Origin: Pseudoxanthomonas sp. SE1
GTDB taxonomy: Bacteria > Pseudomonadota > Gammaproteobacteria > Xanthomonadales > Xanthomonadaceae
Assembly: GCF_029542205.1 (NCBI RefSeq)
Contig: NZ_CP113783.1
Span: forward strand, 2,161,001-2,225,000
DNA: 64,000 nt
Direction of reading: 5' to 3'
Shown here in pieces: positions 1-64,000 of this stretch. Each line of letters opens with the position of its first letter. Position 1 is the stretch's first letter. The position numbers and the translations under genes are program-made. The notes under the pieces are model-generated. The model did no database searches, had not been told where the DNA came from, and was given only the letters and a program-made list of their open reading frames with translations.

Positions 1-2
1 CC

Positions 3-761
3 CAGGCGGCGCTGGGCACCTTGCGACCGGGGACCTCAGTGCAGGCCACGGTCAGTGCATGGCCGGCAGAGCGCTTTGCCGGACAGATCCAGGCGTTGCT
101 TCCCCAGGTCGACATGGCCAGTCGCACGCAGCGGGCGCGAATTGTGCTGCGCAACCCGCAGCGTCGGCTGGTGCCGGGCATGTTCGCCGAGGTGCTGGTG
201 CAGCCCGATGCCGAGCAGCCCCTGCCGGTCGTCCCCACGGAGGCGCTGATTGCCACCGGGCGGGACAGCCGGGTCATCGTGCAGGATCCGGACGGGAGCT
301 TCCGGCCAGTACGGGTGAGTGCTGGACGTAGCGTGCAAGGGCGCACGCAGATCGTGGCCGGCTTGGTCGGTGGTGAACGCGTGGTGGTCTCCGGTCAGTT
401 CCTGCTCGACTCTGAAGCCAGTCTCTCCGGTGCGTTGGAGCGCCTGGGCGCTACGCAGCCAACCGGCCCTACCAGCGCATCAGGTGTAAACGAGCGCCAT
501 GACGCCGGGCACGAGGCACGCACGGTTGTGCCGTCACCGTCCAGACAGCCTGCGCCTGTCGCGCCAGAGACCTCCCCCTCCACGCCGCCGCGCTGCCCGG
601 TGCAGTACTGGTATGACCCGATGGTGCCGGAGAAGCATTTCGACAAGCCGGGCAAGTCACCGTTCATGGATATGCAACTGGTACCCAAGTTCGGCCCCGC
701 CGCAGCCGCTGATTGCCAGGCAAGCGAGGTCATGTCCGAAGCGATGGAGGGCACGCCATGA
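3..761 (+). CDS. cusB: CusB-type RND efflux periplasmic adaptor, C-terminal part
   Basis: Partial gene cut by the window start; 252 codons remain. The product is a periplasmic membrane-fusion protein that links an inner-membrane RND pump to an outer-membrane channel. Visible are the end of the beta-barrel/membrane-proximal domains (LVPGMFAEVLV, then VVPTEALIATG) and, near the C-terminus, a heavy-metal-binding domain with CPVQYWYDPMVP and KSPFMDMQLVP, as in silver/copper adaptors of the CusB/SilB group. The stop codon overlaps the ATG of the pump gene (ATGA), so the two are translationally coupled. The metal-binding tail and the CusA partner make copper/silver more likely than zinc. The N-terminus and any signal peptide are not in view. 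Confidence 0.85.
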   Translation, partial: QAALGTLRPGTSVQATVSAWPAERFAGQIQALLPQVDMASRTQRARIVLRNPQRRLVPGMFAEVLVQPDAEQPLPVVPTEALIATGRDSRVIVQDPDGSFRPVRVSAGRSVQGRTQIVAGLVGGERVVVSGQFLLDSEASLSGALERLGATQPTGPTSASGVNERHDAGHEARTVVPSPSRQPAPVAPETSPSTPPRCPVQYWYDPMVPEKHFDKPGKSPFMDMQLVPKFGPAAAADCQASEVMSEAMEGTP

Positions 762-3700
762 TCGCGCGTCTGATCCATGCTTGCATCGCCAATCGTGTGC
801 TGGTGCTGGTTGCCGCTGCGCTGCTGGCGGTGGTCGGCATCTGGTCGGTAAAGAACACGCCGCTGGATGCGCTGCCGGACCTGTCGGATACCCAAGTCAT
901 CATCCGCACGCAATGGGCGGGGCAAACCCCGCGCATCATCGAAGACCAGGTCACCTACCCGCTGGCCACCACAATGTTGTCCGTGCCCGGTGTGAAGGCG
1001 GTACGCGGCTTTTCCTTCTTCGGTGATTCCTTCGTCTACATCCTGTTTGACGATGCCACTGATCTGTACTGGGCTCGCTCTCGGGTATTGGAGTACTTGA
1101 GCCAGGTGCGCGATCGACTTCCGCCTAACGTGAATCCAGCGCTGGGTCCTGATGCGACCGGACTGGGCTGGATCTACCAGTACGCCCTGGTGGATAGGAC
1201 CGGTCAACGCGATGTGGGGCAACTGCGTGCGTTGCAGGACTGGTTTCTTCGCTATGAGCTCAAGACTGTGCCGGACGTGGCTGAAGTAGCCAGTGTGGGC
1301 GGTGCGGTGCGCGCCTGGCAGATCCAGCCCGATCCGCAGGCGTTGGCGGCCCGTGGACTGACGGTGGCCGAGCTCATCGAGGCGGTGGATGCGGCCAACG
1401 GCGCTACCGGTGGCTCGGTGATCGAACAAGGCGAAGCCGAACTGATGGTGCGCAGCGAAGGCTACCTGCGCACACAGGAGGCGTTCGAACAGGTGCCGGT
1501 GACCGGCAACGATGGCATCCCCGTCTTGCTTGGCGAGGTGGCCACGATCAGTCGCGGCCCGACCTTCCGTCGTGGTATCGCAGAGTTGGATGGTCAAGGT
1601 GAGGTGGCCGGCGGCGTGATCGTCCTGCGCACCGGTAAGGATGCCTTGGGGGCCATCCGGAACGTCAAAGCGCGACTACAGGCGTTGCAATCCAGCTTGC
1701 CCGAGGGCGTGGAAGTGGTCCCGGTATACGACCGCTCCGAGCTGATCCAGGATGCAGTGCGCAACCTCACCCATAAGCTTGGCGAGGAGTTCCTGGTCGT
1801 AGCGATGGTATGCCTGCTGTTCCTGTGGCATTTACGCTCGGCGCTGGTGGCCGTCATCACCCTGCCCTTGGGCATCCTGGCGGCCTTCATCGTGATGCAC
1901 GCCCAGGGGATATCCGCCAACTTGCTATCGCTAGGTGGCATCGCCATCGCCATTGGTGCGATGGTCGATGCAGCGGTGGTGATGATCGAAAATGCACACA
2001 AGCACCTGGAGCACTGGCGCGAAGCGCACGGCCGGGAACCCCAAGGTGAGGAGCGCTGGCAGTTGATGGCCCGCTCGGCTGCCGAGGTCGGACCGGCCCT
2101 GTTCGCCAGCTTGCTGGTCATCACCCTATCCTTCGTGCCGGTCTTTGCCCTGCAGGCGCAGGAAGGGCGATTGTTCTCGCCCCTGGCCTACACCAAGACC
2201 TACGCGATGGCCGCCGCAGCAGGCCTGTCGGTGACCTTGATCCCCGTCTTGATGGGCTACCTGATCCGCGGCCGCATTCGCCCGGAACAGCAGAACCCCA
2301 TCAATCGCATCCTGATCGCCGGCTACCGGCCCATCCTGCTGTGGGTCCTCAAACATCCCGGTGTCACCTTGCTGCTCAGCGGCCTGCTGCTGGTGCTCAC
2401 CTTGATCCCCTTCAGCCGGCTGGGCAGTGAGTTCATGCCGCCCTTGGAAGAAGGCAGCCTGTTGTACATGCCCACAGCGCTGCCAGGCCTGTCAGCCGAC
2501 AAGGCGCGCCAGTTGCTTCAGCTCTCGGGCCGGATGATCAAAACCGTACCGGAGGTCGAGCACGTGTTCGGCAAGGCGGGCCGTGCCGAAAGTGCGACCG
2601 ATCCGGCACCTATCGAAATGTTTGAGACCACCGTGACCTTCAAGCCGCGGGATCAATGGCGCCCGGGCATGACCCCTCAGAAGCTACGCCAGGAATTGGA
2701 TGCCGCGGTCAAGATTCCCGGTCTGACCAATCTATGGGTACCGCCCATTCGCAATCGCATCGATATGTTGGCCACCGGCATTAAGAGCCCGATTGGGATC
2801 AAGGTCTCCGGACCGGATGTGGAGCAGATCGAGCGCCTGAGCCAGCAGATCGAGCAGGTCGCCAAGACTGTGCCCGGCGTGAGTTCGGCACTGGCCGAAC
2901 GCGTCACCGGCGGGCGCTATGTCGATGTACAGGTGCGCCCGGAGATCGCTGCACGTTATGGATTCACTCAAGGCCAACTCCAGCAACTGATTGCCACGGT
3001 CGTTGGCGGTGATCCAATCGGGGAAACGATCGAGGGGCGCGAGCGCTATCCCATCGTCTTACGCTACCCCCGTGGCCAGCGTGACTCGTTGCAGGCCTTG
3101 CAGGATCTGCCGCTGATCGCGCCAGGCGGTGTGCAACTGACCTTGAGCCAGGTGGCGGAGCTGTCGGTCAGCCCAGGCCCGCCGATGCTCAAGAGCGATA
3201 ACGGCCGGTTGGTGGGCTATATCTACGTGGATGTGGCCGATCGCGACTTGGGATCGGTGGTCGAGGACCTGCAAGCCGCAGTGCAGTCCCAGGTGAGCCT
3301 GCCCGCCGGCTATGGGGTGGCCTGGTCAGGGCAGTACGAGTACCTGCAACGGGCATTGGCACGCCTGCAGTGGGTGGTGCCCGCGGCGTTGGCGATCATC
3401 TTCCTGGTCATTTGGATGGTGTTCCGCCGGCTCAGCGATGTATCCATCATCCTGCTCAGCTTGCCCTTGGCATTGGTGGGTGGTTTCTGGTTGATCTGGG
3501 GGCTGGGCCATGCGATTTCGGTAGCCAGCATGATCGGATTCATCGCCCTGGGCGGCGTCGCGGCTGAGTTCGGCGTCATCATGCTGCTGTACTTACGTCA
3601 TGCCTGGGAGCAGCGCTTGGCCAGCGGTGCGCCGGAAGATGTCGCTACCCTGCAAGAGGCCATCTACGAAGGTGCCGTGCAGCGCGTACGCCCCAAGGCG

Positions 3701-3898
3701 ATGACGGTAGCCGTCATCCTGGCCGGCTTGTTTCCGCTGTTCATCGGTGCCGGTGCCGGCTCGGAGGTCATGCAACGTATCGCCGCGCCGATGCTGGGTG
3801 GCATGCTCACCGCACCGGTACTCTCCATGGTGGTGATTCCCGCAGCGTTCTATCTGGTGCGGCGACGTGGATTGCGCGCGGCGCGGGGCGACCAATGA
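758..3898 (+). CDS. cusA: CusA-type Cu(I)/Ag(I) RND efflux pump
   Basis: 1046-residue inner-membrane RND proton antiporter of the heavy-metal-efflux class, the usual full length. The ATG at 758 overlaps the adaptor stop; an upstream in-frame start at 713 lies inside the adaptor gene and is less likely. An N-terminal membrane helix (about residues 13-33) is followed by large periplasmic loops and the expected two blocks of membrane helices. The helix-4 motif AIGAMVDAAVVMIEN (about residues 396-410) and RIDMLATGIKSPIG (about 666-679) are those of CusA/SilA; the Met in IDMLATG is one of the known copper-binding methionines of the family. CzcA-type pumps have different residues at both places. 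Predicted to expel Cu(I)/Ag(I) with CusB and a CusC-like channel lying left of the window. Confidence 0.93.
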   Translation: MIARLIHACIANRVLVLVAAALLAVVGIWSVKNTPLDALPDLSDTQVIIRTQWAGQTPRIIEDQVTYPLATTMLSVPGVKAVRGFSFFGDSFVYILFDDATDLYWARSRVLEYLSQVRDRLPPNVNPALGPDATGLGWIYQYALVDRTGQRDVGQLRALQDWFLRYELKTVPDVAEVASVGGAVRAWQIQPDPQALAARGLTVAELIEAVDAANGATGGSVIEQGEAELMVRSEGYLRTQEAFEQVPVTGNDGIPVLLGEVATISRGPTFRRGIAELDGQGEVAGGVIVLRTGKDALGAIRNVKARLQALQSSLPEGVEVVPVYDRSELIQDAVRNLTHKLGEEFLVVAMVCLLFLWHLRSALVAVITLPLGILAAFIVMHAQGISANLLSLGGIAIAIGAMVDAAVVMIENAHKHLEHWREAHGREPQGEERWQLMARSAAEVGPALFASLLVITLSFVPVFALQAQEGRLFSPLAYTKTYAMAAAAGLSVTLIPVLMGYLIRGRIRPEQQNPINRILIAGYRPILLWVLKHPGVTLLLSGLLLVLTLIPFSRLGSEFMPPLEEGSLLYMPTALPGLSADKARQLLQLSGRMIKTVPEVEHVFGKAGRAESATDPAPIEMFETTVTFKPRDQWRPGMTPQKLRQELDAAVKIPGLTNLWVPPIRNRIDMLATGIKSPIGIKVSGPDVEQIERLSQQIEQVAKTVPGVSSALAERVTGGRYVDVQVRPEIAARYGFTQGQLQQLIATVVGGDPIGETIEGRERYPIVLRYPRGQRDSLQALQDLPLIAPGGVQLTLSQVAELSVSPGPPMLKSDNGRLVGYIYVDVADRDLGSVVEDLQAAVQSQVSLPAGYGVAWSGQYEYLQRALARLQWVVPAALAIIFLVIWMVFRRLSDVSIILLSLPLALVGGFWLIWGLGHAISVASMIGFIALGGVAAEFGVIMLLYLRHAWEQRLASGAPEDVATLQEAIYEGAVQRVRPKAMTVAVILAGLFPLFIGAGAGSEVMQRIAAPMLGGMLTAPVLSMVVIPAAFYLVRRRGLRAARGDQ

Positions 3899-3936
3899 GA
3901 GACAGACTGAGCACTTGAGGTGCGTCTCCACAAAAA

Positions 3937-3970
3937 GACGCCAGTCATGGAAGAAGTCATGACTGGCGTC
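3937..3970 (-). terminator. Intrinsic terminator between cusA and the DUF4198 operon
   Basis: A perfect 13-bp inverted repeat (GACGCCAGTCATG and its complement) with an 8-nt loop lies between two convergent transcription units. On the minus strand the stem is followed by TTTTT, so it fits an intrinsic terminator for the sigma/FecR/receptor/DUF4198 operon; the other side has TCAAAGG, so it may also stop cusA transcripts less well. Confidence 0.8.
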
Positions 3971-4002
3971 AAAGGGGAGAGTACCGCCTACGTGCTTACT
4001 TA

Positions 4003-4833
4003 TCAGTGCCCGGCGTGCGGGGAAATCTCAAAGCTCAGGGACGCCCGATCTGACACAAAATCCAACCCTTTTTGTGTAGAGGGCACCATGTGATTGGTGT
4101 GGATGTACCAGGTCTTGGCGGCGTTCACCTGGAAACTGGCTTGGCCTTGGGCATCGGTACGCAGCAGCGTGGCGCTACCGTGCCCGCCCTTGACCGGTGT
4201 GTCAGCACGATGGCCGACGTACACGCGCAGGTTGGGCACTGGCGTGCCCTGCTGCAGCACCTGGAACGACAGCTGTTCGCCGACCTTCACGCTTCCAGGA
4301 TTGCGGGCCAGGCGGATCTCCAACGGATAGCCCAGCGAGGCGGCGAAGTCGTCGGTCAGTTTCGTGCCCACCTGGCCAATGGCACGGGCATGCTTGGTGT
4401 AGCTGTAGGTGACACCGTTGGGGAACTTGCTCGCATCATAGGTGGCCAGAGTATCGGGCAAGTCTTCCAACTCCAGGTACTTGCCGAACTCGCTGGCCGT
4501 ACGGGTGCTGGTGGAAGCCATCGTCGAGACGCCCAGCAGATAGGTGCCCTCGCCCGCCGGATGCACGGTGAGCTGGCTTTGCTTGCCGACCTCTTTCCAA
4601 CTGGCCAAGTCCGGGGCCGCCTTGGCACCACCATGGCTTAGCGAAACGTCCTGTAGACGCGCCCGGGTGACTGCGCCAGCACTTTCATCGAAGGTGCCGT
4701 TGTTCACCAAGGCGGTGTTCGCCTCGCCCGCTGCGGTGCCGGGCTTGGAGAAAGCGACAAACAGGTCGTGCGCGCCGGCGCTGCCGGCCACAGCGAACAG
4801 CAATAGTGCGGCGGATAGTTGCGTGTTTCTCAT
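4003..4833 (-). CDS. DUF4198 periplasmic protein
   Basis: 276 residues with a clear Sec signal peptide (about residues 1-21, ending SAGA-HD). The body matches the DUF4198 family, related to NikM-like periplasmic components found beside metal-uptake systems and TonB receptors: HDLFVAFSKPG at the mature N-terminus, and a C-terminal Ig-like region with GQASFQVNAAKTWYIHTNHM and a final HAGH. The mature protein begins with His and ends with His-rich residues, which would suit metal binding. A strong Shine-Dalgarno AAGGAGC sits 8 nt before the ATG. It lies 26 bp after the receptor gene and is the last gene of that operon. Function is inferred as handling a metal or metal chelate in the periplasm; no activity can be assigned. 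Confidence 0.8.
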   Translation of the reverse strand: MRNTQLSAALLLFAVAGSAGAHDLFVAFSKPGTAAGEANTALVNNGTFDESAGAVTRARLQDVSLSHGGAKAAPDLASWKEVGKQSQLTVHPAGEGTYLLGVSTMASTSTRTASEFGKYLELEDLPDTLATYDASKFPNGVTYSYTKHARAIGQVGTKLTDDFAASLGYPLEIRLARNPGSVKVGEQLSFQVLQQGTPVPNLRVYVGHRADTPVKGGHGSATLLRTDAQGQASFQVNAAKTWYIHTNHMVPSTQKGLDFVSDRASLSFEISPHAGH

Positions 4834-4859
4834 AATGTGTAGCTCCTTGGGATCGTGAC

Positions 4860-7800
4860 TTACCAGTGGTAACCAAAACGGACGTTCCAGCGACGACCCA
4901 GCAAGTCGTACGTCATGGTGTCGGTGTTGGCGTTGGGGTTGTTCTGAACGAACGGCGCCTTCTTATCGAACACATTCTCTACGCCGGCCGATATGTCCCA
5001 TTTCTTCTTGATGCCGTAGCTCAGTTGCAGGTTGTGGTACACCACGCTGGACACATGCGAGCCGATCGTGCCGGGTACAGCGATGATGTCGTCCGCGCTG
5101 CCGATGTACTGCGCCGAATAGACGCCAGTCCAACGGTTCTTGCCCATGCGCAGTGAGCCCAAGCCACGCCACTGGGTGTAGCTACCCAAGCCGCTGGTGA
5201 TCTTGCCGGCGTACTCAATGGTGGTGGCACCGGCGAAGGGAGTGACGTCGTAGCGCTCAAGATACGAGGCGTCCAGACTCGCGCTTGCCTGCCAGCCGGC
5301 CACATCGAATTGATACAGCACACCGATATCCACGCCTTCGGATTCCTCGCTGGCCGCATTGACCTGCTGGGACGAGAGGTAGTTGACCTCACCGGTGACC
5401 GGATCACGAGTGAAGTTGGCCGGTGAGCAGAACGGATGGGCCAAGTTCGGCGTGGTGTAGCACGCACGCAGCTTGACCGAGCCTTCAATGCTACGGATCG
5501 CATTCTCGATGCGGATACGGTAGTAATCGGCCGTGAGCGTCAGCCCCGGCGCAAAGCCTGGGGTCCACACAAAGCCTGCCGTGAAGGTCCGCGCATCTTC
5601 AGGCTTGAGGTCGGGATTGCCGCCGGTCGTGGTGAGGATGGTGTTGCCCAACTGACGAAAGTTGGTCGGCACCTCGGCGGCCTGGCAGTTGGCCCGAATC
5701 ACCGAGTCCGCGGGCAAGGTGCTCCAGTTGCTGCACGGATCCAGGGTGGTCAGGCTGCCTTGGCCGATGCCGCCAAACAACTCCGGGATGCTGGGGATAC
5801 GAAAAGCCGTCGCGTAGTTGAGACGAATCTTCAGCGGTTCGGCCACCTGCCAATCCAGCCCCACCTTGTAGTTGGTGTCGCTGCCGAACAGGTCGTAGTC
5901 GGAATAGCGGCCGGCCAGGTTCAGGGTCGCGTAGTCCACCAACGGGACGTCCTGCAGCAGCGGGACGGCAAACTCGACAAAGGCTTCCTTGGCCGAGTAC
6001 TCACCTTCGATCGGATCCTGACGCACGATGTTGGCGCTGCCGTTGACTACCAGCGGATCTGGGTACAGCCATCCGCGTTCCTTGCGAAACTCCACGCCCG
6101 AGGCGAAGGCGACGCTACCGGCGGGCAAATCGAACAGGGCGCCGGAAATGGTGCCGCTAAAACCCTGCTGGCTGTTGCCACCCGAGCCGCGCTGGGTAAA
6201 CAGGATGTAATCCAGCACTTCGGGCGTCAGGTTGCCGTAGCCCAAGTAGTTGCCGCACGGAATAGCCGCCCCTGGTGTGTTGCTGCACAGGCTGGTGTTG
6301 AGAGTGTTCTCTACTCGATCCAGGTTGGCGATGTTAGTCGAGCTGTCCGTAGCAGAGTTGCGGCCCCAGTTCATCGCGACATTCCACGCCCAGTTGTCGC
6401 CCCACTGCCCCTCCAAACCAAGCACGGTGCGAAACGTATCGACCTCCTGCTCGGTGATGCGCGCCCCGGCTTCTTCCAGACGCCGACGTTCCAGGGTCAG
6501 GTTCTGGCCGGTGGGATTGGTGGGATTGGTGGCGGCGATCCGGATGGTGCGATACACCCCCAAGGTATTGGGTGAGGCACGCTGATTGGACTGGCGATTG
6601 GTCGCCATCAGTTCCGTGAACAGACGGGTGTTCTCGGTCAGGTCGAACTGACCAAAGCCACTCAAGCCCACTCGCTTGATCGGGCTGACCGCATTGAGCA
6701 ACAAGTTGTAGTTGTAATTGTGCTTGGCCGGATCATAGAGCTCGTAGGAGCGTGGATCCCCGTTGGGATCCTGGTTGAAGTTGACCACGCGACCATCGGC
6801 CAGTCGGGCTCGCCCACCGATGGTGGACGAGTTGCCCACGCACTGCAGGGTGCCGGCCACCACACCCAACGGACACGGTGCCCGCGACGCCATGGTGATC
6901 GTGCCGCTTTCGGCATAGGTCAGGGCGCCAGACATTGAGCTGCGCTCGCCGGTGGTACCGAAGGCCAGGTTGAAGGAGCCGATCTCGCCATCGCCCTGGA
7001 AAGTCTGACCATAGCGGGTGGATAGCTCCACGCCATCCATTTCCTTGCGCGTGATGATGTTCACCACGCCGGCCACGGCATCGGCGCCGTAGATGGCCGA
7101 TGCGCCGTCCTTCAGGATCTCGATGCGATCAACCAGGGCCAAGGGCACCACGTTCAGATCCACCGAATTGTTGGCGCCTGTACCACCGTTGACCACGCGT
7201 CGGCCGTTGAGCAGTACCAAGGTGCGGTTGACGCCCAAGCCACGCAGGTTGATCTGGGTGGTGCCGTTTCCGTTACCCGTCCAGAAGTTGTTGGATTGCG
7301 AGCCGGCTGCACCGGCCGATGCAGGCAAGCGCTGCAGCAGCGTCTCGACCGAGACGGCACCGGAGCTCTGGATGGTCTCGGCATCAATGACCGTGGTGGG
7401 GCCCACACCGGACATCTGGGCGCGTTTGATGTGACTGCCGGTCACCTGGACCGCATCAAAGGTGGTGGGTGAAGCGGCCGACGGCGTTGAGGCGTCGGCG
7501 CCGCCGGAGAGGGAGGCGCTGTAGGCATCGGGACCGTCTTGCCCTACACCGGAAGTCGGTGCGTTGCGCGTAGGCGTCGGCGTGTTGGCACCTTCTCGCA
7601 CGATCGCCAGCGCGCCGCTTTGATCGCGCTTGACCGTCAGCCCGGTTCCGGCGAGCAGGCGGTTCAGCGCTGCATCCTGGGACATGTCCCCACGGGCGCC
7701 TGCGGTGCGTCGATCACGAACATCTTCGCTCAAATAGACCAGGCGAACACCCGATTGCCGGGCATAGGCTTCCAGCGCGACTTTCAGATCCCCTTCGGGG

Positions 7801-7895
7801 ATATCAAAACTGTTCGTTTGTGCAGCGGCGGAGGCCGCGATGACCAGACCACACATGACAGCCAATGCTGTCCTCGCCACTTTCGTACGTGCCAT
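4860..7895 (-). CDS. TonB-dependent receptor with STN signalling domain
   Basis: 1011-residue outer-membrane transporter. Signal peptide at about 1-25 (AASAAAQT), then an STN domain (about 28-100, FDIPEGDLKVALEAYARQSG) that in FecA/FpvA-type receptors contacts FecR to signal to an ECF sigma factor. A linker is followed by a plug beginning FDAVQVTGSHIKR (TonB-box region), LNGRRVVNGG and DGASAIYGADAVAGVVNI, then the beta-barrel, ending RRWNVRFGYHW with the usual C-terminal aromatic. The STN domain agrees with the FecR and sigma genes directly upstream, so this receptor probably induces its own operon. It is a close paralogue of the receptor at 12191-14911, which lacks an STN domain. Substrate unknown; DUF4198 and PepSY neighbours suggest a metal complex. 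Confidence 0.9.
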   Translation of the reverse strand: MARTKVARTALAVMCGLVIAASAAAQTNSFDIPEGDLKVALEAYARQSGVRLVYLSEDVRDRRTAGARGDMSQDAALNRLLAGTGLTVKRDQSGALAIVREGANTPTPTRNAPTSGVGQDGPDAYSASLSGGADASTPSAASPTTFDAVQVTGSHIKRAQMSGVGPTTVIDAETIQSSGAVSVETLLQRLPASAGAAGSQSNNFWTGNGNGTTQINLRGLGVNRTLVLLNGRRVVNGGTGANNSVDLNVVPLALVDRIEILKDGASAIYGADAVAGVVNIITRKEMDGVELSTRYGQTFQGDGEIGSFNLAFGTTGERSSMSGALTYAESGTITMASRAPCPLGVVAGTLQCVGNSSTIGGRARLADGRVVNFNQDPNGDPRSYELYDPAKHNYNYNLLLNAVSPIKRVGLSGFGQFDLTENTRLFTELMATNRQSNQRASPNTLGVYRTIRIAATNPTNPTGQNLTLERRRLEEAGARITEQEVDTFRTVLGLEGQWGDNWAWNVAMNWGRNSATDSSTNIANLDRVENTLNTSLCSNTPGAAIPCGNYLGYGNLTPEVLDYILFTQRGSGGNSQQGFSGTISGALFDLPAGSVAFASGVEFRKERGWLYPDPLVVNGSANIVRQDPIEGEYSAKEAFVEFAVPLLQDVPLVDYATLNLAGRYSDYDLFGSDTNYKVGLDWQVAEPLKIRLNYATAFRIPSIPELFGGIGQGSLTTLDPCSNWSTLPADSVIRANCQAAEVPTNFRQLGNTILTTTGGNPDLKPEDARTFTAGFVWTPGFAPGLTLTADYYRIRIENAIRSIEGSVKLRACYTTPNLAHPFCSPANFTRDPVTGEVNYLSSQQVNAASEESEGVDIGVLYQFDVAGWQASASLDASYLERYDVTPFAGATTIEYAGKITSGLGSYTQWRGLGSLRMGKNRWTGVYSAQYIGSADDIIAVPGTIGSHVSSVVYHNLQLSYGIKKKWDISAGVENVFDKKAPFVQNNPNANTDTMTYDLLGRRWNVRFGYHW

Positions 7896-7993
7896 GCATT
7901 TTCCCCAGGTCGGCGCGAATCGGCCTGATATCTGTGACGAGAGGACGGCACGCTTCCGGTATGAAATATTTCAGATTGATTTCTGCTGGCGTC

Positions 7994-8935
7994 TCAGTGC
8001 GGCTGGGAGACGCGAATCTGATCACCCTGCGTCTCCACGCGCAGGTTGAAGCCGGTGGCCAACAGACGTGCGAAGGCATCCACACCTGTGGCATCGAAAC
8101 TGCCGCCCACACGCATGTGGGCCGTTTCCGGATCCATCAGTACCAACTGCTTATCGTTGTAGCGATTGAACTGGGCCGCCACATCCGCCAACGTGGTTTG
8201 ATCGAACTCCAGGGTGCCATGGCGCCAGCTCAAGGACCGGCGCACCTTGTCCTGAGCGTTGACTGCCACCAGCGTGCCCGCCGGCTTGCTATACAGCAGC
8301 CCCCCGCCCTGCACGATCACCGGCGGCCGTCCCGGTTTGGCCACCAGCGGCTCAACGCGTACCTTGCCTTCCAGCACGGCCACTTCCAGGCGTTCGCGTT
8401 CCTGCCTGACCGAGAACTTTGTTCCCAGTACCACGACACGATGCTCGCCGGCGTGGATGACGAACGGGTGCGCCGGATCGGGCTTCACATCAAAAAATGC
8501 CTCGCCCTTGTCCAGCCACACGTGGCGCAGCGAGGGGTCCACCTGCGCCCGCAGCTGCGTGTGCGTGTTGAGCTCCAGGCGGGAACCGTCCGACAGGGCG
8601 ATCACCTCCCGGCCGCCAACCTCGGTGCTGTAGCGCGTGCCAGGGCCCCACCCCGTGAGGGTGAACAGCACCGCCAGCATGGCAACGCTCGCGGCAATGG
8701 CCCAGCGCATCGGCGCTCGCCAACGGTGTATGCGTGGCGGCTGCACGGCGCGCACGGCCGCCAACCGGTCTGCGCGCGTCCACACCGACTTCAAACGAAG
8801 CCAGGCCACACGATGGGCGGTGTCCTGTTCCAGCCAGGCTTGCAGCTGGATCTGGTCCTGTGCAGTCCATTGTGGGGACTCGGCACGGTTGATCCATTGC
8901 GCCGCGACCTGTTCGATGTCCTTGTGTGGGCTCAT
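7994..8935 (-). CDS. fecR: FecR-family anti-sigma/transmembrane sensor
   Basis: 313 residues from the ATG at 8935, which overlaps the sigma-factor stop (ATGA). An N-terminal DUF4880 cytoplasmic domain (AAQWINRAESPQWT, about residues 8-50) is followed by one membrane helix (IAASVAMLAVLFTLTG, about 85-100), then the periplasmic FecR domain (YSTEVGGREVIALSDGS, AFFDVKPDPAHPFVIHAG) and a C-terminal STN-like region. In FecI/FecR/FecA-type systems it relays receptor occupancy across the inner membrane and modulates the ECF sigma factor. A longer reading frame to 9130 exists, but the extra part overlaps the sigma gene and looks non-coding. Confidence 0.9.
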   Translation of the reverse strand: MSPHKDIEQVAAQWINRAESPQWTAQDQIQLQAWLEQDTAHRVAWLRLKSVWTRADRLAAVRAVQPPRIHRWRAPMRWAIAASVAMLAVLFTLTGWGPGTRYSTEVGGREVIALSDGSRLELNTHTQLRAQVDPSLRHVWLDKGEAFFDVKPDPAHPFVIHAGEHRVVVLGTKFSVRQERERLEVAVLEGKVRVEPLVAKPGRPPVIVQGGGLLYSKPAGTLVAVNAQDKVRRSLSWRHGTLEFDQTTLADVAAQFNRYNDKQLVLMDPETAHMRVGGSFDATGVDAFARLLATGFNLRVETQGDQIRVSQPH

Positions 8936-9528
8936 GGCTGCGAACGTTCCTTGTTGAAGCGCCGTGACGGACGCTGGATCTTGCCGGTACCGCCGAGCAT
9001 GAAGTCTGCCAAGGCCCGCATACCCAACAGAGTCTGGCGCTCTACCGTATCTTCGGCGATCCCCAACCGTCCGGCTACTTCGCGCTGGGATAGACCGTAG
9101 ATCTTGCGCAACTCCACAATCTGTCGACATTTGTGGGGCAGTTTCTGCAAGCCTTGCTGCAAGCGGCGCAGTTCATCACGGGCACTTAGATGTCGCTCAG
9201 GCGTGACCTCATCGTTTTGCATGACCGCTTGCTCCACATCGGCCATCGCTTCGATGGACACAATGCGAGAGCGGCGGATACGATCGATGAGCAGGTTACG
9301 TACGGTGGTCATGACAAAGGGCTTGGTCTGCGCGGGCAAGCCCCGTCGCGCGGCTTCATAGATGCGTGCGTAAGCGTCCTGCCTAAGATCAGGAATCTCG
9401 CTGTCCTCATGTCCATGCCGGCGCAGGAAGGCATGGATCAAGCCTTCCAGCGGCAGGACATGGGATATGAACCACTCATCCAGCGCCGTGGTCACCGGGC
9501 TACTCGCTGATTCATCAGGCAGGCTCAA
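8932..9528 (-). CDS. ECF sigma-70 factor, FecI-like
   Basis: 198 residues with the two ECF domains. Sigma-2 includes DLRQDAYARIYEAARRG and RNLLIDRIRRSRIVSIE; sigma-4 is a helix-turn-helix, LPHKCRQIVELRKIYGLSQREVAGRLGIAEDTVE, seen here as overlapping short motifs at about residues 135-170. It is the first gene of the sigma-FecR-receptor-DUF4198 operon and is presumably activated when the STN receptor binds its ligand. There is no obvious Fur box in the short upstream gap (9529-9609), which also holds the terminator of the next operon. Confidence 0.88.
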   Translation of the reverse strand: MSLPDESASSPVTTALDEWFISHVLPLEGLIHAFLRRHGHEDSEIPDLRQDAYARIYEAARRGLPAQTKPFVMTTVRNLLIDRIRRSRIVSIEAMADVEQAVMQNDEVTPERHLSARDELRRLQQGLQKLPHKCRQIVELRKIYGLSQREVAGRLGIAEDTVERQTLLGMRALADFMLGGTGKIQRPSRRFNKERSQP

Positions 9529-9578
9529 GCACGTCCACTCACTGGGACGAGTGCAGGGGAAAAATCCGGTACACGCCG

Positions 9579-9603
9579 CCCGCCGGCACGTTCGGCCGGC
9601 GGG
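9579..9603 (-). terminator. Hairpin after the PepSY-reductase gene
   Basis: A 9-bp perfect GC-rich inverted repeat (CCCGCCGGC / GCCGGCGGG, loop ACGTTCG) lies 7 bp after the stop of the PepSY-reductase gene. It has no clear T-run, so termination strength is uncertain, but its place at the end of an operon fits. Confidence 0.55.
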
Positions 9604-9609
9604 GCTACT

Positions 9610-11436
9610 TCAGATCTTGAAGTCGTCGAAAGCCACCTGGCTGTCGGGTACACCCAGCCGGGTCAGCAACTCGCGTGTGGCCTTAAGCATGGCCGGCGGT
9701 CCGCACAAGTAGAACTCGCAATCGGCCAAGGCCTGATGGGCCTTAAGCAGGCGGTCATGCGCCACCTCATGCACCAGACCCCGCAATAACGCATCGTCGT
9801 TCTGCGCTTCATCCGACAGCACCAGATGCCAGCTGAAGTTCTCGTGCTGCTGGGCCAGGCGCTCCATCTCCTCGATGTAGGGCGCTTCCTTGAGACTGCG
9901 CGCGCCATACCAGAAATGGATCCGTTCACAGCCCTGCCCCGCCAACAGCGTCCGAATCATCGCGCGCAACGGAGCCATGCCGGCGCCGCCACCGATGAAC
10001 ACTTTCTCCCGTCCGTGAGGCTTGAGCGCAAAGTCGCCGAAGGGGCCGCTGAAGCAGACCCGATCTCCGGGCGAGAGCGTGTACAGGTAGGTTGAGCCCC
10101 TGCCAGGAGGATGGCGTTTCTTGTCCGATCGTCCAGGACTGAAGCGGGCCAGCAAGGTCAGTCGCCCCTGTGCCTGATCGACAGGCAAGGCGAGCGAATA
10201 CGCCCGACGAACCGGTTCGCGGTTGACCAACTTCTCGGGCAGGTCCACGCCCGCCCACTCCTGATGGTGGTGCTCGGGCCGCACGAGCTTGTTCACCGGT
10301 ACCTCGTAGTTGGGCACATGCACCTGCAAGTAAGCGCCAGGTTGATATTCCGGCCCGGGGGCCTCATCGGGCTTGAGCACGATCTCGCGCAGGAAAGGCG
10401 TCACGGCCGTGACCTGCTCCACGGTGGCGCCATACTCGGTCCACAGACTAGCCCCGCCAGCCACCTCGACATCGGTGTCTTCCGTCACGGCCAGGTTGCA
10501 GGCCAGGCGATAGCCCATCTTGACCTTGCTCGCGCCTAGGTGGGCGCGATCGGCCGCGGTGGCTTTGGGTGCCGCGCCGCGGAAGCGCACCTCGCACAGG
10601 CCGCAGCTCTGCCCTCCTCCGCAGTTGGACGGCAGTTGCACGCCTTCGCGCGCCAGCGATACGTAGACGTTGTCGCCTGCCGACGCCCGGACGGTACGCA
10701 GCCGCGTCCCATCCGGACCGAATACCGACAACTCGCGGGCCGGACGCCAGCGGCGCGGCACGAACTCGCTCCAATGGAAGCTGGCAAACAGCAGCCAGAT
10801 GCCGGTCAGGGCCAACCACAGACCGCCGATCGCGGCGGTGACCACCAACGGGTTGTTGAAGTTCTTGCGCCCGGTGTAGTCCATGATGTGCAACATCCAG
10901 AACACATCGAACAGGCGCCAGGTCTTGTTGCGGTGGTAAAGCACCTCGCCCGTCTGCGCAGACAGGTACACCGTGGTGTCCTGGCCATCGTCGGTATCCA
11001 CGCGCCACAGTCGGCCTTCGTGATCGCGTACCTCACCACTCCACTCCAACAGGCGCGGTGCTTTCAACGTACCGGGGCCGGTATAGGAGGCTTGCGCCAG
11101 GCGTGTGGCCCAGGCCGCGTCCAAGGCAATGGGTTGGCCGGACACGGCGTTGGCCAAGGTAATGCCCTGGGCATCGGCCAACTGATAGACCGGGGTATCC
11201 AGCAACCAGCCCGAACTGACGCGACTGACTTTCTTGTTTCCACCCAGGAAACTGGCCGGCGAACGGGCATTGGCAGGCCACTCATGGGCCGCATGCTCGT
11301 GCGCCTGGAACTCATGGCCCTGCACCTGATCGTGGTCCAGCCAGCTCATCATCACGCCACTGGCCATCCAAAGCAGCAACTGCAAGCCGATGATCAAGCC
11401 GACCCATTTGTGCAGCGTTCTCATCCAGGGCGTCAT
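9610..11436 (-). CDS. PepSY membrane protein fused to a 2Fe-2S/flavin reductase
   Basis: 608 residues from the ATG at 11436, which overlaps the stop of the upstream PepSY gene. The N-terminus is a PepSY-type membrane module: a helix at about 8-27 (HKWVGLIIGLQLLLWMASG) and a second at about 200-225 after the motif FWMLHIMDYTGRKNFNNP. A plant-type ferredoxin domain follows with PSNCGGGQSCGLC at about residues 265-280 and a fourth Cys further on. Then comes an FAD/NAD(P)H reductase region with RAYSLALP, FIGGGAGMAPLRAM (about 482) and CGPPAM (about 578), close to NqrF. The fusion would pass electrons from cytoplasmic NAD(P)H toward the membrane/periplasm, plausibly to reduce a metal or siderophore delivered by the receptor; that role is inferred from context. 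Confidence 0.85.
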   Translation of the reverse strand: MTPWMRTLHKWVGLIIGLQLLLWMASGVMMSWLDHDQVQGHEFQAHEHAAHEWPANARSPASFLGGNKKVSRVSSGWLLDTPVYQLADAQGITLANAVSGQPIALDAAWATRLAQASYTGPGTLKAPRLLEWSGEVRDHEGRLWRVDTDDGQDTTVYLSAQTGEVLYHRNKTWRLFDVFWMLHIMDYTGRKNFNNPLVVTAAIGGLWLALTGIWLLFASFHWSEFVPRRWRPARELSVFGPDGTRLRTVRASAGDNVYVSLAREGVQLPSNCGGGQSCGLCEVRFRGAAPKATAADRAHLGASKVKMGYRLACNLAVTEDTDVEVAGGASLWTEYGATVEQVTAVTPFLREIVLKPDEAPGPEYQPGAYLQVHVPNYEVPVNKLVRPEHHHQEWAGVDLPEKLVNREPVRRAYSLALPVDQAQGRLTLLARFSPGRSDKKRHPPGRGSTYLYTLSPGDRVCFSGPFGDFALKPHGREKVFIGGGAGMAPLRAMIRTLLAGQGCERIHFWYGARSLKEAPYIEEMERLAQQHENFSWHLVLSDEAQNDDALLRGLVHEVAHDRLLKAHQALADCEFYLCGPPAMLKATRELLTRLGVPDSQVAFDDFKI

Positions 11437-12122
11437 GCTGCGGCCCTCCTGCGAAAGCTGTAGAACAACAACCAGGCACCGCTGAGCACGAACACCAAGC
11501 CAACTGCCGAGGCCACGCGCAACAAGGTGTTGTTGACGTCCGAACGGGCCTCGTAGTCCATGATGTGGAACATCCACAGGAAATCAAACCAGCGCCACAG
11601 GCTGTGCCGCCGCGCCAGTAGCTCGCCGCTATAGGGCGAGAAATACAGGGTGGTTTCACCGGCATCGGCGTAGTGCACCGCCCACATGGGAACCGGGCGG
11701 GTGGCCACTTCTTGTGGCGCCTGAGTGACCCACTCGACCCGAGCTACGGGTGCCTGGCCCTGATAGACGTCTTTTGCCAAGGCGATCGCCATCTGCTGAT
11801 CACCTGGGGAGAGCACCTCCCCCGTCGTGGCGTCCAGCAGGTACACCTGATCGCGCGCGTGAATCTCGTAGACATCCCGCTCAAGCAGTCGCTTGAGCTT
11901 GACCTGCGTCATGCCCGGATAGCGCCGCTGCAGTTCCTCACCGGACAAGTGGGTGGGTGCCACCAGCGGCTGCTGATGGGCATGGGCCAAGTGATCGCCA
12001 TGGATGATGTCCAAGGAGATGACCGTCATGTACACGCCACTGATCATCCACAGCAGCGCTTGCACGCCAATGATCAGGCCAATCCATTTGTGGGCCTTGC
12101 GTGCCCAGAAAGCCGATTTCAT
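11433..12122 (-). CDS. PepSY-associated transmembrane protein
   Basis: 229 residues from the ATG at 12122; a longer frame reaching 12221 runs through the hairpin and into the receptor gene and is not used. The layout is helix (HKWIGLIIGVQALLWMISG, about 9-28), a periplasmic PepSY region, the motif FLWMFHIMDYEARSDVNN, and a C-terminal helix (VFVLSGAWLLFYSF). It resembles the N-terminal half of the next gene, so the pair arose by duplication, with one copy fused to a reductase. It contains membrane His residues of the kind used for haem in this superfamily. It belongs to the CopL-like/receptor/PepSY operon. Confidence 0.82.
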   Translation of the reverse strand: MKSAFWARKAHKWIGLIIGVQALLWMISGVYMTVISLDIIHGDHLAHAHQQPLVAPTHLSGEELQRRYPGMTQVKLKRLLERDVYEIHARDQVYLLDATTGEVLSPGDQQMAIALAKDVYQGQAPVARVEWVTQAPQEVATRPVPMWAVHYADAGETTLYFSPYSGELLARRHSLWRWFDFLWMFHIMDYEARSDVNNTLLRVASAVGLVFVLSGAWLLFYSFRRRAAA

Positions 12123-12149
12123 AGTGATCTCGTTCGACAAGAGGACAAC

Positions 12150-12180
12150 GCCTGCTCCCGTCACCAGGACGGGAGCAGGC
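12150..12180 (-). terminator. Intercistronic 13-bp hairpin after TonB receptor 2
   Basis: Perfect inverted repeat GCCTGCTCCCGTC / GACGGGAGCAGGC with loop ACCAG, between the receptor stop and the start of the PepSY gene in the same direction. No T-run follows on the minus strand. It could be a partial terminator or an mRNA-stabilising element that sets receptor above PepSY expression. Confidence 0.6.
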
Positions 12181-12190
12181 CAAGCAGGTC

Positions 12191-14911
12191 TTACCAGTGG
12201 TATCCCACGCGGGCGTACCAACGACGACCCAGCAGGTCATACGTCATCGTGTCGGTATTGGCGTCGGTGTAGCTCTGGATAAACGGGGCTTTCTTGTCGT
12301 ACAGATTGTCGATGCCGAAGGACACATCGAAAGTCTTGTTCGGTGCGTACTTGAGCTGGACATTGTGGTAGGTCACGCTGGGTGCGTGATCGCCAATGTC
12401 GCCGGGGCTAGCGTTGATGTCATCCGCCTTGCCGATGTACTGCAAGCTGTAAGAACCGGACCAGGCTTCGCGTTCCATCGTCAGCGAGGTCAAGGCGCGC
12501 CAGTGAGTAAAGCTGCCACGGCCACCAGTGATCTTGCCGGCGTACTCGATCACATCCGCGCCCGGGAACGGCCGCACGTCGTACTGGTCCAGATAGGACA
12601 CATCCACGCTCAAGGTCGAATCGAAGCCAGCAACCGCGAACTCGTACAGACCACCCAGGTCGATGCCCCGTACCCGTTCGTTGGCCGCATTGACCGGCTG
12701 GGACGACAGGAAGTCCACTTCACCGGTGATCGGATTGCGGGTGAAGTTGTCATTGCCGCAGAACGGATGCGCCAGGCCCGGGGTGTTGTAGCAGATCGAC
12801 AGCTTGGTTGAGCCATCGATACGCTGGATCGCGTTGTCGATCTTGATGTTGAAGTAGTCCACCGTCAGCGTCAGTCCCGGCAAGAAGCTCGGCGTCCACA
12901 CCGCACCCACGGTCAGGGACTTGGCATCTTCCGGCTCGAGGTCAGGATTGCCGCCGGAGGTGGTCAGGATCGTGTTGCCCGGCTGTACGTAACCTGCCGG
13001 CACGCCGTACGCCTGACAGTTCTGACGCACTACCGAATCAGCCGGCAAGCTGCTCCAGCCGCTACAGGGATCGGTCGTGGTCAGGTTGCCCTCGGCTACG
13101 CCACCAAACAACTCGGGGATGTTGGGGATGCGGAAAGCCGTGGCGTAGTTGGCGCGCACCTTCAAGGACGGCACGATCTGCCAATCCAGGCCCACCTTGT
13201 AGTTCACGTCTTCGCCGAACAGATCGTAATCGGAGTAGCGCACGGCGGCATTGAGCGTCAGGCTCTCGGCGATCACGCTGTCCTGAAGCAGCGGCACGGC
13301 AAACTCGGCGAAGGCTTCCTTGGCCGTGTACTCACCGGCGATCGGATCCTGTTGGTTCGTGTTGGCAATGCCCAGTACCGTCAGCGGATCGGGATCGCGC
13401 CAACCACGCTCCTTGCGAACCTCGATGCCGGAGGCAAAGCCCACCCAACCGGCCGGCATCTCGAATAGCTGGCCGCTGATGTTGGCGGTGAAGCTCTTCT
13501 GGTCGTTGCCGCCGTTGTCGCGCGTCCTGAACAGGATGTAGTTGAGCACCTCGGGGGTCAGGTCGCCGTAGCCGAGATAGTCACCGCAGGGGATCGCCGC
13601 GCCGGGAGTGTTGCTGCACAGCGCGGTGTTGAGCGTGTCATCCACCCGGTCCAGGTTCGCCACATTGGTCGAGCCATCCACACCAGTGTTGCGGCCCCAA
13701 TTCAGCGCGGCCGACCAGTCCCAGTTCATGCCCAACTGGCCTTCAATGCCCGCGACCACGCGGAAGGTATTGGTTTCCTGGAAGAACTCGCGCGGGCCGG
13801 CCTCTTCCAGACGGCGGCGCTGCAGCAGCAGGTCCTGGCCGGTCGGGTTGGTCGGGTGGCTGGCCGCGATGTTGATCGGGCGATAGACACCCAGGCTGCC
13901 GGGTGTGGCCAGCTGATCGGATTGGCGGTTGGTGAACATCAGCTCGGTGAACACGCGCGTGGTTTCATTCACAGTGCTGTCGCCGAACAGGCTGAAGCTC
14001 AAACGCTTGATCGGATTGACGGCATTGAGATAGGGATTGCCGTTGTAGTTGTGCTTGGCCGCCGAATACGGTTCATAGAAATCCCCGTCACCATTGGGAT
14101 CCTGGTTGAAGTTCACACGCGAGCCGTCGGCTAGCAATGCGCGCCCACCGATGGTGGCCGAGCTGCCCACACATTCGAGTTGCCCGTCGACCTCACCCAA
14201 GCCGCACGGTGCGCGTGAGGCCATGTTGACCGCGCCGGTCTCCGAGTAGTTGATGCCGGCCATCAACGAACCGCGGTCCGACGTAATACCCCAGGCGAAA
14301 TCGAACGACTTTTCTTCGCCATCACTTTCGAAGGTCTGTCCGTACCGCACTGCCGCCTCGGCACCGTCGTAGTTCTTCTTGGTGATGATGTTCACCACGC
14401 CCGCCACGGCATCGGCGCCGTAGATGGCTGAGGCACCGTCCTTGAGGACCTCGATCCGCTCGATCAGCGCTACCGGGATGATGTTCAGGTCCACCGAGCT
14501 GTTGGCACCGGTGCCACCATTGACCACACGACGACCATTGAGCAGAACCAGCGTGCGGTTAATGCCCAGGCCGCGCAGATTGACCTGGGTAGTGCCGTAG
14601 CCGTTCTCGGCCCAGTAGGCATTGGACTGGCTGCCGGCAAAGCCGGCCGACGCCGGTAGGCGCTGCAGCAGCGTCTCCACCGAAGTGGCGCCGGAGCGCT
14701 CGATGGCTTCCGCATCAACCACACTGACCGGACCAACACCGGAGAGCTGCAGTCGCTTGATATGGCTGCCGGTGACCTGGACGGTGTCCAGCGTCTTAGC
14801 CGACTCGCTCGTGGCGCCCTGTTCAGCCTGCTGAGCCAGAGCCACCGTGGAAAAACCGGCGCACAGAAGGGCACCGACGGATACCGCCAAAGGATTGCGC
14901 TTGAAGTACAT
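12191..14911 (-). CDS. TonB-dependent receptor (no STN domain)
   Basis: 906 residues from the ATG at 14911, preceded by a purine-rich GGGGGAGAGAG; the in-frame ATG at 14941 is further from it. Signal peptide at about 1-27 (STVALAQQ), then a TonB-box/plug start LDTVQVTGSHIKRL, LNGRRVVNGG, DGASAIYGADAVAGVVNI, a large barrel and the ending RRWYARVGYHW. It is strongly alike in sequence to the receptor at 4860-7895 over plug and barrel but has no signalling domain, so it should not act through the nearby FecR. It is preceded by a CopL-like gene, which makes copper or another soft metal a reasonable guess for what controls it or what it carries. Confidence 0.9.
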   Translation of the reverse strand: MYFKRNPLAVSVGALLCAGFSTVALAQQAEQGATSESAKTLDTVQVTGSHIKRLQLSGVGPVSVVDAEAIERSGATSVETLLQRLPASAGFAGSQSNAYWAENGYGTTQVNLRGLGINRTLVLLNGRRVVNGGTGANSSVDLNIIPVALIERIEVLKDGASAIYGADAVAGVVNIITKKNYDGAEAAVRYGQTFESDGEEKSFDFAWGITSDRGSLMAGINYSETGAVNMASRAPCGLGEVDGQLECVGSSATIGGRALLADGSRVNFNQDPNGDGDFYEPYSAAKHNYNGNPYLNAVNPIKRLSFSLFGDSTVNETTRVFTELMFTNRQSDQLATPGSLGVYRPINIAASHPTNPTGQDLLLQRRRLEEAGPREFFQETNTFRVVAGIEGQLGMNWDWSAALNWGRNTGVDGSTNVANLDRVDDTLNTALCSNTPGAAIPCGDYLGYGDLTPEVLNYILFRTRDNGGNDQKSFTANISGQLFEMPAGWVGFASGIEVRKERGWRDPDPLTVLGIANTNQQDPIAGEYTAKEAFAEFAVPLLQDSVIAESLTLNAAVRYSDYDLFGEDVNYKVGLDWQIVPSLKVRANYATAFRIPNIPELFGGVAEGNLTTTDPCSGWSSLPADSVVRQNCQAYGVPAGYVQPGNTILTTSGGNPDLEPEDAKSLTVGAVWTPSFLPGLTLTVDYFNIKIDNAIQRIDGSTKLSICYNTPGLAHPFCGNDNFTRNPITGEVDFLSSQPVNAANERVRGIDLGGLYEFAVAGFDSTLSVDVSYLDQYDVRPFPGADVIEYAGKITGGRGSFTHWRALTSLTMEREAWSGSYSLQYIGKADDINASPGDIGDHAPSVTYHNVQLKYAPNKTFDVSFGIDNLYDKKAPFIQSYTDANTDTMTYDLLGRRWYARVGYHW

Positions 14912-15028
14912 GGGTTCTCTCTCCCCCGAAGGGCAATGCATGCGTATGACCCTGGTGCCCCAGACGTGGGGGCCTATGCGACATCAGGGCGTGCGTAGAC
15001 GTCGCCAATCAATGGCGACCAAGCAGCA

Positions 15029-15448
15029 TTAGCCGATGGGAGGTCGGAACAGCCGGGATACTTGTCGTCGCAGCGGCGGCAACTCAGGCGTAGGTAGGTA
15101 GGTGCTCGTCAGGGCGTGCTGGGCGGCAAAGATGACCGGCACACGCCCTGCGAAGAAGGTGAGCACACAGCTGCAGTCGCAGGAGGTGGTGCTGCAGTCG
15201 CACTGATGATCGTTCTGATCACCCTGCCCGGCTTGCATGCCACCGGGACGAATTTTGTTGCAATCGTTACTAATCTTGACGCGTTCATTGACACGCGCGC
15301 CGCCGTGCACCGAGTGGGTGCCATTCACCGCACCTGGGGGAGGAATATGCCGCACGGCCATCCGCGTGGTGGCCTGCGCGCTCAGGATCCCATCCGCGCA
15401 GAGCACGAGGATCAGGAACATACGCAGTAGCACGCGAAGCGAAGGCAT
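15029..15448 (-). CDS. CopL-like Cys/His-rich small exported protein
   Basis: 139 residues from the ATG at 15448 (frame open to 15592, but the signal-peptide-like start MPSLRVLLRMFLILVL is here). After the hydrophobic N-terminus comes a loop rich in Cys and His (NDHQCDCSTTSCDCSC, about residues 85-100) and the ending SRLFRPPIG. The copL gene at 28636-29055 gives the same length, the same domain order and ends LIRPPIG. CopL of Xanthomonas/Stenotrophomonas lies before copAB and is needed for copper-induced expression. Here the homologue is first in the operon with a TonB receptor and two PepSY genes, suggesting a metal signal controls that operon. Homology is from the shared layout and tail; function is inferred. 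Confidence 0.65.
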   Translation of the reverse strand: MPSLRVLLRMFLILVLCADGILSAQATTRMAVRHIPPPGAVNGTHSVHGGARVNERVKISNDCNKIRPGGMQAGQGDQNDHQCDCSTTSCDCSCVLTFFAGRVPVIFAAQHALTSTYLPTPELPPLRRQVSRLFRPPIG

Positions 15449-15470
15449 GAGCGTGTGGCGAACCCGCAGG

Positions 15471-15565
15471 TTGTCTATACCACAGCAATAGCACGAGGAA
15501 ATTCTTAGTGTCAACTGCTTGTGCAGCACAGCATCGAAAGTGGTTGGACTGGTTGTATAGACATG
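15471..15565. promoter_or_regulatory. Putative HutC operator pair in the copL-like/hutC intergenic region
   Basis: The intergenic region has TTGTCTATAC at 15471-15480 and the reverse-oriented GTATAGACA at 15555-15563, 75 bp apart in opposite orientation. The right copy sits 15 bp before the hutC start. The TGTA/TACA-rich character matches what GntR/HutC repressors bind before hut genes, so autoregulation by HutC with urocanate as inducer is likely. The left copy is closer to the divergent gene, leaving room for shared control of the metal-receptor operon. Confidence 0.45.
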
Positions 15566-15578
15566 TAATGCTTGGGCC

Positions 15579-16304
15579 ATGGACGAACCCAAGCCGCACT
15601 ACCAGAAGCTCAAGCACTTCATCCTGCGTCACATCACCAACGGCGACTGGCCCGCGCGCAGTCGCGTCCCCAGCGAGAACGAACTGACGGCCAAGTTCGG
15701 CTTGTCTCGCATGACAGTGAATCGAGCGCTGCGCGAGTTGACCGACGCCGGCGTGCTGACCCGAGTGCAAGGCGTGGGCACGTTCGTCGCCGGGCCAAAG
15801 GCCGAATCGGCGATGTTTGAGGTGCGCAACATTCGCGAAGAGATTCAGTCCCGCGGCCAGACACACTCGGTCCAGGTGCTGATCTGCGAGACGGTCGAGG
15901 CGCGCTCCAGTGTGACGACCAACTTCGGCCTGACACCGGGCACGGAGCTGTTCCACAGCCGCCTGCTCCACCACAGCGATGACAAGCCCGTGCAGTTGGA
16001 GGATCGCTTTGTGCAACCCAGCGTGGCGCCGGATTACCTGGACATCGATTTCCACACCGAGATTCCGCACCAGTACCTGATGCGCGTTGCGCCGCTAGAG
16101 CGCGCCGAACATGTGATTGAAGCCGAGACGGCCAGCAAGCGTCTGGCTGCGCAACTGAAGGTCAATGAAGGCGATCCGTTGCTGGTGCTGACCCGACGTA
16201 CATGGTCGCGCGGACAGGTGGCCAGCTTTGTGCGGTTGATTCACCCGGCATCTCGTTACCGCTTTGTGGGCACCTTCCAGGTTGGCGCCCCCCTGACCCC
16301 TTGA
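15579..16304 (+). CDS. hutC: Histidine utilisation repressor HutC (GntR family)
   Basis: 241 residues. An N-terminal winged helix of the GntR type (about 8-72: [51 protein letters not shown]) is followed by a UTRA ligand-binding domain (about 95-235: [47 protein letters not shown]). HutC represses hut genes and is released by urocanate. It lies first in the hut operon with hutU starting 7 bp after its stop, so it is probably autoregulated through the operator-like repeats in its leader. Confidence 0.93.
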
Positions 16305-16311
16305 GGATTTG

Positions 16312-18003
16312 ATGGATACCTTGGAACGCTCCGCTTCCCCTACGCGCACCGTTCGCGCTCCGATCGGCACCCAGTTGCACTGCAAGAGCTGGCTGACTGA
16401 AGCGGCCTACCGCATGATCCAGAACAACCTGGATCCCGACGTGGCCGAGCGCCCGGAAGATCTGGTGGTCTACGGTGGAATCGGTCGTGCCGCGCGTGAC
16501 TGGAAAAGTTTTGATCGCATCCTGGCCACGTTGCAGGCGCTAGAGGACGATGAATCCTTGTTGGTGCAATCGGGAAAACCGGTAGGCGTGTTCCGCACGC
16601 ATCCGGATGCACCGCGCGTACTGATCGCCAACTCCAACCTGGTGCCTCATTGGGCGACCTGGGAGCATTTCAACGAGCTCGATAAGAAGGGCTTGATGAT
16701 GTACGGGCAGATGACCGCCGGCAGTTGGATCTACATCGGTAGCCAGGGCATCGTGCAGGGGACCTACGAGACGTTCGTTGAGCTGGGTCGCCAGCACTAT
16801 GGTGGTAACTGGCAGAACAAGTGGATCCTCACCGCCGGCTTGGGCGGTATGGGGGGCGCGCAGGCGTTGGCGGCGACCTTAGCCGGGGCCAGCAGCATCG
16901 TGATCGAGTGCCAGGAGTCTCGGATCGATTTTCGTATCCGCACCCGCTATGTCGATCACAAGGCCTACTCCATCGATGAAGCCTTGCAGATCATCGAACA
17001 CAGCCCGACGCCGGTATCGGTGGGCTTGCTGGGTAATGCGGCCGAACTGTTGCCGCAGTTCGTCGCGCGCGCGCGCAATGGAGGTTCCCGCCCTCACGCC
17101 GTGACCGATCAGACCTCAGCGCATGACCTGATCAATGGCTATCTGCCCGCCGGATGGACCCTCTCACAGTGGGAACAGGCGCGCGGCGGTGACGATGGTC
17201 AGCGACGCGAGCTGGCGCAGGCTGCTGCGGCCTCGTGTGCCACGCATGTGCGCGCGATGCTCGATTTCCACGCCATGGGCGTGCCGACGATCGATTACGG
17301 CAACAACATCCGCCAGGTGGCGCTGGATCAGGGCGTGGACAACGCCTTTGCCTTCCCCGGCTTCGTGCCCGCCTGTATCCGTCCGCTGTTCTGCCGCGGC
17401 ATGGGCCCGTTCCGATGGGTGGCCCTGAGCGGGGATCCAGAAGACATCTACAAGACCGATGCCAAGGTCAAAGAACTGTTTCCTGACAACACGCATCTTC
17501 ACCACTGGCTGGACCAGGCCCGCGAGCGCATTGCCTTCCAAGGTCTGCCCGCACGGATCTGCTGGTTGGGCTTGGGCGAGCGCCACAAGGCCGCGCTGGC
17601 CTTCAACGAAATGGTGCGCAATGGCGAGCTCAAAGCACCGATTGTTATCGGACGCGATCACCTGGACTGCGGCTCAGTAGCCAGCCCCAACCGTGAAACC
17701 GAAGGCATGCGCGATGGCTCCGATGCGGTCGCGGACTGGCCGCTGCTCAACGCGCTGCTGGCCACCAGTGGCGGTGCGACCTGGGTGAGCCTGCATCATG
17801 GCGGCGGCGTCGGGATGGGCTTCTCGCAACACTCGGGCGTGGTCATCGTGTGCGATGGCACCGAGCAAGCCGATCGCCGGCTGGCGCGTGTGCTGTGGAA
17901 CGACCCAGCCACGGGCGTGATGCGCCACGCCGATGCGGGTTACGAGCAGGCACTGGCCTGTGCCCGTGAGCATGGCCTGACCCTGCCGGCCATTCTGGAG
18001 TGA
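16312..18003 (+). CDS. hutU: Urocanate hydratase
   Basis: 563 residues from the ATG at 16312, with GAGGA just upstream; a TTG one codon earlier is possible. Converts urocanate to imidazolonepropionate using tightly bound NAD+. Family signatures are [11 protein letters not shown] near the N-terminus, [12 protein letters not shown] in the NAD-binding Rossmann part (about residues 175-190), and the C-terminal stretch [13 protein letters not shown]. Length is normal. Second gene of hutC-U-H-G; the stop region overlaps the start region of hutH. Confidence 0.96.
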
Positions 18004-18008
18004 ATCGC

Positions 18009-19538
18009 ATGCTTACCCTGACACCGGGCCAGCTGACGTTGGCCCAGCTGCGGCAGATCGCGCAAGGGACTGATCCCATCGCCCTGGACGCAGATTGCTG
18101 GGACAACGTCCGCGCCTCTTCGCAGGCCGTGCAGGCCATCGTGGCCGCCGGCGAGCCGGCCTATGGCATCAACACCGGCTTCGGCAAACTGGCCAAAGTC
18201 CACATCCCACGCGAGCAACTGGAACAGTTGCAAACCAACCTGGTACGTTCGCACGCCGTGGGCATGGGGCCATTGCTCGACGATGCCTGCGTGCGCCTGA
18301 TCTTCGCCACCAAGATCGCTTCCCTGGCGCGGGGCTACTCGGGTGTGCGCGAGCAGACGCTGACCACCCTGATCGCGGTCTACAACGCCGGGATCTGGCC
18401 CTGTATCCCCGCCCAGGGTTCGGTCGGTGCATCCGGTGATCTGGCCCCCTTGGCGCATCTGACCTTGGCGGCCATGGGCGAAGGCCAGGTACGCGTCGAC
18501 GGGCAGATCATGTCGGCCAGCCAAGCGCTGCAAGACGCCGGGATCGCTCCCATCCGACTGGCCGCCAAGGAAGGGCTGGCGCTGCTCAACGGTACCCAAG
18601 TGTCCACGGGTATTGCGCTGATGGCGCTGTTTGCTGCCGAACAAGTCTATGCAGCCGCCGTGCTAACCGGCGCGATGAGCGTGGATGCGGCATGCGGCTC
18701 CGATGCTCCGTTCGATCCGCGCATCCACGCCGTGCGTGGCCAGCCGGGCCAGATAGCAGTGGCTGCGCACTACCAGCGGCTGCTGGCCGGCAGTGCCATT
18801 CGCCAATCGCACCTTCACAACGACACCCGCGTGCAAGACCCTTACAGCCTTCGGTGTCAGCCTCAGGTCATGGGCGCGGTGCGCGATGTCATGCAGCACG
18901 CCGCCCACGTGCTGCTGACCGAAGCCAATGCAGTCTCCGACAATCCGCTGGTATTCACCGACACCGGCGAGGTGATCTCCGGCGGCAACTTCCACGCCGA
19001 GCCGGTGGCCTTTGCCGCGGACCAGCTGACGATGGCGGTGTCCGAGATTGGCGCACTGTCGGAACGGCGCATCGCCCTACTCATCGATGCCACGATCTCC
19101 GGCTTGCCCGCCTTCCTGGTCGCCAATCCGGGCGTGAACTCCGGCTTCATGATCGCGCACGTGACCGCGGCCGCCCTGGCCAGCGAGAACAAGACCCTCT
19201 CCCACCCGGCCAGCGTGGACTCCCTGCCCACCTCGGCCAATCAGGAGGATCACGTCAGCATGGCCACCTTCGCCGCGCGCAAGTCGCGCGAGGTAGCCGA
19301 CAACGTGCGCCGGATCGTGGCCATCGAGCTGCTCGCCGCCTGCCAAGGCATTGAGTTCAGGCGGCCGCTGGCGTCTTCGCAGGCATTGGAGGCAGTGCAT
19401 GCACAGGTGCGTAGCGAGGTCCCCCGCTACGATGAGGATCGCTATCTGGCCCCGGAAATGCAGGCGATGGAAGCCTTGATCGAGCGGGGCGGTTTGCGCG
19501 CGTTCCTGGACTGGCCGCTGCAGGATCTGCGCGCGTGA
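18009..19538 (+). CDS. hutH: Histidine ammonia-lyase
   Basis: 509 residues. Removes ammonia from L-histidine to give urocanate. The MIO prosthetic group forms from Ala-Ser-Gly in [14 protein letters not shown] (about residues 141-143). Other family signatures: [11 protein letters not shown] near residue 52, NGTQVSTG and [15 protein letters not shown]. The start is taken at the ATG 18009, 8 nt after GGAG; a GTG at 18000 overlapping the hutU stop gives three more residues but would have no room for a ribosome-binding site. Its stop overlaps the GTG start of hutG. Confidence 0.96.
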
Positions 19539-20497
19539 ATCTGGCGTGGCACGGACGCGTGGACCTGCCGGCCACCGCCGATACGCAACGCTGGCACCAA
19601 AGGGTGGTCTTGGACCCGCAGCCTGGGGCGCCCGGCATTGCTCTGCTGGGATTTGCCAGCGATGAAGGGATTCGTCGTAACAGCGGCCGACTGGGCGCCG
19701 CACAAGGACCCGGTGCACTTCGCAACGCCTTGGCCAACCTGCCCGTGCTCCACTGTGCTCCGCTCTACGATGCGGGCGACATCACCTGCGCGGATCAGGC
19801 ATTGGAGTTGGCGCAGGCCCACTACTCCCATCGAGCGCAGCAACTGCTGGATCAGGGAAATTGGGTGATTGGTCTGGGCGGCGGGCACGAGATCGGCTAT
19901 GCCAGCTACGCCGCACTGCGGGGTCACCTGGGCGCATCCAACGCTCGCATCGGCATCTTCAACTTCGATGCACACTTTGATCTGCGTGAGCAAGGCAGTG
20001 CGAGCTCGGGCACGCCCTTCCTGCAGGCACTGGAGCATGCCCGCAGCAGTGGCTCCCCGCTGCAGTATCACTGCATTGGTGTAAGTCGATCCGGCAACAC
20101 ACCGCGTCTATTCGCCACGGCCGAGCGCGAAGGCGCCCATTACCTCACCGATGACGTGCTGTGCACCTGGAACTGGCTGGCACAGGCTGAGGTGCTGCGT
20201 GCGTGGTGTGAGGCGGTTGACGTGATCTACCTGACGCTGTGCCTGGACGTGCTGCCGCAGGCTGTGGCCCCGGGCGTGAGTGCCCCCAACCCACGCGGAG
20301 TGAGTCTGGAGGTCCTGGAAGCCCTGCTGGATCTGGTCATGGCCTCGGGCAAGGTACGTGTGGTCGACGTGGCGGAACTGTGTCCGCCCTTGGATCCGGA
20401 TCAGGCCACCGCACGTGTGGCCGCGCGTTTGATCCACCGCATGGTCAGTGCGCACGCTCAATGGGGTGATACCGGCTGGCAAAAGGCAGTGAGCTAG
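19535..20497 (+). CDS. hutG: Formimidoylglutamase (arginase/agmatinase fold)
   Basis: 320 residues starting with GTG that overlaps the hutH stop (GTGA). The arginase-superfamily metal-binding motifs are present: [20 protein letters not shown] and TLCLDVLP, which together hold the Mn2+ pair. Position in a hut operon makes N-formimino-L-glutamate the substrate, giving glutamate and formamide, rather than arginine or agmatine. hutI (imidazolonepropionase), needed between HutU and HutG, is not in the window. The last bases overlap the convergent DUF305 gene through a shared CTAG. Confidence 0.92.
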
Positions 20498-21027
20498 CGG
20501 GAGCGCTCAGCCAACAGTTGCTTCATCTGCGCGATCTCCTGTGTCTGCGAGGTGATGATGTCTTGGCAGAGCTTCACCAACTCAGGGTCCTTCAGGCGAT
20601 TCTCCTCGCACATCAGGATGGCGCCAGCGTGGTGGGGAATCATCGAACGGATGAACTGCTTGTCAGTGACCGCTGCCTGCGTGCGAATTCCCCACCAGCA
20701 GAACAGCATGAACGCCACGGTCACGCCGGCCAGGATCAGATTACGCCGACGATCGGGGTACATGCTGGACATGAGCCAAAGCTCGATCAACAGCATCGGC
20801 GCGGCCATCAGGCCCGCCATGTAGAACTGGTTGACGTTGTTATAGACGTTGGCCCACTGATCGACCATGGCATACATCAGGGCGTACATGGCCAGGAACG
20901 ACAAGGCCATCATCAGCAGCAGGCGACCGTAGTGGCCCTGATGCGTCTGACCGGAACTTCCGTGCGAGGCGTGTTGCTCTGAATGCTGCGTGTGCGTGCT
21001 TTCGTGCTTACCGTGCGAAGAAGACAT
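20494..21027 (-). CDS. DUF305 membrane protein of the copper cluster
   Basis: 177 residues from the ATG at 21027 (in-frame extension to 21075 is unlikely). A His/Ser-rich cytoplasmic start (SSSHGKHESTHTQHSEQH) is followed by three predicted membrane helices and a C-terminal DUF305 piece with RSMIPHHAGAILMCEE and QEIAQMKQLL. DUF305 proteins are common in copper islands; the HH, Met and Cys residues could bind Cu. Last gene of the minus-strand copper cluster, running convergently into hutG. Confidence 0.82.
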   Translation of the reverse strand: MSSSHGKHESTHTQHSEQHASHGSSGQTHQGHYGRLLLMMALSFLAMYALMYAMVDQWANVYNNVNQFYMAGLMAAPMLLIELWLMSSMYPDRRRNLILAGVTVAFMLFCWWGIRTQAAVTDKQFIRSMIPHHAGAILMCEENRLKDPELVKLCQDIITSQTQEIAQMKQLLAERSR

Positions 21028-21101
21028 GTCGATCTCCGTGGGAATGGCAGAACATCGCCGAATCCCGGGGGCCAAGGAACCAGCCCCCGGGGAGATAGCA
21101 G

Positions 21102-21416
21102 TTACATACCCTTGCCGGCAGCGAATTCCTGCGGGCTCAGCTTGCCGTCCTTGTTGCCATCAAGCATGCCGAAGTGCGGCGCGAGCTTGTGCTTGGCCAG
21201 TTCTTCCTTGGACAGCGCACCATCCTTGTTGGTATCGAGCTTGGTGAAATCGGCATCGGCCGCGGCCGGCTTGTGCTGACCATGCTCCTGCTTCTTGTGG
21301 TCCATCGGCTTGTGCTGACCGTGGTCGGTGGTGGGCGTGGTGGTCTGGCCGCCGGCGAAGGCCGCGCCCGCCATCAGAAACAGGGCCATCATCGAGAGGG
21401 AGGCATAACGCTTCAT
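21102..21416 (-). CDS. EF-hand domain periplasmic protein
   Basis: 104 residues from the ATG at 21416. A signal peptide (about 1-22, MALFLMAGAAFAGG) is followed by a His-rich linker with two copies of HGQHKP (about residues 33-50) and two EF-hand loops, DTNKDGALSKEE (about 60) and DGNKDGKLSPQEF (about 85). The loops have the D-x-N/D-x-D-G spacing for Ca2+. His repeats and the copper neighbours suggest a periplasmic metal-buffering role; this is inference. It sits 28 bp after the P-type ATPase gene. Confidence 0.8.
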   Translation of the reverse strand: MKRYASLSMMALFLMAGAAFAGGQTTTPTTDHGQHKPMDHKKQEHGQHKPAAADADFTKLDTNKDGALSKEELAKHKLAPHFGMLDGNKDGKLSPQEFAAGKGM

Positions 21417-21444
21417 TGCAGTACTCCTTGTGGGATATGAGCCA

Positions 21445-23871
21445 TCAGTGACAGGAATGGCCGCGCGCAGGCTCATCGGCGCGGTCAGGGGGGGAGGTGG
21501 CAACAACGGTGGAGCCGGACAAACGCAAGGCATTGGTGACCACCGAAACCGAGCTCAGGCTCATGGCCAGGGCCGCCATCATCGGACTGAGCAAAAGGCC
21601 GAAGCTGGGATACAGCAGGCCGGCGGCGATAGGCACGCCGATGGCGTTGTAGACGAAGGCGAAGCCCAGGTTCTGCTTCATGTTGGCCACCGTCGAAGAC
21701 GAGATGGCACGGGCTTGCACGATGCGCCTCAGATCACCCTTGACCAGGGTGAGCTGGGCGCTGGACATGGCCACATCCGTGCCCGTCCCCATCGCGATGC
21801 CCACATCGGCTGCCGCCAGGGCCGGCGCATCGTTGATGCCGTCGCCAGCCATGGCCACACGACGACCCTGGGCCTTGAGTTGCTGGACCAGTTCGGCCTT
21901 GTCCTGCGGCTTGACGCCGCCACGCACATCCTCGATGCCCAGCGTGCGCCCCACGGCCTCGGCCGTCGCCTGTGCGTCACCGGAGGCCATCACCACGTGC
22001 AGGCCATCGGCACGTAGCAGGTTCAAGGCAGGCAAAGTCGTGACTTTGATGGGATCTGCTACCGCAATGGCGCCGGCCAATCGTCCATTGACCGCCAGGA
22101 ACATCACGCTGGCGCCTTCCTTGCGCAGACGCTCGGCGCTGCTCTGCAAGGGCGCAACATCAGCCCCTACCGATGCCATCAAGCTTTGGTTGCCAAGCAC
22201 CACATCCTGATCGGACACGCGCCCGCGAACGCCTTGACCGGTGAGCGAATCAAAATCTTGGGCGGCCACCAGGTTCAAGCCACGTCGCTGGGCTTCCGCC
22301 ACGATGGCCTCGGCCAAGGGATGCTCACTGCCCTGCTCCAAGCTGCCAGCCAAGCTGAGGATCTGATCGGCATCGAAACCGGCGTAGGAGAGCGTGTCGC
22401 GAAAGGCTGGACGGCCCTCGGTCAACGTACCGGTCTTGTCCACGATCAACGTGTCGATCAGACGTAGCTGCTCGATCGCCTGAGCATCGCGGAACAGGAC
22501 CCCGACCTGCGCAGCGCGGCCAGTGGCGACCATGATCGACATGGGGGTAGCCAAACCTAGGGCACACGGGCACGCAATGATCAGAACCGATACGGCATTG
22601 AGGACGGCAAAAGTCCAGGACGGTTCGGGTCCAAACAGACCCCATCCGAAGAACGTGAGCACCGCCGTGGCCAGCACGGCCAGGACAAACCAGTACGCCA
22701 CCTTGTCCGCCATACGCTGCATCGGCGCGCGGGAGCGCTGGGCTTGGGCTACCAACTGCACAATCTGCGCCAGTACCGTCCCGGATCCGACTTTGTCCGC
22801 CCGGATGACCAAGGCGCCCGTCCCGTTGAGCGTGGCGCCTATAACGTGATCACCGACAGCCTTCTCCACCGGAATGGGTTCACCGGTCAGCATCGACTCA
22901 TCGACACTGGTGCGGCCTTCGATGACCTCCCCATCGACCGGCACCTTCTCGCCCGGTCGTACGCGAAGCAGGTCACCCACGTGCACGTGATCCAGCGCAA
23001 CGTCCTCTTCGCCCCCATCGGGTTTGACGCGGCGAGCCGTCTTGGGCGCCAATCCCAGCAGGGACTTGATGGCCGCCGAGGTTTTGGAACGCGCCCGCAG
23101 TTCCAGCAGCTGTCCGAGCAGGGTGAGCGAGACGATGACCGCTGCCGCCTCGAAGTAGACCCCTACCCGTCCATGCTCGCGGAAAGAGTCCGGAAACAGG
23201 CCCGGTGCAACGGTGGCCACCACGCTGTAGCCAAACGCGGCGGCCACGCCGATGCCGATCAGCGTCCACATGTTGGGGCTGCGATTGCCGATGGACTGTA
23301 GGCAGCGCTCAAAGAATGGCCACCCCGCCCAGAGCACCACTGGAGCGCTCAGCACGAGCTCAATCCAGGTGCGCGCCTGCGTGGACGAGCCGGGCAGACG
23401 GTGTCCCAGCATGGCCAAGACCAGGACGATCAAGGTCAAGGGCAATGTCCAGCAGAACCTTCGGGTGAAATCGCGTAACTCCGGATTGTCGTCCTCCTCC
23501 AGCGAGGGCATCTCCGGCTCCAGCGCCATGCCACAGATCGGACAGGTGCCGGGACCTGGCTGACGAATCTGCGGATGCATCGGGCAGGTGTAGACCGTGG
23601 CGTGGGTACCGCTGGGTTGGGCCACCGCTGCTGGGGCGGTCACTTCAACTTGCTGGGGAGCATCGTCCGTATAGCGGACGGGACTGGTGATGAACCGCTC
23701 TCGGCATTTGGCTGAGCAGAAGTGATACTTCGTTCCGCCATGCAGGGCGTGGTACGGCGTTCTAGCCGCAGAGACCTGCATACCGCATACCGGATCACGC
23801 ACCGAGTCTGGACCATCGCTGGCACCCTGCGGCATCGCCTTGCCGGCTTCATCGTGGGAATGAGGGGACAT
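21445..23871 (-). CDS. Copper-exporting P1B-type ATPase with YHS and metal-binding N-terminus
   Basis: 808 residues. Instead of the usual HMA domain the N-terminus has a YHS-type domain ([21 protein letters not shown], about 25-65) and a heavy-metal-binding domain ([23 protein letters not shown], about 95-125). The ATPase core has the TGES-like actuator region, a transmembrane CPC in [13 protein letters not shown] (about 433-445) for Cu(I)/Ag(I), the phosphorylated Asp in DKTGTLTEG (about 477), SEHPLAEA, and [20 protein letters not shown]. Pumps monovalent copper or silver out of the cytoplasm. Part of the minus-strand copper cluster, between a DUF411 protein and an EF-hand protein. Resembles the CopF/SilP-type group. 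Confidence 0.93.
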
Positions 23872-23911
23872 GGATCACTCTGGTCTGGAAGAAGGGATCG
23901 CGAGCAAACTG

Positions 23912-24457
23912 TCAGCTGCGTTGACCGTGCAGGACGTAAGGCTGCGTGGTGCCGTCGGGCAGTACAAATTCCACCGTATAGGGTTGAACACGTCCGTCGG
24001 GCATCTCCATACCAGGAGAACCGGCGGGCATCCCCGGTAGCACTAATCCACGGCCTACCGGGCGCTCACGAAGCAGGCGCAGGATGTCCTGCACCGGCAC
24101 ATGACCTTCGACGATGTAGCCATCGATCTCGGCGGTATGGCACGAGCCGCGTCCATAGGGAACGCCCAAGCGCGCCTTGATCGGGTTGAGGTCTTCGCTG
24201 TTGTGCACCTCAACCGTAAAACCTGCTTTCTCCAGATGCTCCACCCACAGTTGGCAGCAACCGCAGGTCGCACTCTTATGTACTTTGACCAACGGCAACG
24301 GACGCTGCGGTTGAGTGACCTGCTGCGCAGCCGCCGATGTCGGAGATTGGGCGTCCGATGCCGCCTCTGAATTGACAGCCGATTCGGGGCGCGCGCATGC
24401 GGTCAGCGACAAGGCCGTGGCCAGCAGAAAGAGACAGCTGCGTGAAGTGTTCATCAT
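23912..24457 (-). CDS. DUF411 metal-binding lipoprotein
   Basis: 181 residues starting at tandem ATG codons (24457/24454) after AAGGAAGC. A lipobox LTAC at about residue 20 predicts a lipoprotein. The DUF411 domain has VHKSATCGCCQLWVEHL (CGCC near residue 66), a second conserved part GSCHTAEIDGYIVEGHVP and a Met-rich end (PGMPAGSPGMEMPDG). DUF411 proteins are regularly found in copper/silver resistance loci. Likely a periplasmic copper-binding or delivery protein next to the P-type ATPase. Confidence 0.85.
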   Translation of the reverse strand: MMNTSRSCLFLLATALSLTACARPESAVNSEAASDAQSPTSAAAQQVTQPQRPLPLVKVHKSATCGCCQLWVEHLEKAGFTVEVHNSEDLNPIKARLGVPYGRGSCHTAEIDGYIVEGHVPVQDILRLLRERPVGRGLVLPGMPAGSPGMEMPDGRVQPYTVEFVLPDGTTQPYVLHGQRS

Positions 24458-24472
24458 GCTTCCTTAAGAGAT

Positions 24473-24496
24473 GCCCGAGCGCCGAGGCGCTCGGGC
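24473..24496 (-). terminator. GC-rich hairpin between cytochrome c and DUF411 genes
   Basis: Perfect 11-bp inverted repeat GCCCGAGCGCC / GGCGCTCGGGC with a 2-nt loop, placed between two same-direction genes after the cytochrome stop. Could partly terminate the copA-copB-cytochrome message. No T-run. Confidence 0.5.
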
Positions 24497-24524
24497 GTGG
24501 AGCCGGGGCAGCTCCATGAAGGGA

Positions 24525-25373
24525 TCAATGCTGGTGATCGTGGCCGTCATCGGCCTTGGGAGCTGGCTCGGCTGGTTTGGCTGGCATGGAGCCGTGCTGA
24601 TCGTGCTCGCCCTCGGACTTGGCCTGCGCAGGTTGCTTTGCCGGCTCGGCCGCATGCACGTGCGTCTTGCCGTCGGCATGCACATGCGTGGTGCCTTCCT
24701 TAGGCTTGCTCATGTCCATGCCCATGCCACCTGCTTCATGCCCCTGGCCATGGCCATGGCCATCACCCATCTCTTCGCTATCACCGCCGCCATGGTGATC
24801 TGCACCCGCTTCCTCGCCATGCGAGTGCCCGCCGGTCTCACCGCCACCGTGTGAATGGCCATCACTGCTGGCCACCAACGCCTGGTAGCCGGCCTTGTCC
24901 AGCTTGGGCAGCTTCTGCAGGAAGGCCGACATGTTCCAGATGAACTCATCGTCCATGCTGCCGCCCCACGCAGGCATGCCGCTGGCCTTGATGCCGTGCT
25001 TGATCACCCAGAACGCCTCAGCTGGACCCACCGGGTGCTTGCTTAGGTTTGGTGGCGCGGGGTACAGACCCTTGCTCATCTCGGTGGCCGCCGCATCTGG
25101 CGAAAGATGACAGGTCACACACATAGCGTTGTAGTTGCCCGCACCCTGGCGGATACGCTCAGGATCATCCAGGTTCGTGGGTACCTGAAGCTTGGCGGCG
25201 CGCACCTCAATGGAACGCTCACGCGCCGTTTCAAGTAGCGCATACACCGGGCGACTATGCGGATCATCAGCGGCCACGTTGTACACGCCCAGAGAGACCG
25301 CGGCGGTTGCGACCACCGCAACCAATGCCACGCCGGCGCCGAGCCATACCCACATCTTCTTGTTGGATTTCAT
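24525..25373 (-). CDS. c-type cytochrome with long His-rich tail
   Basis: 282 residues. N-terminal anchor or signal helix (about 8-30), then a single-haem cytochrome c domain with CVTCH at about residue 84 and a likely Met ligand in KASGMPAWGG. From about residue 170 the protein is a low-complexity His/Gly/Glu tail (many HSHGG, HGHG, HVHADG, HDHQH blocks) that should bind several metal ions. Lies 12 bp after copB in the copper operon. It may couple copper binding to electron transfer, or simply buffer copper in the periplasm; the tail length is unusual for a cytochrome. Confidence 0.85.
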   Translation of the reverse strand: MKSNKKMWVWLGAGVALVAVVATAAVSLGVYNVAADDPHSRPVYALLETARERSIEVRAAKLQVPTNLDDPERIRQGAGNYNAMCVTCHLSPDAAATEMSKGLYPAPPNLSKHPVGPAEAFWVIKHGIKASGMPAWGGSMDDEFIWNMSAFLQKLPKLDKAGYQALVASSDGHSHGGGETGGHSHGEEAGADHHGGGDSEEMGDGHGHGQGHEAGGMGMDMSKPKEGTTHVHADGKTHVHAAEPAKQPAQAKSEGEHDQHGSMPAKPAEPAPKADDGHDHQH

Positions 25374-25385
25374 TGTCAGTTCCCC

Positions 25386-26657
25386 TTAGAACCAGGTACG
25401 AAGGCCGATGACCAAGCGCGTGTCTTCAAAAGACTCGCCATGCTCGCGTCGCATGTCTGCGGTATTGCCAAACGCACGCTCGTACACCACGCCGATGTAG
25501 GGAGCGAACTTTCGGGTGAACTCATAACGAAGTCGCAGGCCCGCCTCAGCGGTACTCAGACCCGAACCTATTCCGCGCAATGGATCGTTCTTGCCATACG
25601 CCGTGACCTCCACCAGCGGCTGCAGGATCAGCCGATTGGTCAGCAGCAGTTCGTACTCGGCCTCGACATTGGCAGCAGTCTGGCCGCCTTCGCCGAGATA
25701 GGCTGTGGCGGATACTTCGAACTTCATCGGTGCCAAGCCCTGTACGCCAATAGCGGCGAAGTTCTGCGAAGCCCCCGGCTTGAAGTCATGGCGCACACCG
25801 GCCACCACATCCCACCACGTGGAGATACTGCGGCCGTAGAGCACTTCCAGATCAGCCGACTCGGTCTGACCATCTGTGCGTTCGCCTTCACTGCGGAACC
25901 AGACGCGATTGAGGTCCGTACCGATCCAACCCTGACCCTCCCAACCCAGCCCGGTGCCCGGATCGGCATCCCAGGCTTCCAGGCGATTGAGCAGTACGTA
26001 GCTCTTGATCGAATTGTCATGCACCGGATGCGCGTGTGCGGGCGCGATGGCCGCCTGACGATCAGCCTCGGTCACCGCAGGAATCGGGGTGCGCGGCTGC
26101 GTTGGTGCGACAGGCCCATGTCCCATCTGACTGTGGTCCATGCCCTCCATCGATTGCATGCCAGCTTCTGGCGTAGCGGATGCGGGCGAACCGTGGCCCA
26201 TCTGCGAATGGTCCATCCCCTGCATCGCAGGCGTGGACGTGCTGGAGGCGTCGGACGCAGCGGGCTGTGCCATCTGACTGTGATCCATGCCCTGCATCGG
26301 CTGCGTCTGCGCTTTGGGCGCTGCAGGTGTACTCGCGGGCGAGCTGTGCCCCATCTGCGAGTGGTCCATGCCCTGCATGGCAGGCTCGGCTGCTTGAGCC
26401 GGCGGCGCGGCATGGCCCATCGCCGCATGATCGATAGTCGCTTCGCTGGTCTTGGCCGGTGTTGTAGGTTTGGGGGCTGGCGCAGGCTTTGATGTCGGCG
26501 CCTGATGTGCAGAGTGATCCTGAGCCTGGGTCTGCGCGCCCTGCTCCATCGGCATGGAGCCGTGCTGCATGGATTGGGCGCTGGCCGCATTGGCCAGGGC
26601 CAGCGAGATAGCCAGGGTCAGCGCAGTCAGGGTGGTATTGCGTCTATTGATGTTCAT
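25386..26657 (-). CDS. copB: Copper resistance protein CopB (outer membrane)
   Basis: 423 residues from the ATG at 26657, which overlaps the copA stop. Signal peptide (about 1-27, ALANAASAQ), a Met/His-rich N-terminal half with four repeats of the type [11 protein letters not shown], and a C-terminal CopB beta-barrel domain (about 200-423: [54 protein letters not shown]). CopB works with CopA in periplasmic and outer-membrane copper sequestration. The Met/His repeats are the expected copper-binding part. Translationally coupled to copA. Confidence 0.93.
26110..26390 (-). repeat. Tandem Met/His-rich repeats inside copB
   Basis: Four in-frame repeats encode MDHSQMGH or MDHSQMAQ cores separated by Ala/Pro-rich spacers of about 12-17 residues. 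They are visible in DNA as recurrent CATCTG-type blocks with the reverse of GGCATGGACCAC. Copy number in such repeats varies between strains and may tune copper capacity. Confidence 0.8.
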
Positions 26658-28522
26658 TCGTCGACCCTCACCGTGCGCATCATTCCGGCTTCCATGTGAT
26701 AGAGCAGGTGGCAATGGAACGCCCAGCTGCCCAACGCATCGGCACGCACGCGATACGTACGTCGGCTGCCTGGCGGCATGTCCACCGTGTGCTTGCGCAC
26801 CATGAAGTTGCCGCTATCGTCTTCCACATCGCTCCACATGCCGTGCAAATGGATCGGGTGGGTCATCATCGTGTCGTTGACCAATACGATGCGCATGCGC
26901 TCGCCGTAGTTCAGCCGTAGCGGCTCGACATCGGAAAACTTCTGACCATTGAAACCCCAGGAGAATTTCTCCATGTGTCCGGTCAGATGCAGCTCGATCT
27001 CGCGACCGGGGTCGCGTCCGTCAGGGTCTTCAAAGGTGCTCTTGAGCATGGAATACGTCAGTACATGACGGCCGTTATCGCGCAGGCCATTGCCCGGATC
27101 GTCCAAGCGCGAAGTCACGCTCATGGCTTGGTTGTCCAACAGCGGATTGTTGGTCTCGCTGGCAGGGTGTGATTGCATGCCCCCATGCTGCATGCCGGCC
27201 ATGGCACCATCGCCGGCGGCGGGCATCGCGTGACCCGCATGGGCCGAGGCCTCATTGCCGCTGGCAGGTGGGGTCATGCCGGGCATGCCCATGGCTGCAC
27301 CACAGCCGCCTTCCATGCCCTTGCTGCCGCCAGACATATCCATCGATCCATGATCCATGCCCATGTCTGCCATCGTCAGCAGCGGCCGGGGATCCACAGA
27401 CGGAAGAGGCGCGCGTAGTCCTTCGCGCACGGCGAGCGTGCCGCTGACGTAGCCGGTGCGACCGGAGTCCTGGGCAAAGATGGTGAATGCGTCCTGCCCG
27501 GAGGGCTCCACGATCACATCGAAGGTTTCTGCTACTGCAATGCGGAACTCGTCGACCGAAACCGGATGGACGTACAAGCCATCCGCCGCGACCACGGTCA
27601 TCTTCAACCCCGGAATACGCACATCGAAGTACGTCATGGCAGAGCCATTGATGAAACGCAGACGCACCTTCTCGCCACTGCGGAACAACCCGGTCCAGTT
27701 GCCCAGAGAGGTCGTGCCGTTCATCAGGTAGGTGTAGGTGTTGGCGTTGACGTCGGACAGATCCGTGGGCGTCATTCGCATCACGCCCCACATCTTGCGA
27801 TCTTCCAACGTGGCCGACAGACCATTGCGCTTCACATCGCGCGCGAAATCGCCGACCGTGCGCTTGTAGTAGTTGTCATGGCCCGGCATCTTCTTCAAAC
27901 GATCGAACAGGGCCGTCGGGTCCAGGTCTGTCCAATCGCTCAGCATCACGACGTAGTCGCGATCGAAGCTGAAAGGCTCTGGCTCCAGTGGATCGATCAC
28001 GATCGGTCCATAAAGCCCAGCTTGTTCCTGGAAACCTGAGTGGCTGTGGTACCAGTAGGTTCCGCCCTGATGCAGGGTGAACCTATAGTGGTAGGTCTCA
28101 CCACGTCCGATGCCGTCAAAGCTCAGGCCCGGCACGCCGTCCATGTTGGCCGGCAGAATGATGCCGTGCCAATGGATGGAAGTATCCGTGCCATGGAGGG
28201 AGTTGGCCGGCAATGCATTGGAGACACGCAGGTTGACCGTGGTGCCTTCCCGCCACCGCAGCAACGGCGCCGGAACGGACCCGTTGACCGTGATCGCGGT
28301 GCGGGTCTTGCCGGTGAAGTTCATCGGCGTCTCGCCGATGGTCAGGTCAAACTCGGTGCCCGACAATACGTTGGCTTGTCCGGGGCCCTTGAGCGCCCAA
28401 CTGGCTTTGGGCCAGAACCCCAATCCTGCGACTGCGCCTCCCAAGGCCAAGCCTTGGACAAATCGCCGCCGCGAAGGCAGCAGCGGTCCACCATGTGGAC
28501 CACGAAAATCATCATGCGACAT
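26654..28522 (-). CDS. copA: Multicopper oxidase CopA
   Basis: 622 residues with a Tat signal ([14 protein letters not shown], about 17-30), fitting export of a folded cofactor-loaded enzyme. Three cupredoxin domains with copper ligands HWHG and HSHSGFQEQ in the first domain and HPIHLHGM and [13 protein letters not shown] in the last. A Met-rich insert (about 395-470, e.g. [18 protein letters not shown]) suits Cu(I) binding. Oxidises and sequesters periplasmic Cu(I). It is followed directly by copB (ATGA overlap) and preceded by copL, the arrangement seen in Xanthomonas and Stenotrophomonas. Confidence 0.95.
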
Positions 28523-28635
28523 GTAAATGCTCCAAGCGTCGTGTTGCCACCGGCAGGCGGTGGTACAGAGCGGGTGGCTGGCCTATACAGGCATGCAAGC
28601 CACACCAACGGCGCCATTGCGGCGCCTAGGGACGC

Positions 28636-29055
28636 TTAGCCGATCGGTGGTCGGATCAGATGAGGCAAGGCAGGCGCCGGATGCCCCAAGGGCAGCGGCA
28701 TGACATCCAGGCCCAAGGCCAGTTGTACCGAAACATGCAGGCGCGCAGGCAATGCGCTCGCGCACGCGTGCACGCAGGCGCACCGGCACGCAGACGACTT
28801 GCAACAGTCGGGGCCGGCATGATCGCCGTGCCCAGTGCCAGCCTTTTCAATCGATGTGGCATCGGGATGATGCTCAGCACTGTGATGGGCGACGCAGTCT
28901 TCGTCGACTTGCACCGCGGCAGCGACTTCGCTGGCCTGCTCTTCCATCACCGGATTCATACTGACCGACGCAAACGCCGACCACGCCCCGTTAAGCACGA
29001 GCATGGCGATCAGGATCAGTCGCAGTAGAAGTGAGGAGGCTGACACGGGTGACAT
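28636..29055 (-). CDS. copL: CopL-type copper-responsive small protein
   Basis: 139 residues with a hydrophobic export signal (about 8-30), a Cys/His-rich middle (DEDCVAHHSAEHHPD, CCKSSACRCACVHACAS, about 50-100) and the tail HLIRPPIG. Gene order copL-copA-copB and the tail are those of the Xanthomonas CopL locus, where copL is required for copper induction of copAB. Whether the peptide, its translation or its leader RNA does the regulation cannot be read here; a GGCGCC-ATTGC-GGCGCC hairpin (about 28611-28627) lies directly after its stop, before copA. Confidence 0.82.
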   Translation of the reverse strand: MSPVSASSLLLRLILIAMLVLNGAWSAFASVSMNPVMEEQASEVAAAVQVDEDCVAHHSAEHHPDATSIEKAGTGHGDHAGPDCCKSSACRCACVHACASALPARLHVSVQLALGLDVMPLPLGHPAPALPHLIRPPIG

Positions 29056-29102
29056 GGTAAATCACTTTAGACAAGGCGCGCGTGTATCGGTCGTGAACAA
29101 AA

Positions 29103-29120
29103 TCTCAGGCAGGCCTGAGA
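29103..29120. promoter_or_regulatory. Perfect 8-bp dyad upstream of copL
   Basis: TCTCAGGC-AG-GCCTGAGA, a perfect palindrome 48 bp before the copL start. The position suits an operator for a regulator of the copper operon or a small hairpin ending the upstream XRE gene transcript. No T-run. Confidence 0.4.
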
Positions 29121-29231
29121 TGCCGCGCCCCGTTAGTCGCGCTAGCCGCGCCCACTGGTGTTCCATCCGGGGGCGCTCCAAAGGGCCGGGTTGAAGCGAA
29201 GTGCTGCCCATAAAGCGAGCGACCGTACGGC

Positions 29232-29582
29232 CTACTTCTCGGATGTGCTCTCGATCAGCTTCACCAGCTCGCGCTTCTGCTGCTTGCTGAGCGAGCCCCA
29301 GCGTAGGAGCAACTTCGCCAGCAGATCATCATCGGTGTACAGCAACGCGGCGGGGATCCCCAACGCTTGAGCCAACCGCTCAGCGGTCTCCAGCTTCGGC
29401 TCGTGCTTGCCACGCTCGTACTGGTTGATTCGGGGGCTGGCCACGTGAGGATCCAGACCGGCCCGGATGCCCAACTCCTTCTGCGACAAGCCCGTGTGCA
29501 GGCGGGCTTGTTTGAGGCGTCGAGCGAAGGTCGGTGTTGAGTCGACTGACAAAGTCACGCGCGCACCCCATGGAGACCCCAT
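29232..29582 (-). CDS. XRE-family helix-turn-helix regulator
   Basis: 116 residues. A Cro/CI-type helix-turn-helix (about 18-78: FARRLKQARLHTGLSQKELG, INQYERGKHEPKLETAERLAQALG) and a short C-terminal helical part (LSKQQKRELVKLIEST). Similar to stand-alone regulators of mobile-element and defence genes. An inverted repeat lies 31 bp before the start, suggesting autoregulation. Which neighbours it controls is unknown; it sits between the copper operon and a defence-like island. Confidence 0.85.
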   Translation of the reverse strand: MGSPWGARVTLSVDSTPTFARRLKQARLHTGLSQKELGIRAGLDPHVASPRINQYERGKHEPKLETAERLAQALGIPAALLYTDDDLLAKLLLRWGSLSKQQKRELVKLIESTSEK

Positions 29583-29612
29583 AAGGATGGCGGATGTACC
29601 CTGCCTTGCATA

Positions 29613-29627
29613 CTAAGATATTCTTAG
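29613..29627. promoter_or_regulatory. Likely operator of the XRE regulator
   Basis: CTAAGA-TAT-TCTTAG, a 6-bp dyad with 3-nt spacer in the gap between the XRE gene and the divergent small ORF at 29703. Size and placing fit a Cro/CI-type operator controlling both directions. Confidence 0.5.
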
Positions 29628-29702
29628 CTTTGAGGCAACCGGCGACCCCGGTAGCGCTGCCATCGCCAGGAGCCACGCCGCTCCCTCACCCCCGGAACCC
29701 GC

Positions 29703-29987
29703 ATGCCCGGAACCTCGTCAATGACGCCATCTGGGGTCGCCAGCATCGAGGCGTTGGGGCTTCGTGGCACCCTTTTCCTTGGCGTGCACGACAGCGCCCA
29801 TGTGCGCGAGGCCATCTTTCAAGAGGTCAAGAAGCGCTTGCGCTACCTGATGACCAGTTCGCCCCAGCAAGGCATGTTCAAGCCCTACCATCTGGCACCG
29901 GAGTCCTCAGTAGCCAAGCTGTTCGTAGACTGGGTCGTACCTATGGAATGGGCGTACTGGACTGGGGAGCGCTATCCCGGCCGCTAG
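29703..29987 (+). CDS. Hypothetical protein
   Basis: 94 residues, not recognised. The sequence has ordinary composition with an amphipathic region AIFQEVKKRLRYLMTS and an aromatic C-terminus (FVDWVVPMEWAYWTGERYPG). It is divergent from the XRE gene and shares the operator region, which supports expression. No signal peptide or membrane helix. The gene ends 21 bp before the stop of the convergent kfrA-like gene. It could be a small partner of the XRE protein, but no antitoxin/toxin family is evident. Confidence 0.45.
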   Translation: MPGTSSMTPSGVASIEALGLRGTLFLGVHDSAHVREAIFQEVKKRLRYLMTSSPQQGMFKPYHLAPESSVAKLFVDWVVPMEWAYWTGERYPGR

Positions 29988-30007
29988 CAGGCAAACGAGT
30001 AGCCTCG

Positions 30008-31060
30008 TTAGTCCGCTCCCCCACCCTGCGTACTGCTGCGCCGGGTTCTCTTCACCGTATTTTGTGCCGGCGTCAGTTGATTCAGCAGGGGCTCCAGCGC
30101 TTCAAGACGCGCGTTGGCACGCAACGCATCGGCTTCAGCGCTCTGGCGGCGCTCACGCTCCTGCGCAAGGGTGTCTTGGACTTGAGCTAGCTCGCTGCGC
30201 AGGGCATCCAAGGCCTTGACGTCAGTCTTCCAGCGCTCCTGCAGTGCCATGTGGTCCGTTGCGGTCTGGCGCAACGCCACGATCTCGCTGTGTTGGCCTT
30301 CGTGGACCTGCCTCAACTGGACAAGCTCACGCTCAATCCGCCCATGGCGCTCCAGCCATTGGCCATTGTCGCGGTTAAGCACCAACAGCTCCTGATTCTT
30401 CGCGCCCAAGGCTTCATTGGCCTGACGTAAGGCTACTTGCAGCTCTTGGATCTGATGCTCGTGACGGCGAAGCTCTTGCTCGCGCTGCTCTTTGGTTGAA
30501 GCGCGGTAGTGCTCGAGCGCTTCCCGGGCGTGGGCATGCTTGTCCTCCAGAGAACGCGTATGCGCCTCGTAATCAGCCAGCCGCACCGTCATGCCGGCGA
30601 TGCGCTCATTCAACTGGGCGATTTCCGCGACCTTGTCGCGCAGATTCTGCTGAAGTAGGGCGTGAGCGGCTTGCTCTTGCGTCAAGCTGGTCTCAGTGCG
30701 CTGCAGCTGACTGCCCAGGGCAGCGGCTTCCTGTTGGGCGGTGGAAAGCGCTTGTTGCTGACGCTGGAGTTCGGCCCCATGGCGTTCTCGCTCCCTGGTG
30801 AGGATCGCTTCTGCCTCCTCTTGAAGTCGCGCAGCCAGGCGCGCGACCAAGTCTTGCAAGGCCTCACTCACGGCCACCGCACGTGACGGACCGCCGCCCT
30901 CCTCCTCTTCCAGTTCACGCAAGTAGCGATGGATCGTGGTCTTGGAGCCCGTGTTGCCCAGAGCCACCCGAACCGCGTCCACGGAAGGCTTCTTGCCTTG
31001 GGCCAGCAGCGCGTCACGCGCTTTCTGGACATCCCCTTTGTAGAGTCCTGCGCGCGCCAT
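30008..31060 (-). CDS. KfrA-like DNA-binding coiled-coil protein
   Basis: 350 residues from the ATG at 31060. The N-terminal ~60 residues match the KfrA/TnpT-type DNA-binding domain (VQKARDALLAQGKKPSVDAV, LGNTGSKTTIHRYLRELEEE). The remainder is one long heptad-rich coiled coil (about 70-335) dominated by Q, E, R, A and L. Plasmid KfrA binds its own promoter and aids stable inheritance; TnpT of Tn4651-type transposons is built alike. Here it is divergent from an OLD/UvrD pair and next to two adjacent dyads, so it probably represses its own and perhaps the defence promoter. A fragment of a very similar gene lies inside the transposon at 55622-55903. Confidence 0.75.
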   Translation of the reverse strand: MARAGLYKGDVQKARDALLAQGKKPSVDAVRVALGNTGSKTTIHRYLRELEEEEGGGPSRAVAVSEALQDLVARLAARLQEEAEAILTRERERHGAELQRQQQALSTAQQEAAALGSQLQRTETSLTQEQAAHALLQQNLRDKVAEIAQLNERIAGMTVRLADYEAHTRSLEDKHAHAREALEHYRASTKEQREQELRRHEHQIQELQVALRQANEALGAKNQELLVLNRDNGQWLERHGRIERELVQLRQVHEGQHSEIVALRQTATDHMALQERWKTDVKALDALRSELAQVQDTLAQERERRQSAEADALRANARLEALEPLLNQLTPAQNTVKRTRRSSTQGGGAD

Positions 31061-31082
31061 GATGCTGTTCTCCAATTATTTC

Positions 31083-31111
31083 GTAATGTATTACATACCA
31101 TGTAATTACAT
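31083..31111. promoter_or_regulatory. Double ATGTA-TTACAT operator upstream of kfrA-like gene
   Basis: Two near-identical dyads, ATGTATTACAT (31086-31096) and ATGTAATTACAT (31100-31111), sit 26-51 bp before the kfrA-like start in an AT-rich promoter region. Twin palindromes are typical of autoregulators such as KfrA. Confidence 0.55.
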
Positions 31112-31157
31112 ACTAATAAAGAGTGCAGGCGGCCGTTCGGCGGCGGCTTTGCTCAGG

Positions 31158-31180
31158 CGGGATAATGTTGAATTATCCCG
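31158..31180. promoter_or_regulatory. 9-bp dyad in kfrA-like/OLD intergenic region
   Basis: Perfect inverted repeat CGGGATAAT-GTTGA-ATTATCCCG. It is a different motif from the ATGTA dyads and lies on the side of the OLD nuclease gene, 143 bp before its start. Could be an operator for the nuclease-helicase pair or an RNA hairpin in its leader. Confidence 0.45.
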
Positions 31181-31322
31181 CGTGATCGGCCGCCAGCCGC
31201 CTCCGGGGTGTCTCACCCGTACGAAATCCGCCCCACTGGCCCGGTTTAGTATGAACGCCATGCCGGCGTGTCCGGATGGCTCCGGGCGCCGTGCTCGCGC
31301 TGCAGTCGTACAGGGATGAACC

Positions 31323-32900
31323 ATGCCGATCGAACGAGTCGTCATCGAGAACTTCAAGGCGTTTGGCCACCTGGATTTGCCGCTCAACCCCCACATGAAC
31401 CTGATCGTGGGCAACAACGAGGTCGGCAAGTCCACGCTATTGGAAGCTATTCATGCTGTCGTGACCGGCCAATTGCACGGACGAGGCATCGCCTACGAAA
31501 TCACCCCCTACCTGTTCCACCAACCGGCTGTCGACGAGTATCTGGCACGTCTGCGGGATGGACAGCCTGGTTCGCCTCCGCGGATCGTGATCGAGGCTTA
31601 CCTCGGACGGGATGCCACCCTGGCTTCATTGCGGGGTACCAACAACTCCCTCGGCGCTGACATGGCCGGCATTCGGCTGCTGATCGAACTCAACGAAGAC
31701 TATCGCCCCGAGTTCGATGCCTATTTGCGCGAGCACCAGGGGGGCAGCTTGCCGGTGGAGTACTACACCGTCCGCTGGTATTCCTTCGCCAACAATGGCG
31801 TCACCGCCCGCAGCATCCCATTCGACTCCACGATAATCGATACCACCAGTGCCAAGACCTTTTCAGGCACGGATCGCTACATCGGCAGCATCATCGACCA
31901 GGTGCTTTCTCCGGCTCAGCGCGTGGCCTTGTCGCTGAGTTATCGCCGCATGCGGCAGAGCTTTTCCCAGGAAACGGACGTGGCGGCCATCAACACGTTC
32001 CTGGCCGAAAATGCGGGCGATGTCAGCAATAAGACGCTGACCGTGGGTGTGGACACCTCGGCGCGGTCGACGTGGGAGGCCAGTCTGTCTCCCTACCTGG
32101 ACGATCTTCCTTTCACCCACGCCGGCAAAGGCGAACAGAGTGCGGTCAAAATGAAACTGGCCATGCGCGCGGCCGGTGCTGCGCACGTGCTGCTGGTAGA
32201 AGAGCCCGAGAATCATCTGTCCTTCTCCAGTATGACCCAACTGATCGACAAGATCGCAGCTCTGTCCACCGCCCAGCAAGTCATCATTGCAACGCATAGC
32301 AGCTTCGTGTTGAACAAGCTCGGCGTGGACAACGTGATCCTCTTCAGTGCACGCGGACACATAAAACTGGACCAACTGCCGACCGATACGCACGACTACT
32401 TCATGAAGCTGCCGGGTCATGACACCCTGCGGTTGATCCTGGCCAAGCAGGCGATCCTTGTCGAGGGCCCCTCGGACGAGTTGATCGTCCAGCGAGCCTT
32501 CAAGGATCACCACGGCGTGTCGCCGTTGGCCCGTGGCGTGGACGTGATCTCGGTCAACTCCCTGGCCTTCAAGCGATTTCTGCAGATCGCCCAACGCCTG
32601 GATATCCCAACCGCTGTCGTTACCGACAACGACGGCGACGTAGCCCTGCTGCAGGAACGCTACGCTGATTTCCTGAACTACATCTACTATGACTCCGATG
32701 AGGACGCACCCTCGCTGGAGCAACAATTGATCAAGGCAAATACGCTGGCGCAATTGAATCTGGTGTTGGATAAAACGTTCGCCGATGAGGCGGCGCTGTT
32801 GAAGTTCATGAAGGGCAACAAGACCGATACAGCGTTGGCCATCTTCAATAGTCCCCACTCGATCGTGTTTCCGGACTATGTCCAGCGTGCCATCGCCTAA
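31323..32900 (+). CDS. OLD-family ATP-dependent nuclease (GajA-like)
   Basis: 525 residues. The N-terminal ABC-type ATPase has FKAFGHLDLPL, a Walker A GNNEVGKSTLLEA (about residues 30-42), a signature-like GKGEQSAVKMKLAMR (about 268) and Walker B VLLVEEPENHLS with ATHSSFVLNKL. The C-terminus is a TOPRIM nuclease domain (ILVEGPSDELIVQRAF with the key Glu, and VVTDNDGD with the Asp pair). This is the plan of class 2 OLD enzymes and of GajA. The downstream UvrD-like gene overlaps by 23 bp, as in Gabija anti-phage systems, where GajA nicks DNA and is inhibited by nucleotides. Slightly shorter than typical GajA. Confidence 0.85.
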   Translation: MPIERVVIENFKAFGHLDLPLNPHMNLIVGNNEVGKSTLLEAIHAVVTGQLHGRGIAYEITPYLFHQPAVDEYLARLRDGQPGSPPRIVIEAYLGRDATLASLRGTNNSLGADMAGIRLLIELNEDYRPEFDAYLREHQGGSLPVEYYTVRWYSFANNGVTARSIPFDSTIIDTTSAKTFSGTDRYIGSIIDQVLSPAQRVALSLSYRRMRQSFSQETDVAAINTFLAENAGDVSNKTLTVGVDTSARSTWEASLSPYLDDLPFTHAGKGEQSAVKMKLAMRAAGAAHVLLVEEPENHLSFSSMTQLIDKIAALSTAQQVIIATHSSFVLNKLGVDNVILFSARGHIKLDQLPTDTHDYFMKLPGHDTLRLILAKQAILVEGPSDELIVQRAFKDHHGVSPLARGVDVISVNSLAFKRFLQIAQRLDIPTAVVTDNDGDVALLQERYADFLNYIYYDSDEDAPSLEQQLIKANTLAQLNLVLDKTFADEAALLKFMKGNKTDTALAIFNSPHSIVFPDYVQRAIA

Positions 32901-33966
32901 TCAGGTACTGCTCTCGGCGGCCGGTTCGGGCAAGACGACGATGTTGGTGCGCCAGTCCCTGGCGCGCCCGCAACGCCGGATCGCCATCCTGACCTACACG
33001 CTTGAGAACCTGGAAGAGATCAGGCGCGCGTTTGAACGGCAGGCTGGCGCCGTGCCGGCGCACGTGTCGCTCTACAGTTGGTACAGCTTTCTGCTGCGCG
33101 AGTGCATTCGGCCCTATCAGGCGGCGCTGTGTGCCCAGCCCCGCGTGGAGTCCATCCTCTTCGTTGAGGGCAGGACCAACAATCGTGCTCCCCGTAGTCA
33201 GGTGGCTCGTCACTATCTGGCCGGCGATCGAATATATTCCGATCGCGCCGCTGACTTTGCCGTGCGCTGCGATGAGCTTACCCAAGGCCGTGTCATCGAG
33301 CGTTTGGCGGCCATGTACGACGAGCTCTACATCGATGAGGTCCAGGACTTGGCCGGCTACGACCTGGACCTGGTCGAGCGCCTGCTCTCCAGCGGCATCG
33401 AGATCACGCTGGTGGGTGATACCCGCCAGGCGACCTACGCCACCAACCATTCTCCGCGTCACCAGCAATACCGTGGTGTGGCCATGATGGGGCTTTTCCA
33501 AGCCTGGCAGGCGCGGAACTTGTGTCAGATCCAGCATCGGGTGATCAGCCACCGCTGTGCGCAGTCGCTGTGTGATCTGGCCGATGCGCTGTATCCGCAG
33601 ATGCCGCGCACCGAGTCAGGAAATAGCGAGCTGACCGGGCATGAGGGCATTTATGTGGTGGCACCCACTCTGGTGCAAAAATATGTACTGCAGTTCGCGC
33701 CCACCGTCCTGCGTTACGACCGGCGGGAAGCCTGCGATGGCTATCCTGCGGTCAACTTTGGACAAGCCAAGGGACGGACATACTCCCGCGTGCTGATCTA
33801 TCCCAATGGCCCCCTGGCCCAGTTCCTGCGCACCGCTGACGCCTCCCGTATCACCTCACCGGCGAAGTACTACGTGGCGTTCACGCGGGCCCGGCAAAGC
33901 GTGGCCTTTGTCCTGGCAGGCGCCTGCGCCTGGCCAGGGCACCAAGTCTATGAGTCCCGAGACTAG
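32878..33966 (+). CDS. UvrD/Rep-type helicase partner (GajB-like)
   Basis: 362 residues, short for a UvrD-family helicase. Walker A is LLSAAGSGKTTMLV (residues 11-24), Walker B is ELYIDEVQDLAGYDL (about 150), motif III region LVGDTRQATY, and a C-terminal motif VI-like piece YYVAFTRARQSVAFVL. The 2B-type insertion of full helicases is absent, as in GajB and similar defence helicases. The ATG at 32878 is inside the end of the nuclease gene, so the two are coupled. Expected to sense DNA ends or unwound DNA and stimulate the partner nuclease. Confidence 0.82.
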   Translation: MSSVPSPNQVLLSAAGSGKTTMLVRQSLARPQRRIAILTYTLENLEEIRRAFERQAGAVPAHVSLYSWYSFLLRECIRPYQAALCAQPRVESILFVEGRTNNRAPRSQVARHYLAGDRIYSDRAADFAVRCDELTQGRVIERLAAMYDELYIDEVQDLAGYDLDLVERLLSSGIEITLVGDTRQATYATNHSPRHQQYRGVAMMGLFQAWQARNLCQIQHRVISHRCAQSLCDLADALYPQMPRTESGNSELTGHEGIYVVAPTLVQKYVLQFAPTVLRYDRREACDGYPAVNFGQAKGRTYSRVLIYPNGPLAQFLRTADASRITSPAKYYVAFTRARQSVAFVLAGACAWPGHQVYESRD

Positions 33967-34215
33967 TCGGGTGCTGCTCCCACGCTGCCGGCGCGCCCGG
34001 TGGGCTGCACAAGGCGTTGGTGTTCGGCCTGGCCTTTGGCCTGCTGGCGCTCTCTGGCGCACTGCTATGGCGAGCACGCGCTCCTCCGTGCCCAGCCGAC
34101 CCCAGGCTGGCCGCCACCTGCACGCGATTGCGACGGATCAGCGTTTGGGTTGTGGGGCGTAGCAGCGCTCAGCACGACCTTGGGAACGGTGTTTGCCTTC
34201 GGTTGGATTGGTTGA
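33967..34215 (+). pseudogene. Remnant of a small membrane transporter (MerT-like?)
   Basis: No intact frame, but two adjacent frames give the pieces of a small membrane protein: HKALVFGLAFGLLALSGALL, then PPCPADPRLAATCTRLRR and SVWVV in one frame, continued by GVAALSTTLGTVFAFGWIG and a stop in the next. The order helix, Cys-containing loop, basic stretch, helix resembles the C-terminal half of MerT-type transporters. A frameshift near 34150 and a missing start would make it dead. It marks the right edge of the defence-like island. A PepSY-type origin is an alternative. Confidence 0.35.
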
Positions 34216-34220
34216 GGGTT

Positions 34221-34245
34221 CGGAGGGCGGCAATGCCGCCCTCCG
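34221..34245 (-). terminator. Terminator at the end of the czc operon
   Basis: An 11-bp stem (GGAGGGCGGC core) with loop AAT, just after the stop of the minus-strand CDF-tail-like gene; on the plus side a T-rich tract (CTTTACCTCTTTT) follows. Fits bidirectional termination between the island and the czc operon. Confidence 0.6.
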
Positions 34246-34247
34246 CT

Positions 34248-34523
34248 TTACCTCTTTTCGATAGGCCCACGGGTCGGTTGCGCCGGTGCCGGCCCGGGAT
34301 CGTTGAATGTCAGGTGTAGTTCTGTTACGCCGAACTGAGTGGCGAGAATCTGGCCCACGACGGCCTGCACTGTGGCCAGGTCCACCGCCGATGAGGCCAC
34401 TGTCACCGTGGCCTGAATGCCCAGCCCGGATGCGGCAGGCATCCACCGCAGATCGTCGACCGCCTTCACCCCGGGATCGGCGAACATCGCCGCACGCACA
34501 ATTTCCAGGTCAGGCTTGGGCAT
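34248..34523 (-). CDS. Stand-alone CDF C-terminal-domain-like protein
   Basis: 91 residues without signal or membrane helices. The pattern (IVRAAMFADPGVKAVDDLRW, ASGLGIQATVTVASSA, VVGQILATQFGVTELHLTFN) follows the beta-alpha-beta-beta layout of the cytoplasmic dimerisation domain of cation-diffusion-facilitator transporters, where the second strand begins DLHVW. Here it is encoded alone, 9 bp after czcA on the same strand. The CDF gene at the start of this operon (61047-61664) is only 205 residues and lacks that domain, so this may be its missing half. The assignment rests on pattern similarity and is inference. Confidence 0.5.
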   Translation of the reverse strand: MPKPDLEIVRAAMFADPGVKAVDDLRWMPAASGLGIQATVTVASSAVDLATVQAVVGQILATQFGVTELHLTFNDPGPAPAQPTRGPIEKR

Positions 34524-34532
34524 GATGCTGCC

Positions 34533-35937
<1,405 letters not shown>

Positions 35938-35959
35938 TTTCCGCGGGGAAAATGGCCGT

Positions 35960-38900
35960 TCACTGATCGAAAAGCTCACCTTCCAGGTTCGATTCGACGA
36001 CACCCCACAGCTGCGGGTTTCCGACGATGGACGCAATCGCTGAGAGGTCCACGTCCACCTCCGAATCGCTGAAGTCAAACGCACCAAACAGGTTGACGTT
36101 CTGCCAGGCCACTGGCGATACCTTCGTCAATCGTGCGATCGCCTCCGCGTTTCCGGCAGCGAGCATGGTTTCGTAGATGATCGACAGCAGCGCGGTGTTG
36201 TAGTAGATCACAGCGTTCGCGATGAGACGCGCGCAGTCGTTCCAGATCTTCTGTTGCTCTTCGGTGGTGACCCGGAACTTGCCATTGTTGACGTAGGCGA
36301 TCACCCGCCGCAACCGGTGGTAAGCCTCGCCACGGTTGAGCGCACGCTGCACGCACTGGCGCAGTTCGACGTCGTCAATATAGTCCAGGATATAGAGCGA
36401 TCGAAGGATCCCCTCCATTTCCCAGAGAGCCTCCTTGGTTTTGTTCTGGAGCTCGTAGCTGCTCAGTTTACGAACGATCGTCGCCTGCGTCACATGCTTC
36501 TGGCCGAGCGAGGCCATGATGCGCTGAATGTTCGGCCATTCGGAGACAATGAGCGCCTCCCTCACCTTGCGGGACGGCTTGATGAGCATGTCCCCATAGT
36601 CGCGGGGTGCCCGGAAGCCAACGAGCATCCGATCGGTTTTCGAACGAACATCCTTATAGCGAGGCGCGAAGCGGTAGCCGTAGGTATCGAGCGCAAAGAA
36701 GTTGATCTGATTGGTCCCGTGCGTGTCGGTGGAATGTTGCTCCGGACGAACCTCGCTGGTGTTGTTGAAGAGCAAGTCGAAGACGTAGTGGCTTTCATGC
36801 TCATGGGCTCCGATCACCGTGCCCGCAATTGGGATGTGGTTAGCCACTGCCGTCACCACGCTGATGCCTTTCTTCAGCCCAAAGTACTTCGGCGAATGCC
36901 GTGCCTTGTAGGTGTCTACCTGTGTCTCAAAGCGCTGGCCGTCGCTCGACGAGTGCAGGCGCTCCTGTATGTGGAACAGCTTGAAGGCCGGCAGTTTGGC
37001 GGTGGCGTTAGCGATGGCGTCGTTGGCCGCGCGCAGCGTTTCCTGGCGAATGAAATTGCGAGCCGTCGTGGACAGGCCGGAGTACTTCATATCGGCGACT
37101 TCGGCCATCTTCAACAGGCCCATATTCGTTCCGAGCGCGACGATGGCGGCATCGAGCTGCGGTGCGTCGAGCGGCTGCTTGGCGAAGCGTTCAAGCACAT
37201 GGGTAAAGTGCTGGCGAAACCCTGTCTGGGCGGCGACGAATTTCAGCAGCTCGGAGATGCCGATCATCGGCAACTGGGCGTAGAAGCCACCCACCCCGGG
37301 CGACTCGTCCTTCGGATACTCGAGCTTCCACCGCGTGGTTTTCTTGCCGCGCAGCTGGAAATGTGCGTTGTTCTTGTTCCGGATACGCTCGTTGACGCTG
37401 GCGTATTTCGCCTCCAGCTCCTCGCGAAGTGACGCCAGAGTTTCCTCGATCGGCCTCTCCAGGACAGGTGCGTCCAACGACTTGAGGATGGCGTTTTTGT
37501 CATTCTCCCAACGTTCGGCGTCGATCAAGTCATCTTCCAGGCCGCGGTTTTCGTTGCTGTCGCGAATGAACACGTTGCCCGCCGCAATCGCGTCGCACAG
37601 TTCGCTGTAGAGCGCAAACTCGTAGCGGTCGACGTCCAGCTCCCGCTTGCCCTTGGCGTCAGGTACGAACACATAGCGGCGAATGCGCTTGGAGATGAAC
37701 TGCGTCGGAAAGTCTTTCGGAGGGACTTGCCTGGGCGAGCGGCCATCCCGAAGGAGCTTCTTAAAGAAAGCCACCGCCTCCAGGAGCGCCTCGTTGGTAT
37801 GCGGGCCGTCGAAGTCCAGCTCGGCGAACAGGTGCCGCAGGTTCTTCTTGATCGCTTGCGAGAGCTCGCCGTACGCCTTCCATTGATAGGCCGTCTTGTC
37901 GAACGCAATGTCTCGAAGATAGTCAGCCACCGGCGCAAAACGGTCCTTCGGGAGTAGCTGGTAGGCCTTGTCCTTCACCGCGGCGAACCGCGTCTTGTCC
38001 TGAATGTTGGAGTCGATGAACAACTCAAGCACATTGCCCGCGCCATGGAGGCCCTGGACGCTCTTTTCCATCGTCTCCAGCAGGGCTTGCTCGCTCGCCG
38101 CTCGCGCGTCTCGAGTGTAGAGCTCCACGCGGGTGATGAACGCTTCCACCAGGTGGTCGTTGATCTGGCGGTAGCGGTGGAACGCAAAGCACAGCAGATA
38201 GAGGTGGACGACCTGCGGGTCCATGCGCTGGAGCTTGAACAACGTGTAGAAAATCACCATGGAGGCGTAGTACTTGCTGCTCTCCGGGGAGATGTTCACC
38301 TGCTTGAGGAATACTTTGGCGAAGGCGTACAACGGAGCGAAGGTTTGGCGGCGTGAAACTTCTTCGCGCAGCGCGGTGTAGCTGAAGTCTCGAAGGTCCT
38401 GCTTGAGCAAGCCGAGGCTGTTCACCGACCCGTCGTTCGCAAGCAGGCTATTGAGCAGCTTGCGCACCGGGGGCTTGAGTGCCTTGCGCAGGCTCGTCGT
38501 CAGACGATCGCGTTCGGTGTTCATCACCTCGCCCACAAGGTCCTGCAGCGCGGAGTACGCCGGCCGGACGACCCGCTCGCGGTCGACGAATTTGAGGGCC
38601 TCTCGGAGAAGGTAGTTGGGCTGCGTGGACCGCATCGCCAACTCGTTCAGACGCGCCAACAGCGCAGGGCGCATGCCCGTCCACCGCCGATATCCCAGCA
38701 GTTCCAGGATCTGCTCTTGGATCGACTGCATCGTTGGGCGCGAAGGCGGTTCTGGAAGCGGCAGATGGCGACGGTCGGGAAAATAGCGGCCGACGATGTG
38801 CTCAATATCGTCGCGGGCCGACTCCCCGGTGGGGTCGAAGAACATGCGCCGGGCATGGAAGTAGCCCAGCTGCAGGACAAAATGGATCCCGACCGCATTA

Positions 38901-39043
38901 CGCCGCTGGACCACGACCTCCAACTCCTGCGGTGTGAGGTCGAAGTACAAGTCGCGGTCCCGGGCATCGAAGCGCGGCTGGCCCCACAGCTCATCGATCT
39001 CCTCCTGACGCAGGATGGAGAGACGATGCGAGCGCTCAGTCAT
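35960..39043 (-). CDS. tnpA: Tn3-family transposase TnpA
   Basis: 1027 residues, normal for Tn3-family transposases. It has the N-terminal DUF4158 region (LRQEEIDELWG, YFDLTPQELEVV, LLGYRRWTGM) and the C-terminal DDE catalytic domain: SSDGQRFETQVDTYKARHSP (first Asp), HSTDTHGTNQINFFALD (second Asp) and the late acidic motif region ALWEMEGILRSLYILDYID. The gene reads toward the left terminal repeat, its stop 23 bp inside the repeat. Its leader (39044-39300) holds two copies of the terminal-repeat core, which may serve for autoregulation. It carries out replicative cointegrate formation. Confidence 0.95.
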   Translation of the reverse strand: MTERSHRLSILRQEEIDELWGQPRFDARDRDLYFDLTPQELEVVVQRRNAVGIHFVLQLGYFHARRMFFDPTGESARDDIEHIVGRYFPDRRHLPLPEPPSRPTMQSIQEQILELLGYRRWTGMRPALLARLNELAMRSTQPNYLLREALKFVDRERVVRPAYSALQDLVGEVMNTERDRLTTSLRKALKPPVRKLLNSLLANDGSVNSLGLLKQDLRDFSYTALREEVSRRQTFAPLYAFAKVFLKQVNISPESSKYYASMVIFYTLFKLQRMDPQVVHLYLLCFAFHRYRQINDHLVEAFITRVELYTRDARAASEQALLETMEKSVQGLHGAGNVLELFIDSNIQDKTRFAAVKDKAYQLLPKDRFAPVADYLRDIAFDKTAYQWKAYGELSQAIKKNLRHLFAELDFDGPHTNEALLEAVAFFKKLLRDGRSPRQVPPKDFPTQFISKRIRRYVFVPDAKGKRELDVDRYEFALYSELCDAIAAGNVFIRDSNENRGLEDDLIDAERWENDKNAILKSLDAPVLERPIEETLASLREELEAKYASVNERIRNKNNAHFQLRGKKTTRWKLEYPKDESPGVGGFYAQLPMIGISELLKFVAAQTGFRQHFTHVLERFAKQPLDAPQLDAAIVALGTNMGLLKMAEVADMKYSGLSTTARNFIRQETLRAANDAIANATAKLPAFKLFHIQERLHSSSDGQRFETQVDTYKARHSPKYFGLKKGISVVTAVANHIPIAGTVIGAHEHESHYVFDLLFNNTSEVRPEQHSTDTHGTNQINFFALDTYGYRFAPRYKDVRSKTDRMLVGFRAPRDYGDMLIKPSRKVREALIVSEWPNIQRIMASLGQKHVTQATIVRKLSSYELQNKTKEALWEMEGILRSLYILDYIDDVELRQCVQRALNRGEAYHRLRRVIAYVNNGKFRVTTEEQQKIWNDCARLIANAVIYYNTALLSIIYETMLAAGNAEAIARLTKVSPVAWQNVNLFGAFDFSDSEVDVDLSAIASIVGNPQLWGVVESNLEGELFDQ

Positions 39044-39100
39044 GCAAAGGCCCCTTGTTTATCGAAACAAATCAATCTATTGGAACAAGAAACGCTCAGT

Positions 39101-39119
39101 CGCCCAAAAATGTAAAGTT
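39101..39119 (+). repeat. Internal copy 1 of the terminal-repeat core
   Basis: CGCCCAAAAATGTAAAGTT, identical to the inner part of the right terminal repeat and in the same orientation as the left one, 58 bp before the tnpA start. It may be a TnpA-binding site in the tnpA promoter or the mark of an older transposon end. Confidence 0.75.
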
Positions 39120-39268
39120 CTGAAGGGTACCGAGAGCATTCAGGCGTCAGACCTGGCCACACCGCCATCAAATTGGGCCGGATTCTGCGCATTCCGAGCC
39201 GCGCTGCACCGCCTCCCTTGCAGAAAAACGTGAGCAATAACAGACGCGTGCAACTAGAAGCCGTCATT

Positions 39269-39287
39269 CGCCCGAAAATGTAAAGTT
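39269..39287 (+). repeat. Internal copy 2 of the terminal-repeat core
   Basis: CGCCCGAAAATGTAAAGTT, one base different from copy 1 and in the same direction, 150 bp farther from tnpA and just beyond the end of tnpT. The 288-bp stretch 39044-39331 between tnpA and tnpT holds only these two repeats and no convincing gene. Confidence 0.72.
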
Positions 39288-39331
39288 ATGGGCAACGACC
39301 CGCCAAAGCGGCCTAGGTGTGGAAAGGGCGG

Positions 39332-40321
39332 TCACCGTTTGGCTTTGGCTGCCACCTTCCTTCTAGGCGGTTTCGCGGCGTCCGGCGGGTGGCCCTCCGA
39401 CGTCCGGCGCGCGGCTTCCTCGAGCGCCTGGCGCAGCTGCGCCTCCCGGTCGAGCCCGGCGCGGACGGCGTCCTGGGCGCTGCGCAGCGCATCGCCCAAG
39501 CCATCCAGACGAGCCAGCTGCTCATCGAGCGCACGGACCCGCGCCGCGTGCTCCCCGACCGTGCGTTCCGCCTGCCCGAGTCGCTGGCGCAGCTCGGATT
39601 CTCGCTCGTGCGACTCGCGCATTTCCTGCTGGTGCGCCCGTTCCGCGCGCTCCACTTCGGTGCGCAGGAGCTTCGCTTCTTGCCTGGCCCGATCCACCTC
39701 GGCGTGACTGCGGTCCTCGATTGCCCGTAAGTGTTGGGCCGCCGCCTCGCGCTCCTGGGCTGCCGCCGCCTCCCGCGCTGACACGTGCTCCTGCAACGCG
39801 CGCCGATCGCACTCTGCGGCTTGCAGCTGCGATTCCAAGGCCTTTTGGCGCTCGCCGCCCTCGACGGCTTGGTGCTCGAGCTGTGTCGTGAGGCGCTGCA
39901 GATCCTCCAACCGTTCGGTGGCCTGGCTGCGCGCCGTGTCGGCCTCGACCCTCGCCTGGGCGGCCTGGGCGATCTGCTGGTCCCAGACGCTCCGGTCCGC
40001 TTGAAACTGCGCGCGCTCCGCCTCGACAGCCGCACGCTGCTCCTCGAGCTCGCGCTCTGCCACGGCACGCGCCTCGTTCATGGCCACGCGCCACAGGTCT
40101 GTGAACGCGGCCGAGGCGGCCGAGGGCAGCGCCGGCAGCCGGGTCTCGCCGGCGAGCCGTTTCGCCAACGCATCCCACCACGCCTCGAGCAGTTGGCCGA
40201 CGCGCGCCGGACTCCCGCGTCCGAGCTCCAGGCGCACGCGCTCGACGGTAGGGCGTTCGCCGCGCTCGAGCACGCGATCAGCGGCGGCGAAAACGTCAGC
40301 TTCTGGGACCCCGACGGCCAT
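39332..40321 (-). CDS. tnpT: Cointegrate resolution protein TnpT (KfrA-like coiled coil)
   Basis: 329 residues from the ATG at 40321; Tn4651 TnpT is of the same size. The N-terminal DNA-binding domain (EADVFAAADRVLERGERPTVERVR, GRGSPARVGQLLEAWW) is of the KfrA type; from about residue 90 on it is a long coiled coil rich in A, E, Q and R, and the end is basic (PPRRKVAAKAKR). It is divergent from tnpS with 75 bp between the starts. In Tn4651-type elements TnpT binds the resolution site and helps TnpS. The long coiled coil explains the high GC/low complexity of this stretch. Confidence 0.85.
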   Translation of the reverse strand: MAVGVPEADVFAAADRVLERGERPTVERVRLELGRGSPARVGQLLEAWWDALAKRLAGETRLPALPSAASAAFTDLWRVAMNEARAVAERELEEQRAAVEAERAQFQADRSVWDQQIAQAAQARVEADTARSQATERLEDLQRLTTQLEHQAVEGGERQKALESQLQAAECDRRALQEHVSAREAAAAQEREAAAQHLRAIEDRSHAEVDRARQEAKLLRTEVERAERAHQQEMRESHERESELRQRLGQAERTVGEHAARVRALDEQLARLDGLGDALRSAQDAVRAGLDREAQLRQALEEAARRTSEGHPPDAAKPPRRKVAAKAKR

Positions 40322-40343
40322 CTCCCCTTCTCCTATGCTAAGG

Positions 40344-40367
40344 TCTGATAAGCAACCAGTTATCCGA
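40344..40367. other. Putative rst core (TnpS/TnpT resolution site)
   Basis: Imperfect 8-bp inverted repeat TCTGATAA / TTATCCGA around an 8-bp spacer GCAACCAG, lying between the divergent tnpT and tnpS starts. Two recombinase arms around a 6-8 bp crossover region is the expected form of a tyrosine-recombinase core site, and Tn4651 rst sites lie in this place. Not tested beyond sequence shape. Confidence 0.65.
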
Positions 40368-40396
40368 CTAATGGACACTCATAAGGCAGTTTTGCT

Positions 40397-41563
40397 ATGT
40401 CGGACGTAACAAATACTACGCTCGTTCCGGTCCCCTGTGTCGACCCAGCGACTTCCGCTCTGTTGGATCCGAGGGCGCTCGACGCCGCCACTCAACGCGC
40501 GACCGAAGAATTCCTCGCGGAAGGCACGCCCGCGAACACGGCACGCAGCTACGCCTCCGCCATGCGCTACTGGGCGGCCTGGTACGCGCTGCGCTACGGC
40601 GGCGCCTTCCACGCGCAGCCCGTGCCCGTCCCGGTGGTGAACCAGTTCGTCATCGACCATCTGGAGCGCCGCGTGGGCGCCGGACTGCGCCACGATCTGC
40701 CGCCGGCCGTGGACGCGCAGCTCGTGGCGCTGGGCGCGAAGAAAGCGCTCGGCCCCTTGTCCTCGGCTACGGTCGGACACCGACTGGCGGTGCTCGCCAA
40801 ATGGCATCGTCTGCAGCAGTGGGAGTCGCCGACCGACGACCACCGAATCAAGACGCTGGTCGCCAAGGCGCGCCGAGCCCAAGCGAAGCGCGGCATCGTC
40901 ACGCGCAAGAAAACGGCGGCCGTCGCCGAGCCGCTGCAGGCCATGCTGGATACCTGCACCGATGGCCTTCGGGGCGTGCGCGATCGCGCGCTGCTGCTGC
41001 TCGCCTGGAGCGGTGGCGGACGCCGCCGGTCGGAAGTCGTCGAACTGCAGGTCGGCGACCTGCGCCGCCTGCGGGATGACACCTGGACCTATGCCCTGGG
41101 ACGCACCAAGACGAACGCGAGCGGCCCGCGCCGGGACAAGCCGCTGCGCGGCGATGCGGCGCGGGCGGTGGCGGCGTGGCTGCAGGCGGCAAACCTCACC
41201 GAAGGCCCGCTTTTCCGGCGGATGTATCGTCACGACAAGGTCGGTTCGCGCGCCCTGTCCAGTGACCAGATCGCCCGCATCGTGCAGCGACGCGCGAAAC
41301 TGGCGGGCCTCGAAGGCGATTGGGCCGCGCACAGCTTGCGCTCCGGCTTCGTGACCGAAGCGGGCCGCCAGGGCGTGGCGCTGGGCGAAGTCATGGCGAT
41401 GACCGAGCACCGCAGCGTGGGGACCGTGATGGGTTACTTCCAAGCAGGCGCCTTGCTCTCGAGCCGCGTGAGCGCGCTGACGCTGCCCGGGGCCGCGCTC
41501 GCAGTGCCAGCCGAGGACGCGTCGCCGTCGCCCAACCATGCGTCATCGGCCGAAAGTCCCTGA
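40397..41563 (+). CDS. tnpS: Tyrosine recombinase TnpS
   Basis: 388 residues. N-terminal SAM-like core-binding domain (NTARSYASAMRYWAAWY) and a catalytic domain with the Arg in WSGGGRRRSEVVELQ, the HxxR pair in HSLRSGFVTEAG and the terminal H-x-x-Y region TEHRSVGTVMGYFQ with the nucleophilic Tyr. It resolves cointegrates at the site between tnpS and tnpT. Somewhat longer than Tn4651 TnpS, by an N-terminal extension. Part of a related but decayed recombinase is found at 52810-53085 and a further relative at 63364-64000. Confidence 0.9.
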   Translation: MSDVTNTTLVPVPCVDPATSALLDPRALDAATQRATEEFLAEGTPANTARSYASAMRYWAAWYALRYGGAFHAQPVPVPVVNQFVIDHLERRVGAGLRHDLPPAVDAQLVALGAKKALGPLSSATVGHRLAVLAKWHRLQQWESPTDDHRIKTLVAKARRAQAKRGIVTRKKTAAVAEPLQAMLDTCTDGLRGVRDRALLLLAWSGGGRRRSEVVELQVGDLRRLRDDTWTYALGRTKTNASGPRRDKPLRGDAARAVAAWLQAANLTEGPLFRRMYRHDKVGSRALSSDQIARIVQRRAKLAGLEGDWAAHSLRSGFVTEAGRQGVALGEVMAMTEHRSVGTVMGYFQAGALLSSRVSALTLPGAALAVPAEDASPSPNHASSAESP

Positions 41564-41860
41564 CCGCGCGTGATCGCGCGTAAGCGCCTCCGTGGACGCA
41601 GTCAAGGCTCGTGCTGCCGATCACCCATGGGGCCAACATCCTGTGCCCGTCTACCCGTGCAACTGAACTTTCGCCTCGCGTCTTGGTCGTAGATCGGAGT
41701 CAGCACGCGGTGCTTGCGGGGAGTGAACCTCTCCCCCGCGTTGGCGCACAGCGGGTGACCGCGCATCAAGGCACGCGTCAGATCCGTTCCCACGTGGGCG
41801 GAACGGCGGTATCCAGTACAACCTTCAAGTGGATTGTAGGCGTTGCAATGAGTCGGCATT

Positions 41861-42190
41861 ATGCACTTGGATAACGCGGGTCGGATCAGTTGTCTGCTCA
41901 TCATCACGCTGCTGTGCGGCTTCCTGCTGCCGAAGTACTGGACGCCGTTGCCCATGCCGGACAGGGATAGTCCGTGCCCTACGGTCACGCCAGCGGCTGC
42001 AGCATGCGAGGGGCCCGGCGCTGAGGATGCGGGAGGAAGGAGCAAGCTGCGCTGCTCGGTCCCCTGCGCTGTGGTGCCAGACGAGTTACGTTTTCACCTG
42101 AAGATCCGGGTCGCCGAACGGCCAGAAGCCAACTTTCCAGCATTACGCTCACACGACGAGCGTCCGCCGCTCCCGCCGCCCAAGGCCTGA
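41861..42190 (+). CDS. Small exported or membrane-anchored protein, unknown
   Basis: 109 residues. N-terminal hydrophobic segment (SCLLIITLLCGFLLP, about 10-25), a middle with several Cys (SPCPTVTPAAAACEGPG, LRCSVPCAVVP) and the ending DERPPLPPPKA. Signal, Cys-rich middle and Pro-rich tail recall the CopL-like proteins elsewhere in the window, but the similarity is only in plan. It lies between tnpS and the cyclodipeptide synthase. The preceding 41564-41860 contains no gene that I can support. Confidence 0.4.
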   Translation: MHLDNAGRISCLLIITLLCGFLLPKYWTPLPMPDRDSPCPTVTPAAAACEGPGAEDAGGRSKLRCSVPCAVVPDELRFHLKIRVAERPEANFPALRSHDERPPLPPPKA

Positions 42191-42285
42191 GCCGCTTTCC
42201 CCAGATTCCGAACGCCTTAGTCAAACGCGACAAGGTGGAGCTTGACCCTGCACGTAGGTGCGAGGGTCGTCAGAGGAGACGACTT

Positions 42286-42999
42286 ATGGAATTTCGCGGC
42301 ATAACCCGTGAATGCGACCGACTGTGGTCCGAAGGCGCCATGGCGCTGGTCGGTATCAGCCCCTTCAACAGCTATTTCAGTACCGAGCGCATTCAATCAA
42401 TCATCGACTTCTGCGAGGACGGCGGGCGCGCTGTTGCCTTGTTCGTCCCGGACGACGTCACGCGGTTCACCTTGCAAGCCCGCGGCTACACGAAAGACGA
42501 AGCAGTCAGGAAAACCAGCCGGCAAATGCGCTACCTGCGCAACAAGATGAACCAAGCGATGGGTGCCAGGCGCCTTGCGATCCTCGGGTGCGAGTCCTTG
42601 GCGACCAATGCGGCCTACCAAAACCGGCTCGCAGAAGCGCTCGATCGGTTCGAGACTGACGACGTTTTTCGTCGGAGGTGCCTCGACACGACACGTTGGG
42701 TTCTGTCTGCTAAGGATGGTGAGCCGGTTGGCCTCGATGCGGCAATGCTTGGCGTTCAATACCTCCTCGCCGAGCTGCCCCTGTTCTTCCATGCCTCGGA
42801 GATGATCGGATCTGACGTGGTATTCGTGTACCACCAGTGCCCGCTGCTGATCTCGGAAACATATCAGGGCGAACTGGCAGGCAAGGTGTCCCGAGGCCAA
42901 GGATTTGGCGTGCTGCGTCCGCACGAACTTGCAGGTGAGGCGGCCGAGCAGTTGCAGACGCACGCGCTGCAAGTCCCGTGCCCGAACCGTTGCCGCTGA
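42286..42999 (+). CDS. tRNA-dependent cyclodipeptide synthase (NYH type)
   Basis: 237 residues from the ATG at 42286, 8 nt after GAGGAG; AlbC has 239. The fold class uses two aminoacyl-tRNAs to make a cyclic dipeptide. All expected active-site residues are found: the nucleophile Ser25 and Asn28 in GISPFNSYFS, Tyr159 and Glu163 in QYLLAELPLFF, and Tyr182-His183 in FVYHQCP, corresponding to AlbC S37, N40, Y178, E182, Y202 and H203. A basic stretch RKTSRQMRYLRNKMN suits tRNA binding. No oxidase, P450 or methyltransferase partner is near, so the product may be a plain diketopiperazine. Residues setting amino-acid choice were not deduced. Confidence 0.88.
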   Translation: MEFRGITRECDRLWSEGAMALVGISPFNSYFSTERIQSIIDFCEDGGRAVALFVPDDVTRFTLQARGYTKDEAVRKTSRQMRYLRNKMNQAMGARRLAILGCESLATNAAYQNRLAEALDRFETDDVFRRRCLDTTRWVLSAKDGEPVGLDAAMLGVQYLLAELPLFFHASEMIGSDVVFVYHQCPLLISETYQGELAGKVSRGQGFGVLRPHELAGEAAEQLQTHALQVPCPNRCR

Positions 43000-43012
43000 G
43001 CGCTTGATGCAT

Positions 43013-43045
43013 CAGGCGGCACCACCGTTGCCGTGGTGCCGCCTG
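43013..43045 (+). terminator. Hairpin after the cyclodipeptide synthase
   Basis: Perfect 13-bp repeat CAGGCGGCACCAC / GTGGTGCCGCCTG with a 7-nt loop, 13 bp after the stop. No T-run, but it lies between the synthase and the convergent merR, where termination is expected. Confidence 0.65.
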
Positions 43046-43154
43046 CGGAACCGATCGGATTTAGCTGCGTGACGCGGCCATTACGTGCACAGCAGGTGTT
43101 CGCGCCGCGAGTGGCGGCGTCGAGGCAGCGGTCCAGACCGCTGCGCGTGCGGAC

Positions 43155-43556
43155 TCAATGCAACGCGGCGATCAGCGGGCACGACACTTGGCCGTGATGC
43201 GTATGGCAAGCGACCACCAGTTGGGACAGCGCCTGTTCCATGCGCCGCAGATCCGCCAGGCGCGCGCGCACGTCGGCCAGCCGCAGCGCCGCAAGTTCGG
43301 CCGCCTCGTGGCAGTGGGTGCCGTCGTCCAGCTTGAGCAATTGCGCGACCTCGTCGAGGCTGAAGCCCAACCGCTGGGCCGATTTCACGAACTTGACCCG
43401 CGCCACTTCCGTCGGCCCGTAGCGACGGATGCCGCCGTAGGGCTTCACTGGTTCGAGCAACAGCCCCTTGCGCTGGTAGAACCGGATCGTCTCGACATTG
43501 ACGCCGGCCGCCTTGGCGAAGGCGCCGATGGTCAGGTTTTCCGGAGTGTGATCCAT
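43155..43556 (-). CDS. merR: Mercury-responsive regulator MerR
   Basis: 133 residues. Helix-turn-helix start [24 protein letters not shown] with [17 protein letters not shown], dimerisation helix, and the three Hg-binding cysteines: one in [11 protein letters not shown] (about 82) and two in [16 protein letters not shown] (about 116 and 125), matching Tn501/Tn21 MerR. Binds between the -35 and -10 boxes of mer promoters and activates them when Hg(II) is bound. Divergent from the mer operon. At least four mer-type sites in this transposon could answer to it. Confidence 0.95.
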
Positions 43557-43560
43557 CCGC

Positions 43561-43591
43561 TTGATCCCGTACTTGACTACGGAGGTAGCTT
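43561..43591 (+). promoter_or_regulatory. mer promoter/operator 1
   Basis: -35 TTGATC (43561-43566), 19-bp spacer, -10 TAGCTT (43586-43591). The spacer carries CCGTAC-TTGA-CTACGG, the MerR dyad with one mismatch. The overlong 19-bp spacer is the hallmark of MerR-controlled promoters. Faces the mer operon, 5 bp from merR. Confidence 0.85.
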
Positions 43592-43620
43592 ACGACCGTT
43601 CGACCCGCCCGGAGAAGCCC

Positions 43621-44226
43621 ATGCCCATCGCCCCCATTGGTTTCTACTCTGCTGCATTGGTGTGCGCAGCCGTCCCGCAGATCGGCTGTGGGTGCCTCGC
43701 CAAGCCCGTGCTGGCTCAGCTGGAGGATCAACCGGCCATCGCGCGCGCGTGGCTGCACCGTCGCGGCGACCTGATCGCGATCGAGTGGCGATGCGAACTC
43801 GACGTCGATCAGCAGGTCCGCCTGCTGCACGTCGCACTTGGTGGCGGCCGTGAGTTCGCATGCACTCCAGCGGCGGCTGGCGATTTGCTCGCGACCTTTC
43901 CCGACCCGTCGCAGTGGTACCGGTGCGAAACCGTCGATCAGCTCAGCGAGGAAGAGGCGCACACCATTGCCGCCCGGATCGTGCTGCGCCTGTCGCAACG
44001 GGGCGTGCCGCTGCCTGACGGCGCGGCGCTGCAATGCGATCTGGCGTGTGCGCTGCGGGACGTACTCATCGCGGACGAGAACATCCGCATCGAAGCCCGC
44101 CTGGCGCGACTGCTCGCGGCCGCGCGAGACGTGCTGCAACAGCACGTCGGGGTGCCCTGGGAGACCGTCTTGACCCTCGCCACGCTGCTGCCCGCCGATG
44201 CAGCGCCCTGTGAGCATGGCGCTTGA
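43621..44226 (+). CDS. CGxxxKP-family mer-associated protein, copy A
   Basis: 201 residues, not a standard mer gene. The N-terminal part has CAAVPQIGCGCLAKPVLAQL then AWLHRRGDLIAIEW; the spacing (Cys motif, helix, strand with V/A-W, R-x-G turn, strand) looks like a divergent HMA-type ferredoxin fold. The rest is helical with VDQLSEEEAHTIAARIVLRL and ALRDVLIAD. Two relatives with the same motifs lie at 53643-54323 and 54346-55065. No signal peptide, so cytoplasmic. It is the first gene behind the mer promoter, and its stop codon lies inside the -35 box of the next mer promoter. Hg handling is a guess from context. Confidence 0.75.
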   Translation: MPIAPIGFYSAALVCAAVPQIGCGCLAKPVLAQLEDQPAIARAWLHRRGDLIAIEWRCELDVDQQVRLLHVALGGGREFACTPAAAGDLLATFPDPSQWYRCETVDQLSEEEAHTIAARIVLRLSQRGVPLPDGAALQCDLACALRDVLIADENIRIEARLARLLAAARDVLQQHVGVPWETVLTLATLLPADAAPCEHGA

Positions 44227-44253
44227 CTCCGTACCCAAGTACGGCAGTAAGGT
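44223..44253 (+). promoter_or_regulatory. mer promoter/operator 2 (before merT)
   Basis: -35 TTGACT (44223-44228), 19-bp spacer, -10 TAAGGT (44248-44253) around CCGTACCCAAGTACGG, a perfect MerR dyad nearly identical to the Tn501 mer operator. The upstream gene's TGA is part of the -35 box. This probably represents the ancestral PmerTPCAD promoter. Confidence 0.9.
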
Positions 44254-44288
44254 GCAGGCGTCAACCCAGATGGATCCACGGCATCGCG

Positions 44289-44642
44289 ATGAAAAACACC
44301 AATAAAACGGGCGCCACGGCGCTGCTCGCCGGCGGCGTCACGGCGGTTCTGGCCTCGGCGTGCTGCCTCGGCCCCCTGGTGCTGGTGACCTTGGGATTCA
44401 GCGGGGCGTGGCTGGGCAACCTCGCGGCGCTCGAACCCTACCGCCCGCTCTTCATCGGCGCCGCCCTGGTCGCCATGTTCTTCGCCTGGCGCCGTATTTA
44501 CCGGCCGGCCGCGGCGTGCGCGCCGGGCGAAGTCTGCGCGGTACCGCAGGTCAAGGCCGCATACAAGATTCTCTTCTGGATCGTCGCGGTCTTGATTCTG
44601 CTGGCACTGACCTTCCCCTACCTCGCACCGTGGTTCTACTGA
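44289..44642 (+). CDS. merT: Mercuric transport protein MerT
   Basis: 117 residues, three membrane helices. The Hg-binding Cys pair in ASACCLGPLVLVTLG on helix 1 and the second pair in the loop AACAPGEVCAVPQ; ends FPYLAPWFY as in Tn501 MerT. Takes Hg(II) from MerP and carries it into the cytoplasm to MerA. The start at 44289 gives the usual length; an open frame reaching 44223 is the promoter region. Confidence 0.96.
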   Translation: MKNTNKTGATALLAGGVTAVLASACCLGPLVLVTLGFSGAWLGNLAALEPYRPLFIGAALVAMFFAWRRIYRPAAACAPGEVCAVPQVKAAYKILFWIVAVLILLALTFPYLAPWFY

Positions 44643-44663
44643 CACTTCCCGGAGGATCCGCAC

Positions 44664-44942
44664 ATGAAGAAACTCGCCACCGTTCTCGTCCTGGCCCTCG
44701 CGTTCACCGCACCGGCCTGGGCGGCCCTCAAGACCGTAACGCTCACCGTGGACGGCATGTACTGCGCCAGCTGCCCGATCACCGTCAAGCGGGGGCTGAG
44801 CAAGGTCGAAGGCGTGACCAAGATCGAGGTCAACTACGAAGCGAAGGAAGTCGTTGTGACCTTCGATGACGCCAAGACCACGCTCAAGGCGCTCACCGAC
44901 GCGACGGCCAACGCCGGTTATCCGTCCACTGTCAAGAAGTGA
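44664..44942 (+). CDS. merP: Periplasmic mercury-binding protein MerP
   Basis: 92 residues: signal peptide (about 1-20, ending APAWA) and one HMA domain with DGMYCASCPITVKRGL. Binds Hg(II) in the periplasm and hands it to MerT/MerC. 21 bp after merT with a GGAGG site. Confidence 0.96.
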   Translation: MKKLATVLVLALAFTAPAWAALKTVTLTVDGMYCASCPITVKRGLSKVEGVTKIEVNYEAKEVVVTFDDAKTTLKALTDATANAGYPSTVKK

Positions 44943-44949
44943 GCGAGTC

Positions 44950-47330
<2,381 letters not shown>

Positions 47331-47349
47331 CTGCCAGGCACCGATTGAG

Positions 47350-47715
47350 ATGAACGCCTACACGATATCCAGACTGGCTGAAGACGCAGGCGTGAGCGTC
47401 CACGTGGTGCGCGATCACGTGCTCCGCGGTCTGGTGCATCCGGCACGGCGCACGGAAAGCGGATACGGCATTTTCGACGAGCAGTCGCTGGCCCGGCTGC
47501 GGTTCGTTCGGGCCGCTTTCGAGGCGGGAATCGGCTTGGACGTACTGGCACGGCTGTGCCGGGCGCTGGATGCGGCGGACGGCGCGGATGCAGTTGCGCA
47601 ACTCGCCGGGCTGCGTCAGCAACTCGAGCGCCGACGCGAGTCACTGGCCGACCTGGAAGCGCAGTTGGCGGCCATGCCAGCTGAGCCGGCATACCCAGCG
47701 GAAAGCGTGCCGTGA
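47350..47715 (+). CDS. merD: mer operon co-regulator MerD
   Basis: 121 residues, MerR-like helix-turn-helix ([37 protein letters not shown]) but without the MerR cysteine set; C-terminal coiled coil ([19 protein letters not shown]). Binds the mer operator weakly and brings down expression once Hg is gone. Stop codon touches the merE start. Confidence 0.94.
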
Positions 47716-47951
47716 TGAACCGCCTCCAGCGTACATCGTCCCAAGGGCGCCGGCCGATCGCCGGTTACCTGTGGGGCGCGCTGGCCGTGCTGTCCTGCCC
47801 CTGCCATCTACCGATTCTCGCCGTCGTGCTCGCCGGCACTACCGCCGGCGCCTTTCTCGGTGAGTACTGGGGTGTTGCAGCACTTGCGTTGATCGGCTTG
47901 TTCGTCCTTTCAGTGGCGCGGATGCTGCGGGCCTTCGGTCGCCGGACCTGA
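47715..47951 (+). CDS. merE: Mercury transport protein MerE
   Basis: 78 residues, two membrane helices, with SCPCHLPILAVVLAGTTAGA holding the conserved CPC. Very close to Tn21 MerE (GYLWGALAVL, GEYWGVAAL). Small broad-range Hg/methyl-Hg carrier. ATG at 47715 shares a base with the merD stop; a GTG one codon earlier is also possible. Confidence 0.93.
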   Translation: MNRLQRTSSQGRRPIAGYLWGALAVLSCPCHLPILAVVLAGTTAGAFLGEYWGVAALALIGLFVLSVARMLRAFGRRT

Positions 47952-47960
47952 CCGCTTCTC

Positions 47961-48950
47961 ATGACCGATTTCACTCACCAGCCTCTCATCGCTTCCGTGC
48001 TGCAACAGGCTTGGGAGCGCCGGGAGTTCTTGCTCCATTACCAGCCGCAGATTGATCTGCGCACCGGCGCCATCGTAGGTGTTGAAGCGCTGTTGCGATG
48101 GCAGCGCCCGGGATATGGCTTGCGCCTGCCGCAGGACTTCGTGGGCTTGGCCGAATCGACGGGATTGATCGTCGAACTCGGCCAATGGATCTTGCGCGAG
48201 GCCTGTCGTCAGAATCGCGAATGGCAAGGGCAGGGGCTGCCGTGGGTCCGCGTCGCGGTGAATGCCTCAGCCTTGCAGTTGAGTGCGGCATTGGAACAGA
48301 CGGTTCGTCGCACACTTGAAGAAACGGGACTGCCTCCGAAATATCTGGAGCTTGAACTCACCGAGTCGGTCGCGTTTAGCGATCCGCTTGCGATGGCGAT
48401 GCTGGGTGAAATCGCCCGCCTGGGAGTCAGCGTCGGAGTCGACGACTTCGGCACCGGCTACGCTTGCCTGGCGCATCTGCAATGTTGCCCGGTGACTGCG
48501 TTGAAGATCGATCGCCGTTTCGTCGATCGCGTTTCTGACGATCCCAAGAGCCACGCGATCGTGCAGGCCGTCATTGCGTTGGGCCATGCCTTGGATATGC
48601 GGGTCGTTGCCGAAGGTGTTGAGCACGCCGACGACTTGGACGTGCTGCGACTGTTGAACTGCGACGAAGCCCAAGGCTTCCTGTTTGCCCAGGCGATGCC
48701 CGCCAACGCACTGGCCGCACTTCTCGCGCAACGGACCACATTCGCCGTCAGTACACGCGATACCGGTCTCATCAGTTGCAGTGTCTGCTGCCAGGATATT
48801 CCGCTGAGCGCCGCGCTGACACCGGAAGGCGCCGGCTACGTTGAACACTTTTGCGGTCTGGAGTGCTTTCAGCGCTTCGCAATGCGCGACGAGTCCAAAG
48901 CCGTCTCGACGCCGTCATTCCGAGAGGACGCCACCAAGGACCCACCGTGA
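47961..48950 (+). CDS. urf2: Urf2: EAL-domain protein with C-terminal DUF3330
   Basis: 329 residues. The EAL domain (about 10-245) keeps VEALLRW, VNASALQLS, LELTESV, VDDFGTGYACL, KIDRRFV and VVAEGVE, i.e. most catalytic motifs of cyclic-di-GMP phosphodiesterases. A small Cys-rich end with SCSVCCQDIPLSAA and VEHFCGLECFQRF is the DUF3330 unit found in mer-linked Urf2. Routinely follows merE in Tn501/Tn5053-type mer operons; no role in resistance is established. It overlaps the patatin gene by GTGA, extending the operon. Confidence 0.9.
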   Translation: MTDFTHQPLIASVLQQAWERREFLLHYQPQIDLRTGAIVGVEALLRWQRPGYGLRLPQDFVGLAESTGLIVELGQWILREACRQNREWQGQGLPWVRVAVNASALQLSAALEQTVRRTLEETGLPPKYLELELTESVAFSDPLAMAMLGEIARLGVSVGVDDFGTGYACLAHLQCCPVTALKIDRRFVDRVSDDPKSHAIVQAVIALGHALDMRVVAEGVEHADDLDVLRLLNCDEAQGFLFAQAMPANALAALLAQRTTFAVSTRDTGLISCSVCCQDIPLSAALTPEGAGYVEHFCGLECFQRFAMRDESKAVSTPSFREDATKDPP

Positions 48951-49981
48951 ACCCGACCTCGTCCGCGAAGTTCGCCGCACCCCTGGCGCCACGAGACCCC
49001 GCTTCCGCGGCTTTATTCTCGGTACTGACCCTGGATGGCGGCGGTGCGCGCGGCTACCTGACACTCAAGATTCTCGAACAGGTCGAGGCGTACTTGAATG
49101 GGCTGACCGGCGCGGCGCTTCCGCTCGGCGCCCACTTCGACCTTGTCTGCGGCACCTCGACCGGCGGGATCATTGCACTGGCGCTCGCCCTCGGACGGCC
49201 GGTCAGCGAGGTGTCGGCGCTTTACGAGGCGCATCTGCCACGCATCTTCGGGCCGGCCATGCGCCGTTGGGCCGGGGTCGACAATTTTCGCCCTCGCTAC
49301 TGCAGCGATGCGCTGCGCGAGGCCATGCGGGCCCTCTTCGGCGACCTCACCTTGGGCGATGTGCAGACGGATGTCTGTATTACTGCGCTCTCGCTGGCCA
49401 ATGCACGGCCCCAACTGTTCCGGAGCGACTACGCCCATCGGGGCGCATCGCGCATCGACGGACGTCTCGTCGATCTGGCGCTGGCCGCCTCCGCCGCCCC
49501 CACCTTCTTTGCCGCGCATTCGACCGAACATTGGACGGATCTGGTCGATGGGGGCTTGTACGCCAACAACCCCGCGTTGCTCGGCGTGGTGGAGTCCTTC
49601 CGCTTCTCGCGCAAGAGTCGCCGTGGCGTGGCGCCACCTTACGACCTCGGCACCACCTGCCTGGAGCAGCTGGCCGTGCTGTCGGTGGGCACGGGCGAAC
49701 AATGCGCCATGCCTTTCGACCCCGATCGCCTGCGCACCGGCGGTCAGCTGGCTTGGGGACGGCACTTTCACAGCGTCTCCAGCGAAAGCCAATCACAGTA
49801 CGTCAACCTGCTGGCCGAAGGCCTGCTCGGTGCGGCGTATCACCGCATCAATCCACGCCTGGATTTTCCGATGGGCATGGATGAATTGCGCCGCCTGCCG
49901 GCGCTCAAGAACCTAGCCGACCTGGCCGAACACGACGAGGCGTTTCTGCGTACCCGCATCGCCGCGACCGTTGACGCGTGA
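48947..49981 (+). CDS. Patatin-like phospholipase
   Basis: 344 residues from a GTG overlapping the urf2 stop. The patatin signature is complete: oxyanion loop DGGGARGYL (about residues 27-35), the nucleophile in CGTSTGG, and DGGLYANNP with the dyad Asp. About the length and plan of CapV-type effector phospholipases of CBASS and of CBASS-free patatin defence proteins, but no cGAS/DncV-like cyclase is near. Expected to hydrolyse membrane phospholipids. It is fused to the end of a mer operon by translational coupling, so mercury may induce it. Confidence 0.85.
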   Translation: MNPTSSAKFAAPLAPRDPASAALFSVLTLDGGGARGYLTLKILEQVEAYLNGLTGAALPLGAHFDLVCGTSTGGIIALALALGRPVSEVSALYEAHLPRIFGPAMRRWAGVDNFRPRYCSDALREAMRALFGDLTLGDVQTDVCITALSLANARPQLFRSDYAHRGASRIDGRLVDLALAASAAPTFFAAHSTEHWTDLVDGGLYANNPALLGVVESFRFSRKSRRGVAPPYDLGTTCLEQLAVLSVGTGEQCAMPFDPDRLRTGGQLAWGRHFHSVSSESQSQYVNLLAEGLLGAAYHRINPRLDFPMGMDELRRLPALKNLADLAEHDEAFLRTRIAATVDA

Positions 49982-50081
49982 AGCATCGGAGCGGCCAAGC
50001 GCAGAGCCCTGCCGACCCGCGTGACAGCGCGACCAAGGCGCGAGGGGCGGCTCAACACCGATGACAAGGGAGATCCAAACT

Positions 50082-50966
50082 ATGGCTACCGCTACTGACA
50101 AACTCGACGACTCGATTTTCAATGGCTTTCGAGCGGGTCGAACGTTCATAGACTTCTGGCTACCGCGCATTTTGGCGCTTGGGGCGAGTGTGATCGGGCC
50201 TCTTCCCCTGGTCCTCGACCTGAAGTGGAGCGTGTCGATGTCGATCATCGGACCTATCTTCTGGCTGGCTTCGATCCTGCTCACCGTCGCCTCGGTCGCG
50301 TTGGCCAGACGGGCCGGTGACAAGCGCTTCGTCTGGCTGGTCATCGTGGCCTTCCTAGCGGGTTACATGGCAACCGCTACGTACGACTCCAGCAGGGTGG
50401 CGGGGATCAGTGCCGGAGTTGTCGCGATGGACGAAGCGCTCGACTTTGGGCGGCGCCTCAGAGGGCAAGTCGCGCCGGGGGGGCATGGGTCCATGCATGC
50501 CGACGAACACGAAGTCGGTCCCGAGCGCGAACAAGCGCCGCCTGCTCCGAGCCCGGCTGATGCACACGGCTCGGCAGCCTCGTCTGAGGAACATCAGCCA
50601 GAGGCGGAACACGCCGCAGAGCATGAGCCGGTTTCCTCTCTCAGCTCAGGGGCCACCGTCGCTCTGGGTTACGCTTGGCATTATTGGAGCGGGATCATGT
50701 TCAGCCTGTCGTTCCTCGTGCTGTTTGGCGCACGGGGATGGAAATGGGCGATACCCTACCTGGTGCTGGTGATCTATCCGGGCATGGTCTTCGCAATGGG
50801 GAGCCACACCATTGCGAATTTCATCTGGGAGGCCGTCGGACACGCGGGCTTCGGTCTAACCTTAGGCATTGCCAGCAGCGCGCTGCTGGCGTCTGACGCT
50901 GGGCAACGCTCTGGCTCACGTCCAGGCGTGGAAGTTCCAACGGACGCTTCGAGAAAGGAACAATAG
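50082..50966 (+). CDS. Polytopic membrane protein of unknown function
   Basis: 294 residues from the ATG at 50082 (GGGAG 8 nt before; ATG 50061 is weaker). Predicted helices at about 26-48, 53-78, 84-105, 205-222, 227-247 and 250-270, broken by a soluble loop (about 110-195) rich in His, Glu, Pro and Ala (HGSMHADEHE, EEHQPEAEHAAEHE). I do not recognise a family. The His/acidic loop could bind metals. It follows the patatin gene by 100 bp and may be its membrane partner. Confidence 0.65.
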   Translation: MATATDKLDDSIFNGFRAGRTFIDFWLPRILALGASVIGPLPLVLDLKWSVSMSIIGPIFWLASILLTVASVALARRAGDKRFVWLVIVAFLAGYMATATYDSSRVAGISAGVVAMDEALDFGRRLRGQVAPGGHGSMHADEHEVGPEREQAPPAPSPADAHGSAASSEEHQPEAEHAAEHEPVSSLSSGATVALGYAWHYWSGIMFSLSFLVLFGARGWKWAIPYLVLVIYPGMVFAMGSHTIANFIWEAVGHAGFGLTLGIASSALLASDAGQRSGSRPGVEVPTDASRKEQ

Positions 50967-51135
50967 ATAAGAAGATTGTTTCATCGCCGCATGTGCGGTG
51001 ACTAGCCTCGTGTAGACGACGAACAACTTTGCCGAGGAGATCTTGTTCCAAGTGCCGTGGCAGTGTCCGGCGGCTTGGGCGATCCATAATGGAAAGCGTC
51101 GGACTGGCCCTTGCAACTCTGCTCGGGAGATTCCA

Positions 51136-51785
<650 letters not shown>

Positions 51786-51792
51786 TAAGGTG

Positions 51793-51906
51793 GTGACGTG
51801 CCGTGCAGAGTCAGGCGCAATTGTTGATGAGCGGCGGCAGGGATTGCTGGGGTTGGAGGCACAATTGAGCGCGCTGCGGGCAGAGGTTGGTCGACACGGA
51901 AAGGCA
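51793..51906 (+). pseudogene. merD 3' remnant
   Basis: A short in-frame piece gives ERRQGLLGLEAQLSALRAEV, matching the MerD coiled-coil end ([16 protein letters not shown] in the intact copy at 47350). The DNA-binding part is missing. Its place before a merE-like gene repeats the order A-D-E of the intact operon. Confidence 0.55.
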
Positions 51907-51910
51907 GGCG

Positions 51911-52129
51911 ATGAACGGTCACGAGCGCAGATCCGTCACGGGTTACTCGTGGGCCGCGATGGCTGTGCTGAAGTGCCCGTGTCACCTCCCGCTCCTGGCC
52001 CCGCACTCGGCGGGTAAGGCGGCCGGCGCCGTTTTCAGGGCGCACTGGGTCATCGCGGCACTGGGATTGATCAGGTTGTTCGGGCTATCCGTGTGGCGGG
52101 CGACGCGTACGTTTGGAGGACGCGCATGA
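51911..52129 (+). CDS. Divergent MerE-like protein
   Basis: 72 residues: VTGYSWAAMAVLKCPCHLPL with the CPC-H-L-P core of MerE, then a second hydrophobic helix (WVIAALGLIRLFGLSVW). It is well diverged from the intact merE at 47715, notably in the middle (HSAGKAAGAVFRAH instead of AGTTAGAFLGEY). The frame is intact and its stop overlaps the next ATG, so it may still be made. It belongs to the remnants of a second mer operon. Confidence 0.65.
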   Translation: MNGHERRSVTGYSWAAMAVLKCPCHLPLLAPHSAGKAAGAVFRAHWVIAALGLIRLFGLSVWRATRTFGGRA

Positions 52130-52593
52130 GCGGTTTGATGCCCGGTCAGCTTGAATTCGTCGACGGCCGATCGACGCATCCGCACGCCCTTGAGCGCCAA
52201 CTGGAAACCATCGCCATGAATTCGCGCGAATTGAACTCACCGGAGGCCATTGCCGACTGCGTGGACGCGTTTTACGCAAAAGTAATCATTGATGCCGCGC
52301 TTGGTCCGATCTTCAAAGAAGTTGACCTGCAGCAACATAAACCAACGATTCGCGCGTATTGGCGCAAGATGCTGCTCGGCGAGCATGAGGGCTATCGGCG
52401 CAACATGATTGCCCAGCACATTGCACTGCACACGCGCCATTCCTTGCAACACCATCATTTTCAGCGGTGGTTGGAACTATTTGTGGAGACCGTGGATGAG
52501 CAATTCTGCGGGCACGCCGCCGTCCGGGCCAAGCGCCTTGCGACCACGATCGCTATCAACCTCGAAGCGCTGCTCGATGTCCGTCGGATGTAA
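52126..52593 (+). CDS. Group III truncated haemoglobin
   Basis: 155 residues from the ATG at 52126, preceded by GGAGGA and overlapping the merE-like stop. The globin region (about 40-150) has FYAKVIIDAALGPIFKEV, RAYWRKMLLGEHEGYRRN, HIALHTRHSLQHHHFQRWL and ELFVETVDEQFCG, the pattern of trHb3/Ctb proteins (proximal His before the F-x-x-W). The first about 35 residues are an unusual extension. Such globins bind O2/NO and are tied to redox and nitrosative stress. Coupling to a merE gene is notable. Function here is unknown. Confidence 0.8.
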   Translation: MSGLMPGQLEFVDGRSTHPHALERQLETIAMNSRELNSPEAIADCVDAFYAKVIIDAALGPIFKEVDLQQHKPTIRAYWRKMLLGEHEGYRRNMIAQHIALHTRHSLQHHHFQRWLELFVETVDEQFCGHAAVRAKRLATTIAINLEALLDVRRM

Positions 52594-52606
52594 TGGAGCA
52601 TGGCAT

Positions 52607-52810
52607 GCAGCCGCCACAGCTATGCGACCGGATCCTGATCGGCGCCGGTACCGGTGCCGGCGTTAGGGCGTCGCCGGCATGGCTGCGGCGGCAGGCTGCA
52701 AGGTCGCCGTGATCGATAGCTTGCGTTATGGCGACACGTGCGCCTTGCGCGGGTGCGACGCCAAAACAATGCTCCTCGAAGTGACGTCGAGTGTCGACCG
52801 GGCCCGCAAC
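52607..52810 (+). pseudogene. 5' remnant of a FAD-dependent disulfide reductase
   Basis: Starts LCDRILIGAGTGAGVRAS in one frame and continues as AAGCKVAVIDSLRYGDTCALRGCDAKTMLLEV in the next, seen as the FAD-binding start and the CALRGC redox pair of a NAD(P)-disulfide oxidoreductase family. The match stops near 52810, where a reversed integrase piece begins. One frameshift and loss of the C-terminal three quarters make it non-functional. Confidence 0.65.
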
Positions 52811-53085
52811 GTGAACGCGCGCTCGCCAAACCGACACAGATCGCTCATGTCCGCGGCGGCCAATTCACCGCGTCGGTGCCCGCCGCTGGCGAACGCGGAC
52901 AGCAGCAGCGCGCGCTCGTGCACCCCGGTAAGCGTGGCATCGCAGGTGGCGAGCAGTGCGGCCAGTTCGGGCTGGGTGATCGCGGTCCTCCTAGTGGACC
53001 GGTCGCCGCGTCTGACCACGGCGCGACGGGCGCGGGCCAGCGCCGACGCCGCCTTCGCGAGAGCGCGCGGCTCGCTTGAGCTTGA
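52810..53085 (-). pseudogene. Fragment of a TnpS-like tyrosine recombinase
   Basis: Minus-strand open stretch giving ALAKAASALARARRAVVRRG, TAITQPELAALLATCDATL, GVHERALLLSAFASGGHRRGE and LAAADMSDLCRFG. It lines up with TnpS (EPLQAMLDTC, VRDRALLLLAWSGGGRRRSE, VELQVGDLRRL). Both the N-terminal domain and the HxxR-Y catalytic end are missing. The following 53090-53302 contains no gene that I can support. Confidence 0.65.
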
Positions 53086-53302
53086 AGTGCAGCCGCTACC
53101 TGGCCCGGCTGAACAGAGCTCGCTTCCCAGGCGATGAGGTAGATGCCCGCTTCGCCGGACGGATCGCTACCGCGGCTGCGGGGACAGCGGCGACTGGCAA
53201 ATGCCCCGGCGCGGCTTGGCCGTTTTCAGCCGAACTGGGGTGCCAACGACACACTCAACGGATCGAGCGCGAGCGTTAGCACCACTTGTCAACAGGGAAA
53301 GG

Positions 53303-53578
53303 TTACTTGACGCGCGACGGGTAACCCGCATCCGCGGTGGCTTTGATGAGCGCTGAAACCGTAGTCTTGGCATCGTCGAACGACACTTGGACTTCCTTGG
53401 CTTCTACGCGAAAGTCGATCTTTTGTACGCCGGCAATCCGGTTTAGAACCTTCTTGATCGTGACGGGGCACGTTGAGCACGTCATGTCATCAACGACCAA
53501 GGTCGTGGTCCGGGTGGCAGCCCAACCCGGCGAGGAGAGAGCGAGAGTCATTGACAGCACGGCAACGTACTTTTTCAT
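53303..53578 (-). CDS. merP: Second periplasmic mercury-binding protein MerP
   Basis: 91 residues: signal peptide (about 1-20, SSPGWA) and an HMA domain with DDMTCSTCPVTIKKVL. About the same length as the MerP at 44664 but clearly diverged (DDM for DGM). Last gene of a minus-strand unit that starts at the mer-type promoter 54407-54437; CGxxxKP protein B is directly before it. No merT accompanies it. Confidence 0.92.
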   Translation of the reverse strand: MKKYVAVLSMTLALSSPGWAATRTTTLVVDDMTCSTCPVTIKKVLNRIAGVQKIDFRVEAKEVQVSFDDAKTTVSALIKATADAGYPSRVK

Positions 53579-53642
53579 GGGGACGATCCTCAGGGACGTG
53601 TGAGCAGTCGAGCAGAAGGTTCAAGCGGCGTCGGAATCAGGA

Positions 53643-54323
53643 CTACTCTTCACCTTTGAGCGGTCGGGTGCCAAGTTTGAGTGCATCCGCGAACGCACGC
53701 AGTTCATTCTCATCGAGCAAGGGGCTGACGGCGCCGATCAATCGCTCACTGCGAGTGCCAACAGATTGCCCAACGAGGTCCTGGCGAAGTTGCGGCTCGA
53801 TCGCATCCACTACAGTGGCGGCCTTCGACGCGGCGGAAGGGGCGTGGGCAACCAGACGTCGCGTGAGGCGCTGGGCGATAAAGCGCGCCTCATCGTTGCT
53901 GAGTTCGTCGGCCGTCATTTTATTGTACCAACCGTCGCGTGTCTGGAAACTCTCCTGAAGCGCACGGGCGCGCGAACCACCAAGCCGCCGGAATCGCAGG
54001 TCATGAATCGAGGCAACTTCCTCAACCGCGGCGTCGCGCTGCACACTATCGCTGCCGCTCTTCCAGACCGCGGCCACGATGGTCCCTGTGCGATCAACCC
54101 ATGCCTCCGCTACCGAAGGCTGGTTCTCGAGCGCTCTCAGAACGGGCTTCACCTTCCCGCCGCAAGCGATCTGTGGCGCCGACGGGCACCGCAGGGGTAC
54201 TTCATAGAACGCGTTTGCGGCAGCCCTTGGCATCTCGCCTGCCATCGCGGTTGAAGCGCTGCCGAGCGCACTCAGCGCCATGCTGACGCACGCGGCCTGA
54301 AGCGTGGATCGGAACATCATCAT
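53643..54323 (-). CDS. CGxxxKP-family protein, exported copy B
   Basis: 226 residues from the first of three tandem ATG codons. Unlike copies A and C it has a signal peptide (about 1-28, ASTAMAGE). The family motif is CPSAPQIACGGKVKPVLRAL then AWVDRTGTIVAAVW, with the later TADELSNDEARFIAQRLTR matching the LSEEEA region of A and C. Ends acidic (LKGEE). It follows a perfect mer-type promoter and is followed by merP, so it is probably a periplasmic partner for Hg. No known function. Confidence 0.72.
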   Translation of the reverse strand: MMMFRSTLQAACVSMALSALGSASTAMAGEMPRAAANAFYEVPLRCPSAPQIACGGKVKPVLRALENQPSVAEAWVDRTGTIVAAVWKSGSDSVQRDAAVEEVASIHDLRFRRLGGSRARALQESFQTRDGWYNKMTADELSNDEARFIAQRLTRRLVAHAPSAASKAATVVDAIEPQLRQDLVGQSVGTRSERLIGAVSPLLDENELRAFADALKLGTRPLKGEE

Positions 54324-54345
54324 TGTTGGGTGCCTCGAATGGGAT

Positions 54346-55065
54346 TTAGATGTGGAAAGCTGCTGGTCGACGCCCCAACGCCATTCGGAATACGGGGTCG
54401 AACGCCTTTGTAACCCCGTACCCGAGTACGGAGTCAATCCCGCCGAGAAAGCCGGGCTCTGCTTGTCCCACGTTCGTGGGCAACAGCGCGATAGTACTCA
54501 GGAAGGGTTCGCACATTCGGAAGCTGGGTGCATCGAGATGTTTGCGAAGTACGCCCCGTGCGGATTCGAGCAAGCGCTGCAGTCGGACGCCGAGAGGAAT
54601 ATCGTCTTGTGTAACGAGCACATCCCGGAGGACTGCCTCAAGGTCCGAGCGGAGGGCGGCTCCATCAGGCGTCGGGATACGCGCGTCGACCAAGTGCTCG
54701 ACCAGCCGCGAGGCGAGCACGCCCGCCTCTTCCTCGCTCAATCGGTCCACTGTGCAGCGGCTGTACCACTGCCCGGAATCCCCGAGTGTTCCCAGCAGAG
54801 CCGACGTGGCTTCGGGGGGCATCCCCGTGGCTGTGCCGTCGCCAAGTGCTTGCGCAACCGGAGCCAGTTGCTGACCAAGCGGGACCGGCTGGCGCCACTG
54901 CACGGCGATCAAGCCACCCGTGCGGTGTATCCATGTGGTGTCGACATCCGGGTCGTCCTCCAAGCGCTGGAGCAACGGCTTGGAAAGGCAACCGCAAGCG
55001 ATCTCCGGTACGGCCGCGCAAGTCAGAGGAACCCGATACAAGCCAATCCAAGCGGTCACGTCCAC
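54346..55065 (-). CDS. CGxxxKP-family protein, copy C
   Basis: 239 residues from a GTG (an in-frame GTG at 55059 is also possible). Motifs: TCAAVPEIACGCLSKPLL, TWIHRTGGLIAVQW, VDRLSEEEAGVLASRLV and AVLRDVLVTQDDI, close to copy A. No signal peptide. The last ~35 codons pass through the mer promoter of copy B and read GIDSVLGYGVTKAF, so this tail is probably a late extension. Expressed from its own mer-type promoter at 55089-55119. Confidence 0.7.
   Translation of the reverse strand: MDVTAWIGLYRVPLTCAAVPEIACGCLSKPLLQRLEDDPDVDTTWIHRTGGLIAVQWRQPVPLGQQLAPVAQALGDGTATGMPPEATSALLGTLGDSGQWYSRCTVDRLSEEEAGVLASRLVEHLVDARIPTPDGAALRSDLEAVLRDVLVTQDDIPLGVRLQRLLESARGVLRKHLDAPSFRMCEPFLSTIALLPTNVGQAEPGFLGGIDSVLGYGVTKAFDPVFRMALGRRPAAFHI
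54407..54437 (-). promoter_or_regulatory. mer promoter/operator 3 (before copy B and merP)
   Basis: On the minus strand -35 TTGACT (54437-54432), 19-bp spacer, -10 TACAAA (54412-54407) around the perfect dyad CCGTACTCGGGTACGG. It lies inside the end of the copy C gene and faces copy B. Confidence 0.85.
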
Positions 55066-55088
55066 CTCGTGCGAGAAAGCCGGCTAGC

Positions 55089-55119
55089 ATGCTAGTACCG
55101 TATGCGCATACGGAGTCAA
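55089..55119 (-). promoter_or_regulatory. mer promoter/operator 4 (before copy C)
   Basis: On the minus strand -35 TTGACT (55119-55114), 19-bp spacer, -10 TAGCAT (55094-55089) around the perfect dyad CCGTATGCGCATACGG. The core differs (CCGTAT for CCGTAC), so strength or the regulator may differ. It lies 24 bp before the copy C start. Confidence 0.8.
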
Positions 55120-55227
55120 GGTCCCCATGGGGGACTCGGCTCATCGCCGTTCAGCGGAAGGACCGGAACGCGTCGCCGCGGTGATCGTTGAAGCGGCTGT
55201 TTCTGATCCGCCAGGCTGAAGGGTTGC

Positions 55228-55602
55228 CTATGCAGAATTCACTCTACGCCGGTAGTAGATGTTAAGCCTGGACAGGACCACGGCATCTGCGCCAACACCC
55301 GCATCGAGCTTGCGCCGCACCACGCGCAGCACGATTCCCAGAATGGTGCGCTGACGCTTCACCACGCGCCGCAAGCGCTTGTACAGCTTGGCGTGCGCGT
55401 AGCCCCCAGCCTTGCGCCGGAGCGACTTGCCCTCTTTGGCGAAAGTTTGTTTAAGCTCGATCCCGGCTCGTTTCGCTGCCTTCACCACCTGATAGCGCGC
55501 CACCTCCAACAACCGCGAGTCGGTCGGATGCGCAATCGCCTTTTCTTGTACCGTAGTGTCCACGATCACCCGCTCGAACTCCGCCGGCTTCACCGCCTTC
55601 AC
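55228..55602 (-). pseudogene. Transposase fragment (IS5-type)
   Basis: 124 residues of a DDE transposase middle/C-terminus: ERVIVDTTVQEKAIAHPTDS (catalytic Asp region), RLLEVARYQVVKAAKRAGI, TFAKEGKSLRRKAGGYAHAK and RTILGIVLRVVRRKL. This is typical of IS5-group elements. Start and the C-terminal Glu region are missing and no terminal repeats are recognisable, so it is a dead scar at a cargo junction. Confidence 0.7.
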
Positions 55603-55621
55603 CCGCCACCGCCGTGTCGAT

Positions 55622-55903
55622 CGTCGCCTTCAGCACACCGAAACCGCGCTGCACGACGAAAGGACAGCGCACGCTGCCACCCGGCAGGCGCTAGCGGAGC
55701 GGGTCACCGAGATCGCCCAGCTCGGCGAGCGCATCACTGGGCTGACCGCGCGCCTGGCCGAGCACGAAGCCCATGTGCAATCGCTGGAAGAAAAGCACGC
55801 CCACGCCCGCGAGGCGCTGGAGCATTACCGGACCTTGGTGAAAGAGCAGCGCGAGCAGGAGCAGCGTCGACACGAGCACCAGGTGCAGGAACTGTCGAGG
55901 GGC
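55622..55903 (+). pseudogene. Fragment of the kfrA-like coiled-coil gene
   Basis: Encodes LQHTETALHDERTAHAATRQ, VTEIAQLGERITGLTARLAE, EEKHAHAREALEHYRTL and KEQREQEQRRHEHQVQEL. This nearly repeats the middle of the kfrA-like protein at 30008-31060 (DKHAHAREALEHYRAS, KEQREQELRRHEHQIQEL) but is reversed relative to it and lacks both ends. The fragment begins right after the IS scar and ends at a merA tail. Confidence 0.75.
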
Positions 55904-55965
55904 TGAAGCTTGCCGCACAAACCTTCGTCAAGGACATCAAGCAGCTTTCTTGCTGTGCGGGCTGA
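55894..55965 (+). pseudogene. merA 3' end fragment
   Basis: The final codons give [23 protein letters not shown] read across two short motifs: [11 protein letters not shown] and KQLSCCAG. The intact MerA ends [23 protein letters not shown] by the same reading. Two substitutions show it came from another mer operon. It is joined directly to the kfrA-like fragment. Confidence 0.8.
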
Positions 55966-55977
55966 AGGGAGATCGAC

Positions 55978-56151
55978 ATGCGCGACCGGTTGCGGCGAAA
56001 GCCTCTTTCCGTATACGCCCTACTCGCCATTGGGCTTATCCTCATCATCGAACCTGCGCTGCCGCAGTATCACTTCTCGGTGTTTTGGTTCTCGCTCGGC
56101 GTGGGCAGCACGATCATCGCCATCTACGACCTGCTCCGGAGAGCGCCTTAG
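55978..56151 (+). CDS. Small membrane protein downstream of the merA scar
   Basis: 57 residues: basic start (MRDRLRRKPLSVYA), two short hydrophobic segments (LLAIGLILIIEPALP and FWFSLGVGSTIIAIYD) and an end LLRRAP. A GGGAGA site lies 5-10 nt before the ATG. It follows the merA remnant by 12 bp, so it probably was the gene after merA in the lost operon. Not recognised. The remaining 56152-56532 up to the terminal repeat contains only short frames with no motif I can support. Confidence 0.45.
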   Translation: MRDRLRRKPLSVYALLAIGLILIIEPALPQYHFSVFWFSLGVGSTIIAIYDLLRRAP

Positions 56152-56532
56152 CGCCCCGAACGACGCAAGGTGCTGAAGCCAATCTGATGTGTGTCGTGCA
56201 GCGCATCGGGTTCGTGGCAAGCAAGCAAGGCCACGCGCCATCCGCGGCGGTGAGTGCTTGGGCAGTGGCCGCGTCCGTCCGTTGCCCCCTTCGCTCCGGT
56301 GACATCGTCATCTCCCCGGCGATGACCTCTCCAGCGGAGAGTGTCGCTGAAGTTGATGTTGCCGAACGGAACCGGCCGCGGATGTGTGCCAGCAGCTCCG
56401 GGGTCAGGCGGCCCGGGTGCTCCTTTTCCGAGCGATCGACCAACCGCCTGCAGACGCTATGTCGTCCACGCCATAGCGATATTGGTCAACTGCGTCGGGG
56501 TGGGCGGCGAAAGCCTGATTCTCCGGCGGGCT

Positions 56533-59356
<2,824 letters not shown>

Positions 59357-59360
<4 letters not shown>

Positions 59361-60634
59361 GGGGTCAACTCTCCGGAGGTGGCGGCAGCGGCAGAGGCAA
59401 CCATGGCCTGGCCGGTGAGCCGTTGGATTTCGATGAGGGCACGTTGCGCATCGAGCGCGACGTCCAGTTGTTGCTGCAGAGCTGCGGTCCTTTCGGACTG
59501 CAGCTGCGCCCATTCCAGATAGCTGATGGCCCCAGCGCGATATGCACGCTCGGCCGCTTGCTCAGCCTTGGTCAGCTTGGGCAGCACATCGTCTTGAAGA
59601 CGGGCCACTTCGTCACGGGCGACGGTGTAACGGCCGTGGGCTTCGACCAGGGTGGAATACAACGCCATTCCCTGCGCCTCACGTTCGATCGAAAGCACTT
59701 CCAACTCCGCCTCAGCGGCACGAATCTCTGGTTGCGCCCGGCTTCGAGCACCCAAAGGCAGCGAGATGCCCCCCACGAGCGCGGTGTCGCTTGTGTCCTG
59801 CATCCGACGCACGCCGACTTGCCAAGCCAGATCCGACGTGCCTGCTGTGCGAGCCAGATTCAAACGTGCTTCGGCAATGCGCCGCTCGTCGACAAACTGG
59901 GCCAGCTCGGGAGAACGCTGCAGTTCTGAGGAAAGGGTTTCCAGAGAACCGATCGCCGGTAGTGCGAGCGGGTTGCCAGCGACCGGCGCCGACACGGGTT
60001 CACGCTCCCCCCAGAGGGCGGCCAGATGCTGGCGTGCAGCGCTGGCTTGCTGGGAGGCCCTTGCTTGGGCCAGCTCGGCTCTTGCCAAGGCAGCCTGTGC
60101 AGTCAACAGCACCGACTCGGGTGAGGCGCCGGCCTGCACACGTTGACGAGCAGCGGCCACGGTACGCTGGCGCTGTTGGATATCGACTTGGGCAATCTTG
60201 GCGGCCTTGTCCGCTGCAACCAATGCCAGATAGCGCCGCGCCGTTTCAGCCAACAGATCCAGCCGACGAGCTTCCCGCTGAACAGCCAGCGCATCGATGC
60301 GGCTCTGCGCCAGGGCCCTGCGCGCATCCAGTTTCCCGCCTCGCTCCAGCACCGAGCTCAGACTCACGGTGAACTCGGCGCTGTCCAAGCCTCTCGCATC
60401 TCCGGTACCCAGGGCATTCTCCACCTCGGCACCCAATGTCCAAGGCGGGCGCTGATTGGCGCCCTCGTGCTCGGCCGCCAGTACCGCGGTACGTGCCTGC
60501 ACCAGGCGCAGGTCTGGATGGGCTTGGGCAACGCGGTCGAATGCGTCGTCCAATGTCATGGGGTCGACCGCCCAGGCAGGTATCCCTGCACCCAGCAGCA
60601 ACCAAGCGGCCAGCGCCGCACGTCGCACTTGCAT
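59357..60634 (-). CDS. czcC: CzcC-type outer-membrane efflux channel
   Basis: 425 residues from the ATG at 60634 with a signal peptide (WLLLGAGIPAWA, about 8-22). It is a TolC-family outer-membrane factor with the two repeated helical hairpins (LDDAFDRVAQAHPDLRLVQA; LARTAGTSDLAWQVGVRR; AEQAAERAYRAGAISYLEWA). First of the three structural efflux genes in C-B-A order. Confidence 0.9.
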
Positions 60635-60675
60635 AGCAACACTCCAGAAGTTCAGACCAATGGTTAAGGACTGGC

Positions 60676-61050
60676 CTACGCCAGCGCTTGGCCCGCAATA
60701 GGCGGTCGGAACGGATCGACCAATGGCCCTGTGGGCACCGTCTCCACCGCGTGTGGCTCTACGGCCTGCTGCTGCGGAGCAGGAGGTGGCGCCCAAGTCA
60801 TCGCCGGAGCGGCGACTGCGTGCGCGCAGCAATGCGCGAGTTGATGTAACTGATGGAGCGATTTGCCCAAGGCGCTCTCATCAGCGGCCGCGTGGGACGT
60901 CATCAGCACTGCGTGAGCGCCGGACCACGTATGGGCTGCCTCGTGCATTTCGCCCACCGCCGTAAGCACCGGGTGCCATATGGCACCCAGTGCCAGGCTC
61001 AGCGCCAGCAGCCAGCGGAACGCGGGCAGAGCTCGCACACGCATCTTCAC
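60676..61050 (-). CDS. Small His/Cys exported protein with CopL-like tail
   Basis: 124 residues from a GTG overlapping the CDF stop (or 122 from the ATG at 61044). Hydrophobic start (FRWLLALSLALGAIW), a middle with His and a Cys pair (MHEAAHTW, LHQLHQLAHCCAHAVA), and an ending VDPFRPPIAGQALA. The R-P-P-I-(A)G near the end is shared with both CopL-like proteins in this window. Lies just before czcC, as copL lies before copA. Likely DUF2946/CopL-like periplasmic or regulatory peptide for the czc operon. Confidence 0.6.
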   Translation of the reverse strand: MKMRVRALPAFRWLLALSLALGAIWHPVLTAVGEMHEAAHTWSGAHAVLMTSHAAADESALGKSLHQLHQLAHCCAHAVAAPAMTWAPPPAPQQQAVEPHAVETVPTGPLVDPFRPPIAGQALA

Positions 61051-61664
61051 GCGGTCGGCTTGCCCACTTGCGTGCTGGCCCGACGTGCGTCACGCAGGAT
61101 CTCGATGGCTTCCTTGATCACGTACAAACCGATAAGGGTGCCAATCACATAGTCGGGATAGGGATTGGCCAGCCACCACACCAGTACGCCCGCAAGAATG
61201 ACGCCGATGTTGGCCACCACGTCGGCTCGGGTAAACAGCCACGTTGCTCGCAGATGGACCTCCCCGGACTTCAGCGGCGAGAGCATGCGCAACACGATGA
61301 CGTTGACTACAAGCGATAGCAGCGCGGTGCCGATCATCCATCCGCTGAGTGGTTCGGCGCCCTGTAGTACCCGTCGTCCGACCTCCACCAGCACGCCAAT
61401 ACCCAGCACCAGCAGAATGCTGCCACTGAGCCAAGCGGCATTGGCCTTGAAGCGGGCCGTGCGTCCGATGGCCACCAATCCAATGGCGTACGCGGTGGCA
61501 TCAGACAGCATATCCAGCGCGTCAGCCAGCAGACCTGTGGAATGGGCAATCCAGCCGGCGATGCCACCAATGACGGCCATGGCCGCGTTGAGGACCAAGG
61601 CAATCCACAGTACACGTCGCTCCTGGGCGTTCTTGGCCTCGTGATGGCAGCCACAGTCACTCAT
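61047..61664 (-). CDS. Cation diffusion facilitator, short form without C-terminal domain
   Basis: 205 residues with six predicted membrane helices. CDF signature AHSTGLLADALDMLSDATAY on helix 2 with metal-site Asp residues; helix 5 RADVVANIGVILAG keeps Asp but has lost the usual His. N-terminus carries CGCHHE, a possible metal site. The standard ~90-residue cytoplasmic dimerisation domain is missing. ATG overlaps the stop of the DUF3703 fusion gene. Exports Zn/Cd/Co from cytoplasm to periplasm, where CzcCBA acts. Confidence 0.85.
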   Translation of the reverse strand: MSDCGCHHEAKNAQERRVLWIALVLNAAMAVIGGIAGWIAHSTGLLADALDMLSDATAYAIGLVAIGRTARFKANAAWLSGSILLVLGIGVLVEVGRRVLQGAEPLSGWMIGTALLSLVVNVIVLRMLSPLKSGEVHLRATWLFTRADVVANIGVILAGVLVWWLANPYPDYVIGTLIGLYVIKEAIEILRDARRASTQVGKPTA

Positions 61665-62845
61665 CGGGTGTTCTCCATGTAATTACGCAGTTCTGAAGGA
61701 ATCGGCATCGTGCGCAAGGCGTTTACCCGAGCGCCACCGGTATTGCCTTTAGGCATCCACACCCATGTCAGGGTCGCAGCGGCCATCAGGCGCAGCAGTT
61801 GTCCAGCCATTTCGCGCATGTCGTGGGCTTGCCACGCCCATCTTGCGAACGCCCAATGACTACGCACGTGCAAGCGCGTGCGGTGCTGCGAGAGCACGTG
61901 GGCCAATTCGTACCGTTTGTAGGCCGTCGTGAGATCGCCTTGTTGTAGCGCTTGATCGCCTTGCCAAAGATATTGCGCAAAGGCCGTATCCCGTTGATCT
62001 GGAGCCTCGTTAAACGGCCAGCACATCTGCGCCCAATAGCTGGCAGGCATCGTTTCCTCGCGCAACCCGACCTCGCCGGCGCGCAGCGTTTCAGGGCGAT
62101 CAAGGAAGGTGCCGCACAGACGATCCCAGATCATGAAGAACTCGCCGAAGTTGACCTGGGCATCTTCATAGTCACGCTTGTGATGCCACCGATGTACTTC
62201 GGCCACGCCTAGCCAGCGACGTAGCGGGCCAACGCGGTAGTCCAAGTTGGCGTGTTGGAAAGCCAGTTGAACACTCATCAGTGTCAGCCACGCACTGATC
62301 ACCAGCGGCGGCGCACCCAAGGCGACAGTCAACCCCAAGCCCGGGCCGGCCATCAGCAGTGCACTCAACGGGTGACGACGTTCTCCATTGAGCCAATACA
62401 AGCGCTCAGCGCTGTGGTGGATAGCGTGCAGTTTCCATGCCCATCGCACCCGATGACTGAAGCGGTGCATGGCATACAGGCCCAAGTCGATCACCAGCCC
62501 CGCCAGCAGCATCTGCCCGATCAGGGGCCACTGGGTCGGCCATAGGCTGCCGGCGGGCAGCAGGCCGCGAAAGGCATGCAATCCATAGGCGGTGCCGGCC
62601 AGCAGGCCAAAGTTGACGGCGCCATGCATCAAGTCGGCTTTGAGGTCGCCTTGGCTATGGCGCCAAGACGGCTCGTAGGGCTGCAGCCACTCCAGCAGCG
62701 CCACCATGGCAATGCCCGCGGTCGCCAGGATCGCCAAGGTTGGCCAAGCCGGCAGGCCATCGGCCAATACTGCGGCCGTGCCGGCCAGAACCGCGCCCAT
62801 CAGGGCGGGATACGCGGCATACCGGATCAGGCGTGAGCGCAACAT
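61661..62845 (-). CDS. Sterol desaturase/fatty acid hydroxylase-family protein fused to DUF3703
   Basis: 394 residues. Four or five membrane helices, then the hydroxylase His boxes HRFSHR, HAIHHSAERLYW and EVHRWHHKRDYE (about residues 127-225), which bind a di-iron centre in this superfamily. From about 285 on there is a separate domain (AQYLWQGDQALQQGDLTTAY, RYELAHVLSQHRTRLHVRSH, LRTMPIPSELRNYME) that matches DUF3703, normally a stand-alone protein of Zn/Cd clusters. First gene of the operon behind a MerR-type promoter. Perhaps changes membrane lipids under metal stress; function unproven. Confidence 0.8.
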   Translation of the reverse strand: MLRSRLIRYAAYPALMGAVLAGTAAVLADGLPAWPTLAILATAGIAMVALLEWLQPYEPSWRHSQGDLKADLMHGAVNFGLLAGTAYGLHAFRGLLPAGSLWPTQWPLIGQMLLAGLVIDLGLYAMHRFSHRVRWAWKLHAIHHSAERLYWLNGERRHPLSALLMAGPGLGLTVALGAPPLVISAWLTLMSVQLAFQHANLDYRVGPLRRWLGVAEVHRWHHKRDYEDAQVNFGEFFMIWDRLCGTFLDRPETLRAGEVGLREETMPASYWAQMCWPFNEAPDQRDTAFAQYLWQGDQALQQGDLTTAYKRYELAHVLSQHRTRLHVRSHWAFARWAWQAHDMREMAGQLLRLMAAATLTWVWMPKGNTGGARVNALRTMPIPSELRNYMENTR

Positions 62846-62905
62846 GGAGAGCTCCGGACACGGGTAGAGGCGCGCGGGCGGGAGGCTGGCGGCTGGACAG
62901 GGGGC

Positions 62906-62936
62906 AAGGTAAAGTCCGTAGCTACTACAGAGTCAA
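62906..62936 (-). promoter_or_regulatory. MerR-family promoter of the czc operon
   Basis: On the minus strand -35 TTGACT (62936-62931), a 19-bp spacer and -10 TACCTT (62911-62906). The spacer holds the dyad CTGTAG-TA-GCTACGG (AGTCCGTAGCTACTACAGAGT region 62913-62933), as in ZntR/CadR/PbrR-type operators. It is 61 bp before the DUF3703 fusion gene and just behind the divergent merR-like gene. Confidence 0.82.
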
Positions 62937-62944
62937 GTCGCCAC

Positions 62945-63367
62945 ATGAAGATCAGTCAGGCCGCCGAGGCCAGTGGGTGCCATCTGGAAACCATCCGCTA
63001 TTACGAGCGGATCGGCCTGTTACCCCAACCTGGTCGCACCGGCAGCGGGTATCGCGTTTACGAGCCTGCCGATATCGAGCGTTTGCGCTTCATTACCCGC
63101 GGCCGGGATCTGGGTTTCAGTCTGGAAGAGATCCGCAGCCTGCTGCAGTTGTCCGGGGACGACCAGATGTCCTGCATGGACGTAGATCGGCTGGCACGCA
63201 GTCATTTGGCTGATATCCAGGCCCGGATGGAGGATCTGCGCAGGATGGCCCGGGAACTGGAGCGGGTGATCGCCAGTTGCCATGGCGGACAACGTGCCGA
63301 GTGCACGATCCTCTCTACGCTGCGACAACCGGCCGGTTGCGCGTCGGCGGAGTGCTGCCAGGCGTGA
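62945..63367 (+). CDS. MerR-family heavy-metal-responsive regulator (Zn/Cd/Pb-type)
   Basis: 140 residues. Helix-turn-helix start MKISQAAEASGCHLETIRYYERIG, with GSGYRVYEPADIERLRFI, a dimerisation helix (LADIQARMEDLRRMARELER) and a metal loop: CMDVDRL (Cys about 77), ASCHGGQRAECTIL (Cys about 112 and 119) and a Cys-rich tail CASAECCQA. The tail is typical of CadR/PbrR rather than MerR. Divergent from the czc operon, whose operator lies 9-39 bp from its start. Its stop overlaps the start of an integrase gene. Confidence 0.88.
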   Translation: MKISQAAEASGCHLETIRYYERIGLLPQPGRTGSGYRVYEPADIERLRFITRGRDLGFSLEEIRSLLQLSGDDQMSCMDVDRLARSHLADIQARMEDLRRMARELERVIASCHGGQRAECTILSTLRQPAGCASAECCQA

Positions 63368-64000
63368 GCGATGTGGACCGCTACCTCGAAGCGGCCACGC
63401 GTCAGAACACGCAGCGCAGCTATGCCTCGGCGCTGCGCCACTTCGAGGTCGAATGGGGTGGCCATCTGCCGGCGACGCCCGATAGCGTGGCCCGCTATCT
63501 GGCCGAGCAGGCCCCCAAGGCAGCAATCAACACGCTGAAGCAACGACTGGCAGCACTGGCGCATTGGCACGCCGAGCACGGGTTCGTCGATCCCACGCGT
63601 ACGCCGCTGGTACGCAAGGTCCTCAAGGGCATTCAGACGCTACACCCCCGAATCGAAAAGCAGGCCACGCCGTTGCAGCTGGCCCAGCTGACCCAAGTAG
63701 TCGGGTGGCTGGACCAAGCCACGCTGGCGGCCCAGGAGCGCGCCGACCACGCGTATGCCTTGCGTGCCATGCGCGACAAGGCGCTGGTGTTACTGGGCTT
63801 TTGGCGAGGATTCCGCGGCGATGAGTTGATCCGGCTGCAGATTGAGTACTTGGAACTGGTACCCGAGCAGGGAATGATCTGCTTCCTGCCGCGCAGCAAG
63901 GGCGACAGACAGTCGGCAGGCAATACGTACAAGGTGCCCGCTCTGTCGCGCTTGTGCGCGGTCAGTGCCACGCAGGCCTGGGTGCAGGCAGCCGCGCTAA
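63364..64000 (+). CDS. Tyrosine integrase, 5' part (runs off the window)
   Basis: 212 codons from a GTG overlapping the merR-like stop (GTGA); continues past the right end. N-terminal SAM-like domain (NTQRSYASALRHFEVEWGG, about residues 16-34) and the beginning of the catalytic domain: RDKALVLLGFWRGFRGDELI with the first catalytic Arg (about 145-165). The HxxR and Tyr motifs would lie beyond the window. Related in layout to TnpS at 40397. Coupling to a regulator gene is odd and may mark the end of a mobile unit. Confidence 0.8.
   Translation, partial: MSDVDRYLEAATRQNTQRSYASALRHFEVEWGGHLPATPDSVARYLAEQAPKAAINTLKQRLAALAHWHAEHGFVDPTRTPLVRKVLKGIQTLHPRIEKQATPLQLAQLTQVVGWLDQATLAAQERADHAYALRAMRDKALVLLGFWRGFRGDELIRLQIEYLELVPEQGMICFLPRSKGDRQSAGNTYKVPALSRLCAVSATQAWVQAAAL

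Follow-up and report, generated by a model that had tools for sequence, protein, structure and literature searches.

The 64-kb window analyzed here, i.e., the whole 64,000-nucleotide stretch of Pseudoxanthomonas sp. SE1 DNA, carries two mer gene clusters together with three related genes, referred to as copies A, B, and C. Copy A sits between a divergent merR and the merT-merP-merC-merA-merD-merE genes (44289-47951, plus strand), while B and C lie on the minus strand beside a second merP. The features are as follows.

43155-43556, minus strand: merR, divergent from A, above the TIGR02051 cut-off
43561-43582, plus strand: operator before A, exact match, 19-base spacer by inspection
43621-44226, plus strand: copy A, 201 residues, without export signal, C-x7-C-G-C
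44223-44244, plus strand: operator before merT, exact match
44289-44642, plus strand: merT, above the NF010314 cut-off
44664-44942, plus strand: merP, above the TIGR02052 cut-off
44950-45381, plus strand: merC, above its NCBIfam cut-off
45603-47330, plus strand: merA, above the TIGR02053 cut-off
47350-47715, plus strand: merD, above its NCBIfam cut-off
47712-47951, plus strand: merE, above its NCBIfam cut-off
53303-53578, minus strand: second merP, downstream of B, above the TIGR02052 cut-off
53643-54323, minus strand: copy B, 226 residues, signal-peptide-like N-terminal leader, C-x7-C-G-G
54346-55065, minus strand: copy C, 239 residues, GTG start, without export signal, C-x7-C-G-C
54416-54437, minus strand: operator before B, exact match
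55098-55119, minus strand: operator before C, exact match

Other genes surround these clusters. A cyclodipeptide synthase gene (42283-42999, plus strand; PF16715, E 3e-47) directly adjoins the mer cluster of A. Behind merE lie a gene for an EAL domain protein with DUF3330 (47961-48950, plus strand) and one for a patatin-like phospholipase (48926-49981, plus strand; PF01734) that matches PADLOC phospholipase effector models with a best E of 1.6e-68. Apparent remnants of another cluster occupy 51136-52129 (plus strand), namely, an N-terminal fragment of a pyridine nucleotide-disulphide oxidoreductase and another MerE that exceeds its cut-off.

The seven strong family matches found in this genome correspond to four distinct sequences. 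Positions 35893-56574 of the window have an inverted copy at about 2028361-2049042 of the same genome (20,682 bp, 99.995% identity), so that both mer clusters are doubled and A, B, and C are each present twice. The fourth sequence, at 378120, is 72% identical to A and adjoins merR, merT, merP, and merC.

A preliminary description of this DNA had proposed that A, B, and C, at these coordinates, are paralogues that share three motifs. Pairwise BLASTP confirmed them as true relatives, with 46% identity between A and C (E 2e-56), 32% between A and B (E 2e-22), and 34% between B and C (E 5e-23). All three motifs were found as quoted: IGCGCLAKP, IACGGKVKP, and IACGCLSKP in A, B, and C, respectively, followed by AWLHRRG, AWVDRTG, and TWIHRTG and by LSEEEA, LSNDEA, and LSEEEA. 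The dN/dS values ranged from 0.19 to 0.33 for A against C and for A against copies in its own and two other genomes, and the comparison of B with its relative on plasmid pMR68 was saturated.

The same description had assigned a mer-type promoter to each copy. The pattern TTGAYYCCGTAN6TACGG occurs at exactly four sites in the window, where none is expected (0 in 100 shuffles), and these sites stand directly upstream of A, B, C, and merT. A 19-base spacer after the −35 element is followed by TAAGGT at merT, TACAAA at B, and TAGCAT at C, and by TAGCTT at A, where the spacer was assigned by inspection. The −35 element of the merT operator includes the stop codon of A, and the operator of B is overlapped by the 3′ end of C. 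Together with a MerR above the TIGR02051 cut-off, these operators suggest that expression of A, B, and C would be induced by Hg(II).

To place the three proteins, we turned to profile searches, in which A, B, and C reached no curated Pfam or NCBIfam family, in agreement with the earlier claim of an undescribed family; no solved structure is related to the family by sequence. The family is far larger than the three window genes. A sequence search with A alone returned 29 proteins, A included, and two profile searches gave at least 99 matches (8000 candidates sharing most words scored) and then at least 518 clusters (7998 such candidates scored, the best 120 of 518 listed). Among the matches listed, source names were “hypothetical” or “uncharacterized,” save one “FliL” (P0183), and Pfam annotations named other fused parts only. 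Relatives occur in at least five phyla, i.e., Bacteroidota, Verrucomicrobiota, Acidobacteriota, Pseudomonadota, and Ignavibacteriota. With at most 8 candidates per genome scored by alignment, the genome samples give lower bounds: at least 1 of 398 genomes in the phylum sample, the window's own, and at least 4 of 398 in the sample of its order, again including its own. All four of the latter encode MerT, which is present in 81 of the 398 genomes of that order sample.

The motif previously read as a single CGC or CGG contains in fact two cysteines, C-x7-C-G, both invariant in 101/101 aligned rows, while the lysine of CGxxxK is kept in 100/101. C-x7-C-G is present in 209 of 211 family proteins, the remaining two being 110-residue pieces. 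The C-terminal domain has its own strictly conserved W, D, S, and E residues. Some members carry additional parts: P0076, P0078, P0083, P0088, and P0096 end in a GDCCVxC domain (NF041374, whose NCBIfam description mentions selenoproteins), and the literature search found no paper mentioning GDCCVxC.

A structural model of A (pLDDT 90.5) comprises an HMA-like N-terminal domain and a helical C-terminal domain. The N-terminal domain is predicted to adopt the ferredoxin-like beta-alpha-beta-beta-alpha-beta fold of HMA/MerP, in line with the divergent HMA ferredoxin fold that had been anticipated. At the sequence level, A, B, and C gave no PF00403 or TIGR02052 match at E ≤ 10, profile-profile comparison with HMA by hhalign showed no reliable similarity (probability 4.6%), and the CxxC metal-binding motif of HMA/MerP is absent, C-x7-C-G standing instead. 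As these sequence hallmarks of HMA/MerP are lacking, the family was not filed as MerP. It shares with MerP/HMA domains (PF00403) the modeled N-terminal fold, cysteines before the first helix, mer linkage, and frequent export, whereas the C-x7-C-G motif, the missing PF00403 match, and the additional helical domain set it apart.

We then looked at gene neighborhoods outside the source genome. In 43 loci, found by two peptide patterns derived from exported-type members so that other types are under-represented, MerT was encoded in 32, 27 of which had it on the same strand and no more than 2 kb away. Either MerT or MerA occurred in 34/43 loci, a MerR- or ArsR-type gene in 30/43, and an ArsR-family gene within 2.5 kb in 19/43; ArsR-MerT(P)-family gene is a frequent order in Bacteroidota. 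Three loci (L035, L039, and L043) showed a regulator alone, and no mer gene was detected in five (L041, L049, L050, L053, and L060), three of which lie on contigs shorter than 7 kb. All four matched plasmid records were mer linked, namely, two Rhodanobacter mer operons, merT2-merP2 of pMR68, and arsR-merTP of Fibrella, so the association with mer genes noted for this locus extends far beyond its genome. On the Rhodanobacter plasmids (L003, 4710-7040; L004, 6700-9030), a set of (2Fe-2S), DUF2282, DUF692, and DNA-binding-domain genes separates the family gene from merT; DUF692/DUF2282 sets resemble metal-buffering peptide operons.

In 10 of the 211 family proteins, the family domain follows a MerT part; four of these ten also contain an HMA domain, and in five the MerT part scores above the Pfam cut-off. 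With the C terminus of MerT presumably periplasmic, a family domain fused to it would sit outside. These proteins overlap with MerTP fusions (NF033556), in that the four with an HMA domain carry it between MerT and the family domain and P0056 reaches the NF033556 cut-off (181 versus 180 bits), but the match covers residues 14-165 of 380, leaving the C-terminal family domain outside the model.

Predicted export varies with the third cysteine. In a scan of 145 motif-bearing rows (P0029 and P0031 left out beforehand, near-duplicates kept, locus rows taken as stop-to-stop frames, and the value for the truncated protein P0005 being meaningless), a hydrophobic N-terminal segment, either a leader or a MerT part, was found in 101/114 non-CGC rows versus 0/31 CGC rows. 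The cytoplasmic appearance ascribed to A and C is consistent with this pattern, as neither has an export signal. The signal peptide proposed for B is plausible as well: its hydrophobicity of 1.44 just misses the threshold of 1.6 and places it in the class “none,” yet the leader still looks signal-peptide-like, and B, like most non-CGC rows, seems to be exported. The earlier statement that B precedes a merP also held, the downstream gene (53303-53578, minus strand) being the second merP listed above.

In a tree of 134 rows, which carried a warning for long branches, P0030 among them, CGC members formed one clade (99/95) with a single CGY row inside. A and C thus represent one unexported lineage with a third cysteine, and because this is a single clade, its link with export loss counts as one evolutionary event. 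B grouped with P0035 (100/100) and not within the CGC clade, relative to which its position is weak (70/66). B, though a true relative, is not a close sister of A and C.

Taken together, the data place A, B, and C in a widespread, uncurated two-domain family, and we consider it reasonably probable that its members bind Hg(II) and act as trafficking partners for MerT, the importer. This reading is based on the operators before A, B, C, and merT, on the presence of MerT in most loci and in the fusions, on its presence in all four family-bearing genomes found in the order sample, and on the invariant cysteines, HMA-like fold, and dN/dS values. The N-terminal ~85 residues would form the metallochaperone-like domain. 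Here the loop leading from the first strand into the first helix carries C-x7-C-G-(S/C/G)-x-x-K-P in place of CxxC, and its two invariant cysteines would bind Hg(II). The helical C-terminal domain, with its conserved W...D-x-L-S-x-E-E-A stretch, might serve for docking, either on MerT or on a different partner. Like B, most members look exported or are fused behind MerT and would act outside, beside MerP, while the unexported A/C clade could receive Hg(II) at the inner face and either pass it to MerA or hold it.

Family members might instead act as a mercury sponge, retaining Hg(II) at MerT or behind it rather than passing it on, and protect cells also where mercuric reductase is absent. The genomes surveyed were drawn from those behind the 43 loci (22 for MerA, 28 for MerB, and 31 for MerT). 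MerA scored above its cut-off in 7/22 and MerT was matched in 20/22, leaving 13/22 in which MerT was matched (in one case below its curated cut-off) and MerA did not exceed its own, which makes a reductase-independent role possible; the additional C-terminal cysteines or GDCCVxC domain of several Bacteroidota members would also suit a sponge. However, most of the 22 genomes are metagenome assembled and could lack genes for that reason, and enzymes resembling MerA fall just short of the MerA cut-off. Two cysteines per protein are also little for storage, and in both this genome and Rhodanobacter the CGC members accompany merA. We therefore regard sequestration as unlikely. MerT(P) and the family protein could also form a self-standing, reductase-independent system, common in Bacteroidota under ArsR, with the protein as the end acceptor of Hg(II) and the unexported CGC clade as a later adaptation for coupling to MerA; we see this as a minor possibility.

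A role in regulating or handling a different thiophilic metal, the link to mercury being secondary, would account for the five loci lacking detected mer genes and for the nearby ArsR-family genes in 19/43. This seems quite improbable given that most members either appear to be exported or form MerT fusions, that A, B, and C match no DNA-binding family in Pfam or NCBIfam, and that the operators in the window are of mer type. An enzyme acting on mercurials, e.g., a new organomercurial lyase, would give a role to the strictly conserved W, D, S, and E of the C-terminal domain besides the cysteines. Nevertheless, A, B, and C match neither MerB (PF03243) nor any enzyme family, most members look exported, MerB is present in 2/28 genomes and absent from 26/28, and MerA, which a lyase product would require, exceeds its cut-off in only the 7/22 genomes noted above, making an enzymatic role very unlikely.

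Detoxification by the mer operon is textbook knowledge and its accepted list of genes is short, so that an unnamed family of at least 518 clusters that recurrently adjoins or is fused to MerT would be an overlooked mer component. It makes the passage of Hg(II) on either side of MerT and the role of MerT without MerA testable. In our view, the family is an HMA-like, mer-linked protein type distinguished by its particular motif and its second domain.

Our literature search found no description of the family. The accessible part of a 2012 survey lists arsR, merR, P, T, C, F, E, G, H, B, D, and TRASH as genes near merA (PMC3466566), and no such gene is named in the accessible parts of that survey or of another (PMC8261052). 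The gene adjoining merT2-merP2 on pMR68 of Pseudomonas sp. K-62 belongs to the family, sharing 34% identity with B across 99% of the B sequence. In the available portion of its main text, the pMR68 paper lists cluster 2 as merT2-merP2 and does not mention the adjoining gene (PMC3737084). For Gelidibacter, a gene for a hypothetical protein is reported to follow merA (PMC10587081) and may or may not belong to the family.

Two further members were unusual in structure. One, from another genome of the window's order, adjoins merT and has its coding sequence divided between two reading frames (G525:C1:3468979-3469576); in the other, P0095, a DUF6624 domain (PF20329) precedes the family domain.
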